A DNA stretch of 64,000 nt from Tridacna crocea (taxonomy: Eukaryota; Mollusca; Bivalvia; Cardiida; Cardiidae): positions 30,779,210-30,843,209 of the forward strand of contig OX031073.1 in the NCBI GenBank assembly GCA_943736015.1, given 5' to 3'. The notes under the pieces were generated by a model, which searched no databases, was not told the origin of the DNA, and saw nothing but the letters and a program-made list of their open reading frames with translations. Shown here piece after piece: positions 1 through 64,000 of the stretch; the stretch's first letter is position 1; each line of letters opens with the position of its first letter. Both the position numbers and the translations under genes were made by a program.

Positions 1-150
1 GAAAATTAGAAATTTGTATGGAAGAGGGTAGAAAACATTGTGGGAAAATAAAACATTGTGGGAAAATAGTTTTTGGCACCTGCGTGTGATGCTGTCATTT
101 CTGTTCCCCACAATGATTTCTATCTTTCTGAATAAAGGGTCAAATAACTA
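1..150. mobile_element. MITE remnants, subfamily A
   Basis: Two broken copies of the hairpin stem (AACATTGTGGGAAAA occurs twice) and a CCCCACAATGATTTC right stem are visible. No TTAA ends remain. The DNA lies in the LRP1 intron that precedes the first exon in the window. Confidence 0.6.
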
Positions 151-162
151 CAACAGCACATA

Positions 163-391
163 CTAACCCTTTACCATACAACAAAATTTCAGACTAGTCC
201 AGATTAAAAACCCTTGCAGACAACAAAATTGATGTAACTCAAAAATTGAAATTTGTTTTGGGAAGGGTAGAAAACATTGTGGGAAAAGGAGAAAATGCTG
301 GTTACCAGCATTTTCTCCTTTTCCTATAATGATTTCAAAAATCTTCTATCTCAGGGTCGTAAAAACCAGGGATTGTTTGGTAAAGGGTTAA
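163..391 (+). mobile_element. piggyBac-type hairpin MITE, subfamily A
   Basis: Long arm left, central stem with the single-base-centred core TGCTGGTTACCAGCA, short arm right ending GGTAAAGGGTTAA. The left TTAA is degraded to CTAA. It is intronic. Confidence 0.85.
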
Positions 392-769
392 ACTTTTAAC
401 CTTTATGTACTGTATGACGTTTCGGCATTTCCCTTCTTTAGGAGTAGGCTACACAACAAAATAAATTGATATAAACAAATGTGATGTCTTAAACGCTATG
501 TTTACGTGAAAATACCCATAAGAAAGCATGCAATTTAGAGTAAATGAGTAAGACACATTATTCAGCATACCTTAGATTCACCGCAAAAAGATGGCAACTG
601 CAGCCTGATTCAAGCTGTAGTTACGAGCTCTCTGCAGCAAATAGGCGATATGTGAACCCCATAATAAAGCAAAAATGTTGGCTATGTAACATAATTTTTT
701 TTTAAATGTTTTTCTCAATACAAATTTCAAATTTTGAGTCACATTTGCTTTCTATGATTCTTTCTACAG
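392..769. other. intron sequence without recognised repeat
   Basis: This AT-rich stretch leads to a polypyrimidine tract and the TTTCTACAG acceptor of the next exon. I see nothing else in it. Confidence 0.5.
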
Positions 770-1048
770 GGGACCGCTGTGATCAGTGCGGATTACAACA
801 TTCCACACATCTCTGCTACAATGGTGGGGTGTGTACTGTCAACAATTCCATCCCAGTCTGCAAGTGTCCGCCAGGTTTTGATCCTAGAACAGACTGTAAG
901 AAGCGTACATGCGACGGTTATTGTATGAATGAGGCTCTTTGTACATTAAATGGGAACCAGCTTACTTGTCAGTGTAAAGCAGGGTTTGATGGGCCACGAT
1001 GTCAGAATTATATGAATAAATGTTCACCAGGATACTGTAAAAATAATG
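770..1048 (+). CDS. LRP1: LRP1 exon: EGF-like modules
   Basis: First LRP1 exon in the window; the gene continues to the left. Acceptor TTTCTACAG ends at 769 and donor GTAAGA starts at 1049. The reading frame enters in phase 1, so the upstream ATG at 706 is not a start. It encodes the last Cys of a previous module, then EGF 1 (six Cys, ends at FDPRTDC), EGF 2 (CDGYC to GPRC) and the first half of EGF 3 (CSPGYCKNN). The extracellular EGF modules of LRP1 sit between the beta-propellers and the membrane, and the receptor takes up many ligands by endocytosis. EGF 3 continues across the intron as CKNN/GGTC, which fixes the splice. Identity as LRP1 rests mainly on the cytoplasmic exons 14973-15120 and 28639-28761. 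Confidence 0.88.
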
Positions 1049-1134
1049 GTAAGAGATACAAAATATTCATATAAACTAGGGTAACCTAAGCACATTATTT
1101 CTTAACCATTCAAATCAGATTGCAAAATGCTGAA

Positions 1135-1287
1135 ATTTGCTGAGCCCTGTAGCCCAGTCAGTCTGTGGGACAGGGCAGGGGTGTCCGAACTTTCCAATCT
1201 CCATCTGGACTTGAGGATTGATAATTAACAAGGATTATTGGTAGTCAATGCAACAGGATCCACTCCAGTCTCATTGCTGATAATTTT
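1135..1287 (+). mobile_element. old SINE, 5' part, split by later insertions
   Basis: The head carries an A-box-like segment (GTAGCCCAGTCAGTC) and a body with GGATTGATAATTA and AACAGGATCCACTCC. The body resumes after 1636 (GTGGGGAAGCAGCAAAGGG). A younger SINE and a hAT element interrupt it, giving a three-layer nest. Confidence 0.55.
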
Positions 1288-1300
1288 AAATGGTTAAGTG

Positions 1301-1623
1301 CCGAGCCCCGTTAACAAAGTCGTTAGTGTGCAGGACTTGAGAACACGGGGTCCAGGGTTTGATCCCTGGCTACGACGCCTGGCTTTGCCAATTTGTTTCC
1401 GAGGATTGATGATAGTCACTGTGATGGGATTCATTCCTCTCCCACCACTGACCATTGTTTCGACAATGATCATGTGGGAAAGCAGCCAGGGGTTTGGAAA
1501 GAAAAATTTTGCTTAGTACTAGTAAAAGAAACTTCAGAAATTCATAGGATAGGTGCATTTGCTGCCGTGATATAACTGAAATAATGTTGAAAACGGCGTC
1601 AAACACCATACAATCAATCAATC
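1301..1623 (+). mobile_element. tRNA-derived SINE, full length
   Basis: A B-box-like GGGTTTGATCCCTGG is followed by a body with GGATTGATGATAGTCA. The tail contains ATAACTGAAATAATGTTGAA, a mollusc-type SINE tail, and ends in ATCA repeats. It is flanked by a 13-bp target duplication with one mismatch (1288-1300 and 1624-1636, AAATGSTTAAGTG). It was copied by LINE machinery into an older SINE. Confidence 0.75.
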
Positions 1624-1688
1624 AAATGCTTAAGTGGTGGGGAAGCAGCAAAGGGCTAGGAAAGAATATTTTGCAACCTACAGATAAG

Positions 1689-2857
1689 TAGGGCTCCGTA
1701 CCGGTACTCGATATATATCGAAAACTGGTATTTTACGTTCGATAGATATATCGGATCGAACGTTTCTGTATTGAACAAAATATCGATCATCAAAAGAAAA
1801 TAAAAGTAAAGCATATAAATACCCAGTTTAGTTGTTTTTAACGGCGAAATTCATTATGAGTTTACTTTAGGTAATCACTAAAGTCGAGTAGTCGAAGAGG
1901 TAGGTGTGGCTACCTGGGAAACTTACAACCAATCGAAATACGTCATTCTTTTTTACTTGCCCTGTACCCGTTACACAATGGATGACAATTAGCTAATACC
2001 CCTATTCTCGTTCCCCCGTCATGTTGTTTGAAATCTGCAAATTATGCATCAATCAGCAGATTGCAGACAAATTTACGCTGATAATTGGTCAATATAGTTG
2101 ATTAAAGAAAGGTAATGAACATCTCGTGATGTGATCGAGAGGTAGCGATGGAAATAATTGAAGCCATGACCTTTCAACCTTCCTAAGATTTTATTTGGTC
2201 GATCTTTTAATATTGCCGAAAAATGTGGCTCGAAAATCAAATCTCTTTTTCCATAGATTATCTGAAATCAGTGTTCTGACTCGCGTAAATTATTGTGTAA
2301 ATCGTTTTATAGACTTGAAATTTGCTTAACAAATGTTAATCACATGCGAGACCTCGCGTAAGAAAAAACATGGACAAAAAAGGCCATTATCTGTTTATCG
2401 TGAGTAAAATAACAAGTTTTGATGCTAGTTCTAATCCTTATTGAGAAATCTATGTCGAATCATGCGAACATACCTATCCAGAAATTAACACGCATGAAAA
2501 ATTGTTCGGTGAAAAAAAAAACACGGAAACCCATAACACAACAAAATGTCTCCTTGACACTGTCCAATCAGAGTCCTCTTAGACTGTCTTTTCAGCTTTT
2601 TAATGAGTAGTAAATGTAGAACTAGTTAGAATTCATATTAATTTAGGCCTACATAATTATGAAATTTCAATACAATCTAGGAGTGTTAAATTTGCGGTAT
2701 TTTGTTTTTCAGGTATGCTGAAAAAAGAACAAACACAATTTTCGCATTTTTTTCTTTCTTTTCTTGAAAATTGAAATATCATATGATATATCGAATATCG
2801 ATCATTTTGTATCGATACAAATATCGTATCGATCAAACTGACCGATATGGAGCCCTA
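1689..2857. mobile_element. hAT-type non-autonomous element
   Basis: Ends are TAGGGCTCC and GGAGCCCTA, flanked by a perfect 8-bp duplication CAGATAAG (1681-1688 and 2858-2865), as expected for hAT transposons. The subterminal regions are full of ATCGAT/ATATCGA repeats. No full transposase is present. A coding-like segment at about 2455-2610 (+) is similar to the reverse strand of the element at 57554-58913 (shared peptides IPI-KL--MK-CS and QKP-T--NV). Confidence 0.85.
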
Positions 2858-2934
2858 CAGATAAGACACTCTAGGAAAGCATGTATAGCTGGACTGGCTG
2901 CCAAGATATAGCATTTGAAAATTGGGTGAAATAC

Positions 2935-3290
2935 CATATACACAGAGCTCCAGATAAAGGGAGTGATTTTGATTTCAAAACTGAAAATATGTTAATTCCC
3001 CACGAAATGGGTCCTGTGTGGCTCAGTGATAAAGTGCAGGACTTGTGATCTGGAGGTCCTGGGTTAGAGCCTCAATTGGTCCACTGGGTTTTTTTCACAG
3101 GAGTGTCCTTGGGCAAGACACTTCAGAGCCTAGCCTGGTACTGGTGAAACCCAGGAAACATGAATATGTGAACTGCCACTGTGATTTGAATGAAATAACA
3201 TTGAAAGTAGCGTAAACACCATTCAAACAAATCTCCACGAAACCCTCTGTTGTGGGTACTTATCCCACAATTTTTCTTGCTCTATCAAAA
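2935..3290. mobile_element. palindromic MITE (TTGTGGGTAC family), split by a SINE
   Basis: The left half (CCAGATAAAGGGAGTGATTTT) and right half (CTGTTGTGGGTACTTATCCC) flank the SINE at 3008-3234. Related copies lie near 11660-11790, 22590-22740 and 33950-34030. Confidence 0.5.
3008..3234 (+). mobile_element. tRNA-derived SINE
   Basis: A box GTGTGGCTCAGTGATAAAGTG and B box GGGTTAGAGCC form a tRNA-like head. The tail GAATGAAATAACATTGAAAG matches the mollusc SINE tail type. An 8-bp target duplication CCACGAAA lies at 3000-3007 and 3235-3242. Confidence 0.75.
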
Positions 3291-3362
3291 ATTTGCCATC
3301 TATAATTGATGTCTGTAATTGCTTTCAATTTGGACATGTCCCAATATTTTGTCATTTGGTAA
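3290..3362 (-). mobile_element. MITE fragment, long-arm end
   Basis: GCTTTCAATTTGGACATGTC and GTCATTTGGTAACG are the long-arm end of a subfamily A copy; the rest is lost. Confidence 0.6.
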
Positions 3363-3394
3363 CGAATAAGCATGCAGAAAATGTAGGAAAAAGT

Positions 3395-3620
3395 TTAACC
3401 CTTTACCACACAAGAAAAGTTCAGACTTGTCTAAATTCAAGGCATTTGCAGTTACCAGTTTCATTGTGACTCATACCAATTTATTTTTCATTGATTGGGT
3501 AGAAAACATTGTGGGAAAAGGAGAAAATGCTGGTAACCAGCATTTTCTCCTTTTCCCACAATGTTTTCAAAACCTCTCTCTTTCAGGGGCGTTAAAATTC
3601 GTCATTGTATGGTTAAGGGT
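3395..3620 (+). mobile_element. piggyBac-type hairpin MITE, subfamily A
   Basis: The TTAA start, long arm, intact stem and short arm are present. The right end is mutated to GGTTAAGGGT. It lies about 110 bp before an LRP1 exon. Confidence 0.85.
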
Positions 3621-3728
3621 GAGGCCCAGGTCAGCCCCTTCACAGCCCTTGCAGGCTGGCCTGGGTCGATACTTTTTGTAGATGCATAAAGTGCTTTATA
3701 CACAGAGTATGACTAAAATGTTTTGCAG

Positions 3729-3878
3729 GCACATGTGTGCTGAACAATGCCGTTTCCAAAAACGATAAACAGAAGAAGGCCTCCTGCCAGTGTCCTACGG
3801 GATTCTTTGGATCATACTGTGAGAATGAGAAGAGACGATGTTTCAACTTCTGCAAAAATGGTGGAAATTGTACCTTTT
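3729..3878 (+). CDS. LRP1: LRP1 exon: EGF 3/EGF 4
   Basis: Acceptor TTTTGCAG ends at 3728 and donor GTAAGT starts at 3879. The exon is 150 nt, phase 1 to phase 1. The split Gly codon joins exon 770-1048 to complete EGF 3 (GGTCVLNN to CQCPTGFFGSYC) and starts EGF 4 (CFNFCKNGGNCTF). EGF 3 has a long loop between Cys 3 and Cys 4, rich in Lys and Asn. The frame is open across the whole exon, and the joined peptide has the expected EGF cysteine spacing. Confidence 0.88.
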
Positions 3879-3969
3879 GTAAGTGTTTGAACAGTTTAAT
3901 GAATGGAAATGTTGTAGTCACTTTCCTAGGCATATACCATTCTTTAAGCATATTCTTAGTCTAATTATA

Positions 3970-5315
3970 CAGGGTGACCCAAGAAAAATGAGACCCATGA
4001 ACATGTTAATAAAAACTTTAATTTTCAGGCTACAGAAACCAAACATCACACATGTTATCTTGACTTAACGCAAGGCCTGCACACCAAGTTTCATTAGTCA
4101 GCGCTTATCACTTTCTGTTTAATGACGTCTTTCCATAATGTGCTCAAAATGAGCCCCTCGGCGCTGGCGGCACACTTTAACACGACACACGAAATTCTCA
4201 ATGACTCAAACGCACTCCTCCTTTGGAATCTCACGAATCTTAGCAGTTATGGCCTCCTTCAACTAGTGAATGTTTTGGGGATTATTCCTATAGACATTGT
4301 CTTTGAGGTAGCCCCATAGGTAGAAATCCGGGGGGTTCAGGTCTGGCGAGTGTGAAGACCATTCAGGGTCACACCTCCGACTGATAAGGCGATCCTGGAA
4401 GTGTTCGCGCAGCCAGTTCAGCGAGTCATTTGAGGTGTGGGGAGTTGCCCCATCCTGCTGAAACCATTGATCCTCCCTTACAAACCCCCTTAGTCGGCCG
4501 AGTACAGCCCAAAACTTGCGGAGAACCCCTAGGTAACGCTCTGTGTTCACATTGACTGCACGCTCGTTCTCATCCTCAAACCAGAATGGCCTGATGATTC
4601 CATGTGTAGATATTGCAACCCACACAGTGCACTTAATGGAATGAAGAGGCCTCTGTAGGCAGTCCTGGGATGGGGTGGGGTAGTGCCCGAGAAGACGTTA
4701 TTCTTTGAGATTACATGTCCAGACAGAAGGAAATGAGCTTCATCTGAAAACCACAGGTTATTCAAGAAGTCTGGGTCCTCCTCAATCTTATGGCAAAACC
4801 AATCACACATAACCTCACGATTCCTCATGTCAGCAGCGGTGAGTTTATGTTTGATCTGTATCCTGTAAGGGCACAGCTGCAGATCATTGATTAGAATTCT
4901 CCGTACAGACTCGCGAGGAATGCCAAGCTCCTGGCTCCGACGCCGAACAGACCTCCCTGGACTGTGCAGAACTGAATCTCTGATAGTCCTGAAGTTCTAT
5001 TGGGTCCTTGAACTCTTTGGACGACCTGAATGAGTACTTATTGACCCACCCACAGATCTGTGCTTTTTGTGGATAATCACGACGCTGAAATTGTTTTCTG
5101 AAGCAAGCTTTCACAGTAACAATCGATTTTGTCTCATAATACGTCTCTACAGAAAATGTCTTTTCTGCAACTTTCCAAGGCATCTTGCAATCACTACTAC
5201 TCTGAATGTTCATGCAACGATTCTTCTTCATACACCAGAAAATGCAGACCAAAAGCTTGATTAGGAGAGACTATATTGACATATTCATGGATCACATTTT
5301 TTTGGGGTCACCCTG
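3970..5315 (-). mobile_element. full-length mariner-like element, decayed
   Basis: Terminal inverted repeats CAGGGTGACCCAA (left) and TTGGGGTCACCCTG (right) are flanked by TA (3968-3969, 5316-5317), the target of Tc1/mariner elements. Length is 1346 bp, typical for mariner. It lies antisense in the LRP1 intron between exons 3729-3878 and 5951-6065. Confidence 0.93.
4263..5252 (-). pseudogene. mariner-family transposase, frameshifted
   Basis: Three overlapping reverse-strand frames cover the protein. An N-terminal part (about 5252-4884) looks like the DNA-binding region. A middle part (4828-4547) holds the first catalytic Asp in FSDEAHF. A C-terminal part (4625-4263) holds the second Asp in QQDGATPHT and the third in SPDLNPPDFYLWG. 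I count 41 residues between the second and third Asp, a DD41D spacing as in rosa-type mariners rather than the DD34D of classical mariners. At least two frameshifts are needed to read it, and the tail after 4263 is out of frame, so it should be inactive. Confidence 0.88.
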
Positions 5316-5324
5316 TATGATTCA

Positions 5325-5458
5325 GAAAGTAATACAACTTCTGATTAGATATACCAATTGATTTAGTCAGTCAAAAGTCAAGTCATTTTAAATTTGGAAA
5401 ATTCTTGAGAATAACAACAAGAACGTTCAAAAGAATGATTGGTGAATACAGACCCTGA
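5325..5458. mobile_element. palindromic MITE (AACCATTCTTGAGAA family), half copy
   Basis: Only one half of the palindrome remains (AAATTCTTGAGAATAACAAC and GGTGAATACAGACCCTG). It sits directly against the mariner. Confidence 0.6.
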
Positions 5459-5601
5459 TGCATGTGCTTTGAAAAAGGTGATATATCATGAAACTGACAT
5501 GTGAGTAGGGTATCAAAATCTAGACCTTGGGGACTCGGTCAGGGAGGACCTGCAGGGGGAGTAAAATTTCACTCCCGCATTGGGTAGTGATCTTTACTCC
5601 C

Positions 5602-5798
5602 GGGTCTGTATTCAACCATTCTTGAGAATATTCTCAGTCTTACTCTCCTAGGTTTTCTAAATTTGTAAGTAACACAACTTCTGATTGGCTAAACCATTCG
5701 GTTTAGCCAATCAGAAGTTGTGTTACTTACACATGTAGAAAATTCTGGAGAATAAGACCAAGAATGTTCTTAAGAATGGTTGGTGAATACTAGCCCAG
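5602..5798. mobile_element. palindromic MITE (AACCATTCTTGAGAA family)
   Basis: The ~197-bp element folds on itself. CTGTATTCAACCATTCTTGA at the left pairs with the reverse complement at the right, and the centre GGCTAAACCATTCGGTTTAG is a perfect hairpin. Copies occur at 20812-21019 and 33147-33346. Confidence 0.8.
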
Positions 5799-5950
5799 GT
5801 GAGTACCAAAAGATACTCAGGTAAGTCACAAAAAAGACAGGCAGATGAGAAACTCTGCCAGGCTTGTAACTTTTTATAGGATGAGTAGATAGATAAAAAA
5901 TCACTTCAGATTGATGCAATCATGTAACATTAAATTAAATTACTTTACAG

Positions 5951-6065
5951 CTAATAGTGACCCATATTGTACCTGTCCAAATTTCTACAAGGGAAAGCGT
6001 TGTGAACAGTGTACTTGTGTCAATGGGGATTGCTTTAAACCTGGGCATGGACCTACCAAATGTTT
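5951..6065 (+). CDS. LRP1: LRP1 exon: EGF 4/EGF 5
   Basis: Too short to stand out as a long open frame, but clear from splice sites and cysteines. Acceptor TACTTTACAG ends at 5950 and donor GTAAGT starts at 6066. The exon is 115 nt, entering in phase 1 and leaving in phase 2. It completes EGF 4 (SNSDPYCTCPNFYKGKRC) and begins EGF 5 (CTCVNGDCFKPGHGPTKC). EGF 5 has the compact CxC start and the spacing of the membrane-proximal EGF modules of LRP1. The frame joins both neighbours without a stop. Confidence 0.87.
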
Positions 6066-6302
6066 GTAAGTAGGATTAATATCTTCACTAATTAGACTTT
6101 TGTATGTGTAACACATTTTCAACAAAATTGCAGTTATACTGCATGGTTATCCAGAGTCTCCTGTCCAAGGACTTAGGGCTTCCATCCCAGCCACTGGCTG
6201 CATTTTCGTATAGACATTGTTGAAATGATATTCTGCAAGTAGACCGGAATAAATCCTAAATCACAATTACTCTTGTCACACATCAGACAGTATTCAGTCA
6301 AA

Positions 6303-6530
6303 TTAACCCATTACCACACAATCCCAACTTTTGACGCCCCTGAGAAAGAAGCCTTTTGAAAACACTGTAGGAAAAGGAGAAAATGCTGGTAACCAGCATT
6401 TTCTCCTTTTCCCACAGTGTTTTCAACCCTTCCCAGAACAAATTTCAATTTTTCAGTCACCTTTATTTTGTCGTCTGCAAATGCTTTCAATTTAACCAGT
6501 CTAAAATTTTGCCGTGTGGTAAAGAGTGAA
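6303..6530 (-). mobile_element. piggyBac-type hairpin MITE, subfamily A
   Basis: Short arm left (CACAATCCCAACTTTTGACG), hairpin core TGCTGGTAACCAGCA, long arm right. The left TTAA is intact, the right end mutated to GTGAA. Confidence 0.88.
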
Positions 6531-6599
6531 GAGATGGTACTTGTGACTCCAAGATAGTAAGCCCAACGGAGCAACGAGTCTCAGTGAAATCGGTGTGTC

Positions 6600-6985
6600 G
6601 TTGATCTGTTTATGAAATGACTAAATTTATTTATTATATACCTAGCAGTGAAATCCTGGAATTTCCCAGTGTAATAAATTTTGATATCATCACTAGTGAC
6701 GTTATCAACTTTCACTTTCTGACGTCATTTGGGAACTACCTTTTTTTCGACTACATTTTTTTCGACTTTCAAACGCAAAATTACAAATAATGATGTTAAT
6801 AAGGTATATAATAAATAGAATAATCAACTGGTTATTTTTGATATGAAAAATATCTCACTCGGACGCGTCGTTAGGCGTTAAAAAAACTCGTGCTGCGCAC
6901 TCGTTTTTTCAATGCCTAACAACGCATCCTTGTGAGATATTTTTCATATCAAAAATAACCAGTTGATTATTCTCTATGTACTGCC
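6600..6985. mobile_element. unclassified element with ~75-bp inverted repeat
   Basis: The part at 6818-6972 is a palindrome with arms ATAATCAACTGGTTATTTTT and its complement around an AACTCGTGCTGCGCACTCG centre. The preceding part (about 6631-6812) has its own short inverted ends (TTATTATATACCT and AGGTATATAATAA). A second copy of the palindrome lies at 55845-56028. Confidence 0.65.
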
Positions 6986-6990
6986 TCTCT

Positions 6991-7115
6991 TAACCCTTTG
7001 CCATACACTCTTGAGTTTTTAAAGACCTTGAAGAAGAGAGCTTTTGTAAACATGGGGAAAAGGAGAAAATACTGGTAACCAGCATTTTCTCCTTTTCCCC
7101 CATTTTTCTTGCCAA
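6991..7115 (-). mobile_element. truncated MITE, subfamily A
   Basis: Left TTAA, short arm and hairpin remain; the long arm is missing after the CCCCCATTTTTCTTG stem. Confidence 0.7.
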
Positions 7116-7347
7116 CCCCAACCGTGCGTGTATGTGTTAACCTTTATTTCAAACATCTTCTTCCCAGAAACTACCCATCCAAATTTGATGAAACTTCACA
7201 GAAATAATCCTGCCATCATCCTCTTCAGGATTTTTTGAAATGATTTGAATCCTTAAACAGCTGGCTCCAGCCCAGGGATCACAAGTTAAACTTGGGATTC
7301 CATATAGTCCCTTCAATTTGAATATGAATCAAGGGAAATAACTCTTC

Positions 7348-7576
7348 TTAAACCTTTCCCAAACGACGAATTTTGGACTCTTCTAAACTGAAAGAGTTTG
7401 CAGACGACCATTTTAGATTTGGAGAAAAATGGCAGAAAGTTCTCAAAAAGGGTAGAAAACAGTGTGGGAAAAGGAGAAATTGCTCGTTACAAGCAATTTC
7501 TCCTTTTCCCACACTGTTTTCAAAAGATTTTTACTGCAGACACGTAAAAACCAGGGCTTGTTTATGAAAGGGTTAA
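7348..7576 (+). mobile_element. piggyBac-type hairpin MITE, subfamily B
   Basis: The ends have the B type CCTTTCCCAAACGAC, the long arm has TTTTGGACTCTTCTAAACTG, and the stem core is GAAATTGCTCGTTACAAGC. Both TTAA sites are present. Confidence 0.88.
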
Positions 7577-7895
7577 ATAGGATAAAGTTTGTTGCTATTT
7601 ACCTCCCTTAAATTATCAAACTGCAGTTATGCATGATTGGTGGTAGATAATTAAGTTTTTGGTAGAAAATATTGTTTTCAGGAAGAGTGATTCATTTTGA
7701 TGCTAATATTTATGCTTACATGAGTGGAATATTAAATTCTAAGTAAGGTTTCTATCCTTCAGTTTACTTTTTCCAAGAGCTTTACATTTCATGCCAATGA
7801 ATAAACCTGTTTGTATTGCCTGACAGTGTTTATTGTTTTCGAAGGCCCTATTTTTCAGGGTCATGAACACTTCAATTTGTGTGGTAAAGGGATAA
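7577..7895. other. intron sequence, mostly featureless
   Basis: Nothing recognised except a weak short-arm MITE trace near 7850-7890 (TTTCAGGGTCATGAACACTT, then GTGTGGTAAAGGG). Confidence 0.4.
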
Positions 7896-7937
7896 AAAGC
7901 CAGTGGAGCGATATAGGGCCATCATGGCCCTGTTGTT
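7896..7937 (+). mobile_element. 3' terminus of a tandem-core (pearl/Helitron-like) element
   Basis: GGAGCGATATAGGGCCATCA with the hairpin GGGCCATCATGGCCC followed by TGTTGTTT is the terminus seen intact at 16300-16332 and 37240-37272. The core is missing. Confidence 0.6.
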
Positions 7938-8173
7938 TGTTGTCATTGAATGAAATGCTATGTTATGGAAAAAGCGGACTTAATATATAATCTGGATATG
8001 AATCAATAACAATAAGGTCACAAAAAAACTACCTCTCATATATTTCTTTCAAAATTGTCTTTTTGGAGGGGAATGTCACTTCAACGAAATGATTTGTTTT
8101 ACCCACACAAAACAAATGTTTTCGGGTGTATACTGAATCGGCCTGTCTATCCATGTGTCGGCCCGTCCGTGTG

Positions 8174-8402
8174 TTAACCCTTTACCCCATAGAGCATTTC
8201 TATGGTATCTCTAATTGACCCTAAATAACAGCAAGGATGAAGCTGTTTCTTATGTGTATATGACACCTTTTGGTAGCATAGAAAACATGGTGGCAAAAGG
8301 TGAAATTGCTTGTCACGAGCAATTTCACCTTTTGCCACAATGTTTTCCAAAGGCTCCCACAAGCAGTGCGTAGAAATGAGTATCTATGGAGTAAAGGGTT
8401 AA
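8174..8402 (+). mobile_element. piggyBac-type hairpin MITE, subfamily C
   Basis: TTAA at both ends. Terminal TACCCCATAGAGCATTTC differs from A and B. The stem GGTGGCAAAAGGTGAAATTG changes on both sides relative to A. It ends 59 bp before an LRP1 exon. Confidence 0.85.
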
Positions 8403-8461
8403 AGCATTTGCGGGGGTATAAAGTCACATTCTGTGACAGCTCTAATTAACTCTATTTACAG

Positions 8462-8590
8462 ATGTAGAGATTTATACGAGGGACCTTTCTGTAATAGATC
8501 AATATGCCATGATTACTGCTTGAATAATGGAGTATGTCAGCGATGTGAAAGGAATAGCAATACAAAACTGGGGGTGTGTCAAAACTGCAA
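8462..8590 (+). CDS. LRP1: LRP1 exon: EGF 5/EGF 6
   Basis: Acceptor CTATTTACAG ends at 8461 and donor GTAAGT starts at 8591. The exon is 129 nt, phase 2 to phase 2. It finishes EGF 5 (CRDLYEGPFC) and encodes most of EGF 6 (CHDYCLNNGVCQRC and CQNC). EGF 6, completed in the next exon, has eight cysteines instead of six. The two extra ones lie in the stretch QRCERNSNTKLGVCQNC, so it is a laminin-EGF-like or otherwise modified module. MITEs flank it closely: one ends 59 bp upstream and another starts 25 bp downstream. Confidence 0.87.
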
Positions 8591-8614
8591 GTAAGTCCTT
8601 TAGATTTTAACCTT

Positions 8615-8830
8615 TTAACTCTCTTACCTAACAACAAAGTTTTAGACTGGTCCTAATTAAAGCATTTGCAGACGACTAAATAAAAATTACTGAAAATTTG
8701 AAATTTGTTTCGTGAAGGGCATAAAACATTGTGGGAAAAGGAGAAAATGGTGGTTACCAGAATTTTCTCCTTTTTCCACAATGTTTTCTAAAGGCTTCTT
8801 TCTCAAGAGAGTCAAAAGTAGGGATTGAGG
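8615..8830 (+). mobile_element. MITE, subfamily A, right end lost
   Basis: The long arm and hairpin are complete. The short arm stops after AAGTAGGGATTG. It starts 25 bp after an exon donor. Long-arm debris follows at 8860-8960. Confidence 0.75.
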
Positions 8831-9111
8831 AATTATCTCCCCTTGAACTTGACACTTTTTTCTGTCAAAGCTTTGGTGAAAGTATTAAGTCACATTCAGT
8901 GACAGCTCTAGTTTTAACATCTGCAAGTGTTTTCAATACGGAAGAGTCTAACATTTGAAAGAGCTTTAAAAATGTGTTGAAATCACAGAAAATGCCACTC
9001 AGCCTATCAGAAATTTTATGTTGGACTCGAAAATGGGTTTGAAATGAGAGTTTGCTGGCAAAACTGCCAATTTCACTCTGTACAAGCTATCAAAAGGTTG
9101 GAATCTTAGAC

Positions 9112-9340
9112 TTAACCCATTACCACACAAACCCGACTTTTAACGACCCTGAGAAAGAAGCCTTTTGAAAACTCTGTGGGAAAAGGAGAAAATGCTGGTA
9201 ACCAGCATTTTCTCCTTTTCCCACAGTGTTTTCTACCCTTCCCAGAACAAATTTCAATTTTTCAATCACCTTTATTTCGTCGTCTGCAAATGCTCTCAAT
9301 TTGAACCAGTCTAAAGTTTTGTCGTCTGGTAAAGAGTTAA
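9112..9340 (-). mobile_element. piggyBac-type hairpin MITE, subfamily A
   Basis: Complete 229-bp copy with TTAA at both ends; short arm reads ACAAACCCGACTTTTAACG. Confidence 0.9.
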
Positions 9341-9430
9341 TCCTGCTGAATAACTAAGGTGAAATTTTCCATGGTAAAATCCCCAATATTGCTATTTCAA
9401 AGTTAAGTCTCTGGGAGTAATATTCCCTCA

Positions 9431-9498
9431 GTGGATAGTGTAGATCCAAGATCAGACTGCACATTGTGTGCAGTCTGATCTTGATCTACACTGTCCAC
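9431..9498. repeat. 68-bp hairpin
   Basis: GTGGATAGTGTAGATCCAAG and its near complement enclose the perfect core CAGACTGCACATTGTGTGCA. Related AAGATCAGACTGCA sequences occur near 13815 and 37930. Confidence 0.6.
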
Positions 9499-9533
9499 AA
9501 AAGGTCATTGAGTCACGATAAGCAGCCTAACGA

Positions 9534-9762
9534 TTAACCCTTTACCACAAGAGAAAATTTTGGACTGGTCCAAATTCAAAGCATTTGCAGACGACAAAAT
9601 AAATGTGACTGAAAAATTGAAATTTGTTCAGGGAAGGGTTGAAAACACTGTGGGAAAAGGAGAAAATGCTGGTTACCAGCATTTTCTCCTTTTCCCACAG
9701 GGTTTTCAAAAGGCTTCTTTCTCAGGGGCGTCAAAAGTAGGGATTGTGTGGTAATGGGTTAA
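9534..9762 (+). mobile_element. piggyBac-type hairpin MITE, subfamily A (type copy)
   Basis: Reference copy for the family. TTAA, then CCCTTTACCACAAG at the left and CTTTTGGTAATGGG-like end before TTAA at the right. The long arm holds TTTTGGACTGGTCCAAATTC and TTTGCAGACGACAAAATAAA. The stem runs from AAAACACTGTGGGAAAAGG to its complement with one mismatch, about 32 nt per side, centred on a single T in TGCTGGTTACCAGCA. No coding capacity. TTAA target and CCC ends fit piggyBac, whose transposase cuts and rejoins precisely at TTAA. Confidence 0.92.
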
Positions 9763-9783
9763 ATAATGAAGATTTTGTGTTGT

Positions 9784-10096
9784 TAACTCTTTACCAAACA
9801 ACATATTCTCCCTTTCCTACAATGTTTTCTACTCTATCAGAGACCTTATACTAATGTGTACCAATTTTGAATTTGTCATTTGGAAATTTTTTAACCCTTT
9901 ACCAAACAACAAAATTTTTGGTCCAAATTGAAAGCACTTGCAGACAACAAAATAAAAGCAATTCAAAAATTGTTTACAGCAGGGTAGAAAACATTGTGGG
10001 AAAAGGAGAAAATGCTGGTTTTCCTTTTTCCACAATGTTTTCAAAGTCTTCCATGTCAGGGTCACAAAAACCAGGGATTGTTTGGTAAAAGGTTAA
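9784..10096 (+). mobile_element. MITE remnant plus MITE, subfamily A
   Basis: A collapsed copy at 9784-9890 lacks most of its left half. The copy at 9891-10096 has TTAA ends; its stem is shortened after AAATGCTGGTTTTCC, so the hairpin is damaged. Confidence 0.75.
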
Positions 10097-10099
10097 ACA

Positions 10100-10400
10100 C
10101 CATACAAATAAATCTGTAATGGAGGCATTTGCTGACCACAAATTGAATTTGGAGGATGGTATGGGACTCATCTTTGAAAGAATAGAAAATAATGTGGAAA
10201 AAGGAAAAATGCTGTTGCCAGCAAGACAGGGTTAGCAAGAAAAATAGGGAAAAGGAGAAAATACTGGTTACCAGCATTTTCTCCTTTTCCCCATGTTTTC
10301 AAAAGTCCACTTCCTGTTGCCAGCCTCTTTTCTATTCCCATATTTCCCATAAAAGCTTTTCTCAGGGTCATTGGAATTGTTTGATTAAGATTGAATATCT
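10100..10400. mobile_element. decayed nested MITE copies
   Basis: Two hairpin relics are visible, one broken at AAATGCTGTTGCCAGCA and one near-complete at about 10247-10300. Arms are degenerate and no TTAA pair can be assigned. Confidence 0.55.
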
Positions 10401-10491
10401 TCATGATAATATCAATATCACAGACGGATGTCTTGAAGATTTCATAGGAGTAATCTGTAAACTTAATGGCCTGATTGTATTTTAATTGCAG

Positions 10492-10650
10492 ATGTCCAGC
10501 TGGTTTCGACGGTATACGATGTGAAACACGTGTCCAAATCAAACAGGGACCCAAAGAGCAGTCAACATACATACCAGTTGTGGTGCCTATAGTGATCATT
10601 TTTATCGTAGTGCTTGCAATACTTATATTTGTTGTTATAAAAAAGAAAAG
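10492..10650 (+). CDS. LRP1: LRP1 exon: EGF 6 end and transmembrane helix
   Basis: Acceptor TTTAATTGCAG ends at 10491 and donor GTAAGT starts at 10651. The exon is 159 nt, phase 2 to phase 2. It ends EGF 6 (KCPAGFDGIRC), then a short juxtamembrane stretch (ETRVQIKQGPKEQSTY), then a hydrophobic helix of about 23 residues (IPVVVPIVIIFIVVLAILIF and on) and a basic stop-transfer KKKR. The topology is type I: EGF modules outside, the Lys/Arg side in the cytosol. A reverse-strand open frame crossing this exon is a chance product of MITE and intron sequence. Confidence 0.92.
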
Positions 10651-10805
10651 GTAAGTCGGCAGAGATTTACAGCAATTATAAACTTGGCTATCTTGCAAAG
10701 TAATGCAAGGTGTTGTCATATCTCTATTTAACAGTCTCAAGTTTGAGCACTGGTTTAACTCATTGCCGAATGAAGTCCAAGTTTGAAGCATTTTCGACGA
10801 CAAAA

Positions 10806-11034
10806 TTAACCCTTTCCCAAATGACAAACTTTTGGACGAGACCATATTAAAAGCATTTGCAGATGACAATTCAGCTTTTGCTGAAAAGAGGATTTCTGTC
10901 TATGATAGGGTAGAAAACATTGTGGGAAAAGGAGAAAATGCTGGTTACCAGCATTTTCTCCTTTTCCCACAATGTTTTCAAAAGGCTACTATTCTACAGC
11001 CGTAAAAAGCAGGGATTGTTTGGGAAAGGGTTAA
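10806..11034 (+). mobile_element. hairpin MITE, A/B hybrid
   Basis: Ends are B type (CCCTTTCCCAAATGAC, GGGAAAGGGTTAA) but the hairpin core is A type. Both TTAA sites are intact. The same combination occurs in reverse at 31235-31462. Confidence 0.85.
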
Positions 11035-11270
11035 ATATAAATGCAACTCGAAAACTGGAATTTGTTACAGGAATGGAAGAAAACACCGTGGGAAAAAGGA
11101 GAAAATGCTGGTTACCAGCATTGTTTTGGGAAGGGAAAAAAACATTGTGGGAAAAGGAGAAAATGTTGGTTACCAGCATTTTTTTCCTTTTCCCACAATG
11201 CTTTCAGATGGCTTTTTTCTGAGAGATGTGAAAACCAGGGGTTGTTTTGTAAAGGGATAACAGTTAGTAG
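11035..11270 (+). mobile_element. MITE with duplicated hairpin, 5' truncated
   Basis: It abuts the previous copy without a left end. Two stem starts occur in series (GTGGGAAAAAGGAG at about 11089 and GTGGGAAAAGGAG at about 11147), so the stem was partly duplicated. Confidence 0.65.
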
Positions 11271-11281
11271 CATAACAGGAC

Positions 11282-11510
11282 TTAACCCATTACCACACAA
11301 TCCCTACTGTTGACAACCCTGAGGAAGAAGCCTTTAGAAAACATTGTAGGAAAAGGAGAAAATGCTGGTAACCAGCATTTTCTCCATTTCCTGCAATGTT
11401 TTGTACCCTTCACAAAACAAAATTCGAATTTTCAGTCACTTTGAATTTGTTGTCTGCAAATGCTTCCAATTTGGACAAGCCTAAAATATTGTCATTTGGT
11501 AATGGGTTAA
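11282..11510 (-). mobile_element. piggyBac-type hairpin MITE, subfamily A
   Basis: Complete copy with both TTAA; right stem slightly mutated (CTCCATTTCCTGCAATG). Confidence 0.88.
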
Positions 11511-11524
11511 GTGTAGGGGTTAGC

Positions 11525-11665
11525 TGGTACATATCTCTGGTTCGGCAGAATTCTTTCTGAGGATTGAGGATAATTTTTAGCAGAATTTATTCTTTTCTAA
11601 ATTCCAATCCTTGTTTTATGCTCCTTGGGAAGAATATTGTTAGCAGTAGTGGTATAAGAAACTCC
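11525..11665 (+). mobile_element. decayed SINE body
   Basis: GAGGATTGAGGATAATTTTT and GTAGTGGTATAAGAAACT resemble the body and tail of the SINE at 1301-1623. Confidence 0.45.
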
Positions 11666-11790
11666 AGATAAGAGAGAGTGATGGTATTCTAAATTCATTA
11701 TTTCTCTTTGAAATCCTATGTTGTGGGTACTCATTAGAATTGTCTCGATGAGACGATTCTAATGAGAACCCACAACATAGTGTTTAGACA
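11666..11790. mobile_element. palindromic MITE (TTGTGGGTAC family)
   Basis: The core 11717-11781 is a near-perfect hairpin: CTATGTTGTGGGTACTCATT pairs with its reverse complement around TTGTCTCGATGAGACGA. Confidence 0.7.
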
Positions 11791-11979
11791 AAACTTTAAT
11801 AACTTTATTGACTTAAACATTACGATTAATTATCAAAAAATGTGATATTTTATCAGTGGCATAGGAGTTGGTGATAGTGGAGTCAAAAAATATCATAGGT
11901 AACTAAACTTTACCCATTTTCAAAACTTACTTTTTATGGAAAAAAAGAAAGGAAAAAATACTGAACATTTTTGGCCCAC

Positions 11980-12361
11980 CTAACTCATTACCAAACAACA
12001 AAATTTTAGGCTTGTCCAAATCGAAAGCATCTGCAGACGACAAAATAAAAGTGACTAAAAATTTGAAACTTGTTTTGTGAAGGGTAGAACACATTGTGGG
12101 AAAAGGAGAAAATGCTGGTTACCAGCATTTTCTCCTTTTCCCACAATTTTTTCTACAAGCATCTCTCTCAGGGTCGTCAAAAGTAAGGATTGTGTGGTAA
12201 TGGGTTAACACACAATCCCAACATCAGAACATTTGGAGAAGAACACTTTCGAAAACATAAGGGAGATGGGCAAAATGCTGTTAACCAATTAGAATGTTTC
12301 ATCTGAAAGTGCTTGTAATTTGGACCAGTTTACATATATAATTTGTGTGGTAAATGGTTAA
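11980..12361 (+). mobile_element. MITE subfamily A plus adjoining decayed copy
   Basis: 11980-12209 is a complete + copy ending in TTAA. A second, short-arm-first copy (12206-12361) shares that TTAA and has lost most of its hairpin (AAAATGCTGTTAACC). Confidence 0.8.
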
Positions 12362-12525
12362 GCCAGTTTCGTAATATGGCAGAAAAGGTTTTAATAGCCC
12401 TTTAAGACAGGAGTTTGCTGTAGAAAACAGTGTGGCAAAAATGTTCTTTTGCTTAAATTGCTTGTCTGAAGCAGTTGCTACTATTCCAGTGACCTCTATA
12501 TATTTTAAAGAAATTTTTTCCTGGT

Positions 12526-12755
12526 GTAACTCTATATCACACAATCCTGACTTTTAACGACCCCCTGAGAAAGAAGCCTTTTGAAAACTTTGTGGGAAAA
12601 GGAGGAAATGCTTATAACGAGCATTTTTTCCTTTTCCCACAATGTTTTCTACTCTTCACAAAACAAATTTTTAATTTTCAATCACTTTTATTTTGTCGTC
12701 TACAAATGCTTTCTATTTGGACAAGTCTAAAATACCATCGTTTAGTAATGAGTTA
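12526..12755 (-). mobile_element. piggyBac-type hairpin MITE, subfamily A
   Basis: Left end GTAACTCTATATCAC is decayed, right end TAGTAATGAGTTAA kept. The hairpin core is altered to ATGCTTATAACGAGCAT, again paired on both sides. Confidence 0.8.
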
Positions 12756-13207
12756 AATGGCTTATTTTTTGGTCAAATGCGGTACAAAAATAGCTAAAAA
12801 ATTGATTGGTTAGAATTTTACTCCTCAGCTATCAGATTTTAGTTCAGATAAAATCAGAATAATTTTGTATAAAATGGGTGAAAGTTTCTACAATTGCCCC
12901 AATCTCACTTAAAAATATTCATAGTATATTCAATTCACTTGAAATACCAAAGCAACATAGATATTTATCCCAAATCCTGTTTCTCTGTAGTGCAGCATTG
13001 AAAATAGTGACCTTCACCTTTGACCCCTGACCTTTTCCCCTTCTGTAAAGTGTCACTTATTAAACTTTTGGCTCCTGCATCAGAATGTAATTTGCAGCAG
13101 ACAGCTTTGAAAACATTCTTGTAAAATGTAGAAAATCATCAGAAATTCAAGGATTGAATACTTGAATAGATATTGAAAACACCATGATAGAAGAAGAAAT
13201 AGCTCTG
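12756..13207. other. intron sequence without recognised feature
   Basis: AT-rich single-copy-looking sequence. I see no exon, hairpin or repeat terminus. Confidence 0.4.
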
Positions 13208-13338
13208 TAACCCTGTCCCAAATGACAAATTTTAGACTCTTTCAAACTGAGAGCACTCACAGAAGACAAATTCAGATTTGGTATAATTTGGCTTTAGGTC
13301 TCGGATGGGGTAGAAAAAATTGTTGGAAAATGATGTGG
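13208..13338 (+). mobile_element. MITE fragment, subfamily B long arm
   Basis: CCCAAATGACAAATTTTAGA and the AGAAGACAAATTCAGATTTGG segment identify the B long arm; the hairpin is lost after ATTGTTGGAAAATG. Confidence 0.6.
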
Positions 13339-13345
13339 TGATGAT

Positions 13346-13574
13346 TTAATTCTTTGCCAAACAACGAAATTTTGGACTAGTCCAAATAGAAAGCATTTCC
13401 AGACAACAAAATGAATGTGAGTTAGGAATTGAAATTTGATTTGGAAAGGGTAGAAAACATTGAGGGAAAATGAGAAAATGCTGGTTACCAGCATTTTCTC
13501 CTTTTCCCACAAAGTTTTCAAAGGCCTTCTTTTCCATGGTTGTAAAAGCTAGTGATTGTTTGGTAAAGGGTTAA
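13346..13574 (+). mobile_element. piggyBac-type hairpin MITE, subfamily A
   Basis: Complete, TTAA both ends, with a palindromic GGACTAGTCC in the long arm in place of GGACTGGTCC. Confidence 0.88.
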
Positions 13575-14039
13575 TGGGCAATCTTTTCTTTGCCACAATA
13601 TTGTCTATAGTCGTCTACTGCAATATAAAAGTTGCCTTTATAAGGACATGATTGTGTTCAGATTATGCACGCGCAAACAGGACTACATTGGTATATATAC
13701 TTGCTTGCTCTCTTTTCACCACAAAATTTATGCATGTAAGATATTTCACAAGGATTATAATGCATTTTGACCTCTCAGTGTATCTAGGAATGTTGTTGTT
13801 TTTAAGATAGCCGATGATCAAGATCAGACTGCATTGTACCTGCAGTCTGTTCCCTGATCGACACTAGTGCAATTTTTTTTTTTTTTTTTTGACAATATAG
13901 AGTGAATGAAGTCAGAGTATTAAAGTACATGTACTTGTATTATGAATTAAAGAAATTGAAGCAGTTTAGAGCATGTGAAACACTCCCACAATACCCTTTA
14001 CTCTCTCAGTAACTGTATTTTAGCCAAGGATAGCTTATT
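13575..14039. other. intron sequence; T-tract and weak repeat trace
   Basis: A run of about 20 T lies near 13870. TCAAGATCAGACTGCA near 13815 matches the hairpin at 9431-9498. Nothing else is recognised. Confidence 0.4.
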
Positions 14040-14450
14040 CCTTACCAAATGATCCTGAGTTCTAACAACCATAGATGCAAAAGGCTTCAGAAAACAACCG
14101 TAGATGCAAAAGGCTTCAGAAAACAACCGTAGATGCAAAAGGCTTCAGAAAACAACCATAGATGCAAAAGGCTTCAGAAAACAACCGTAGATGCAAAAGG
14201 CTTCAGAAAACAACCGTAGATGCAAAAGGCTTCAGAAAACAACCGTAGATGCAAAAGGCTTCAGAAAACATATTGGAACCAGCATTTAATCTTTTTTCCC
14301 TCAATGGTTTCTACCCTTTGAAAGACAAATCAGATCATCCAATAATGCTTTCCATCCAAACGAAAAATGCCATTTGATGAAATGAAAAATCTTTAGACTT
14401 GTCAAATTGAAAACAGTTGCAAGGGGCAAAATAATTACAAATTTAATTTG
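14040..14450 (-). mobile_element. decayed MITE containing a minisatellite
   Basis: TACCAAATGATCCTGAG is a short-arm start and GGAACCAGCATTTAATC is half of a stem. The DNA between is filled by the 29-bp array at 14072-14270. Confidence 0.6.
14072..14270. repeat. 29-bp minisatellite, ~7 copies
   Basis: The unit GATGCAAAAGGCTTCAGAAA plus ACAACCGTA repeats head to tail with almost no divergence (CATA or CGTA variants). The AAGGCTTCAGAAAACA part matches the MITE segment AAGCCTTTTGAAAACA, so the array grew inside a MITE arm. Confidence 0.9.
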
Positions 14451-14686
14451 TTTTCTAAAGGTATAAGATTCAATATCAGACTGATTTTTTTTTTAAATCT
14501 CTGACCTTGTTCTATGCTAGTGGTAAATTCATCTGTTTTTCACCTGTAAATCTGGAAAGGGTCATGGTTCAGAGGTTAGTGTTGAAAACATTGTGGAAAT
14601 GATGCAGTTTTTGGAAATGGACCATGAATTCTGTTTCATTTGCTTTTCAGTTTTCACACTCATTCTCAACAAGAAGAAAATTTGGA

Positions 14687-14912
14687 GTAAACTCTTTACC
14701 AAACAACAAAATTTTAGACTGGTCCAAATTGAAAGCATTTGCAGAGGACAAAATAAATGCAACTCAAAAATTGAAATTTGATTTTGGAATATTAGAGAAC
14801 ATTGTGAGAAAAGGAGAAAATGCTGGTTGCCAGCATTTTCTCCTTTTCCCACAAGGTTTTCAAAAGCTTTCTCAGGCTTGTTAGAAGTCGGGATTGTGTG
14901 GTATAGAGTTAA
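14687..14912 (+). mobile_element. piggyBac-type hairpin MITE, subfamily A
   Basis: Left end degraded (GTAAACTCTTTACC), right TTAA kept; hairpin core TGCTGGTTGCCAGCA. It ends about 60 bp before an LRP1 exon. Confidence 0.85.
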
Positions 14913-14972
14913 ATGTTGAAAATGGTATGAAATAGCAATTAAGCAAATGTTTTTTTCTCTGCCTTTCTGCAG

Positions 14973-15120
14973 GTCTGCACAGTTTAGACATAGCAGGTTA
15001 AAAGAAGGTAACAACTTGAATGTTACCAACCCAATATATATGCCACAAACTATGGAGGAGGAGGAAGTCGAGGACTCCCGGCAGCCTTTAGATCAGCCAT
15101 ACGATTTTGATCCCGAAAAA
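14973..15120 (+). CDS. LRP1: LRP1 exon: proximal cytoplasmic tail with NPIY
   Basis: Acceptor CCTTTCTGCAG ends at 14972 and donor GTAAGC starts at 15121. The exon is 148 nt, phase 2 to phase 0. It encodes 49 residues of cytosolic tail: RSAQFRHSRLKEGNN, then NVTNPIYM with the first NPxY motif (15028-15039), an acidic run MEEEEVED, and DQPYDFDPEK at the end. In LRP1 the proximal NPxY binds PTB-domain adaptors. The final FDPEK joins ATNFANPVY of exon 28639-28761, a layout typical of the LRP1 tail. Reading through the donor would add only VSYGF and a stop. Confidence 0.93.
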
Positions 15121-15185
15121 GTAAGCTATGGTTTTTAACTTGGAACAATTTTTGGGAAAAGCTAACAATATCGTGTTGTTTTTTT

Positions 15186-16332
15186 AGCTCACCTGAGCAC
15201 AAAGTGCTCATGGTGAGCTATTGTGATTGCGCTGTGTCTGTCGCCCATTTTCAACTTTTTACCTTGTGTACGCTCTAGAGGCCACATTTTCAGTCGGATA
15301 CTCATGAAAGTTGGTCAGGATGTTTGTCTGGATGATATCTCAGATGAGTTCGAAAATGGGTCATGTCAGGTCAAAAACTAGGTCACTAGGTAAAATCTTA
15401 GAAAAACCTTGAGTACACTCTAGAGGCCACATTTTCAGTCCAAAATTCTCGAAAGTTGGTCAGAATATTTGTCTTTATGATATCTTGGATGAGTTTGAAA
15501 ATGGGTCATGTGGAGTCAAAAACTAGGTCACCAAGTCAAATGTTAGAAAAACCTTTTGCAGGCTCTAGAAGCCACATTTTCTGTCCAAAACTCTTGTAAG
15601 TTGGTCAGAATGTTTGCCTTGATGATATATTAGACGAGTTTGAAAATGGGTCATTGGGGGTTAAAAACTAGGTCACCAGGTCAAATCTTAGAAAAACCTT
15701 GTATATGCTCTGGATGCCACATTTTCAGTCCAAAACTCTTGAAAATTAGTCAGAATGTTTGCCTTTATAATATCTTGGATGAGTTTGAAAATGGGTCATG
15801 TTGGGTAAAAAACTGGGTCAATAGGTCAAATGTTATAAACACCTTTTGTATGCTCTGGAGGACACATTTCCAGTCTGATACTCCTAAAACTTGTTCATAC
15901 TATTTGTCCTGGTGATACCTTGAATGAGTTTGAAAATGGGTCATGTGGAGTCAAAAACTAGGTCAATGGGTCAAATATTAGAAAAACCTTGTGTACTATC
16001 TAGAGGCTACATTTTCTGCCTGATACTCTTCAGACTTGGTCAGAATGTTTGTTTTGGTGATGTCTCAAAAGAGTTTGATAATGGGTAATTGTCGGGTCCA
16101 AAACTAGGTCACTTGGTGAAATCTTAGAAAAACCTTTTGTACGCTGTAGAGGCCACATTTTCAGTCCCGTACTCAGAAACTTGATCAGAATGTTTGTCTT
16201 ACTGATATCTCAAAAGTGTTTGATGATGGGAAATGTCTGATAAAAAACTAGGTCACTGGGAAACTAGATGGTGCATGTTTGGTCAATAGACTCAGGTGAG
16301 CGATTTCAGTGCCATCAAGGCCCTCTTGTTTT
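15186..16332 (+). mobile_element. tandem-core (pearl/Helitron-like) element, complete
   Basis: The left end folds (AGCTCACCTGAGCAC pairs with GTGCTCATGGTGAGCT). The right end is CTCAGGTGAGCGATTTCAG, then a GGCC hairpin and CTCTTGTT. Between them about seven tandem units of about 148 bp start CTCTAGAGGCCACATTTTC and contain GTCAAAAACTAGGTCAC. No coding capacity. Tandem cores with conserved flanks resemble the bivalve pearl elements; the hairpin end and lack of obvious target duplication are Helitron-like. Class uncertain. It lies early in the last LRP1 intron. Confidence 0.8.
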
Positions 16333-16372
16333 AGGGTTGTTAAAAGTTTAGATTGTGTGGTAAAGGGTTTGT
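16333..16372 (+). mobile_element. MITE short-arm end
   Basis: GATTGTGTGGTAAAGGGTTT directly follows the tandem-core element, suggesting that the element landed in a MITE. Confidence 0.5.
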
Positions 16373-16639
16373 ACACGTTGGAATTTTAACTAGATTTCTT
16401 GGAAATGATCGTGGCAATGATAATTTATGTACGATAGGAATGACAAACGGAATTGCTGTGTAGTGCAGTATGAGGCCTCTTGCAGTGTGTTATGCTTCGT
16501 TGGTTTTAATTTTTATTTTTGGAATTATTTTTATTTTCATTTACTTTGTTTGCTGCGTCAGGATGTTTAGCGTAAGTTTAAGATGTTGTTTTGTGAGAGT
16601 TTTTAGATTTGTACAGCAGTCTAATGATTTTTCTGAAAG

Positions 16640-17093
16640 CACCTTTTTGAAAACCTTGTTGATTGGAGAAAATGCTGGTTACTTTTCTACAATGTTTTCA
16701 AAGCAAAAGCATTCTTGCTCAAGGTGAATAAAACTGGATTATTATGTATATATATGCTTTCTAAATTACCAACACAGTCTAAAAGTCAGAGAAAAAGTCA
16801 ACAGACTTAGACAATAAATAAGATTTACGAGGTATTTGGAAATCTGGGCTTGATACATACTGTAAATATCCTGATGGCTTTACATAACTCTTTACCAAAC
16901 AACAAAAAATTTTAGACCTGTCCAAATTGAAAGGATGTCCAGACAACTTATACATGGCTGAAATTGGTATTTTTTAAGGAAGAAAACATTGTTGAAAATG
17001 AGCTGGTAACCATCACTTTCACCTTTTCCTGCCATTTTGGCATAAGCAGTCTGTGTAAGGGTTGTTAAATGTCCAGATTGTATGGTAGAGCGT
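16640..17093 (+). mobile_element. two decayed MITE copies, subfamily A
   Basis: 16640-16740 keeps one stem half. 16885-17093 keeps the long arm (AACAACAAAAAATTTTAGAC), a ruined hairpin and a short arm ending GTATGGTAGAGCGTTA. Confidence 0.6.
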
Positions 17094-18682
17094 TACAGGA
17101 TTTTAGTCTGACATTACCTTTTGGGGGTCCTTGGGACTCGACTTCTATGATTATGGGAGTCCAGGCTTAAAAATTGGGAGTCCCTTGGTTGTACAAATTT
17201 GAATACCAATACCAATTATTTTTTCCATATATTTCAATTTCCAAACAAGTTAAAAAAGAAAAACAGAAATATTTCAAGAGCCTGCAGATGACTAACCTTG
17301 TCTGCTATAGATCTAGCCTATATTTTCATTTCATAAAACTTTTTTTTCACTCATGAATGGAAATATAGTTTCCAGTTATTGCTTTATACAGAGATCTGTG
17401 TAAATTCACTGTTTAAATTCATTACCTATTACAGATGAGAAGATCATTTTAAGCCACCCCCGCCACCCCTTTTCGGACAATGCCACGCTGCTCATTGTAG
17501 TGTCATTGGTTTTCACACTTTTTTAGCAATCTATTATTTCGCGACAGTTAATTTTTGGAGAAGTATTACTACATAATTTGACATCGGTTGGTCAGTTTGG
17601 ATAGCAAGTAACTTAAAAATCTTGTCACTTTACACTAGATGAGAGGAACAACACCTTTGTTACTCTGTCATATATGACTTGCCAACTTCATTATCATCCG
17701 CGTGTCCTTCGCATTTTATACTTATGGTGATTGGCCCATGTTTCTGCTGGATGTGAGCAAGCTAGGTGATATGAAACTCTAGATAATAATTTCACTGCGT
17801 CAGCACTAACAACCTTTAGGGGCTCGGTCTAAATCACAGATAATGAGCCGGCCACTGTCGTAGATTATGAAGGTCAAAATTAATGATAATTTTCGGCAGA
17901 TGCCATACGTTTATTTTTTTCAACAACATATCTTTACTTTTGAAAGAATTACTGTAAAGAACATTTTTTGTTAAACTGTATTACCTATTTTCGATCAGCT
18001 TGTTGAGAATGCTGGGTTTTTACACCGTACTGTACTTACGGTCCGAAAAGCTGCTGTACGTTTTGGGTACTATTGTTCACGCTCGATACATTTTATCTTT
18101 CGATATCCGTTATTTCTTAGTGCTCTCAATCCTCGATTCTTTACCCAATGACAACAAAAATAGAATTGTGTCCCCTGGGATGCAGTAGCATAAGTTCTGG
18201 GAGTCCTGCTTCCCTATTTCTGTGTGCGAGATGCAGAAAATGTGCTTCCATTAAAAGCCTGTGTTAACAAAATTTGTAAGACATCAATCTGAAAGGGTCT
18301 AAGTTTTCAGGAATATTTATTATTTCATATATTTTTGAAGATCAGAAAGCCCAATCTATTTCACTTTACATCAATAAAATGGATAGATAGTAGACTTTCA
18401 GGGTATTTCAGAAATCTATCTTTACATGTTTCACCCTAGGATGCTAAATTTTTGGTGGCATGTTTAAATATTGTTGTCCCAGGATTGTGGGACTTTGATA
18501 GTATCAAGCCCTAATAAGCATACTGTGACCATAGGCTTTATCACAGAAATTCAGGCTTAGGATGAAGAAAGTTGTATACATCATAAGCATGACATTGGGA
18601 GATTTTCACGCAGGTTGTTCTTTTGCGTCATTGTGTTATCATATGTTTTTGCAACATTATTAGTTTATGGTCAGTTGGCAGG
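17094..18682. other. intron sequence without recognised feature
   Basis: 1.6 kb without clear exon, hairpin or element end. GGGAGTCC recurs near 17155 and 18200. Short open frames here show no recognisable protein. Confidence 0.35.
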
Positions 18683-18784
18683 GGACTTGGAAACTTGTTC
18701 ACTGCTGTGGTGATTCATGTCGCCCTGAGCCAAAGGCGAGGTGGTGACATGTTTCACTACAGCTGTGAACAAGTTTCCAAGTCC
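18683..18784. repeat. 102-bp inverted repeat
   Basis: GGACTTGGAAACTTGTTCAC and its exact complement enclose further paired segments (GTGATTCATGTC and GACATGTTTCAC). It is probably a short palindromic MITE. Confidence 0.65.
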
Positions 18785-19309
18785 TTTTCACCTGACCCTA
18801 CAATGATTTTATTACACTGCAAAGTTCTAACATTACAATGTTTGTTAAGCGAATTTTACATGGTTTTTGGTTTCATAGATAGATTAATCTGACAAAGTAG
18901 AATTTCCCTTCCTGCTGCCCCATTTCAGTGAAAACTTATGTCACTGGGAAATGACGTCACTGAAACCTCCATAATTCATGCAAGAATGTGCAGCTTGGTG
19001 CATAATCTTGATGTTTATCTTGATCCATTTGGCCATTTTGGATGTTGTGTTGATAGTTTAGTCTTGTTTGCGGGGATCCCAAAAGGGGAACTGCTTTTAC
19101 GTTGGTTTTGCCAGTGTACATGATATATATGTTTGGGACATATTATCCAAACATATCACGAGAAATTTCCTTGCAGTATAATGTGATATAATAGAACAAT
19201 AACTGATAAGTTGAAGCTTTGCTATTAATTTAATCATAAGTTGTGTATTGAATGACTTTATGTTTTATTTGCCATGCTTTTCATTATTATTTCTATTCTC
19301 CCCTGCCAG

Positions 19310-19354
19310 GAATCTCTAGTTGACAGCGAGTCCGTCAGCGACACATGCGTGTAG
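19310..19354 (+). CDS. candidate alternative LRP1 last exon (PDZ-type tail)
   Basis: A strong pyrimidine tract and acceptor (TTCTATTCTCCCCTGCCAG) end at 19309. An open frame follows in phase 0, exactly the phase left by exon 14973-15120. It encodes ESLVDSESVSDTCV and a TAG stop at 19352-19354. Splicing here instead of to 28639 would give an LRP1 tail with NPIY but without NPVY, ending in TCV, a class I PDZ-ligand pattern (S/T-x-hydrophobic). The exon is short and no homologue comes to mind, so this is inference from splice signals and phase. A chance acceptor plus short frame is the main alternative. Confidence 0.4.
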   Translation, partial: ESLVDSESVSDTCV

Positions 19355-19435
19355 CAAAGGTGTTTTTTTAAATCTCCTACCTTTCATCTATAACCGTTGA
19401 AGCACAAATCTGGCTTCAGGGTTAAAAGATCACCA

Positions 19436-19624
19436 TTACACTTTACCAGACAACAAACTTCTAGACCTACCCAAATTCAAAGCACTTTGCAGATGACAAA
19501 TATTACACAAATGTTGAGATCCATCACTCAAAGGGAAGAAGTCATTGTGGATAAAAGCAGAAAATGCTGCTTAGCAGTATTTCAACTTTTATCTACAATG
19601 GTTCAAAAGCCTTCATCAGAATCA
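19436..19624 (+). mobile_element. decayed MITE, subfamily A
   Basis: ACCAGACAACAAACTTCTAG begins the long arm. The stem has changed to ATTGTGGATAAAAGCAG and a near complement. It ends at the TTAA of the next copy. Confidence 0.6.
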
Positions 19625-19854
19625 TTAACCCTTTCCCAAACGACAAATTTTCAACTCTTCGTAACTGAAAGAGTTTGCAGACGATAATTTCAAATTTGAT
19701 AAAAATGGTAGAAAGATCTCCACATGGGTAGAAAACACTGTGGGAAAAGGAGAAATTGCTTGTTACGAACAATTTCTCCTTTTTCCACAGTGTTTTCAAA
19801 AGACTTGTACTGCAGACAAGTAAAAACAAGGGCTTATTTGGGAAAGGGTTGAAA
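19625..19854 (+). mobile_element. piggyBac-type hairpin MITE, subfamily B
   Basis: Left TTAA intact, right end changed to GGGTTGAA; stem core AAATTGCTTGTTACGAAC. Confidence 0.85.
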
Positions 19855-20000
19855 CTGAATTGTATGGTAGAGGGTAATCATAACCATTTTTTTTTTTTTT
19901 CTGTTTTTCATTATGTGTATATAAGTGCTTTTCCAGCCCTCATGAATCATAATCACTTTCATTTAAACATCAAGCTTAGCCTTTGAACTCCTCACCTGCA

Positions 20001-20006
20001 AATAAA
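20001..20006 (+). promoter_or_regulatory. possible poly(A) signal
   Basis: AATAAA lies 650 bp after the candidate stop at 19354. It would serve the alternative last exon. This hexamer is common by chance in AT-rich DNA. Confidence 0.2.
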
Positions 20007-20369
20007 ATAAGTACTGCCAACTTGTACCAATCCGTTCACAACCAAGAATGATACCTCCGTCTGTAATATAAGTCTTGAAGTACCAGAGGTCTATTGGTTT
20101 CTTTCCTGTTCAACCAAATACATATTATTGCCAGTTTGATAGTTATCTCCCCTTCAGCACTCTTGTGTGACTTTGGTAAGATTTGGTAAGAAAATAAACA
20201 AGTCTCACAAGACATCAAGATATTTTTAGGGTCAAATGTGGTTTCCATAATGTACATTTAACATTAACTAACACATAACCAGAATAACATGCGAAAAAAA
20301 AAGAAGCCCGAGTATACTGATCTCAATGAAATATGCATCTTTTAGTAATGACAGTTGCAAATTATTGTT

Positions 20370-20775
20370 TTTTATATTTCTTTGGTTTATTATTTGGTAT
20401 GTAGCATCTCCTAGTGGAACTCTACGAAGTTTGTTCACATGATGCCCCTTGGGTTAAAACTGGCCCCGCCCCAGGGGCTACAAGTTCAAACATAGGAATA
20501 AAGAATGAAAACTTTAATATTCTTCTTCAAAAAAACTAAAAGGCATAGAGCTTTGATATTTGGTATGCAGCATCTCCTAGTGGACCTCTACCAAGTATGT
20601 TCATAATGATGCCCTTGGGGTCAAAACTGGCCCAGCCCCAGGGGTCATAAGTTCAAACAAAGGAACAAAGTAGGAAAACTTTAAAAATTTTCTTCTCTGA
20701 AACTTGATGTTGTAGAGCTTTGATATAAAGCTATAGTCTAAGGTGAGCACTTCAGGGCCAATGGCCTTCTTGTTT
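20370..20775 (+). mobile_element. tandem-core element, 5' truncated
   Basis: Two units carry GCATCTCCTAGTGGAAC and CCCCAGGGG, then the right terminus GGTGAGCACTTCAGGGCCAA with TTCTTGTTT. The core matches the reverse strand of 49781-50930 and differs from the core at 15186-16332, although the terminus is shared. Confidence 0.7.
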
Positions 20776-20811
20776 GTATGTGTTGCCATTGATTTTGTTT
20801 ATGCTGGACCG

Positions 20812-21019
20812 GTATTCACCAACCATTCTTGAGAATACTCTTAGTCTTTCTCTCCAAGGATTTCTAAATTTGTAAGTAACACAACTTCAGATTGGCTAAA
20901 CCATTCTGGCTAAACCGAATGGTTTAGCCAATCAGAAGTTGTTTTACTTACTAATATAGAAAATTCTGGAGAATAAGACAAAGAACGTTCTGAAGACTTG
21001 TTGGTGAATACGAGCCCTG
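20812..21019. mobile_element. palindromic MITE (AACCATTCTTGAGAA family)
   Basis: GTATTCACCAACCATTCTTG left and its complement right; centre GGCTAAACCATTCTGGCTAA pairs with GAATGGTTTAGCC. Confidence 0.8.
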
Positions 21020-21094
21020 GACTCTGCAAAAAATAGGTCCAGATTCACATTTAACTGTAAGAATTCCACTGATAGAAATAAGAGAGTATGCGTA

Positions 21095-21230
21095 CCAAGG
21101 ATTCATGATGGTCAGTGAAACTGGATTCAATCCTCTCATCACTAAATTTAGTTCCATTAATGTCTATGTTGGAGAGAAGTCAGTAACTCGGAAACTGTGT
21201 TCTGAGAAGTACTGGTAAATAAAACGCCAT
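21095..21230 (+). mobile_element. decayed SINE body
   Basis: GGATTCATGATGGTCAGTGA and AATCCTCTCATCACTAA match the body of the SINE at 1301-1623; head and tail are missing. Confidence 0.5.
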
Positions 21231-21468
21231 TAAAGCATGGTTAGAGGCAGTGATTGTTGCAATATATAAAGCAATATTGAAAAGTACATTAAATATCTGA
21301 TGAAAAACAAACAAAACTATGCTTTTTGAAGAATTTTCATCTTCTTTTTACGCTGTAAACTTCATACGGTGCTTTCAAATTTCTTATGTATCAGTTTTGG
21401 TCTTTGTAAAGCACTGGATGCTCATGTATTTGCAAAGTTCTTAGAGCTTTATGTCTTTTTCTCATGTC

Positions 21469-21696
21469 TTAACCCTTTCCCAAACAAGCCCTGGTTTTTA
21501 CGTGTCTGCAGTAAAAGTCTTTTGAAAACACTGTGGGAAAAGGAGAAATTGCTCGTTACGAGCAATTTCTCCTTTTCCCACAGTGTTTTCTACCCTTTTT
21601 AAGAACTTTTTGCCATTTTGTCCAACTTTAAAATTGTTGTCTGCAAACTCTTTCGGTTTGGAAGAGTTCAAAATTTGTCGTTTGGGAAGGGGTTAA
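21469..21696 (-). mobile_element. piggyBac-type hairpin MITE, subfamily B (type copy)
   Basis: Perfect B hairpin: AAACACTGTGGGAAAAGGAG to its complement, centred on GCTCGTTACGAGC. Both TTAA intact, low divergence. Confidence 0.92.
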
Positions 21697-22589
21697 GTTT
21701 ATTTTTGTTTTCTTACTGTCATCTCTCAAATTTGCTGTCTTATCTTAACCTGCAATGCTACAAAGTTCACTAAAAAAGAGACCAGTACCTCAGGCTTCTA
21801 TGGCAAAGTATTAAAATCTTTTTCATGATTTCTCATGGAGACCATCAAGAAACCATAACCACCATAAAAAAGTAATAATGGTTAATAGTTTACATCTGTT
21901 TCTCTGTTTTAAATCAGTATGCATCTTCGCGAGCCAAGGTTGCGATAACTACATGGATCTTACCTTGGCTGATTGAGCCCGAGTTCAAGATTCCTGCGAT
22001 GCCCCCTCTATTGGATGCTGGTTATTAAACCCCCCCCCCCCCTTTACATCATATTTCTGATAGCCAATGAAATATCGTTTTACAAACCGCTTACAAATAC
22101 AATTATCCAATATGAAGCGATATGCAGACATCCACATGGGTTTCCATGTTTACCTTCTATTCGAACGGTCACCACCTTATTCTATTTTTATCAAAGATGA
22201 AATGCTATGAGCGATTTCATTTGTTGCAGCTAGAGCTGGCTGCATCCAATTATAAAGTATGTAAAAATCAAGCTCGATCTGCCAAGGGTAGAGCAGCATA
22301 GTGAATTGTCAGCCTTGGCTTGTATATGTCAGAAGAGTTAACATTAGACAAAGGAAAAACCACACAATAATCTCCAAATCATTTTCAGCTTTCCGGTTTT
22401 CGGGCAAAAGTTGAGGAGTTGTTGTAGCCTTCTGGTCAACTATGTTATTGTTTTGCAAGGAATTTGATATTTTCTGATATCTCTTGCTCATATTGCTGAA
22501 GACATATACCTGTAACTCATACTAGTTTTTAACCGTCAAACCTGTACAAAAAGAGCAGGTAATATTCGACAGAGCTCAAGTTTAGGAGG
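21697..22589. other. intron sequence; small hairpin and C-tract
   Basis: AGCCAAGGT and ACCTTGGCT form a small hairpin at about 21935-21971. A run of 14 C lies near 22030. No exon or element end is recognised. Confidence 0.4.
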
Positions 22590-22740
22590 AGTGTGGATTT
22601 TCTAAATTCATTATTTCTCTTTCAAACCTTAAGTTCTGGGTACTTGTTAGAATCATCTCTTTGAGGCAATTTCAAAAAGTACCCATAATAAAAGGTTTTG
22701 TGGGAAATAAATAAAAATCAGTCCCTCTATCTGGAGCTGT
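22590..22740. mobile_element. palindromic MITE (TTGTGGGTAC family), decayed
   Basis: TTCATTATTTCTCTTTCAAA with CTGGGTACTTGTTAGAAT, then GTACCCATAATAAAAGG and CAGTCCCTCTATCTGGAGCT form a degenerate foldback. Confidence 0.5.
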
Positions 22741-22929
22741 GGTTCAAACGATATTTTGACAGTGATGTCCATTTTTTTAATAACAACCTTAATAGAAAAG
22801 GCAACTGTAGATAAGCTGTGGTATCTTCATGTGGTGTTTTTGTTCATGTACACATTGGTCATGCCTTGCCTTGCCTTTCTAACCAGTAGAAACAGGAGGA
22901 AAAAAGTCTATAGGCAATAAAAACAAAAA

Positions 22930-23140
22930 TTTAGAAAACCAAATTGCATAACATAATACTGTTTTGACAACCCTGAGAAAGATTTAGCATTTAGAATCAT
23001 TGTGGGGGAAATGGAGAAAATGCTTGAAACTAGCAGTTTCTCCTTTTCTACCAATGATTTCTACTCTCTTTTCAGAAAAATCATGCATTTCAAGCTAAAT
23101 TTGATTTGCCAGATCCGTAAAATAGTATCAGTTTTGACAT
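22930..23140 (-). mobile_element. decayed MITE, subfamily A
   Basis: GACAACCCTGAGAAAG short arm, a stem with ATGCTTGAAACTAGCAG centre and weak long arm. No TTAA ends. Confidence 0.55.
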
Positions 23141-23283
23141 ACGTAAGGTTTTTTTTGTCTAATAAAGAATAAATGAACATGTACAAAGTGCACACGGAGT
23201 GTTATGGCATGATTATGACAGCATGGCCTGGTATGGCTTTGTTTTGTTATCATGGGAGTTTATACAAGTGTTTTTTTCTTTTG

Positions 23284-24640
23284 TACCCCCCACAACAAAG
23301 TGGAGGGGGGTATACTGGAATCACCATGGCAGTCTGTCCACATGTCCGTGTGCTTGATAGCCATGTGTCAATTTGTAATTCTTTAAGTTGTGCACAGCCT
23401 TCAGGCACTGCTTGTTGGAAAAGTTGTGCACAGCTTTCAGGCACTGCTTGTTGGACAATGTGTGAACAGCCTTCAGGCACTGCTCGATGGACAAATTGTG
23501 AACAGCCGTCAGGCACTTCTTGTTGGACAAGTTGTGCACAGCTTTCAGGCACTGCTTGATGGACAAGTTGTGAACAGCTTTCAGGCACTGCTTGATGGAC
23601 AAGTTGTGTGCACAGCCTTCAGGCACTGTTTAATGGACAAGTTTTGCACAGCCTTCAGGCACGGCTTTGATGGACAAGTTGTGCACAGCCTTCAGCGACT
23701 GCTTGATGGACAAGTTGTGCATAGCCTTCAGGCATTGCTTGATGGACAAGTTGTCCACAGCCTTCAGGCACTGTTTGATGGTCAAGTTGTGCACAGCCCT
23801 CGTGCACTGTTTCTTTGACCAGTTGTGCACAGCCCTTGGGCACTGCTTGATGGACAAGTTGTGAACAGCCTTCAGGCACTGCTTTGATAGACAAGTCGTG
23901 CACAGCCTTCAGGCGCTGTTTGTTGAACAAGTCGTGCACAGCCTTCAGGCGCTGCTTGATGGACAAGTCGTGCACAGCCTTCAGGCGCTGCTTGATGGAC
24001 AAGTCGTGCACAGCCTTCAGGCGCTGTTTGTTTGACCAGTTGTGCACAGCCCTCAGGCACTGCTTGATGGACAAGTTGTGCATAGCCTTCAGGCACTGCT
24101 TGATGGACCAGTCATGCATAGCCTTCAGGCACTGCTTGATGGACAAGTTGTGAACAGCCTTCAGGCACTGTTTGTTTGACAAGTCGTGCACAGCCTTCAG
24201 GCGCGGTTTGTTGGACAAGTCATGCATAGCCTTTAGGCACTGCTTGATGGACAAGTCGTGCATAGCCTTCAGGCACTGCTTGTTGGACAAGTTGTGCATA
24301 GCCTTCAGGCACTGCTTGATGGGCAAGTTGTGCACAGCCTTCATGCACTGCTTGAATGACACATGCAGAATTGCATTTCTTGGAGTATTGTACAGCCTTC
24401 AGGCACTGTGTGATGGACATGTGTGTATTTGTTATTGGCACTGCCAAAGGGAAATGAGTATATTCGTAATTCTTTGAGTAGTGCATATAGCTTTTAGGTA
24501 TCGCATGATTTGCATGTGCATATATATAATTCTGTAAGTAGTGCATTGCCTTCTGGCACTACCTGATGAATATGTGCATATTTTCAATTAAGCAGTGCAT
24601 GGCCTTCAGGCTCTGCTTAACAGACATGTTAATATTTGTA
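23284..24640. repeat. 36-bp minisatellite in a hairpin-ended element
   Basis: The left end GTACCCCCCACAACAAAG pairs with GTGGAGGGGGGTAT, a terminus of another bivalve-type element. From about 23383 a 36-bp unit (CAGCCTTCAGGCACTGCTTG, then ATGGACAAGTTGTGCA) repeats about 28 times to about 24415. Flanking units at both edges are longer and include TTTGTAATTCTTTAAG. Because 36 is a multiple of three, several frames on both strands stay open, up to 235 codons. The predicted peptides are pure 12-residue repeats without start context, so I do not call them genes. It lies in the last LRP1 intron. Confidence 0.9.
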
Positions 24641-24847
24641 ATTCTTTAACTCTTTCAGTACCATGGACGACACCAGACACTTTTTTAAACACTAGCTCAA
24701 GACCATACTGCACAGAGGATGCTGTCTATTCTCTGAACTAAACTGTGCATGGCTTTATTCTAAATTGTAGGCAAAATGTCTGTTGATTTACCAACAAAAA
24801 CGTATTTGCAAAAATGTTACCTATTTATTCAGTATTGTAAAAGTTAG

Positions 24848-25074
24848 TTAACCCTTTACCACACAATGACAACTTTGACGACCCTGAGGTAGAAGCCTTC
24901 TGAAAACACTGCCGGAAAAGGAGAAAATGCTGGTAACTAGCATTTTCTCCTTTTCTCACAATGTTTTCTAATCTTCCCAAATCAAATTTCGATTTTCCAT
25001 TCACTTTTATTTTGTTGTCTGCAAATGCTTTCAATTTGGACAAATCTAAAATCTGTCATTTGGTAAAGAGTTAA
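24848..25074 (-). mobile_element. piggyBac-type hairpin MITE, subfamily A
   Basis: Complete; hairpin core TGCTGGTAACTAGCA. Its right TTAA (25071-25074) is also the left TTAA of the next copy. Confidence 0.9.
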
Positions 25075-25298
25075 CCCATTACCACTCAATCCCTACTTTT
25101 GACGCCCCTGAGAAAGAAGCCTTTTGAAAACCCTGTGGGAAAAGGAGAAAATGCTGGTAACCAGCATTTTCTCCTTTTCCCACAGTGTTTTCTACCCTTC
25201 CCAGAACAAATTTCAATTTTTCAGGTCTTTTATTTTGTCGTCTGCAAATGCTTTCAATTTGGACCAGTCTAATATTTTCTCATGTGGTAAAGAGTTAA
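25071..25298 (-). mobile_element. piggyBac-type hairpin MITE, subfamily A
   Basis: Tandem neighbour in the same orientation, sharing one TTAA with the previous copy. Near-perfect hairpin. Confidence 0.9.
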
Positions 25299-25346
25299 GC
25301 ACTTCTTGATGAAGGTCTGCATAGTTATAATAGTGATGCATAGCCT

Positions 25347-25575
25347 TTAACCCATTACCACACAATCCCTACTTTTAACGCCCCTGAGAAAGAAGCCTTT
25401 TGAAAACACTGTGGGGAAAGGAGAAAATGCTGGTAACCAGCATTTTCTCCTTTTCCCACAGTGTTTTCTAACCTCCCCAGAACAAATTTCAATTTTTCAG
25501 TAATCTTTATTATGTCGTCTGCAAATGCTTTCAATTTGGACCAGTCTTAAATTTTCTCGTGTGGTAAAGAGTTAA
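25347..25575 (-). mobile_element. piggyBac-type hairpin MITE, subfamily A
   Basis: Complete, both TTAA; third same-orientation copy within 730 bp. Confidence 0.9.
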
Positions 25576-25897
25576 GCATTGTTGAAAGGACATGAACCTT
25601 GAAATGGTCTTTTATTTAGTGATGCATTTTTGAAGGAGTAAAACTTGTTGATTCTTTTTTTTAATGTGCTAATGTATTAATTATGGAATAACACCAGATA
25701 ATCTCAATGCTTTAACACTACTGCTCTTGAACTTGAAGTCTACTTATACCTTTGAAGCAATTAAAATTACCTTTTTATGTTTTGATTGAAATATTTTATG
25801 AAAGTTACATTCGTTTTTTTATGAAAGTTACATTCGATTAATTAAGAAATTAGATATATCAAAGAAACAATGTTGTTGAAAAAAATGAAAGTGTATT

Positions 25898-26125
25898 TTA
25901 ACTCTTTACCAAATGGCAAAATTTTAGACTGGTCCAAGTTGAAAGCATTTGCAGACAACAAAATTATCTTGACTCGAAAATTGAAACTTGATTTGGGAAG
26001 GCTAGAAAACATTGTTGGAAAAGGGGAAATGCTGCTTACCAGCATTTTCTCCTTTCCCTACAATCTTTTCAAAGGCTTTCTTTCACAGGGTTGTTAAAAA
26101 TGGGGATTGTGTGGTAAAGAGGTAA
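25898..26125 (+). mobile_element. piggyBac-type hairpin MITE, subfamily A
   Basis: Left TTAA kept, right end changed to GGTAA; stem slightly shortened (GGAAAAGGGGAAATGCTGC). Confidence 0.85.
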
Positions 26126-26134
26126 ATGATTTTT

Positions 26135-27707
26135 TATACGCCCGTCGAAGACGGGACGTATTATGGGATCACCCGTGGCGGGCGGGCGGGCGTCCGGGCG
26201 GGCGGGCGGGCGGGCGGCGTCCAGTTCTTTGTCCGGAGCATATCTCCAAAACTATACAAGCTAGGGTTATGAAATTTCATGGGTGGATAGATCTCATCGA
26301 GGCGGAGTGCAGTGCACAGGAATCATAACTCTTGCTCGCTTAATTTTTGAGTTATTGCCCTTTGTTGTTTTTCATACTTCAATTTTGTCCGGAGCATATC
26401 TCCAAAACTATACTAGCTAGGGTTATGAAATTTCATGGGTGGATAGATCTCATCGAGGGGGAGTGCAGTGCACAGGAATCATAACTCTTGCTTGCTTAAT
26501 TTTTGAGTTATTGCCCTTTGTTGTTTTTCATACTTGAATTTTGTCCGGAGCATATCTCCAAAACTATACTACCTAGGGTTATGAAATTTCATGGGTGGAT
26601 AGATCTTATTGAGGGGGAGTGCAGTGCACAGGAATCATAACTCTTGCTTGCTTAATTTTTGAGTTATTGCCCTTTGTTGTTTTTCATACTTGAATTTTGT
26701 CCGGAGCATATCTCCAAAACTATACTAGCTACGGTTATGAAATTTCATGGGTGGATAGATCTCACTGAGGGGGAGTGCAGTGCACAAGAATCATAACTCT
26801 TGCTCGCTTAATTTTTGAGTTATTGCCCTTTGTCATTTTTTATACTTGAATTTTGTCCGGTGAATATCTCCAAAACTATACTAGCTAGGATTATGAAATT
26901 TCATGGGTGGATAGATCTCACCGAGGCAGAGTGCAGTGCACAGGAATCATAACTCTTGCTTGCTTAATTTTTGAGTTATTGCCCTTTGTTGTTTTTCATA
27001 CTTGATTTTTGACCGAAGCATATCTCCAATACTATACTACCTAGGGTTATGAAATTTCATGGGTGGATAGATCTCATCGATGGGGAGTGCAGTGCACACA
27101 AATCACAACTCTTGCTTGCTTAATTTTTGAGTTATTGCTCTTTGTTGTTTTTCATACTTGAATTTTGTCCGGAGCATATCTTCAGAACTATAGTAGCTAG
27201 GGTTATGAAATTTCATGGGTGGATAGATCTCACTGAGGGCGAGTGCAGTGCACAAGAATCATAACTCTTGCTTTCTTAATTTTTCAGTTATTGCCCTTTG
27301 TCATTTTTTATACTTGAATTTTGTCCGGTGAATATCTCCAAAACTATACTAGCTAGGGTTATGAAATTTCATGGGTGGATAGATCTCATCAAGGGGGAGT
27401 GCAGTGCATAGGAATCATAACTCTTGCTTGCTTAACTTTTGAGTTATTGCCCTTTGTTGTTTTTCATACTTGAATTTTGTCCAGAGCATATCTCTAAAAC
27501 TATACTAGCTAGGGTTATGAAATTTCATTGGTGGATAGATCTCATCAAGGGGGAGTGCAGTGCACAGAAATCACAACTCTTGCTTGCTTAATTTTTGAGT
27601 TATTGCCCTTTGTTGTTTTTCATACTTGAATTTTGTCTGGTGCATGCCCCAGCTTTACAACTTGGGGTAAGACGGGCGTATCTTGCGACAATTTGCCGCT
27701 CTTGTTG
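26135..27707 (+). mobile_element. tandem-core element (CGCCCGTC type)
   Basis: The left end TATACGCCCGTCGAAGACGG is a hairpin. About nine units of about 156 bp follow, each with GTCCGGAGCATATCTCCAAA and GAGTGCAGTGCACA. The right end has GACGGGCGTATCTTGCGACA and GCTCTTGTTG. The architecture is that of 15186-16332 with an unrelated core. Confidence 0.8.
26177..26219 (+). repeat. G-rich (GGGC)n tract
   Basis: About nine runs of three G separated by C or GTCC, near the left end of the tandem-core element. On the + strand (the LRP1 sense strand) this could fold as a G-quadruplex. Confidence 0.75.
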
Positions 27708-27829
27708 ATGTATTAGTTTTATTTCTGAAAAATCGGGTATTTTGTTCTCCAGGAAACCATGTTACTTTCTCCAAGCAAGAAATCAAAATGTATAGCATAT
27801 TTTTATGGTTAGCTTAGACATATGTTGTC

Positions 27830-28560
27830 ATACCCCCATGACATGACAGCATAACATGACAACTGATTGCTCCATGCTACAAAAAGCCTTGTTGACTCTT
27901 GACACGTTTTCAGCCACCAATGACATGACAACAAATTGGACCAATGATGCATGTTATCATGGCACAAACATGACAACCTTGACCCATGACACTTGTTATT
28001 GTACTCCATAACATGTCATGTATGCCATTTACTTTGTGTCATTGTATACATGACCTGACAACTTGTTTTAACTTGTGACACGTTATTTTGACTCAAAACA
28101 TGACAGATTATTGTGACTGACAACACCAATTGTTCCCCATAATGTGACCCATAACTTTTACTAGTATACTGACTTAAACCTTTACTCCATAGATACTCAT
28201 TTCTACGCATTGCTTGTAGAAGCCTTTGGAAAACTTAGTGGCAAAAGGTGAAATTGCTCTTCACGAGCAATTTCACCTTTTGTCACAATGTTTTCTATGC
28301 TATCAGAAGGTGTCATATACATATAAAAAAAAGGCTTCATCCTTGCTGCTGTTTTGGGTCCATTAGAGATACCATAGAAATGCCTTATGGGGTAAAGGGT
28401 TAAGGTATTCTTTATCACTTACGACATAAGTTTATGTGACCCATGACATGGACCCTGTGACACATGACATAGAAATTGATTGTAACTCATTACTTTAGAC
28501 TGACTCATGACTTCTTCAGATTGGAGAAAGTGTTTTCAAGAGCCTTATTTCTAGGATAAT
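27830..28560. repeat. CATGACA-rich degenerate repeat
   Basis: CATGACA, CATGTCA and TGTGACAC recur every 10-40 bp over about 700 bp, interrupted by a subfamily C MITE. It ends about 80 bp before the last LRP1 exon. Spacing is irregular; it is not an array of fixed unit. Confidence 0.65.
28174..28403 (-). mobile_element. piggyBac-type hairpin MITE, subfamily C
   Basis: Short arm (ACTCCATAGATACTCATTTC) left, stem GTGGCAAAAGGTGAAATTGC, long arm right, TTAA at both ends. Confidence 0.88.
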
Positions 28561-28638
28561 TAAAATTTGGGATTGTCTGGCAATATATGTAGTTTAGTCC
28601 TTACTTTAATGCTGTGTGTTCTTTATTTCTACTTACAG

Positions 28639-28761
28639 GCCACAAATTTTGCAAATCCAGTCTACGAGCAGTTCTTTAACACTGACAGCAGGCAGCAGCT
28701 CTTACCAAAGGACAACTCCGATGATGAACTGGAAATTTCAAATCACAAAAGTGCGCGATAA
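28639..28761 (+). CDS. LRP1: LRP1 last exon: distal tail with NPVY and stop
   Basis: Acceptor CTACTTACAG ends at 28638; the frame enters in phase 0 and stops at TAA 28759-28761. It encodes 40 residues: ATNFANPVYEQFF with the second NPxY (28654-28665), a QQLLP dileucine-like motif, an acidic DNSDDELE and the end SNHKSAR. In LRP1 the distal NPxY overlaps a YxxL endocytosis signal; here the overlapping signal is YEQF, which still fits YxxPhi. The TNF-NPVY context and the following LL and acidic stretch match the LRP1 tail, which is my main reason for naming the gene LRP1. Confidence 0.93.
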   Translation, partial: ATNFANPVYEQFFNTDSRQQLLPKDNSDDELEISNHKSAR

Positions 28762-29020
28762 CCAAGTTATTGTTGTACAAAATATTGTGAACAATGTGTT
28801 AAGGTATTTCTTCAGAATGGCTAAACAGCGGAAAAATCATTTTACACTCTCTGTATGTGGCCTCTCTTGACAATGGAATGCATATAGACATTCTTGGAAA
28901 AGTGGTATTCGCCAGAATATAGAAGTGTATGGAGAAAATAGACTGAAAAACAAATGTGTTTAGAGTGACTTCCCTTGTTAAGTTCTTTACCAAAGGACAA
29001 AGTTAAAGACTAATACTTTC
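28762..29020 (+). other. LRP1: probable start of LRP1 3' UTR
   Basis: Sequence follows the stop with no splice donor of note. A decayed MITE start lies at 28976-29010 (GTTCTTTACCAAAGGACAAA). Confidence 0.5.
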
Positions 29021-29249
29021 TTAACTCATTACCAAACGACAAAATCTTTGACTGGTCCAAATTGAAGGCATTTGCAGACGACAAAACAAAAGTGAATGAA
29101 AATTTGGAATTTGCTTTGTGAATAGTTAAAAACATTGTGGGAAAAGGAGAAAATGCTGGTTACCAGCATTTTCTCCTTTTCCCACAATGTTTTCTAAAGG
29201 CTTCTTTCTAATGGTCATCAAAAGTAGGGATTGTGTGGTAATGAGTTAA
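29021..29249 (+). mobile_element. piggyBac-type hairpin MITE, subfamily A
   Basis: Complete, both TTAA. If the 3' UTR extends to 31570 this hairpin lies in the mature mRNA. Confidence 0.9.
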
Positions 29250-29289
29250 AACATTATGCAGATGAGAGAGTCAGGCTCAAGTGATGGGA

Positions 29290-29758
29290 AATTCTTTTAC
29301 TTGGTAGAAAATGTTGTGTGAAACTGAAAAAAAAAATGCTGGTTAGAAAAACTTTCTCTTTTCCTATGTTTTTGATATTTTTTTTTTTTCGCTGCTTGTC
29401 GTTAGTTATGGCATTGCCTTGTAGTGGTTTATCAAAGAAATTGTATTCGGACATTGTTGCCCAATACATGTTATTGCCTCTGCATGTTTTCGGACAAAAA
29501 TGTCCAAAACTTTATCTTGCATTAGCAGAATGGTTCCATTGCTTATCAACAAGTTTTCTATTCTAAATGAAGACAATTTCAGGATTTTTTTTCTCAGAAA
29601 AAGTTCAAAGGATTATGTGGTTTTGAGAGTAAAACTTATCCTTTTGATAATCCAAAGTTCTCATGTCACTGAAAAAGACGGCTTTTGAAAATAATGGGGA
29701 TCAAGAGGAAACTGCTCATAACCAGTATTTTCTCCTTTTCCTACGATGTTTTCTATCC
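29290..29758. mobile_element. decayed MITE fragments
   Basis: Stem relics at 29290-29380 (TAGAAAATGTTGTGTGAAAC) and 29650-29758 (GCTCATAACCAGTATTTTCTCC) separated by AT-rich sequence. Confidence 0.5.
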
Positions 29759-29984
29759 TTAACCCTTTCCCAAACGACAAATTTTGGACTCTTCCAAACC
29801 AAAAGAGTTTGAGGACGACAATTTTAGATTTGGAAAAAATGCCAGAAAGTTCTCAAAAAGGGTAGAAAACACTGGGAAAAGGAGACATTGCTCGTTACAA
29901 GCAATTTCTCCTTTTCCCACGGTGTTTTCAAAAGACTTTTACTGCAGGAACGTAAAAACCAGGGCTTGTTTGGGAAAGGGTTAA
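29759..29984 (+). mobile_element. piggyBac-type hairpin MITE, subfamily B
   Basis: Both TTAA; long arm TTTTGGACTCTTCCAAACC; stem slightly shortened (ACACTGGGAAAAGGAGAC). Confidence 0.88.
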
Positions 29985-30074
29985 AATAGATAAATCTTAA
30001 AGTCTGTGTCATATCAAATGTTTTGTCTAAAGATGCTCTCAGGTCAGACAGGTCCTTTGTTGTCTGATAGTGTG

Positions 30075-30240
30075 TGACCTCTATTCCATACTACAAAATT
30101 TTTGACTGATCCAAATTGAAAGCATTTGCAGACAACAGATCCAGTGTGGCCCAGATGGTTGGGTTTGTCTCTGAAAAAGACAGTTGTTTCCAACAATATT
30201 GTCAGAAAAAATTCTAATCCTATTCATTTAAATTCATAGG
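30075..30240 (+). mobile_element. decayed MITE long arm
   Basis: GACTGATCCAAATTGAAAGC and TTTGCAGACAACAGATCC identify the long arm; the stem is unrecognisable. Confidence 0.5.
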
Positions 30241-30251
30241 TGTTTGCCTAA

Positions 30252-30425
30252 ATCCTTTACCACACGATTTCGACCTTTAACGACCCTTGGAAAGAAGCCT
30301 TTTGAAAACATAGTGGGAAACAAAGAAAATTCTGGTTACCACCATTTTCTCCTTTTCACACAATGTTTTCAAAAGGCTTCTATCTCAGGGTCGTAAAAAC
30401 CCAGGGATTGTTTGGTAAAGGGTTG
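30252..30425. mobile_element. symmetric MITE derivative (short arm/short arm)
   Basis: Both flanks of the hairpin are short arms (left ACCTTTAACGACCCTTGG, right CTCAGGGTCGTAAAAACCC), so the 174-bp element is a foldback. The stem has been degraded (GGGAAACAAAGAAAATTC). Confidence 0.7.
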
Positions 30426-30429
30426 GAAG

Positions 30430-30580
30430 TGTACTTATTTTGAAGACTTTCCCCATGTAAGAATGGCACAGAGGAAGAAGGGTTTTGAAAGCGTTGCTTG
30501 GTAAAGAAGACGTTACTGGTTACCATCATTCCCCCTGAATTGTTTTTTACCTTTTGATAGACTAATCCATTACTTTGAGC
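30430..30580. mobile_element. decayed MITE remnant
   Basis: GAGGAAGAAGGGTTTTGAAA and ACGTTACTGGTTACCATCAT are a short arm and a broken core. Confidence 0.45.
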
Positions 30581-30585
30581 CTTGT

Positions 30586-30814
30586 TTAACCCATTACCAC
30601 ACAATCCCTACTTTTGACGCCCCTGAGAAAGAATCCCTTTGAAAACACAGTGGGAAAAGGAGAAAATGCTGGTAACCAGCATTTTCTCCTTTTCCCACAG
30701 TGTTTTCCACCCTTCCCAGAACAAATTTCAATTTTTCAGTCAACTTTATTTTGTCGTCTGCAAATGCTTTCAATTTGAACCAGTCCAAAATTTTGTCGTG
30801 TGGTAAAGAGTTAA
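30586..30814 (-). mobile_element. piggyBac-type hairpin MITE, subfamily A
   Basis: Complete, both TTAA, near-perfect stem. Confidence 0.9.
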
Positions 30815-30838
30815 TTACTTTTTCGTCTGCATGGGTAT

Positions 30839-31232
30839 TTAACCCATTATCACACAGTCCCTACTTTTGACGACCCTGAAAAAGAAGTCGTTAGAAAACA
30901 TTGTGGGAAAGGAGAAAATGCTGGTAACCAGCATTTTCTCCTTTTCCCACAATGTTTTCTCCCCTCTTTGAAATAAATTAAAAAATTTCAGTCAGATTTA
31001 TTTTGTTTTCTGCAAATGCTTTCAATTTGGACCAGTCTGTAATTTTGTGGTTTGGTAACGACAAAATTTCTGACTTGTCCAAATTGAAAGCAGTTGCAGT
31101 GGACAAAATGAATGTGACTGAAAAGGTGAAATTTGCTTCAGGAAGGCTAGAAAACAATGTTGGAAAAAGAGAACATGTTTGTTACCAGCACTTTCTCTGT
31201 TTCCCATGATGTTTTTAAGTTTCTTAGGGTCC
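30839..31232. mobile_element. two MITEs fused at a terminal repeat
   Basis: A - copy runs from TTAA 30839 to TTTGGTAACGAC at about 31061. There it continues directly into the long arm of a + copy (ACAAAATTTCTGACTTGTCC), with no TTAA between. The second copy lacks its short-arm end. Confidence 0.7.
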
Positions 31233-31234
31233 CC

Positions 31235-31462
31235 ACCCTTTCCCAAACAATCCCTGGTTTTTACGGGTCTGGAATAGTAGCCTTTTGAAAACATTGTGGG
31301 AAAAGGAGAAAATGCTGGTGGCCAGCATTTTCTCCTTTTTCCACAATATTTTTTCTACCCTATCATAGACAGAAATCATCTTTTCAGCAAGAGTTGAATT
31401 GTTGTCTGCAAATACTTTCAATTTGGTCTAGTCCAAAAGTTTGTTGTTTGGGAAAGGGTTAA
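31235..31462 (-). mobile_element. hairpin MITE, A/B hybrid
   Basis: B-type ends (CCCTTTCCCAAACAATCCC, TTTGGGAAAGGGTTAA) with an A-type hairpin (AAATGCTGGTGGCCAGCAT). It is the reverse of 10806-11034. Confidence 0.85.
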
Positions 31463-31879
31463 AGGGCTGGATTGTGTGGTAAAAGGTTAAGTACATGAAC
31501 TAACTACAAAGGTTCTGTGGATAGAGTTTGTTACTGTAGAACAAGAATTCAGACTGTTATTGGGCCTTTAATAAATTGTGTAAAGAAATGTATATATCTG
31601 AACTATATATACTGAATGAATATTGAAGAGAATTGAATATGTGGATACAATCCATTTAATTATGACTGCTCTAAAAGCAACTAAATGTATCTTTTTCTTT
31701 TTGTATTAATATATCATTATTATATATTATGTTAATGAACCTGTTTCCACACAACACTGAAATTTGTCATTATTTTAATAATCTAGAGGAACCTTTCCTT
31801 TCGATTTTTTGTTTCGGCTCACAAAGATGAATTTAAAAATTTTATCCACACATGATTTGTTACATTCAGGCAAAAGGGA
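31463..31879. other. AT-rich sequence, possible 3' UTR end
   Basis: A short-arm relic (GGATTGTGTGGTAAAAGG) is followed by AT-rich DNA with TATATA runs and an AATAAA at 31570. No open frame or repeat is recognised. Confidence 0.4.
31570..31575 (+). promoter_or_regulatory. possible LRP1 poly(A) signal
   Basis: AATAAA, 2.8 kb after the LRP1 stop. Placement is plausible but unproven; other hexamers further right are also possible. Confidence 0.25.
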
Positions 31880-32108
31880 TGAACCCATTACCACACAATC
31901 CCTACTTTTGACGACCCTGAGAAAGAAGCCTTAAGAAAACATTGTGGGAAAAGGAGAAAATGCTGGTCACCAGCATTTTCTCCTTTTCCCACAATGTTTT
32001 CTACCCTTCACAAAATAAACTTCAAATTTTCAGTCACTTTTATTTTGTCGTCTGCAAATGCTTTCAGTTTGTATCAGCCTAAAATATTGTCGTTTGGTAA
32101 TGAGTTAA
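31880..32108 (-). mobile_element. piggyBac-type hairpin MITE, subfamily A
   Basis: Left TTAA mutated to TGAA; right TTAA (32105-32108) shared with the next, oppositely oriented copy. Confidence 0.88.
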
Positions 32109-32334
32109 CTCGTTACTATACGAAAACAATTTTAGACTGGCCCAAATTGAAAGTATTTGCAGACGACAAAATGAAAGTGACTGAAAATTTGAAATCAATT
32201 TTGTAAAGAGTAGAAGAATTGGTGGGAAAAGGAGAAGATGCTGGTTACCAGCATTTTCTCCTTTTCCCACAATGTTTTCTAAAGGCTTCTGTCTCAGGGT
32301 CGTTAAAAGGAGGGATTGTGTGGAAATGGGTTAA
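32105..32334 (+). mobile_element. piggyBac-type hairpin MITE, subfamily A
   Basis: Joined to the preceding copy tail to tail through one TTAA; stem lightly mutated. Confidence 0.88.
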
Positions 32335-32433
32335 TAGTAGATTGAATCATGAAGTAGATGGGTCTCCTGACAAGCAGAAAATTAACTAATAGCAAAAAGT
32401 TTTGACCCAGATCAGCCTGTGCTTTTGTTGTCA

Positions 32434-32735
32434 GCAAGCGTCATCAGTTTGGACTAGACCAAAATTTTGATGTTTGGGAAAGGGGTAACCTGTTACTAGA
32501 TGACAAAATGTTAGCCTTGTCCAAACTGAAAGCATTTGCAGACAATAATATCAGTGTGGTTCAAATGATGCAGTCTTGCCTTGATCAGGAAGAAAACATT
32601 GTGGTAAAAGGTGAAAGTGCTGGTTACCAGCATTTTCTTACCAGCATTTTCTCCTTTTCCCACAATGTTTTTAAAAAGCTGCTTCTACAGATTCATGAAA
32701 ACCTGGGATTGCTTGGTGTAATGTTGGTGAAATGT
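32434..32735 (+). mobile_element. MITE fragment plus MITE with partial stem duplication
   Basis: A long-arm end (CAGTTTGGACTAGACCAAAA) at 32434-32486 abuts a + copy. In that copy ACCAGCATTTTCT is duplicated (about 32628 and 32641), spoiling the palindrome. Confidence 0.7.
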
Positions 32736-32824
32736 CCAATTTAAGTTGATAGTTCTAAAATGATTAAGTAAGGTAGAATGACCACTTTTCATACAGAAAA
32801 TATCATAAAAGCGAAAATTTGTTA

Positions 32825-32873
32825 CCCTGGTCAGCCTGTGCAGTCTGTGCCGTCTGACCAGGGTTGACAATTG
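32825..32873. repeat. hairpin, CCCTGGTCAG type
   Basis: CCCTGGTCAG and CTGACCAGGG enclose CCTGTGCAGTCTGTGCCGT. This is part of a dispersed CAGCCTGTGCAG repeat also seen at 39357-39390. Confidence 0.6.
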
Positions 32874-33146
32874 TCCGAGTTTCCTTTTTGCATGATGGGT
32901 CACATTATGTTAAAAGCTAATTGAGCAACACAGGGCCAATTTAGCCCTGTTGGGAGTGGTTTCTCTTTTTGTTAATATGAAATATTAAGAAATGATTGTG
33001 TAAATGGCTTTGTTTATTCACATTAAGGCTTCCCTGTTAACAAGGTGCTTTTTCTATATAAATATGACACCAGCATTGTATTCTGGCATCATACACACAT
33101 CATGCAATCATGTTTGATTAGTGTTTAATTAGTGTACTTTTCTATC

Positions 33147-33346
33147 AGGATCTGTATTCAACCATTCTTTGGAACATTCTGGTTCTTATTCTCAAGACAT
33201 TTGTACATTTGAAAGTAATTTGCCTTCTTATTGGCTAGACCATTTGTTTTAGCCAAAATGGTTTAGCCAGTCAGAAGGTGTGTTACTTTCTAAATCTAGG
33301 AAAAGACCAAGAATAATTTTGAGAATGGTTAGTGAATACAGACAAA
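33147..33346. mobile_element. palindromic MITE (AACCATTCTTGAGAA family)
   Basis: CTGTATTCAACCATTCTTTG left, AGAATGGTTAGTGAATACAG right, central foldback GTTTTAGCCAAAATGG. Confidence 0.75.
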
Positions 33347-33350
33347 TAGG

Positions 33351-33685
33351 ACAAAATTTAAGACCGGTTCAAGTTGAAAGGATTTTGTGATGACTGATAT
33401 TTATTAGTGCTCACATTAGGTCATTTATGGTACAAAAAGTGCATGAAGTATTGTGGAAGGAAGAAAATGCTGATTTCTGGTATTTGCTTCTTCTTCCATA
33501 ATGCTTTCTGAAGCATGCTACCCAAGGGGCTGTTTCAAGGCAGGATTGTTTGGCAAAGGGTTGATCCTTAGCCAGATCAAATCCTAAGTTACAAGGTTTT
33601 TGAAAACGTAGCAGGAAAGGAGAAATTCTGGTAACAAGCATTTATGCTTTCCCAATAAAATGTTTTCAGCCTGTCAGACATGGTA
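33351..33685 (+). mobile_element. decayed MITE copies
   Basis: 33351-33563 is an old + copy with stem core AAAATGCTGATTTCTGG. 33570-33685 is a hairpin relic with AAATTCTGGTAACAAGCATT. Confidence 0.6.
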
Positions 33686-33917
33686 TTAATCCTCTCCCAC
33701 ACGACAAAATTTTAGACTGGTCCAAATTGAAAACACTTGCAGACTACAAAATTAACGTAACTCCAAAGTTGAAAATTTTTGTTTCCAGCAGGGTAGAAAA
33801 CATTGTGGGAAAAGGAGAAAATGCTGGTTACCAGCATTTTCTTATTTTCCCACAATGTTTTCAAAAGGCTTCTATCTCAGGGTCGTAAAAACCAGGGATT
33901 GTTTGGTAAAGGGTTAA
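33686..33917 (+). mobile_element. piggyBac-type hairpin MITE, subfamily A
   Basis: Complete, both TTAA; one stem mismatch (TTATTTTCCCACAATG). Confidence 0.88.
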
Positions 33918-34397
33918 GAATTAGATGATAAGACTCTACAGATCTTTGACTTGAACTTCATGTTGTTGGTATTGTGCCAGACAAGTCTGATAGTACCCAC
34001 AACATAGGTTTAAGGGTTCAGAAGAATAAATTCACAATTAGAAACCCCCCCCCCCCCCCATTCATCAGGACCTATTTGATCAAATCTTTTTTATAATTTA
34101 ACCCAGTACCTCTGAAAATAAATTTGCAACGACAAAGATGTATACATCCATGTATGAAAGGCTTATTCAACACTAATTTGAAAATTTATTTATACATGTA
34201 CATGAAAGTTAAAATATAAAGTCAAGATGAGAAAATGGTTGTATGTACTGAAATCTCCTTTTGCCGATATGTTTGGAATATAGTAAGCTGTTAGTGGTAA
34301 AATGCTATCTACTGATGGTAAATTGTAAAGGTTTTACATACTCAGACTATTATTTGTAAAGGAAAATTCTTTTTTTGAACTCTCAACTAAACAGTCT
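33918..34397. other. palindromic relic, C-tract and AT-rich DNA
   Basis: ATGTTGTTGGTATTGTGCC and GTACCCACAACATAGG at 33960-34010 are a TTGTGGGTAC-family relic. A run of 14-15 C lies near 34050. The rest is featureless. Confidence 0.45.
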
Positions 34398-34525
34398 TTA
34401 ACCCATTACCACACAATCCCTACTTTTGACACCCCTAAGAAAGAAGCCTTTAGAAAACATTGTGGGAAAAGGAGAAAATGCTGATTTGGACCAGTCTAAA
34501 ATATTGTTGTTTGGTAATGAGTTAA
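34398..34525 (-). mobile_element. internally deleted MITE, subfamily A (128 bp)
   Basis: Both TTAA ends are intact, but the right half of the hairpin and most of the long arm are gone: the sequence jumps from GGAGAAAATGCTG to ATTTGGACCAGTCTAAA. Confidence 0.85.
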
Positions 34526-34526
34526 T

Positions 34527-35285
34527 TGACCCCTTCTGAAAACACTATGGAAAAAGGAGAAAATGCTGGTTATCAGCACTTTCTCCTTTTTCCATAGTGC
34601 TTTCTATCAGAGACAACTTCCATAATTTGAGTCCAACTTTATTTTTATGTCTGAAAATTCTTTAGGGACAAGTCTTGATTTTGTAGTGGTGAAACTTTGC
34701 AGAAAAAATGAGAAATTGTTTTATACAATTGAAGGAAGATGTGAAAAAGCAAATCCTTCATTTGTCATGAACTTTCTTTCTTTCTTTCTCAGAGTTGTTT
34801 TTCCCTTTACCAGATGACAAAATTTTAGCCTTGTCCAAATTCAGATAATTTGCAGATGACAATTTCATAATGGCTCAAATTGTGCAGTGTTCTTCCATAG
34901 GGTATTAAACATTGTGAGAAAAGGAGAAAATGCTGCTTACTAGCATTTTATCTTTTTTCCAGCAATGCTTTTAAAAGGTTCCTTTACCAAGGTGGTTACA
35001 AGTCGGCATTGTGTGGTAAAGGGTTGCGGGTTTTCATTATCTGGAAAAAAAAGGACTTTTGAAAATATTGTAGGGAAAGGAGATGCTGATGACCAGCATT
35101 TTTACCTTTATCCACAATGTTGTCTACCCTTTCCCACACTACAACAACTTTTCGCTTTGAAAACATTGTGGCAAAGTACCTATCAATAAACAGCTGCACC
35201 AGTTTAGCCACATTGAAATTCTAGTCTGCAAATGCTTCCAATTTGGACAGGGCTAAAATTTTGTCGTCTGGTTTACTTTACATAA
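34527..35285. mobile_element. MITE cluster, one fair copy and decayed copies
   Basis: 34527-34692 is a - half copy with stem ACTATGGAAAAAGGAGAAAA. 34799-35025 is a fair + copy ending GTGTGGTAAAGGGTTG. 35037-35285 is two fused decayed copies ending TTGTCGTCTGG. Confidence 0.65.
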
Positions 35286-35410
35286 GCTGCAAAAAGGGCA
35301 TGAAACTCCAATACAAACAAACAATTGATAAAGGTCAAAACAAAGAAATTTTTGTGAAAGGGATTAAACAGAATTTTATAAATGTGTATATGCATATGGA
35401 AAGAGTTTTT

Positions 35411-37272
35411 AGCCCAACTGAGCACAACATGCCCAAGGGGAGCATTTATGATTACCAGGTGTCTGTCATCAGTCTTTTAACAATTCTTTAAACATCAACT
35501 CCTCCTAAACCACTTGGCCAATTTGGACCAAACTTAGCCGGAATATTCCTTGGAAGATCCTCTTCAAAAATTGATCACAGAATTCTATCATAAACTCTAG
35601 TTGCCATGGCAACCAAATGGAATTTTTCTAAGACATTCTTTAAGAATTTTCTTCTCTGAAACCGCTGGTCAGATTTTGAAAAAATTTTACACAGATGTTC
35701 CTTGGGTGACCCTTTTAAAGTGGCCCTTCAGATTTTGGGAAAAAAATTGTACAAAAATGCAAAAAAATCATCCTTGTACTCCCAAAGCCTGTTAATTTTC
35801 ATTCATAAAACCCCAGTAGTCGAACACCGTCCAACAACTTGAGAAATTAGAGATTTACTAAAGCCCAGGTCGACACCGACGGGGGACACGTTCTATTTTT
35901 AGATGATCAATTCGCTCATTTATATACAGGAATACACAGATAAAGTTTCAAACGAAGCGTCTGAAGAAGACATTATGGAAAATAATTATTACATGTTTGC
36001 TATGTAATGGAATTCAAGCGTTATGAGTCACATGCCTGTCACTAGGCATTCCCAAAATGCTTTATTGATTTTTGGAGCGAAATCTAAAAATAGCTTAAGA
36101 GGCTATGTAGCCTTTTAAGGGAATACCATCCAAAAAAAAATTTTTTTTTGTAATTTTATGAATCTTAATTATTGATGATTTATATTATATTTTCATATGA
36201 ATTTCAATGATATATTTATTTTTTAATTTGGTGAGATGTGAAAATTCTAAATACCCACCTTTAAAAAAGTATGCGCAAAATTTTGACCCGTCAAGAAACA
36301 TGGCTCTGGTGAATGGGGGCTTCTTGCACCATACATAAATGAAGGAATTTTTAAAAAATTCTTTTTCTCTGAAACAGCTGGTCAGATTTTGAAATGATAT
36401 CACAGAGATGTTCCTTAGGTGACCCTTTTCAAAAAGTGTTCGCGAAATTTTGATCCGTCAAGAAACATGGCTCTGCTGAATGAGGCTACTTGCGCCACAG
36501 GGAAATGAAGAGTTTCTTAAAAATTCTTCTTCTCTGAAACCGCAGGTCAAATTTAAAATAATTTAGCAGAGATGTTCCTTGGGTGACCCTTTTCAGAAAC
36601 TGTTCACGAAATTTTGATCCATCAAGAAACATGGATCTGGTGAATGGGGGTTACTTGCACTATACAGAAATGAAGACGTTTTTGAAAATTCTTCTGCTTT
36701 GAAATGGCTGGTCAGATTTTGAAATAAACTCACAGAGATTATCCTCGGATGACACTTTCCAGAGATTTTTCCTGAAATTTTGATCATTCAAGAAACATGG
36801 CTTTTGGGACTTGGGGGCTACTTTAACTATATGGAAACGGAGAAATTATCAACAGTTCTTTTTCCCCAAAACCACTGGTCAGATTTCAAAATAATTTTAC
36901 ACAAATGTTCCTTGGATGACCCTTTTCAAAAATAGTTTGTGAAATTTTGATCCATCGAAAAACAACAGAAAATTGTTGGCACCTACATGTGGTGCTCTTG
37001 TTTGACTTATGTTTTTACTCACTATCAAGCATGTGTTTCTCTTCAAGAAATTGTCCTTGGGTGATATATCCAAAAATTTATTCACAAAATTCTGATTCGT
37101 CAAAATCATTGCTGTGATGATGATTGTAGGGGTGGTGACAGATTTTTAAATGATTTTTACAGGTGACCTCTTCAAAATCGCTTGGAAGTTTCAGTACCTC
37201 AAAAAAAATTGGCTATGATTCTTTCAAAAACTCAGGTCAGCGATTGAGGGCCATCTTGGCCCTCTTGTTTTG
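35411..37272 (+). mobile_element. tandem-core (pearl/Helitron-like) element
   Basis: Left end AGCCCAACTGAGCACAAC; right end CTCAGGTCAGCGATTGAGGG with a GGCC hairpin and CTCTTGTT. About six units of about 170 bp contain GGTCAGATTTTGAAA, GATGTTCCTTGGGTGACCC and TCAAGAAACATGGCTC. A non-repeat block at about 35810-36140 interrupts the core. Confidence 0.75.
35810..36140. other. unrecognised insert in the tandem core
   Basis: GTCGAACACCGTCCAACAAC to GCCTTTTAAGGGAATACC does not match the 170-bp units around it. No terminal repeats or coding frame seen. Confidence 0.4.
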
Positions 37273-37437
37273 AAATGTTTTAATGCCAAACAAACAAATC
37301 TGAGTGTTGTTATGCTTTTTTTTTTCTATCTCACATGTTTCTTATATTGTTGTATGTATATAAAAGTTTGTATTTTGTAAATGTGTATTTTATTGTCTTT
37401 TGTTTTGAAGTGATCTAATTTCATTGTTAATGAATTC
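37273..37437. other. AT-rich sequence
   Basis: TTTGTATTTTGTAAATGTG and similar runs look like UTR or intergenic DNA. No frame is recognised. Confidence 0.3.
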
Positions 37438-37544
37438 TACTTTGTGCAAAACCTTTAATCTTGTCCTTTGCAACACAAACTACAAATTTTTACTTTGTGC
37501 AAAACCTTTAATCTTGTCCTTTGCAACACAAACTACAAATTTTA
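37438..37544. repeat. 53-bp tandem duplication
   Basis: TACTTTGTGCAAAACCTTTA to CAACACAAACTACAAATTTT is present twice with almost no difference, just before a MITE. Confidence 0.85.
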
Positions 37545-37743
37545 CAAAACCGTTTGGAGAAAGGCTCTTGAAAACATTGTGGGAAAAGGAGAAAATGCTG
37601 GTTTGCCAGCATTTTCTCCATTTCCCACATTGTTTTCTACCCTTTCAAATAGGAATTGAATGATCTTGGCCACTTTAGAATATCATCTGTAAGGCTTTGG
37701 CTATGGATAAATCAAAAAGTTTTGTTGTTTGGTATAGAGTTAA
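37545..37743 (-). mobile_element. hairpin MITE, subfamily A, decayed ends
   Basis: Good stem with TGCTGGTTTGCCAGCA centre; left arm short and mutated; right end TTGGTATAGAGTTAA. Confidence 0.75.
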
Positions 37744-38054
37744 AGCCCAAAGTATAATTCAGGGCTGGGTTTGTACCTAATGTTAAGATGGGGCTTTCTG
37801 TTTGGGGCTAGTGTAGATGCAGATTGGATTGTCGTGAAAGCACTGGGATTTTGGTCAATAGTCATAAGATTCAACTAGAGACACTAGATGCAAGGCCTGA
37901 TTTGATTCCATATTACTCTGATCTTGATCTGCACTTATCGCAAATGTCGTACAGGATTAAGGATGTCTTGGAAGCAGTATATGTCTGATAACTCGGAGGC
38001 CCTTTTCATACAGATGGAAAGCTTTGCATTTTCTGTCCAGTCTTCTTAGGGGAG

Positions 38055-38165
38055 CCATATCATAGCTTTAGTTTAGTACTTGTAAAATACAGGACATACA
38101 TGGATATGTGATCTGTTGCTGTTGTATAACTGAAATAATGTCAAAAGCAGCGTAACACATCACAA
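38055..38165 (+). mobile_element. SINE 3' tail fragment
   Basis: TTGTATAACTGAAATAATGT and AAAAGCAGCGTAACAC match the tail of the SINE at 1301-1623; head absent. Confidence 0.6.
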
Positions 38166-38257
38166 GTCTAGTTAATTGAACAATAAGTAACATAAGCTTT
38201 TTGAGGCTCTTTTCCAAGAATTTCAATCAGATGTCTCTGTACTTTGCCATAATAGTT

Positions 38258-38690
38258 TTTAACCTCTTACTGAATAATCATAACCTTTGAATGACCCAGG
38301 GGCTAACAACTTTTAAAAGCATTGTGGGGACAGGAGAAAATCCTGGAAACCAGCATTTTTTCCTTTTCCCACAAATTTTCCATCCTGTTAGATATAAATA
38401 TAGTATTTTAAGGGTCATTTAAATCCTAACACATGATGGAAATTAAAATCTTACCAAAACCAGAAAATATGCAAATGTGAATGTTGCTAAAATTCTTTGT
38501 CTATGCTAGAGTGAAAAACACTGAGGGAACAAAAGAAATTGTTGGAAACCAGCATTTTCTTTGTTTCAAACAATGTTTTCAGAACTCTTCTATCTCAAGG
38601 TTGTTCAGAGTCATAAATGTGTGCTAAAGGGTTTATCTGACCTCTGCAGGTGTTGGCCATTTGGACATGTCTAAAATTTTGTCATAATTT
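38258..38690. mobile_element. two decayed MITE copies
   Basis: Stems ATTGTGGGGACAGGAGAAAA (38315) and ACTGAGGGAACAAAAGAAAT (38519) with broken complements; long-arm trace ATTTGGACATGTCTAAAA at 38652. Confidence 0.55.
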
Positions 38691-38739
38691 TGGCATATGG
38701 CCATCAACATGGGAAGAGAGTCCTTCCGACATTTGTTTT

Positions 38740-38965
38740 TCTCGTTACTACACAATCCTGACTTTTAACGACCCTGAGAAAGAAAGCCTTTGAAAACATT
38801 GTGGGAAAAGGAGAAAATGCTGGTAACCAGCATTTTCTTCTTTTCCCACAATATTTTCTACCGTTCCCAAATCAAATTTTGATCTTTCACTGACTTTTAT
38901 TTTGTCGCCTGCAAGTGCTTTCAATTTGGACCACTCTAAAAATTTGATGTTTGGTAAAGTGTTAA
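38740..38965 (-). mobile_element. piggyBac-type hairpin MITE, subfamily A
   Basis: Left end degraded (TCTCGTTACTACAC); right TTAA at 38962. Its right end is included in the next tandem duplication. Confidence 0.85.
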
Positions 38966-39166
38966 AGTCATCACAGATTGGTCTGCACAGGCTAATCTGA
39001 GACAGTACTGTACTGTTACATTGGATTTTGTTCTTCAGTAGTGCTTTCAATTTGGACCACTCTAAAAATTTGATGTTTGGTAAAGTGTTGAAGTCATCAC
39101 AGATTGGTCTGCACAGGCTAATCTGAGACAGTACTGTACTGTTACATTGGATTTTGTTCTTCAGTA
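38915..39166. repeat. 126-bp tandem duplication
   Basis: The segment from GTGCTTTCAATTTGGACCAC to TTTTGTTCTTCAGTA occurs twice (38915 and 39041) with a single mismatch noticed (GTTAAAG against GTTGAAG). It copies the end of a MITE plus flank, so it is recent. Confidence 0.92.
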
Positions 39167-39169
39167 GAC

Positions 39170-39760
39170 TTACGCAAAACAGAAAATTCGTTAAAAACTG
39201 AGAGTATCATCTGGAATCAGCCTGCACAAACTTAGCGGCCTGATCCCAGACCACACTTATGTAAATGGCCGAATGCCCCTTTTCACGTGTTAAAAGTCAC
39301 ATGGCAAGAAACACACGAAAAGGGTCATTCAGACATTTACATAAAAGTGTCGTTTCGGATCAGCCTGCACAGACTACGCAGGCTGATCCGAAATGACCCT
39401 TTCCGTTTTTATGCAATTTTCTGTTTGCAAGTGGACTGTATTACAAAGTCTAATACAATCGTAAAGTACTGTCTTGGATTAGCTGTGCGGACTGCACAGG
39501 CTGATCCGAGACGACACTTTACGCAAATGTTCGAATGCCCCTTTTCTCATGTTGCAAGCCATATTATGGTAAAGAGTTGAGAATAAATGTTGTAAAATTG
39601 TGGATTATAATCCAATGAAATTAATTTTACACAGCAGTTTGTATTTACATGATGATGCCCTATTATAAAATTGATTAAAATAAAAGCACAAGGCAATAGT
39701 TATGTTTGACTGTTTATTGCCCTTAGAAAATCACCTTTGTGTTTAAGAGGAGCTTTTTAA
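39170..39760. repeat. dispersed CAGCCTGCACAG hairpin repeat and flank
   Basis: GGATCAGCCTGCACAGACTA with CGCAGGCTGATCCG (39357-39390) is a near-perfect hairpin. ACTGCACAGGCTGATCCGAG recurs near 39495, and AAAAGGGTCATTCAGACATT flanks it. This is a bivalve-type palindromic MITE. The end of the stretch is AT-rich. Confidence 0.6.
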
Positions 39761-41120
39761 CTCACCTCATGAGGGAGTGCTCGAGGTGAGCAGTTGTGAT
39801 TGTGCTGTGTTGGGCATCTGTCATCAACTTTTTAGCTCAACTGAGCACAAAGTGCTCAGAGCGAGCTATTGTGATAGTGCTGTGTCCATCGTCCGTCGTC
39901 AACTTTTACCTTGTGTATGCTTTAGAGGCCACATTTTCAGTCTGATACTCATGAAACTTGGTCAGAATGTTTGCCTCAATGAAATCTCGAACGAGGTAAA
40001 AAATGGGTCATGTCAGGTCGTGAACTAGGTCACTAGGTCAAATCTAAGAAAAATCTTGTGTACACTCTAGAGGCCACATTTTCAGTCCGATACTCATGAA
40101 AGTTAGTCAGAATGTTTGCCTTGATGATATCTTGGAAGATTTCCAAAATGGGTCATATCAGGTCAAAAAGTAGGTTACTAGGTCAAATCTTAGAAAAACA
40201 TTGTGTATGCTCTAGAGGCCACATTTTGAGTCCAAAACTCTTGAAAGTTGGTCAGAATCTTTGTATTGATGATATCGCAGATGATTTGAAAATGGGTCAT
40301 GTCGGGTCAAAACTAGGTCACCAGGTCAAATCTAAGAAAAACCTTATGTACGCTCTATAGGCCACATTTTCAGTCCAAAACTCTTGTAAGTTGGTCAGAA
40401 TGTTTGTCTTGATGATATCTCAGATGAGTTTGAAAAGGATCACGTTGGGTTGAAAACTAGGTTACCAGGTCAAATCTTAGAAAGACCTTGTATATGCTCT
40501 GGATGCCACATTTCCAGTCCAACACTCTTGAAAATTGGTCAGAATTTTTGCCTAGATAATATCTTGGATGAGTTTGAAAATGGGTCATGTTGGCTCAAAA
40601 ACTAGGTCAATAGGTTAAATGTTATAAAATCTTTGTGTCGGCTCTGGAGGACACATTTTCAGTCTGATACTCCTGAAACTTGTTAATATTTGTCTTGGTG
40701 ATACCTTGAATAAAAATGAAAAATGGGTCATGTAGAGTCAAAAACTAGGTCACTGGTGAAATAATAGAAAAACGTGTACATTCTAGAGGCCACATTTTCT
40801 GCCCGATACTCTTCAAACTTGATCAGAATGTTTGTTTTGGTGATGTCTCAAAAGAGTTTGATAATGGGTAATTGTCAGGTCCAAAAGTAGGTCACTTGGT
40901 CAAATCTTAGAAAAACCTTTTGTACGCTGTAGAGGCCACATTTCAGTCCAATACTCATGAAATTTGGTCAGAATGTTTGTCTTACTGATATCTCAAAAGT
41001 GTTCGATAATGGGTAATGTCTGATAAAAAACTAGGTCACTAGGAAACTAGATTGAAAATGATTCATGTTTGGTCAATAGACTCAGGTGAGCGATTTCAGG
41101 GCCATCATGGCTCTCTTGTT
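39761..41120 (+). mobile_element. tandem-core element with doubled 5' end
   Basis: Two left termini follow each other (CTCACCTCATGAGGGAGTGC at 39761 and AGCTCAACTGAGCACAAAGT at 39834). About eight units of about 144 bp follow, homologous to those at 15186-16332. The right end CTCAGGTGAGCGATTTCAGG with its hairpin closes the element. Confidence 0.8.
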
Positions 41121-41370
41121 ATCTTGTTCGGTTTTAGAGGCTATATTTTCTGTCCAATACTCCTGAAAGTCAGAATGTTTGCCTTGATGATATCTCAGAC
41201 TAGTTTGAAAGTGGGTCATGTGAATTCAAAAACTAGGTCACAAGGTTAAATCTTAGTTTCACAAGGTGAAATCTTAGAAATCCGTGTATAGGCTCTAGAA
41301 GCCACATTTTTTGTCCAGTACTCTTGAAAGTTGGTCAGAATGTTTGCCTTGATCATACCATGGAGCTGTA
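41121..41370 (+). mobile_element. tandem-core fragment
   Basis: Further core units (TTTAGAGGCTATATTTTCTG, GGCTCTAGAAGCCACATTTT) without termini, cut by a MITE at 41371. Confidence 0.65.
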
Positions 41371-41523
41371 TAACCCTTTACCTGATACGCTATGAACGAT
41401 AGATAACATTGCGAGAAAAGGAGAAAATGATGGTTACTAGCATTTTCTCCTTTTCCCACAGTGTTTTCTAAAGGCTTCTTTCTCAGGGTCCTCAACAGCA
41501 GGGCTTGTGTGGTAATTGGTTAA
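41371..41523 (+). mobile_element. truncated MITE, subfamily A
   Basis: A short rest of the left part, then hairpin and short arm. From AGCATTTTCTCCTTTTCCCA to the TTAA it appears identical to the end of the next copy. Confidence 0.75.
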
Positions 41524-41748
41524 CTCATTACCACACGAGAAAATTTTGGACTGGTCCAAATTGAAAGCATTTGCAGACGACAAAATAAAGGTGACTTAAA
41601 AATAGAAATTTGTTCTGGGAAGGATAGAAAACACTGTTGGAAAAGGAGAAAATGCTGGTTACCAGCATTTTCTCCTTTTCCCACAGTGTTTTCTAAAGGC
41701 TTCTTTCTCAGGGTCCTCAACAGCAGGGCTTGTGTGGTAATTGGTTAA
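41520..41748 (+). mobile_element. piggyBac-type hairpin MITE, subfamily A
   Basis: Complete; shares TTAA 41520-41523 with the previous copy and the same unusual right end GTGTGGTAATTGGTTAA. Confidence 0.9.
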
Positions 41749-41787
41749 TACACTGCCGGGTGAGGTTTTGTGTGATATAGGTTAATA

Positions 41788-41904
41788 AATACATTACCAC
41801 ACAAACCAGACTTTTAACGACCCCGAGAAAAAGGCCTTTTGGTAACCAGCATTTTCTCCTTTTCCCACAGTGTTTACTACCCTATTAAAGACAAATTCTG
41901 TTAT
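41788..41904 (-). mobile_element. truncated MITE, subfamily A
   Basis: Short arm (CACAAACCAGACTTTTAACG) joins half a hairpin directly (GCCTTTTGGTAACCAGC), so the left stem is deleted. Confidence 0.7.
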
Positions 41905-42135
41905 TTAACCCTTTACCACACAATGGCGACTATTAACGACCCTGAGGAAGAAGCCTTTTGAAAACATTGAGGGAAAATGAGAAAATGCTGGTAATCAGCA
42001 TTTTCTCCTTTTTCCACAAAGTTTTCTACCCTTTTAAAGCAAAAATGCACCATTTGAGCCACATTGAAATGATCATCTACAAATGCTTTTAATTTGGATA
42101 GGTTTGAAATTTTGCGGCGTGGTAATGGGGGGAGG
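41905..42135 (-). mobile_element. piggyBac-type hairpin MITE, subfamily A
   Basis: Left TTAA; right end changed to GGTAATGGGGGGAGGGTTA. Confidence 0.8.
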
Positions 42136-42378
42136 GTTACTGAAAGAATTTGCAGACGACAATTTCACAGTGGCTTAAATGGAGCAATTTTGCTTTGATA
42201 TAGACGAAAATTTTGTAGGAAAAGGAGAAATGCTGGTAACCAGCATTTTCTCCTTTAACCACGATTTTTTCTACCCTGCTGGAAACAAATTTCATTTTTT
42301 GAGTTGTGTTTATTTTCTTGTCAGAAAGTGCTTTCAATTTTGGCCACTCTAAAATATTGTAGTTTGGTAAGGGTTAAA
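42136..42378. mobile_element. symmetric MITE derivative (long arm/long arm)
   Basis: The left flank is a long arm in + sense (GAATTTGCAGACGACAATTT) and the right flank is a long arm in reverse (GTGCTTTCAATTTTGGCCAC). It complements the short/short form at 30252-30425. Confidence 0.7.
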
Positions 42379-42384
42379 ATTATA

Positions 42385-43130
42385 TCACTACCAGACAATA
42401 AAATTATGGACCTGCCCAAACTCAAATCGCTTCCACATGACAAAGTGAACATGAATCTAACACTGAAATTTAGTCACTGAGAGAAAGAAAATGTGAGAGG
42501 TGGAGATATAATTTTTTTTTAAATTCTTTTGAAAACATTGTGGGAATATGAAAAATGCAAACTGCAAGCATGTCGCAAAATTTTGTCAAACACACAATAA
42601 TCAAATGGACCTATCCAATACATGTATACACAGTTATATCTTTCTTAGAAGACAACGTTATGGAGCTGTCCAAACTCAAAGCACTTGCAGTAACAAAATT
42701 AACACGAATCAAAAATTGAAATTCAGTCGCTGTGGGGAAAAAATAGTTTGGGAAAATGGAGAATATGCAGCATTTTTCTCCTTTTCCTACAATATTTTCC
42801 AAAGTCTTCTTTTTCGAAATTATTAAAACCTGGTATTGTATGGTGAAGGTATAAAGGGAAAATATTTGGACTGGCCCAACAAACGTTTGACATTCACTCA
42901 CATTCTAAAATAAACACACATGCAAAGAAAACAATGAAATGTATACAAATCGTGAATAGATGTCTGTGTCTTATTTTTCCAAAATGAACTGACCCATTAC
43001 TACCATAGTGTTTTCCAACCATGATGGAAGGTTTAAAAATCATTGATGGAAAAGGAAGTCTGTTAACAGCATTTTCTCCTTCGCCCACAATGTTTTCCAT
43101 CATTTCAAAAAAAGCTTTCCATCTTTGGAG
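42385..43130. mobile_element. decayed MITE cluster
   Basis: Long arms at 42385-42500 and 42650-42740 (CTGTCCAAACTCAAAGCAC), a stem relic near 42730-42800, and a half copy at 43000-43130 with CATTTTCTCCTTCGCCCACA. Confidence 0.6.
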
Positions 43131-43136
43131 CATATT

Positions 43137-43365
43137 TTCAACCCTTTACCACACAACCAAATTTTAGACCAGTCCCAATATTGAAAGCATCTGCTGATGA
43201 AAGTTTCAATGTGGCTCATATAAAAAGATTTTTCTTTCATAGGATAGAAAACATTTTGGAAAAAGGAGAAAATGCTGGCAAGCAGCATTTTCTCCTTTTC
43301 TCACAATGTTTTCAGAAGCCTTCTCTTTCAGGGGTATTAAAAGTCATTGTGTGGTTAAGGGTTAA
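43137..43365 (+). mobile_element. piggyBac-type hairpin MITE, subfamily A
   Basis: Right TTAA kept; hairpin core AATGCTGGCAAGCAGCATT with a slightly larger loop; right end GTGTGGTTAAGGG as in 3395-3620. Confidence 0.85.
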
Positions 43366-43467
43366 TTGTCATAAGTACATGCTTTCCAAGTGGGCGAGTC
43401 TAAGATTTTACAGTGTAGTAAGTGGTTTGTCCAAATATCAGACGTTTACAAGCTACTATGAGACGGG

Positions 43468-43696
43468 TTAACCCATTACTACACAATCCCTACTTTTGAC
43501 GCCCCTGAGAAAGAAGCCTTTTGAAAACATTGTGGGAAAAGGAGAAAATGCTGGTAACCAGCATTTTCTCCTTTTCTCACAATGTTTTCTACCCTTCACA
43601 AAACAAATTACAAATTTTCAGTCACTTTTATTTTGTCGTCTGCAAATGCTTTCGATTTGGACAAACCTAAAATTTTGTCGTTTGGTAATGAGTTAA
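43468..43696 (-). mobile_element. piggyBac-type hairpin MITE, subfamily A
   Basis: Complete, both TTAA, low divergence. It directly precedes the dyad-motif array. Confidence 0.9.
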
Positions 43697-43727
43697 AAAA
43701 AGAGAGAGAAAAATAAAACCAGAATAA

Positions 43728-44995
43728 GTAGACTCATCCAAATCTAAGAAATTGAAGCATCATTTGTTCAAGGCGGAAAAAAAAGTCAACTGTGATAGTC
43801 TTTACAAAAATAGGCTCACTGAAAATAAATGGACTCTTCCAATTTCAGTGAATTTTAAGGTCTTAAACATTGATTGAGTGGACTTATCCAAATTAATTCA
43901 CTTGTTAATGAAATGGACTTTCCAAAATTCAATGATTTGTAAAAGAACTAGAAATATATTAAATTGACTCTTCCAGAATATTTAATTTTTAAGAAAAATG
44001 TAAGATGAAATTAAGTGGACCCTTCCAAATTCAATGAATTCCAAGTAAACAGAATAAATTTAAAATGGACTCTTCCAACTCAGGAATTTGTAAGAGAAAT
44101 GAATTTTTTTAATAGAATGGACCTGTCCAAATTCAAAGAATGATGAGAAACTGCATTTAAGTAGAATGGACTCTTCCAAATTCAATGATAAGCAATGCAA
44201 ATGAAAAAAGCTAGAATGGACTCTTCCAATTTCGATAATTTCTACCCTAAAACTTGCTGAAAATGAAATCGACCCTTCCAAATTGAAAGAGAAATGAGAC
44301 CTCAAAAAATGAGTAGAATGGACTCTTCCATATTTTAAAAAAGACCCTGAAAATAAATAATAGACTCTTCCAAATTGAATGGATAGACAAAAAGTAAAAT
44401 GGACTCTTCCATCTTAAAAAATATAAATGAATATAGTGGACTCTTCCAAATTCAATGATAGGCGATAGCATCGAAAAAAGCTAGAATGGACTCTTCCAAT
44501 GTCAATAATTTCTACACTAAAACTTGCTTAAAATGAAATCGACTCTTCCAAATTGAATGAATAATGATACCCCAAAAAATAAGTAGAATGGACTCTTCCA
44601 CATTTAAAAAAAACCCTGAAAATAAATGATAGACTCTTCCAAATTCAATGGATAGACCAAAAGGTAAAATGGATTCTTCCATCTTTAAAAAATATATATA
44701 ATGGACTCTTCCAAATTCAATGACAAGTAAGATGTTAATTTTGGAAGAATGGACTCTTCCAACTTTACTTTAATTATTGGACTCTTCCAACTTTTTACGT
44801 TAAAAGCTTAGAATTTGGCCAGGTCCAAGTTTTTTTGTAGTCTGAAAGGGTAAACAATAAATGAACTCTTCCACATTTCAGAAATTGGAAAAAGATTTAT
44901 TAAATAAAGTGAACTGTTCCAGGGGTAGAATTTGATATGAATATACTGGCATTGCAAAATGATAAATGGAACCTTCCAAGTTAAATGGACTGACT
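43728..44995 (+). repeat. irregular array of dyad motif TGGACTCTTCCA, ~26 copies
   Basis: The motif TGGACTCTTCCAA (variants AGACTCTTCC, CGACCCTTCC, GGACCTGTCC) recurs every 30-60 bp with AT-rich spacers. Many copies read GACTCTTCCAAATTCAATG. The motif is a dyad TGGA-N4-TCCA. A block of about 270 bp is duplicated (AATTCAATGATAAGCAATG near 44178 and AATTCAATGATAGGCGATAG near 44448). The same GGACTCTTCCAAA occurs in the long arm of subfamily B, and GGACTGGTCCAAATTGAAAG in subfamily A. MITEs lie on both sides. Confidence 0.88.
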
Positions 44996-45009
44996 TGTTA
45001 ACCCTCACA

Positions 45010-45315
45010 AATTTTAAAGTAAATTTTATAAATCATGAGAATGAAGCCTTTTTGAAAGATTGTGAGAAAAAGGAGAAAATGCTCCTATACATTACAATAA
45101 TAAATTCTATCAGTCAATAGAAAGAAGCTTTTGAAAACATTGTGGGAAAAGGAGAAAATGCTTGTAACCAGAATTTTCTCCTTTTTCCACATTGTTTTTC
45201 TACTCTATCAAAGCAAACTTCCATAATTTGAGAAACATTTGAGTTTTTTTTTCTGCAAATACTTTGAATTTGGACAAGTTTTATTTTTTGTTGTTGTAAG
45301 GTAAAGGGTCAAATG
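45010..45315 (-). mobile_element. decayed MITE plus MITE, subfamily A
   Basis: A half hairpin (GATTGTGAGAAAAAGGAGAA) at 45010-45090 is followed by a - copy with core ATGCTTGTAACCAGAATT and a decayed right end GGTAAAGGGTCAA. Confidence 0.65.
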
Positions 45316-45410
45316 TACTGAAAGAGTTAAACCCATTCAACATAAATAGATTCATCCAGATACGCCACACGAAGGGGAACAGGTTTCATGAAATTGAGAT
45401 TTTCGTGCAG

Positions 45411-45638
45411 TTAACCCTTAACCACATTATACAATACTTTTTTTATGATGTCCGTACCTATGAAAAAGGATTTAAAAACAATGTTGAAAAAGGAGGAAAT
45501 GCTGGTGACCAAGATTTTCCACATTTCCCCACAATGTTTTCAACCCTTTCAAAGAAAAGTCGATAATTTGTGTAACAATTAAATTCTCGTCTGCATTTGC
45601 TTTCAAATTTAGGCCAGTCTAAAATTTTGAGTGGGGTA
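45411..45638 (-). mobile_element. hairpin MITE, subfamily A, diverged
   Basis: Left TTAA; stem core GAAATGCTGGTGACCAAG; right end changed to TTTGAGTGGGGTAC. Confidence 0.75.
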
Positions 45639-45720
45639 CAAAATTCGAAGGTTGACAAAAACAACAAATCCCAAGCCTTGCATGCTTTGGACACTGAGTA
45701 AATACATGAAACCATTTGTC

Positions 45721-46053
45721 TTAACCCTTTACCACACAATGCTGACTTTTAATGACCCTGAGAAAGAAGACTTTTAAAGACATTGTGAGAAAAAGGAGAA
45801 AATGCTGGTAACCAGCATTATTTCCTTTTACCACAATATTTTCTACCCTTCCCAAACCAAATTTCAATTTTCAGTCACGATTATTTTGTCATCTGCTACT
45901 CCTTCGAATTTGGACCAGTATAAAATTTTATTGTTTGGTAAACAAAATTTTAGACTGGTCAAAATTCAAAGCACATGAAGATGACAAAAGTAACTCAAAC
46001 ATTGAAAATTTGTTTCAAAGCAGGGTAGAAAACATTGTGCGAAAAGGAGAAAT
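45721..46053. mobile_element. two MITEs fused at a terminal repeat
   Basis: A - copy from TTAA 45721 ends TTTGGTAAAC at about 45941 and continues directly into a + long arm (AAAATTTTAGACTGGTC). The latter is cut after its left stem at AGGAGAAATTC. It is the same kind of fusion as 30839-31232. Confidence 0.7.
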
Positions 46054-46138
46054 TCATATTTTGTACGGTCTTGCCAATCTATGAGGAAAGAGAAGGGTTG
46101 GTAAGCCAGGAGTCTTGGGTTTGATCCACATCTGAGGC

Positions 46139-46371
46139 TTAAACCTTTTCCCAAATGACAAATTTTGGACTCTTCCAAACTGAAAGAGTTTGCAGACGAC
46201 AATTTTAGATTTGGAGAAAATGGTAGAAAGTTCTTGAAAAGGGTAGAAAACACTGTGGGAAAAGGAGAAATTGCTCAAATGTTACGAGCAATTTCTCCTT
46301 TTCCCACCGTGTTTTCAAAAGACTTTAACTGCAGACACGTAAAAACCAGGGCTTGCCTGGGAAAGAGTTAA
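46139..46371 (+). mobile_element. piggyBac-type hairpin MITE, subfamily B
   Basis: Both TTAA; the loop is enlarged (ATTGCTCAAATGTTACGAGC). Confidence 0.88.
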
Positions 46372-46492
46372 TTAAGTTTAATTTGGGATTGTTGTTGCTA
46401 TGGGTATTGAACTTGAAATTCTAGCTTGAGATCTGATTGTACCAATCACAAAACTACGGTGGCACAAAAGTGACATGGAAGATATATTTTAT

Positions 46493-46664
46493 ACTACGTG
46501 CGCACGCAGTAGCTAATACGTGCGCACATATTAGTTATTACGTGCGCACGCAGTAGCTAATACATGCGCACGTAATAACTAATACGTGCGCACGCAGTAG
46601 TATTACGTGCGCACGTATTGGTTATGACGTGTGCACGTAATAACTAATACGTGCGCACGTAATG
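46493..46664. repeat. ~22-bp array of ACGTGCGCACGT palindromes
   Basis: Eight units of TACGTGCGCACG followed by CAGTAGCTAA, TATTAGTTAT or TAATAACTAA. The alternating purine/pyrimidine core could adopt Z-DNA, and it is CpG-rich in AT-rich surroundings. Confidence 0.88.
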
Positions 46665-46732
46665 CTGTTCAGAGGCATTTGCAGCAAGCTGCGGAGGGTT
46701 TACATATGAAGACGAGAATGAAAATCTCGCCT

Positions 46733-46790
46733 TCTAAAAACTTGTCCTTGCTCTAGAGGCCAAATTTTCAGTCCAGTACCCATGAAAGAT
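46733..46790 (+). mobile_element. tandem-core fragment
   Basis: GCTCTAGAGGCCAAATTTTC and CCAGTACCCATGAAAGAT match the unit of 15186-16332; cut by the MITE at 46791. Confidence 0.6.
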
Positions 46791-47019
46791 TTAACCCATT
46801 ACCGCACAATCCCTACTTTTGATGCCCCTGTGAAAGAAGCCTTTAGAAAACATTGTGGGAAAAGGAGAAAATGCTGGTAACCAGCATTTTCTCCTTTTCC
46901 CACAATGTTTTCTACCCTTCACAAAACAAATTTCAAATTTTGAGTCACTTTTATTTTGTCGTCTGCAAATGCTTTCAATTTGGGCCAGTCTAAAATATTG
47001 TCGTTTGGTAATGAGTTAA
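46791..47019 (-). mobile_element. piggyBac-type hairpin MITE, subfamily A
   Basis: Complete, both TTAA. It was inserted next to tandem-core sequence that seems to resume at 47020-47085 (GGTCAAAAGG-like, then TTCAGGGCTC and CTCTCGTTTGG). Confidence 0.9.
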
Positions 47020-47212
47020 AATGGACATGTTTAGTCAAAAGGCTCTGCTGGGCGACTTCAGGGCTCTCACGACTCTCTCGTTTGGTGTGGCGTTTCTGCC
47101 CGAGTACAATTCAGAGGCCATGTTTTCAGTCTATACTCAAATGATTTCTCAGACTCTGGTCACCTTGGTGAAACATTATCTCACTGTGACAAATCTGAGG
47201 AAAATGTATATG

Positions 47213-47335
47213 TGTTATGCGCTATCGATGGATTTGCGTGATCGACTGATCGCGCTGCGCGATCGATGGATCCGTCGATATCGCAACAATCGATCGATCG
47301 CACAAGCATCGTTCGATCGCGCTGCACTAACGATG
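47213..47335. repeat. CGATCGAT-rich segment
   Basis: GATC and CGAT occur about every 10 bp (for example GCGCGATCGATGGATCC). Degenerate inverted repeats are present. The overlapping 110-codon frame has no recognisable product. Confidence 0.6.
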
Positions 47336-47401
47336 GATGGTCATGTACTATAGATCATCTGTGTCCGACTCCATCATTTGCCTTTCCTCCAGCTTCTGAC
47401 C

Positions 47402-47545
47402 CGCTCGGATGGCTCGGTGGTGAGTGTGTAAGACTCATGACCTGGTGGTTGTGAGTTTGATACCTGGTTGAGCGAAATTTCTTTCTTGCGTATTTTCGCT
47501 TCTCACCTCTGCTGAAACATGTGAGAAAAGCAGTCATAGGTTTTG
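47402..47545 (+). mobile_element. SINE with Met-tRNA-like head, truncated
   Basis: GGATGGCTCGGTGGTGAGTG and GTGAGTTTGATACCTGG are A and B boxes with an ACTCATGACC anticodon-region match. The body TTCGCTTCTCACCTCTGCTG equals that of 53165-53434. Confidence 0.7.
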
Positions 47546-47757
47546 GAAAGATAGCTGTGCGGAGCCCCATAGGTCAGTTGAGAACCTGAGGTGGCTGGTT
47601 TGATCCCCGGCTTGGCCAATATTCTTTCCCAGGATTGATGATAATCATTGCAACAGGATTCGTACCTCTCTCACCACTGTCCGTTGTTCAGACAATGGTT
47701 TTGTGGAAAAGCAGCCATTGGCTTGGAAAATATATTGTGTGGAGTACTGACCATAGT
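47546..47757 (+). mobile_element. SINE body (type of 1301-1623)
   Basis: B box GGTTTGATCCCCGG, GGATTGATGATAATCATTGC and GTCCGTTGTTCAGACAATGG; the 3' tail is missing. Confidence 0.65.
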
Positions 47758-47824
47758 CCCTAATTAGACATCAGATGGCCGGACAAATATGGACTTTTTG
47801 ATTTTGCACAAAGATTGCCCTGAA

Positions 47825-49780
47825 CTTGGTAGCCAGCCAATCAACAGCGGAAGCAAGGACAGATGCCTTTAGAAGGCCACACCATGGCACCCGAATCAGA
47901 CACGAAGGCAACACAAATAATTATGTGAATTTCATATTAAGTAGCTTTACCCGCATGACACAAGAAGACCACACAATGGCTACACGAATTCGTGTTGAGG
48001 GTATAACATGTTTGAACTAAAGCCCCCCATCACACCAAACTAGTTTTAAGAACATCTTACTCCGTCCTGAGATGATCAGAAAGCGGGTTGTGGTCAGCGT
48101 AGAACATGTAATTTTGGCCTGATAATGCCTGTTCAAACCCCCTGTCTTTACCATACCTGGTTTTAGAAAGTCTTACCCTGATCAACAAAATCGTAACACA
48201 GGCTGTAGTCGGGACAGGATGTGTAATTTCAGTCCGTAAAATGCATATGTTAACTCAATTTATGCCTGACTGCACTGTGTCTCTATTAGAGTTGCAGTGT
48301 GGCAGTTCCATTTGTAGTATGTTCATCTCCTTTTATGAATGTTGTCACTCCCCCTGATTACAGAACGGGTGGACGGCACGAAATTTGGAAGAAGCTCAAA
48401 GTTCTAGATCACCCTTCCACTCCTAACCCATCCATTATTAAGTTCGTAAAAGATCGTAAAAGGTTAAAAATATGTCCACTCTGTCAAAACGCAGTTTAAG
48501 TCAGACAATTTTTGTGGGGGAAAGAGTGTGAACAAGTTTGGTATGATGGAGATATAAGTTTCGAAGATGTCTGACCTCCGGATGGTATAAAACCTTCACC
48601 CAACAGTGGAAAATTGATAGTCTAAAAAATTGATACCAGATGCAAACCGGATATATGAAATGTTCAAATTCGTATCTGATTGTAAAACACTGGGCCATTC
48701 ATGAGGGCATCTTAAGCCATCGTATAGCCAATGGTTGTGTTCCTCAGGCTCCGGCAGAAACTTCATGAGCCCAGATGTCACACTGTCCCGAACTGGATAC
48801 CAGATGGACACACGATAAATGAAATGTTCAAAGTCGCATCTGATTGTAAAACATCAATTCATTCGTGAGGGCATCTTAAGCCATCATTTGAAAGCAGACT
48901 GAGTTCCTCCGACTAAAGCAGAAATTTTATGAGCACTTAAAAAATCTTTGGCATGTCAAAAAATTACCAAGGCGAAGGTTCATTTTCATGAAGATTTCAT
49001 GTGTCCGTTTTCTCCTTTGTAATGACATCCTGCAGGCATCTTATCAACTTGTGTGATCTTCATCTTTACTTTGTGTGAGCATCTGTGCCATCAGGCATTT
49101 TTTGCCTCAATAACATAATACAAAGGAAGTAAGCTGTAACACAATTCTCCTCAGAAAGCAACACAACTACGTTAATTCTTTGCAATGTTGCCTTTTAACC
49201 ATCATATTATAGCACAATGGCGTGAAAATGGGTCCAACGTTAAAGCGTTTTACATGTGTCACAGTAGTGTAGATATACATGTATAGAAGGGCAGCTTTTT
49301 TCAAAGTCAGTCCTGTGCAACTGTTCGAAAGCTTCTATCACAATTAATCATAATTCATTTCCAGCAAGACGGCATACTCTGATTAGACAACCAGGACAAA
49401 GAACACGGCAGCAGTGCTTCTTTTGATACACCTAGCAGAACATGATGAGCAAGTCTTACAAGCCCAGTCAGCCTCCTCCCTTTGCCCCTTCCTCCCTTGG
49501 GTGGCATGATAAAGTTGAATAAAAAATTGATTCTGTTTGAAATAAAGAGAGAATACTGTGTATTCTAACATAATCTCTGATCAGCAATTGAATTTTCTGC
49601 CACTGGCTGAAGAATTTATACCCTTAGTACGAAGTCGTGTAGCCATCGTGTGTCCTGCGGGTAAGCTATTTAATATCAGATTCACATATTTCTTTTGCCT
49701 TTGTGTCTTGATTGGGTGCCATTGCTTGGCCTTCTAAAGGCATCATCCTTGCTTTAGCTGGTGATCAGCTGTTTACCAAG
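47825..49780. mobile_element. unclassified 2-kb element with ~190-bp inverted repeats
   Basis: The segment 47825-48020 (CTTGGTAGCCAGCCAATC, GATGCCTTTAGAAGGCCA, ATGGCTACACGA) is repeated in reverse at 49595-49780 (TCGTGTAGCCAT, TGGCCTTCTAAAGGCATC, GTTTACCAAG). Inside are two imperfect tandem repeats, one of about 110 bp (about 48015-48243) and one of about 164 bp (48632 and 48796). No transposase is recognised and no clear target duplication seen. The right side borders a tandem-core element directly. Confidence 0.65.
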
Positions 49781-50930
49781 AAACTTTGTGGAAGTCCACT
49801 AAGAGATGCTACATGCCAAATATCAAAGCTCTATGCCTTCTAGTTTCAGAAAAGAAGAAATTTAAAGTTTTCCTTCTTTGTTCCTATGTTTCAAACTTAG
49901 AACCCACGGGGCAGGGCAAGTTTTGACCCCAGGGACGTATGAAGAAACTTTGTGGAAGTCCACTAAGAGATGCTACATACCAAACATCAAAGCGCTACAC
50001 CTTCTAGTTTCAGAGAAGAAGAAATTTAAAGTTTTCCTTCATTGTTCCTATGTTTCAAACTTGTGACCCTCGGGGCAGGACCACTTTTAACCTCAGGAGC
50101 ATCATATGAACAAACATTGTAGAACTGCACTGGGAGATCCTACTTACCAAATATCAAAGCTCTACATCTTCTAGTTTCAGAGAAAAAGAATTTTAAAGTT
50201 TCCTTCTTTGTTCCTGTTTCAAACTTGTGACACCTTGGACAGGGCCAGTTTTGACCCCAGGAGCATCAAATGAACAATCTTGGTAGAGGTTTACAAGGAG
50301 ATGCTACATACCAAATATTAAAGCTCTGCATCTCCGAGTTTCAGAGAAGAAGAATTTTAAAGTTTTCCTTCTTTATTTCTGTGTTTCAAACTTGTGACCC
50401 CTGGGATGGGGCCAGTTTTGACCCCAGGGGCATCAAATGAACAATCTTGGTAGAGGTCCACTAGGAGATGCTACATACCAAATATCAAAGCTCAACGCCA
50501 TCTAGTTTCAGAGAGAAGAATTTTAAAGTTTTCCTTCTTTGTTCCTATGTTTCAAACTTGTGACCCCCCAGGGCGGGGCCAGTTTTGACCAAGGGGCATA
50601 ATATGAACAATCTTTGTAGCGATCTACTAGGAGATGCTACATACCAAATTTCAAAGCTCTACGCCTTCTAGTTTTAGAGAAGAGGATTTTCAAAGATTTT
50701 GCTATTTTTTTCCTTTTGGTTGCCACGGCAACCAGAGTTATGGGTGGAATATATTCAATCTCTTGAACAACTTTGGTAGAGCTTCACCCAAGGAACATCC
50801 CTGCCAAGTTTCATCAAGATTGGTTCAGTGGTTTAGGAAGAGAAAATGTTTAAAGAAACTGTGGACGCCAGATGCCAGACAACGGGGGATCACAAAAGCT
50901 CACCATGAGCACTTTGTGCTCAGGTGAGCT
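49781..50930 (-). mobile_element. tandem-core element, reverse orientation
   Basis: Read in reverse it starts AGCTCACCTGAGCACAAAGT (50930) and has about seven units of about 160 bp with GTAGCATCTCC and CCCCAGGGG, the core type of 20370-20775. The expected right terminus is missing at 49781. Confidence 0.78.
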
Positions 50931-51153
50931 AAAAATTGGCGATAGGTTTATGTAACTGTAGTATAGTAACATTAATCTGCGACAAGATACATGATAACTA
51001 TCACGATTATTTTAGAAAACTATTGCAATAAATCAAACTTAATTAGTAAATTGCATGTTTTCATTTTATCTAGTTAAAAATAACAAGAAACATTGATTGA
51101 TCATTGTAGTTTTCTAGAATAATTATGACAGGTATCACGTATCTCATAGCAGA
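50931..51153. other. AT-rich sequence with short inverted matches
   Basis: GTATCACGTATCT and AGATACATGATAACTATCAC are partly complementary, suggesting a decayed palindrome. Nothing else is seen. Confidence 0.35.
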
Positions 51154-51383
51154 TTAACCCTTTCCCAAGCGACAAATTTTGGACTCTTGCAAACTGAAAG
51201 AGTTTGCAGACAACAATTTCAGATTTTGAGAAAATTGCAGAAAGTTATCAAAAAGGGTAGATGAACACTGTGGGAAAAGGAAAAATTGCTCGTTACGAGC
51301 AATTTCTCCTTTCCCCACAGTGTTTTCAAAAGACTTTTACTGCAGAAAACGTAAAAAGCAGGGCTTGTTTTCGAAAGGGTTAA
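51154..51383 (+). mobile_element. piggyBac-type hairpin MITE, subfamily B
   Basis: Complete, both TTAA; stem GTGGGAAAAGGAAAAATTGC with two mismatches. Confidence 0.9.
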
Positions 51384-51465
51384 TGCCCATATACTATTGT
51401 TATGTAAAACTTACACAAACTTTGTTCGTAACTACCTAAGTAAAATGGGGCACAGGTGAAAAAGA

Positions 51466-51580
51466 CATTTCAAAATATTGTTGGAAAAGGAAATTTTAGA
51501 AACAAATTATTTTTAGCCACGTCTCGATGAGTAAATGCTTTCAATTTGAAATAGTCAAAATCCTGTTGTGAATTAAAGAG
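51466..51580 (-). mobile_element. MITE fragment
   Basis: AAATATTGTTGGAAAAGG stem relic followed by long-arm TAAATGCTTTCAATTTG; most of the hairpin is deleted. Confidence 0.55.
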
Positions 51581-51630
51581 TTGAAAGTTGAAATTACTGA
51601 CCAATGTCAAAATCTTGTTGTGCATTACCC

Positions 51631-51860
51631 GGTAACTCATTACCAAACAACAAAATTTTAGGTTTGTCAAAATCGAAAGCATTTGCAGACAACAAAATAA
51701 AAGCCACAGAAAATTTGAAATTTGTTTTGTGAAAGATAGAAAACATAGTGGGAAAAGGAGAAAATGCGGGTTACCAGCATTTTCTCCTTTTCCCACAATA
51801 TTTCCTAAAGGCTTCTTTCTCAGGGGCGTCGAAAGTAGGGATTGTGTGGTAATGGGTTAA
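51631..51860 (+). mobile_element. piggyBac-type hairpin MITE, subfamily A
   Basis: Left end GGTAACTC (TTAA lost), right TTAA intact; one stem mismatch at GCGGGTTACCAGC. Confidence 0.88.
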
Positions 51861-52286
51861 GGAGTTGAAAGTTAAAATCTGACCAATGTTCACAAAACTT
51901 ATTTCTGATGGTATTGATCAATGAAAAAGAAGTTAACATCGTTAGAGAAAATATCTGCTACTAGTATCTCTTTTCTATTCACACATTTTTTTGGAATGCT
52001 TTCTTCTTCAGGACCGCAAAAAACATGATTTGTTTAAAATGAATACCATTAAACAATTAAATTTTTTGACATAGTTTATTACAGGATCCTCTGAATACAA
52101 TGTAATTCAACATTAGAAAAGAAAACAATGTAGATTTTTGAACAATTGGCAGTTCTAAGAGTTTAATATTTGAATTTGGTTTCATTACATAGGTGCAACA
52201 TATTTCATGTATATGTTTCTAAACTTTCAAAACTGGTAAAAGTTCAAAAATACTTTGAATTTCAACAAGGCTAAAAACCATAACAT
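51861..52286. other. AT-rich sequence with MITE traces
   Basis: TTCTTCAGGACCGCAAAAAA near 52000 and CTTTGAATTTCAACAAGGC near 52255 look like arm relics. No intact stem. Confidence 0.4.
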
Positions 52287-52497
52287 TTACCTCTTTACCA
52301 AATGGCAAAAATTTTAGACTGGTCCAAATTGAAAGCGCTTGCAGATGACAAAATAAACATAACTAAAAAATTGTTATTTGTTTCCAGCAGGGTAGAAAAC
52401 ATGGGAAAAGGAGAAAATGCTGGTTACCAGCATTTATTTCTTTTCCCACAATACTTTCAAAAGGCTTCTATCCCAGGGTCGTTTGGTAAAGAGTTAA
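52287..52497 (+). mobile_element. hairpin MITE, subfamily A, short-arm deletion
   Basis: Long arm and hairpin present; the short arm jumps from CAGGGTCG to TTTGGTAAAGAGTTAA. Confidence 0.82.
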
Positions 52498-52853
52498 GAC
52501 TTGTACCAGAGTTCGACTTTGAATTGCCTAGTAAGCAAAGATTTTTTTTTTATATCTATAATTTAGTGAGTATCACAAAAAAGGACATTTTCAACAAGCA
52601 GAATTGTACAGAGTACAGGTTTGTATTGAAATAAAAGGATAACAGTGCTCGTATATGATAATAATGTGCCGTGGCATTCACCCTATCAAACCTATATACA
52701 AACTCTATCCTAATACAATGGAATAATGTTTTTTTGTTTTCTGAATGAAATGATCTGTATCCTACTGAAAAGAATATAAGCCATGCCATGTGAATAAGTG
52801 GCTTATGAATCTTCAAAAAGTATTAACCCATGTCAGCCTATGCAGTCCACCCT

Positions 52854-53076
52854 TTAACCCTTTACTCTATAGATACTCTTTTCTATGCATTGCTTGTAGG
52901 AGTCTTTGGAAAACATAGTGGCAAAAGGTGAAATTGCTCGTCACGAGCAATTTCACCTTTTGTCACAATGTTTTCTGTGCTATCAAAAGGTGTCATACAC
53001 ACACAAGAAACAGCCTTGCTGTTATTTAGGGTCAATTAGAGATACCATAGAAATGGGTTATGGGCTATAGGGTTAA
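52854..53076 (-). mobile_element. piggyBac-type hairpin MITE, subfamily C
   Basis: Both TTAA; C-type hairpin GAAATTGCTCGTCACGAGC perfect at its centre. Confidence 0.88.
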
Positions 53077-53164
53077 ACTTTGCTATTGGCCTATTCCTGC
53101 TTCTCAAAGGATAAGTTTATCTCACCATACCGTATATCCTTGGCTTGGATTGACGCATAATTAT

Positions 53165-53434
53165 GTTGGTTGGTTGTATTGGGGTTTAATGCCACTTTAA
53201 CAGCTAAGGTCATATCATGGTGCTCGGTGACCCACATGTCTTTCTTGGCTTTCTCACACCAGTACTAACACAACTTTCTTTCCAAAGCCACCCACTACTT
53301 TTCTCACATGCTTCAGCAGAGGTGAGAGGCGAAATACATCGAGAAGAAAGTTCGCCTCAACCGGGTATCGAACTCACAACCACAAGGTCATGAGTCCAAC
53401 GCGCTTACCACTGAGCCATCCGGACAGGCACATA
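53165..53434 (-). mobile_element. tRNA-Met-like SINE, nearly full length
   Basis: Read in reverse: A box TGGCTCAGTGGTAAGCGCG, anticodon region GGACTCATGACC (CAT), B box GAGTTCGATACCCGG. The body has CCTCTCACCTCTGCTGAAGC and the tail TAAAGTGGCATTAAACCCC, then an AACC repeat. The tRNA head has SINE context, so it is not a functional tRNA gene. Confidence 0.88.
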
Positions 53435-53529
53435 ATTATGTGATGACTTGCTTGGTACAATGCATTACAAGGTTCAATAAGCTCCCTTTTGCTGCAATGT
53501 CTCCAGTTATATTTTCAATAAACTATTGC

Positions 53530-53998
53530 ATCTATAGAGGATATTTCTTTTTTTTCGGAGAAAGATTGAAATTTATTTCATCGAGTGAACACCATCAGTA
53601 ATATTTTCACGGGTAGCTGTGCCACTTGTGAAAATATTACCAATGGTGTTCACGAGATGAAATAAATTTTTATCTTTCACCTAAAAAAACAAATTTTCTA
53701 TTTATTTCATGCTTTTAACCCTTTCTAAGAGGAGCTTTATCAAAACCCAGTACGGTTCTTTTCCTTTATTCCCCATGGCGTACCCCTCCCACATTGCAAC
53801 ACATTACAATATTAGGTCAAGCGCGAGAAATGTAAGGTATATGACGTCATGTTTCCTATCTGGTTGTTAGGCACGCACAATTTACCTAGGCAACAAGAAT
53901 GTGAAAATCGGTATTTTCACTGGCTGTACCAGTGTAAGATTGAAAAATATTTTCACTGCTTTTTCTGGATATCCTACCGGAAAGCATGAAATAATTGG
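53530..53998. mobile_element. unclassified element: long hairpin plus body
   Basis: 53545-53690 is a palindrome (GAAATTTATTTCATCGAGTG pairs with the end). The body to 53998 has ends ATTTATTTCATGC and GCATGAAATAAT. A second, better copy is at 62350-62807. Confidence 0.7.
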
Positions 53999-54097
53999 TA
54001 TTATAAAACAGCAGTGCTAGTATGTAACTGCGTCAGTCCCATTTGCTACTGCAGCATGGCCCATACTCAATTCTTCCATGTTGAAACCCTTCAATGT

Positions 54098-54187
54098 CTA
54101 ACCCTTTACCACGCAATCCCGACTTTAAATGACCCTGAGAAATAAGCCTTTAGAAAACATTGTGGGAAAAGGAGAAAATGCTGGTAA
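54098..54187 (-). mobile_element. MITE subfamily A, left part of split copy
   Basis: Short arm and left stem up to TGCTGGTAA. The right part resumes at 55743. The copy was split by the Harbinger element at the TAA in the hairpin loop. Confidence 0.88.
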
Positions 54188-55742
54188 TACCCCCGTTACA
54201 CCAAACTCGTTCTCACTACGATCTGAAAAATGTAACCGAACGGGCTCAAACTGTGTTCAGACGGAGTGGACGGAGTATCAACGTATCTCAGTCTGTTTAC
54301 GAACTTGATGGACGGGCTTAGACGGGGTTGATCGGGATTGGTGTTTCAGAACTTTGAGCCTGTTCAAAATTTTTGGGCGACCATCACGTTCTGCGCTTAG
54401 ACGCAGTGACAACGTACTTCAAACGGAATTGACGTGCTACGAACGGAATTGCTGTACTTGAACCGTATTAGGGACGTGCCTTGACGTGGGGCGATCGGGC
54501 TTCAATAAGCAGTACGTGTGCGCACCGACCGGGTCCGTTTGTAGCCCGTTCATCCCGTTCTCAGACAGACTAAACTCGACCAAATTACGTTCTTAGTGCG
54601 TTGTTATTCCGTCTGAATACAAAAAAGCAAAATAAAAACGTCTAGACAGATTGCAACACGTTTTCCTACAGTTTCAAATGTTCGCAAAAGGTTCTAAGTA
54701 CGCTCTACTCGTTCTAAGTACGTTTATTGCGATTTCGTGCAGTTTTGACAACGTTCACCTCGTCTGCAGTACGTTCTGACAAGATATGGTATAAATACTT
54801 GCGTTTTCCCGCCGATTCGCCATTTGGGCATAGAATATTTCAGACCATGGATAATGTTCAAGCTCTGAATGTTCTGAATTTTGGCTTTTTGCATTTTTTG
54901 TTGGAAGCAGAGCACCAATACAATGAGATGTTGGAACAAGAGAGAAGGAGAAAACCAAGAACCTGCTGGGTGAGGAAGTATTTAAAACCGGAGAGAAGAT
55001 TAACTGTAGGACATTATCATCAGCTGATGGAGGAGCTCCGCTTGGATGACCAGGAGTCCTTTTTCAACTTTTTAAGAGTCACACCAGCCATGTTTGATGA
55101 ACTTCTCGAATGCATCACCCACCATATTCGAAAAGATGACACCAACTACAGAAAGGCTTTGGAACCTGGACTGAAGCTAGCCATCACTCTTCGTCATCTG
55201 GCAACAGGAGATTCCTATGCTACCCTTCAATATGACTGTCTGAAGCCGCGAACGGGAATGAAAACTGGCAAAAACGCAATGGGTTTTTATAGCCCTCTGG
55301 TCAGAACGTGATTGCAATTACGTTTTGAACGCACCAGGAACGTAGTAAGACCGTGATTGGAACGAGTACAACTGTCCTTGAACGAAATGGTCGTGTTACG
55401 AACTAGTTAGAACGGATTCGGACGGACAAGGAACGTCGAGGAACTAGTTATGAACGGGCTCAAACTGACTGCAGACGGGTATAGACTGGTTGAGAACGGT
55501 GTCCCTAGTACGAGAACGGGTAATTTTACCAGATTTGAACTTGATAAAGACGGACTGCAGACGGAATAAGAACGGGATGCACGTACTTGGAACTGTTTAC
55601 GAACTTACAATGAACTTACTATGATCACAATATAGACATTGAACGGCTGAAACAACACGTTCAATCCCGACCACAACCCGTTTTGAGATATTGTCAGGAC
55701 GGAGTTGAACGTTCTGCGAACTAGTTTGGTGTAACGGGGGCA
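54188..55742 (+). mobile_element. PIF/Harbinger element, internally deleted
   Basis: Ends TACCCCCGTTACACCAAAC and GTTTGGTGTAACGGGGGCA; 3-bp target duplication TAA (54185-54187, 55743-55745), typical of PIF/Harbinger. The subterminal regions (54200-54700 and 55300-55720) are packed with GAACG/CGTTC and GACGG/CCGTC motifs about every 10-13 bp, mostly CGTTC-type on the left and GAACG-type on the right. A transposase fragment lies in between. Confidence 0.9.
54847..55311 (+). pseudogene. PIF/Harbinger transposase, N-terminal fragment
   Basis: The frame is open from 54727; ATG 54847 (MDNVQALNVLNFGFL) is the likelier start. It holds the HARBI1-like N-terminal part: SFFNFLRVTPAMFDELLECI, RKALEPGLKLAITLRHLATG and DSYATLQYD. 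After LQYDCLKPRTGM it runs into subterminal repeat sequence and stops at 55311. All DDE catalytic residues, which lie further on in the family, are missing. The retained part corresponds to the region before the nuclease fold, so it could at most bind DNA or partners. The deletion joined the coding region to the right terminus. Confidence 0.85.
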
Positions 55743-55845
55743 TAACCAGCATTATCTCCTTTAACTACAATGTTTTCTATCCTTCCCAATATAAATTTCA
55801 AATTTTCTGTCACTTTTATTATGTCGTCTGCAAATGCTTTTCATT
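55743..55845 (-). mobile_element. MITE subfamily A, right part of split copy
   Basis: TAACCAGCATTATCTCC to GTCGTCTGCAAATGCTTTT. The end of the long arm is cut by the palindromic element at 55845. Confidence 0.85.
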
Positions 55846-56028
55846 TATAATATATAGAATAATCAACTGGTTATTTTTGATATGAAAAATATCTCCCTAT
55901 GATGTGTCGTAAGGCGTTAAAAAAACCACGGGCTGCGCATGCATTTTTTCAACGCCTACCAATGCATCCTCGTGAGATATTTTTCATATAAAAAACAACA
56001 AGTTGATTATCCTCTATATTATCCAATT
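55845..56028. mobile_element. palindromic element (copy of 6818-6972)
   Basis: ATAGAATAATCAACTGGTTA left, its complement right, and a GCTGCGCATGC centre. It is the same arms as at 6818-6972 with a different central segment. Confidence 0.75.
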
Positions 56029-56044
56029 CATACAGTGCCAAATA

Positions 56045-56103
56045 ACCCTTTACCGCATAATCTTCAGGATTATAACACCAGGGATTGCTTAGTAAAGGCT
56101 TAA
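56045..56103. mobile_element. MITE reduced to its two ends
   Basis: ACCCTTTACCGCATAATC is joined to AACACCAGGGATTGCTTAGT; the hairpin is entirely deleted and both ends are short arms. Confidence 0.6.
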
Positions 56104-56118
56104 TCCAGCATTTTCTCC

Positions 56119-56347
56119 TTTAACCCATTACCAAACGACAATATTTTAGGCTTATCCAAATCGAAAGAATTTGCAGACAACAACATATAAGTGACTGAAA
56201 ATTTGAAATTTCTTTTGTAAAGGGTAGAAAACATTGTGGGTAAAGGAGAAAATGCTGGTTACCAGCATTTTCTCCTTTTCCCACAATGTTTTCTAAAGGC
56301 TTCTTTCTCATTGGTGTCAAAAGTAGGGATTGTGTGGTAATGGGTTA
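56119..56347 (+). mobile_element. piggyBac-type hairpin MITE, subfamily A
   Basis: Complete, both TTAA, one stem mismatch (GTGGGTAAAGG). Confidence 0.9.
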
Positions 56348-56349
56348 AA

Positions 56350-56724
56350 ACAGTGTTTTCAAAAGCCTTTCTCAGAATCATTAAGAGTCAGCATTTTTCT
56401 GTGAAGGGTTATAACAATCTCACCAAACAAACTTTTTTAAGATCTCACAGGAAAACATGTTAGTGGCGACAATCACAAAAATATTGTTGTAAATGGGTAG
56501 CATGTCCGTAAACTTTATACAACACAATTCCAGATTTTTACAGCCCAGAGGAAGAAGCTGTCTGAAAACAATGTGGGATGAGGAGAAAATGCTTGTAACT
56601 TTCTAGTCTTCTAAAAATAAAAAAGTCAAGTTCCAATTTTTTCAGTCACATTTATTTTGTTGCCTTGCAAGTGCTTTAAATTTGGACAGTCTAACATTTC
56701 GTACTTTGGTAAAGAATTAATGAG
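56350..56724 (-). mobile_element. decayed MITE copies
   Basis: A short-arm relic at 56350-56415. A - copy at 56518-56724 has lost its right stem after ATGCTTGTAACTTTC. Confidence 0.6.
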
Positions 56725-57023
56725 CAATATCTCCATTTCCTACAGAATCTGACCATGTTATCTCTAGGTGATTCGTTAAAAATGTGCAAACATGAGACAA
56801 ACAGTGAAAGGTACTTATCAACAATCAGATAAATATTGATACATCACAGAATGAAAGAACTGACAAAGATATATACAGCTAACAAAACACACACTGTGTT
56901 CTACCTGACAAAGGCATACTTTAGTCTATCCCTTATAAAGCTTAATACATCGTACAGATAACTATTTGTGTCTTTCAGCACACTGCCTTTGAAAACATTG
57001 TGACAAAACAAGAAGTCCTTTAT
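56725..57023. other. AT-rich flank of the large palindrome
   Basis: Mostly featureless. The end (GCCTTTGAAAACATTGTGAC) is the left half of a MITE stem whose right half resumes after 57474 (TTCTTCTTTTGCTACAAAC). Confidence 0.45.
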
Positions 57024-57474
57024 CACGGCGGGGAATCACGTGACACAACAACAACAACAATGACCGTTATTTGAAAAAATTCCCAAACTTCAGGTAAGAT
57101 AATCTTCAATAATTCCGTTAATACATGACCGATTGGAATTTGGTTTGAAGCAGAGAAGGCGGAAGGACTCCGGGGATGTGCTTGATGTGTTAGATTTTTT
57201 AAACAACACCTGATAAAAAAGTTATTGACGAGCAAACAAAGTATCCAGTGAAAAAAATTTGTTTGCTCGTCAATAACTTTCTTATCAGGTGTTGTTTAAA
57301 AAATCTAACACATTAAGCAAATCCCTGGAGTCCTTCCGCCTTCTCTGCTTCAAACCAAATTCAAATTGGTCATGTATTAACGGAATTATTGAAGATTTTC
57401 TTACCTGAAGTCAGGGAATTTTTTCAAATAACGATCATTGTTGTTGTTGTTGTGTCACGTGATTCCCCGCCGTG
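57024..57474. mobile_element. foldback element, 2 x 217-bp inverted repeat
   Basis: CACGGCGGGGAATCACGTG at the left and CACGTGATTCCCCGCCGTG at the right bound two arms of about 217 bp with a spacer of about 17 bp. By eye the arms differ at few positions. The flanking TTTAT on both sides could be the target duplication. No coding content. The insertion lies in a decayed MITE. Confidence 0.9.
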
Positions 57475-57553
57475 TTTATGAGTAGTTTCTTCTTTTGCTA
57501 CAAACCTTTCACTTTTACATTGTTCAGTGACTCTATACCTAAGACAAAATTTG

Positions 57554-58913
57554 TAGGGATGGCAACGGTTAACCGGTTAACCGATCGAATGACCGATTAA
57601 CCAGTTAGGAAATTGGAAACCGGTTAACCGGACACAAGTATAGGCTTATATTACCAAAAGTTTACAAAAATAATCATTATAATAAAAAGAAATACAAAGT
57701 TAACTTTGCCGGTTCTGACAACCAAACCTGCATCATAGGCACATCCAATGTCGCCAAGAAGCAGCGAAGGTGTGATATACAGTTTGACATGTCTGTGCAA
57801 TATTAAACTGTTAATTCGCTTATTAGTCCCCAGTCTCCGATAATAAACAATCAAACACGTGTCCTCTTTGGATCAAAGGCACTGGCTAATCGTAATTGAT
57901 TTGATTGGATTATTTCATTAATTATCCGCCCTCAATCAAATATATGCATGGATTGACCAATCAGCGTAAGAGGGATTGAAATTTATAAGTCAATCAATCT
58001 GTGTTCAAGCAGGCACAGCAATTTCTCTTCGTTCGCTCATTATCACTTGGATAAGTATCTTCGAAAATCTCAATATAGTACAGAGGCTTTGAATTTGGGA
58101 AGAGTCTAAAATTTAAACCTGTCGTTTGGTCGATGACTAACACCCGATCACTTAGCGATAGCCGCTTCGTTTGACGATCACTAACCATACCATCATCTGT
58201 ATGATTCTGTTTGTATATTTTGTGAAGTTATAAATAGCACTAATCCCACTAGTTTTTTCTTTCAATGCAGCACTAAAGTCTGTTATTAATATATCTATGG
58301 AAATTTACTGCTTAAAATCATTAAAAAGCTGAAAAGACAATCTGAAGTGACTCTGATCGAACAATGTCGAAAGGAACATTTCGTTCCGTCATGGGTTTCT
58401 GCGTTTTTTGCATCGAGCATTTCTTCATGTGTTTTAATTTATGGATAGGTATTTCCGCCTGATATGACAATGATTTATCAAAAGGGGTATCAAATCCTGG
58501 TATTCTACACAAGTTAAGCAGATGATGTTTTTTTTTTTCTTTCCAAAGTGAGGTCTCATGTGAAATCAAACTTTTATATGCGAATTTCAGTTCTATTAGG
58601 TGATTTACGCAATAATTTGCGTAGTGGAAACACTGAAATGGCCTGATAATTTCTAGTCTACTATAGAAAACATTGTGGAAAACTGATTTTATTGCCCAGA
58701 GGGAGAGAGATCGTCAATAGATTGGCCGTCTTTTGCGCTAAAGTATAGAAATAGTAAACATCACGGGAATGCATTACTCACGCACTGGTTGTCATTGTTG
58801 ACATATCGAGCAGGTACCTTCATCTTAAATGTTTTCACATGGTCGTTCGGTTAACCGGTCGACAGATTGAACGGTTAACTGGTTAGCAAATTTACTAACC
58901 GTTGCCATCCCTA
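57554..58913. mobile_element. hAT-type non-autonomous element
   Basis: Ends TAGGGATGGCAACGGTTA and TAACCGTTGCCATCCCTA; perfect 8-bp target duplication AAAATTTG (57546-57553, 58914-58921). Subterminal regions repeat GGTTAACCGG. On the reverse strand, 58569-58321 encodes IPIHKLKHMKKCS and QKPMTERNV, similar to the + strand of 1689-2857. Confidence 0.9.
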
Positions 58914-59034
58914 AAAATTTGACATTTTAAAATTAGTCTTATTCATAGTGGACTTAAATTCCGTGTTAACAGATTTTTATATAAGAGTGGTATGTGTTTT
59001 CTTGCTTATTGAGACTAATACTGACATTTATCAC

Positions 59035-59395
59035 ATAACCTCCCTTGTTTTCAGTGTAATATACCCATTACGAATTTTCTTATCTCATACCGTTTGATAT
59101 CACTTTTGTGTAACGTCATTTTGTACGTGTTTCAATACAAGTGAATGTGTCTTATGGAAAATACCGGGGGTACATGTATGAATATTTTTACATCATTTAA
59201 TCTCTATTTTGTAAAATATATTTATGTGATAAAAAGAATCTGACATTTGTGGGCGTTTTAAATAAAAATTTTATTAAACTCGTCAAGGAAAAACGTTATT
59301 AAGCTCACCAAAGGCTCACTTAATAACATTTCCCCAGACTCGTTTCATAAAATCTTATCTCAAAAGCCCACTCATGTCAGATCCTATATATCAAC
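59035..59395. mobile_element. unclassified repeat with TTTTATTAA hairpin
   Basis: Starts CATAACCTCCCTTGTTTTCA; ends in a foldback (TTATTAAGCTCACCAAAGG with CTCACTTAATAACATTTCC). A second copy lies at 60780-61155 and a third, MITE-split part near 61718-62050. Confidence 0.7.
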
Positions 59396-59559
59396 TTTTT
59401 TTCTACCCTAACGACTACTTTTCTCACATGCATCATAGGTGAGAAACAAAAATCCCTGCCTGTTTGCAGACCTTAAATTTATTCATAAACAAGATTAACA
59501 TTTTTTTCTGCTCATATAGTTTAGTTTAAACATATTTATTTTACATCGATTGAGAAACA

Positions 59560-59712
59560 AGTTCTTACAACTTATACTAATCTCTCTCGATTCTGCTTCC
59601 TGGGAACTACACCAGTACTCGCGCCTAATGTGTGGGCCGATGAAAAATCCCAAAGTTGACACCCGCTCCCAGGAATCGAACTCAGGACCTTTTGGTTATG
59701 AGGTCGACGCTC
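59560..59712 (-). mobile_element. SINE with Met-tRNA-like head, truncated
   Basis: Read in reverse: GGTCGTGAGGTAGAGCG, CGACCTCATAACC (CAT), GAGTTCGATTCCTGG. A short body follows, no tail. Confidence 0.7.
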
Positions 59713-59819
59713 TACCTCACGACCACGGACACCACACTACCTCAAAACGCCCTCTTATTCTAAAGAGTCTTATTCATATAGAGTCATGATACATCACTGC
59801 CTATACTTTTGACACAGAA

Positions 59820-60069
59820 TCATAATTAATATATAAAATAGGTTTAAAATATTGCACTTTATAAATGAGACATGCTCTTTGAAAAAGGGGCCTTATACAT
59901 CTGCAAACAATATTGACCCATGTCAGCCTGTGTACTATGTAGCAGGCAGACATTGATATTTGTAAATTTTTGGCATATCAAAGAACCATACTACCTGCAT
60001 ATAAAGTCAACTGACAGACTGAGAGGACTTTATTGGTCCATCATGAAGTTAAGACTTGCTTGAAATGTA
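59820..60069. other. sequence without clear feature
   Basis: ACCCATGTCAGCCTGTGTACT resembles the CAGCCTGTGCAG repeat. Nothing else is seen. Confidence 0.35.
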
Positions 60070-60296
60070 TTAACCCATTACCGCACATCCCTACTTTTGA
60101 TGACCCTGAGAAAGAAGCCTTTAGAAAACATTGTGGGAAAAGGAGAAAATGCTGGTAACCAGCATTTTCTCCTTTTCCCACAGTGTTTTCTACCCTTTAT
60201 AAACAAATTTCAAATTTTCAGTCGCTTTCATTTTGTTGTCTGCAAATGCTTTCAATTTGGACAAGCCAAAAATTCTGTTGTTTGGTGAAGAGTTAA
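60070..60296 (-). mobile_element. piggyBac-type hairpin MITE, subfamily A
   Basis: Both TTAA; near-perfect stem. Confidence 0.9.
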
Positions 60297-60779
60297 ACCC
60301 CCTTTTTTGTCAGAGCATGGCTCAAAAAAATCATATCTTTAAAATATTGCACATGAATAAATATTTCTTTAATCAAAATCATTCTTTATTAAGTAATAAT
60401 CTATAGGTGTAATAAATTTATTTACATAAATTATAATAAAATTACATGGAGTTATAACTGCAAGTTTACTTGATATTTGAATACATTCCATGTTTCAGGA
60501 CTAAAACTAAATATTAACTGCAGGTCTAAACCTTAATATTTACTGCAAGCATTAAATTGCAACTACTCCTTGGAGCACTCTTCCATCAAACTTTCAAACA
60601 TGAGTGATGGGAAAAGGTCAAAAACAGGTTTAAAATGACAAAAACAAAGCAAAGAAATAGGTTAATTAATGTCCCATGGCATGAAAAAATAAATACCCTT
60701 GAAGATAATTTGAGATTTTGATGACCCACTCTCAAAGAAAATTGAGAAAAACACTCAGAAAATTGAGATACCAGTTTAT
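60297..60779. other. AT-rich sequence without recognised feature
   Basis: No hairpin, exon or element terminus seen; short frames have no recognisable product. Confidence 0.35.
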
Positions 60780-61155
60780 CACATAACCTCCCTTGTTTTA
60801 CCATAACCTCCCTTGTTTTCAATGTAATATACCCATTACAAATTTTTCTTATCTTACACACATTTGATATCACATTTGTGTGATGTTATTTTTGACGTCA
60901 TTTTGTACGCATTTCATACAATTTAATGCGGGTGCATTTTATGAATGTTTTTACATCATCTGATCTATATTTTGTGAAATATTGTTATATGATAAAAAGA
61001 ATCTGACATTAGAGGGCGTTTTGAGATAAAATTTTATTAAACATGTCAAGGAAAATGTTATTAAGCTCGCCAAAGGCTCGCTTAATAACATTTCCCTAGA
61101 CTTGTTTAATAAAATCTTATCTCAAAAGCCAACTAATGTCAAATCCTATATGTTG
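60780..61155. mobile_element. unclassified repeat (copy of 59035-59395)
   Basis: CATAACCTCCCTTGTTTTCA, CTGACATTAGAGGGCGTTTT and the foldback TTATTAAGCTCGCCAAAGG match the first copy. Its ATTTTATTAAACATG is the empty counterpart of the MITE insertion at 61741. Confidence 0.75.
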
Positions 61156-61590
61156 CAAAGTGAGATAAACTTGAGATAGTGATGTCCAGCACTTGATTAG
61201 AGAATACTGTGAGATTGGGTGTCCAACACTTGGAGAGAATCTGAATGTTGGTAACCTTCATGTAGAGAAAATTGTCATATTATAGCCCCCAGGTTGGACA
61301 AAATATAGATATTGATCTCCCACACTTGTAGAGAATCGTGATATTTATGTCACACACTGAAGGAATATTGAGACTTGTTCCACAAGTACAGAACAAACTT
61401 GGAAAGATTCATGTCCCACACTTGGAGAGAAGTTTAGATATTGGTGTCCCACTCTTAGAGAGATATTATGATACTGAAGGTCCACACTCGAAGGAAAAAT
61501 GCAGATATTCTTGTAGCACACTTGGACAGAACTGGGATACTCATGTCCACATTCCCAGAGACTGGAGCTATGTGTTCCACACTTGTATAC
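61156..61590. repeat. degenerate minisatellite, ~38-bp period
   Basis: CCCACACTTGGAGAGAA followed by GATATTGGTGT recurs about ten times with indels. The 131-codon open frame across it is a product of the repeat and has no recognisable domain. Confidence 0.65.
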
Positions 61591-61717
61591 AAAACATACA
61601 GAATATATTTGGTATGCTACTGCTACATCTAAGATATTACAGCTCTTGTATACACAGCATCCTTCTTTCCTCCAACCCTGAAAGTAAACAGATGGGATAT
61701 ATAGGATTTGATATGAG

Positions 61718-62050
61718 TTGGTTTTTGAGATAAAAATTTATTAACTCTTTATCACAGGAGAAAATTTTAGACTGGTCCAAATTGAGAGCATTTGCAGATG
61801 ACAAAATAAAGGTGACTAAAAATAGAAATTTGTTCTTGGAAGGGTAGCAAACACTGTGGGAAAAGGAGAAAATGCTGTTACCAGCATTTTCTCCTTTTCC
61901 CATAGTGTTTTCAAAAGGCTTCCTTCTCAAGGGTGTCAAAAGTAGGGATTGTGTGGTAATGGGTTAAACAAGGTTACAAAAAATGTTATTAATTGAGCCT
62001 TTGGTAAGCTTTATAACATTTTTTTGTGGACAAGTTTTTACTATCAAATT
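61718..62050. mobile_element. unclassified repeat (third copy), split by a MITE
   Basis: GAGATAAAAATTTATTAA before and ACAAGGTTACAAAAAATG after the MITE match GAGATAAAATTTTATTAA/ACATGTCAAGG of the intact copy. Confidence 0.7.
61741..61967 (+). mobile_element. piggyBac-type hairpin MITE, subfamily A
   Basis: TTAA at 61741 and 61964. The host repeat at this point has a single TTAA in its empty copy (about 61040), so the duplicated TTAA is directly demonstrated here. Confidence 0.93.
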
Positions 62051-62349
62051 GAAATTTTTGTTTCAATTATCTAGTAATTTAATGGTGAATGGTTTGGACT
62101 ATTCATCTGGATGTAACAAATTCAAACTTTGAATATCTTATTTCAGATATCAGAAGGCTGTTTTGGTACTTAATGAAGATACAGATAATTGCCTTACCCC
62201 CTTCACAATCAGTCAGTAATTAAGATATACTAGGATCAACAAAACATCAAAGCATCATCTATGGTTGTACACAAGTCTGCTATCTTTTCTTCATTTGGCT
62301 GCAAAAAAATCAGATCTATAGTTTATAATATGCAAAATATATATAGAGA
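62051..62349. other. sequence without recognised feature
   Basis: AT-rich; no exon, hairpin or element end seen. Confidence 0.35.
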
Positions 62350-62807
62350 TTATTTGTCTTTTTCGGTGAAAGATCAAAATTTATTTCATCTCGTGAACAC
62401 CATCAGTAATATTTTCACGAGTGGCACAGCCACAAGTGAAAATATTACCGATGGTGTTCACGAGATGAAATAAATTTTGATCTTTCACCGAAAAAAGCAT
62501 ATATTCTATTTATTTCATGCTTTTAACCCTTTCTGGGAGGAGCTTTATCAAAATCCAGTACAGTTCTTTTCCGTTATTCCAAGTGGCATACCCCTCCCGC
62601 ATAGCGACGCATTATAATATTATGTCAGGTGCAAGAAATGTAAGGTATATGACGTCATAATTCCCATCTGGTTGTTAGGCACGCGCAACTTATCTAGGCA
62701 ACAAGAACTTGAAAATCGGTATTTTCGCTGGTTGTACCAGTGTAAGATCGAAAAATATTTTCACTGCTATTTCTTGATATCCTACCGGAAGGCATGAAAT
62801 AAATGAA
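62350..62807. mobile_element. unclassified element: long hairpin plus body
   Basis: 62360-62495 is a near-perfect palindrome (GGTGAAAGATCAAAATTTAT and complement; centre GAGTGGCACAGCCACAAGTG). The body with GACGTCATAATTCCCATCTG ends GCATGAAATAAATG. It is about 90% like 53530-53998 by eye. Confidence 0.75.
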
Positions 62808-62946
62808 TCATGCTCTGTGATATGGGGGCTTAATGCATCTGCATGATGTATTGATTCCGGTTAGTCTGTGTAGTCCTCACAGGCTGAACTTGGTTAAAGC
62901 TTTCTGCAATCAGTCAATTTTCTACCAGTATCTTCAAATTAGACAG

Positions 62947-63181
62947 TTAACCCATTCCAAAACAATCCCTGGTTTGTATGACCTAGAGGAAGAAGCTTTC
63001 TGAAAACATTGTGGGGAAAGGAGAAAATGCTGGTAACTGGCATTTCCTCCTTTACCCACAATGTTTTTTACTCTTCTAAAGTCAGTGTTCAATTTCTGAG
63101 CCACATTTACATGTATTTTGTCATCTGCCCATGCTTTCAATTTGGACAGTTCTAAAATTTTGTTGTTTGATGAACAGTTAA
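62947..63181 (-). mobile_element. piggyBac-type hairpin MITE, subfamily A, diverged
   Basis: Both TTAA; stem core TGCTGGTAACTGGCA; left end CCCATTCCAAAACAATCCC. Confidence 0.85.
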
Positions 63182-63398
63182 ATTCATAGGAAAAAGTAGG
63201 CAAGCTATGTTTCAGATAAATAAATGAAGTATTATGACAGAAAACCTTACATTAACTCTTCGAGCCAAAAGGCAGAAAACAGGTTTTTTTGCAGATGGCA
63301 AAGATGAAGATCAGTCTGCATAGATCATGCAATTGGATCTTGGATCGATACCATCCGTTTGTTTGGTAAAACATGTTGGAAAAAAAAATGTTCTGAGG

Positions 63399-63626
63399 TT
63401 AACTCTTTCCCAAACAAGCCCTGGTTATTACGTGTCTGTAGTACAAGTCTTTAGAAAACACTGTGGGAAAAGGAGAAATTGCTCATAACGAGCAATTTCT
63501 CCTTTTCCTACAACGTTTTCTAGCATATCGGAAAACTTTCTTCCATTTTCATCAAATTCAAAATTGTCATCTGCAAACACTTTGAGTTTGGGAAAGTCTA
63601 AAATTTGTCATCTGGGAAAGGGTTAA
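63399..63626 (-). mobile_element. piggyBac-type hairpin MITE, subfamily B
   Basis: Both TTAA; hairpin core GCTCATAACGAGC; right end TCTGGGAAAGGGTTAA. Confidence 0.9.
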
Positions 63627-64000
63627 GTGGTTTGTTTTTTCAGCCATCAACAGAGATAGATTTATATAAAATAGTGCTAAAATGGTCAAGTATATCTAGA
63701 AATATGTGTAGGCTAAGAAGATCTAAAATGGGTGCCTAATACTCAATACATAATTGTGTAATAAAGTATTCATATATAAAAGCTGCTTGCAATTATTCAA
63801 TTATTATATTGGCACTTTAGTAAGAGAGTATTTTTTCCAAAGAACTGTTTGAACAATAATCTGATCATTGTATAGACTGCAAATAATTTGAAATTTTCAT
63901 GTACAAACAAAGTATCTAAACTAAATCAACCTGAAAAGAAGAGAGTCCATCAAAGTCAAACACATTTAATTGTCAAGCACATTAAACAAATAAACTTTGT
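63627..64000. other. AT-rich sequence without recognised feature
   Basis: No exon, repeat terminus or hairpin seen up to the window end. Confidence 0.35.

Follow-up and report, generated by a model that had tools for sequence, protein, structure and literature searches.

A decayed dimeric minisatellite, probably derived from a MITE arm, with a duplicated higher-order block and a likely slower-changing 12-base core in Tridacna crocea

Satellite DNAs with a possible origin in transposable elements have been described. As reviewed elsewhere, the Xenopus satellites Xstir and miDNA4 are tandem repeats possibly arising from internal MITE sequence (PMC12628747), and in Drosophila virilis the TIR-220 repeats of Tetris, each of ~220 bp, are described as lying inside the terminal inverted repeats (TIRs) of the transposon (PMC4079207). 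Published accounts further record, for the bivalve pearl/DTC84 elements and BIV160 satellites, a palindrome or motifs conserved in diverged monomers (PMC5139131) and, for alpha satellite, the CENP-B box, a 17-bp motif whose protein is known (PMC5615363). Here we analyse a stretch of 64,000 nucleotides of Tridacna crocea DNA (the window), in which 26 units sharing a 12-base near-palindrome, all on one strand, form an array of ~1.3 kb (Table 1). Like Xstir and miDNA4, these are tandem repeats possibly derived from a MITE, but they would represent only ~24-50 bp of one arm and are strongly decayed, with a core conserved above the rest, and an enclosing MITE was not found at the locus (PMC12628747 for comparison). 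As with TIR-220, the tandem unit would come from an inverted-repeat arm, here too supplied by a DNA transposon of the non-autonomous kind; unlike TIR-220, with its ~220-bp repeats inside TIRs, the array has ~50/102-bp units, and no enclosing element was found around it (PMC4079207). The pearl/DTC84 elements and BIV160 satellites are alike in being short satellite-like arrays associated with MITEs in which a palindrome or motifs are conserved in diverged monomers (PMC5139131), and the CENP-B box is alike as a short motif retained in satellite monomers, although that box has 17 bp and a known protein and the array core is a putative site of 12 bp (PMC5615363). MITE-derived tandem repeats are a kind already described (PMC12628747, PMC4079207), of which the array is probably a further example.

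Scanning the + strand from 43700 to 45010 with ATGGACTCTTCCAA at up to five mismatches returned 29 sites, of which two with five mismatches each (43795 and 44099) were removed by eye as chance occurrences and one (44815) was reassigned from unit to MITE remnant, leaving 26 units, as the first-pass annotation had approximately counted. At up to two mismatches, 21 sites lie on the + strand between 43728 and 44995 and none on the - strand, against a chance expectation of 0.005 (mean of 200 dinucleotide shuffles). Units are spaced at 28-57 bp, with a mode of 49-52 bp and two wide gaps of 101 bp (43728 to 43829) and 84 bp (across the MITE remnant at 44815). That annotation had described the motif as TGGA-N4-TCCA with a free centre, a view contradicted by column counts over 25 units (six of them duplicates within a higher-order repeat, HOR; unit 43913, in which one central base is missing, excluded), in which the centre reads CTCT in 23, 21, 22 and 22 units at its successive positions. 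Six positions (T1, A4, T9, C10, C11 and A12) are invariant in all 25 units, HOR duplicates counted, and the left half-site is looser than the right, with G2 in 19 units (A, C or T in the others) and G3 in 23.

The intervening sequence, previously regarded as unrelated from unit to unit, is in fact partly homologous. Among 319 spacer pairs that are not HOR-equivalent, 61 score Z > 2 and two Z < -2, and all six HOR-equivalent pairs score Z 2.4-10.1 (60 shuffles each, with 44815 still treated as a unit boundary). When the cores are masked, autocorrelation over the whole array rises to a self-identity of 0.494 at lag 270 (+6.8 sd) and 0.418 at lag 102 (+3.4 sd) about a mean of 0.342, and TRF with default settings reports a 270-bp period at 44165-44727. 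Two types of unit, a and b, assigned by eye from the spacers, alternate along the array: type-a units keep about ten further bases after the core, roughly AATTSAAWGA, and type-b units have no clear common block downstream of it, so that the proposal that only the dyad is conserved stands for type b and fails for type a. Because lags 102 and 270 stand out even with the cores masked, the two types alternate and a 270-bp block is duplicated, we class the array as a dimeric minisatellite, now decayed, that contains a higher-order repeat and is made of head-to-tail units that are homologous with their spacers included.

Table 1. Coordinates within the window of the array, its internal blocks and the MITE copies near it.
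Feature	Position	Strand	Details
Subfamily A MITE, nearly full length, immediately upstream of the array	43468-43696	+	
Unit array	43728-44979	+	26 same-strand units, core TGGACTCTTCCA
Detectable 102-bp dimer (type a + type b)	43907-44375	+	Relaxed TRF, period 102, 4.7 copies, 62% matches
Older related block	43909-44110	+	Four units, spacing 50-52-50 as in the HOR
HOR copy 1	44162-44431	+	Six units, 270 bp
HOR copy 2	44432-44704	+	Six units
MITE 3'-end remnant	44802-44855	+	nhmmer, 41-copy profile, positions 181-234, E 2.1e-4
Degenerate or truncated MITE directly downstream, begins TTAACCC	44998-45083	+	Repeat family match 44998-45070, 62%; further match 45036-45083
MITE subfamily B copy	46148-46371	-	With TTTTGGACTCTTCCAAACTG

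The MITE in question is ~230 bp long, and 41 near-full-length copies could be aligned from the 64 kb (e.g. 46791-47021), of which 34 A and six B copies entered subfamily profiles and one was excluded. It combines terminal inverted repeats (end consensuses TTAACCCTTTACCA and, reversed, TTAACTCTTTACCA) with a TTAA target duplication, TTAA being present at both ends in 26 of the 41 copies, at the 5' end in 35 and at the 3' end in 30, where any position within the last 12 bases was accepted; this TTAA-type element is putatively piggyBac- or Kolobok-like. Its most conserved part is a central hairpin (identity 0.97-0.98 in A), the 35 bases of which have no exact match in viral contigs. By eye in the alignment, one arm only carries a dyad, with consensus TTTGGACCAGTCTAAA in A and TTTGGAAGAGTCCAAA in B, and the reverse complement of the B dyad contains the array 12-mer. 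The dyad reported for the subfamily A arm was recovered exactly, as GGACTGGTCC, at 9560 and 41546; in B the dyad TTTGGACTCTTCCAAA is exact in two of six near-full-length copies (46165 and 29784), and the 20-mer quoted for that arm is exact at 46165 but at 29784 differs just after the dyad. Within the element the dyad is of ordinary conservation: over 16-bp windows it averages an identity of 0.876 in A, against 0.882 for all windows (rank 121 of 222, 34 copies), and of 0.938 in B, against 0.935 (rank 130 of 221, 6 copies), and seven or eight of the eight palindromic pairs are kept in four of the 41 copies. A subterminal transposase site would be a motif constrained in the transposon, and this mid-table position in 34 A and six B copies, together with the restriction to one arm, gives no support to the suggestion that a transposase or host factor recognises the MITE through the dyad.

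Array and MITE nevertheless agree beyond the dyad in type-a units, which supports descent from the MITE. Across nine such units (43913 excluded, three being HOR duplicates), the 11 bases past the core agree with MITE A at 73 of 99 sites (36% in shuffles, P 0.001) and the 25 bases beyond those at 93 of 208 (34% in shuffles, P 0.003); the corresponding figures are 67 of 99 (P 0.002) and 75 of 208 (P 0.017) against MITE B, and 67 of 99 (P 0.001) and 75 of 208 (P 0.22) against an old MITE copy at 42660. Six non-duplicate type-b units show no agreement with the MITE (P 0.24 to 0.65), and seven other units, remnant 44815 included, give P 0.03 to 0.49. When 20 non-redundant units are pooled regardless of type (HOR copy 2 and 43913 excluded, MITE remnant 44815 included), the downstream flank gives P 0.012 for A and 0.052 for B, and the upstream flanks do not match the MITE (P 0.69 and 0.41). 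A profile of the 41 MITE copies matches nine type-a units at E 0.003-0.27; once the cores are masked, the only array matches of the MITE profiles have E 4.4 and 9.2, which is not convincing, and blastn places the array nowhere else in the window at 1e-3. Because the core-masked profiles, the upstream flanks and type b are all unmatched, what joins the array to the MITE comes down to 12 plus 11 bases and a weak tail. The origin from a MITE arm put forward at first pass is thus upheld by the type-a flanks and not by type b or the core-masked search: descent of the array unit from the arm is likely but not proven, and reasonably supported for type a only.

Since the interval 44802-44855 matches the 3' end of the MITE, the apparent unit at 44815 is a MITE remnant that mimics an array unit. 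Its dyad stands roughly in step with its neighbours (38 and 46 bp), and the remnant is oriented opposite to the other MITE matches of the array. Upstream of the array, TATGGA-type dyads at 42406 and 42660 are nearer to the ATGGA of the array than is the A or B consensus; that at 42660 adjoins a MITE match (42667-42815), and that at 42406 resembles the MITE arm by eye only.

The two 270-bp blocks afford a clean internal comparison of how the core and its surroundings have changed. Between HOR copies 1 and 2, two of 72 core sites differ as against 20 of 194 outside (Fisher P 0.048), and all 11 gap columns fall outside the cores, several of them in A runs. By class, the changes amount to 0 of 48 in the half-sites, 2 of 24 in the centre, 3 of 33 in the type-a extension, 3 of 32 in the type-b extension and 14 of 129 in other spacer sequence. 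When the core mask is shifted circularly, a contrast as strong arises at 14 of 277 positions (the true one counted) for substitutions and at 6 of 277 when all changes are considered. Stratified by base class, the contrast has P 0.0075, with 2 of 36 core G/C sites changed against 9 of 45 outside, and none of 36 core A/T sites against 11 of 149. The older block differs from copy 1 at 2 of 46 core and 38 of 135 outside sites, and from copy 2 at 3 of 46 and 37 of 136; the Fisher values for these comparisons (P 0.0004 and 0.003, respectively) are too optimistic because the gapped alignment is anchored by the cores, and when the mask is shifted over the comparison with copy 1, 31 of 220 positions are as good if substitutions alone are counted and 3 of 220 if gaps are added.

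The core therefore likely changes more slowly than the rest, by about fourfold between the young blocks, as judged at one locus with P 0.008-0.05. The extra conservation of the core proposed at first pass is accordingly supported at modest P: the whole unit is not equally conserved, and the even decay that would be expected of a neutral satellite, though it is no defining property of satellites, is not seen. Among seven other arrays in the window that were examined, the one counted as a fair control, of 36 bp and 27 copies, has a best 12-mer whose divergence is 0.58 times that of the remaining sequence; the remaining six reach ratios of 0.00-0.28, as low as in the dyad array, and were discounted as inflated by the choice of a best 12-mer in long or near-identical units. 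Single-unit core variants (TCGAC and TAGAC) are found at matching positions in the two HOR blocks, indicating that neighbouring cores have not been homogenised since the duplication, which argues against rapid core-only homogenisation over that time. Overall, there is modest evidence that something spares the array core.

On balance we favour the view that the array is a decayed minisatellite derived from a MITE arm, with a later HOR duplication and a spared core. A DNA segment carrying a ~24-50-bp piece of the subterminal arm, namely the dyad and bases inside it, would have been tandemly multiplied to give ~50-bp units of two kinds alternating as a ~102-bp dimer; a six-unit block of 270 bp was duplicated later. 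The AT-rich spacers then drifted by substitutions and small insertions or deletions, and the 12-bp core, particularly its TGGA and TCCA halves, took up some four times less change between the two youngest blocks. The tandem and higher-order arrangement, the shared strand and the difference in rate at this single locus are seen directly in the sequence. Growth may have proceeded by unequal exchange or slippage, for which the core could have provided the short stretch of homology; the whole array presumably has no cellular role. Two candidates for the sparing of the core, a less mutable core and a bound host protein, are both compatible with this MITE-arm minisatellite origin.

The first candidate, which we regard as possible though doubtful, invokes no constraint: AT-rich, run-rich spacers would gain mutations and slippage events more quickly than a core free of runs. 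The exclusion of every HOR gap column from the cores, several of these columns lying in A runs, is what such slippage would leave; the contrast nevertheless holds for substitutions at G/C and at A/T sites separately, and survives stratification, which matches base class only.

Rather unlikely, in our estimate, is the second candidate, a host protein that would bind a cluster of TGGA-N4-TCCA sites in dimeric form, as CENP-B does its box in alpha satellite, with selection keeping the cores while the spacers drift. As in a CENP-B-box-like motif, the core is conserved above the rest of the monomer, albeit with the next ten bases of type a also conserved; the half-sites are unchanged between the HOR copies, both core changes falling in the N4, the six invariant positions hold in every unit counted, and the corresponding ratio in the comparable 36-bp array is 0.58. 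Against this stand the single array and single duplication behind the P values, and a unit (43913) with a deleted central base. Moreover, with G2 at 19 of 25 on the left as against 25 of 25 in the right half-site, and with C5 (23 of 25) as conserved as the half-sites, the pattern is not that of a symmetric dyad. Nor does the contrast follow the dyad alone, since the two core substitutions of the older block lie in half-sites and its type-a extension has diverged little (2 of 22). The fuller scenario, in which a MITE arm seeded the array and a host DNA-binding protein independently took it over, placing dimeric sites under selection in the way of a CENP-B box, we hold to be improbable; were the core truly selected, the locus would show in compact form how a repeat derived from a transposon can become a protein-binding cluster. 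An array amplified from sites for the transposase of the TTAA-type MITE itself is very improbable and was rejected, since the dyad, for all that subfamily B carries the same 12-mer in its arm, is of average conservation within the MITE.

Other explanations of the array were also considered. As single-stranded nucleic acid, 44160-44440 (about HOR copy 1) folds like its shuffles (z -0.79, with 45 of 200 as good), and no Rfam family reaches its gathering score within the window. Of six helical periods tested, 10.2 bp gave a nominal P of 0.003, 10.0 bp 0.093 and the others 0.35 or more; helical phasing was rejected, since the dimer period is itself 102 bp and the units are not independent. A coding repeat was set aside, since distances between units, for example 50, 52, 37 and 49, are not divisible by three, and a 117-aa minus-strand frame at 44060-44413 was taken as chance. 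A search for relatives, by two 12-mers 20-45 bp apart, found one viral contig and three genome contigs. TRF classes two of these as tandem repeats, with units of 12 and 42 bp, and the other two have two sites each, 42 and 33 bp apart, respectively; all distances in the four are divisible by three, as expected of coding repeats, and, none being alike by eye, they were taken as unrelated to the array.

Elsewhere in the window, overlapping frames at 4263-5270 on the - strand look transposase-like by eye; in Pfam, one of the three matches the helix-turn-helix family DUF4817 and two have no match. Satellite-like arrays with units of 145, 156 and 164 bp lie at 15261-16257, 39908-41043, 26228-27645 and 49784-50714, the 145-bp family occurring twice. 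A further tandem array, 1.5 kb downstream of the one described here (46495-46663), consists of ~22-bp units with TACGTGCGCACG, which is largely palindromic.
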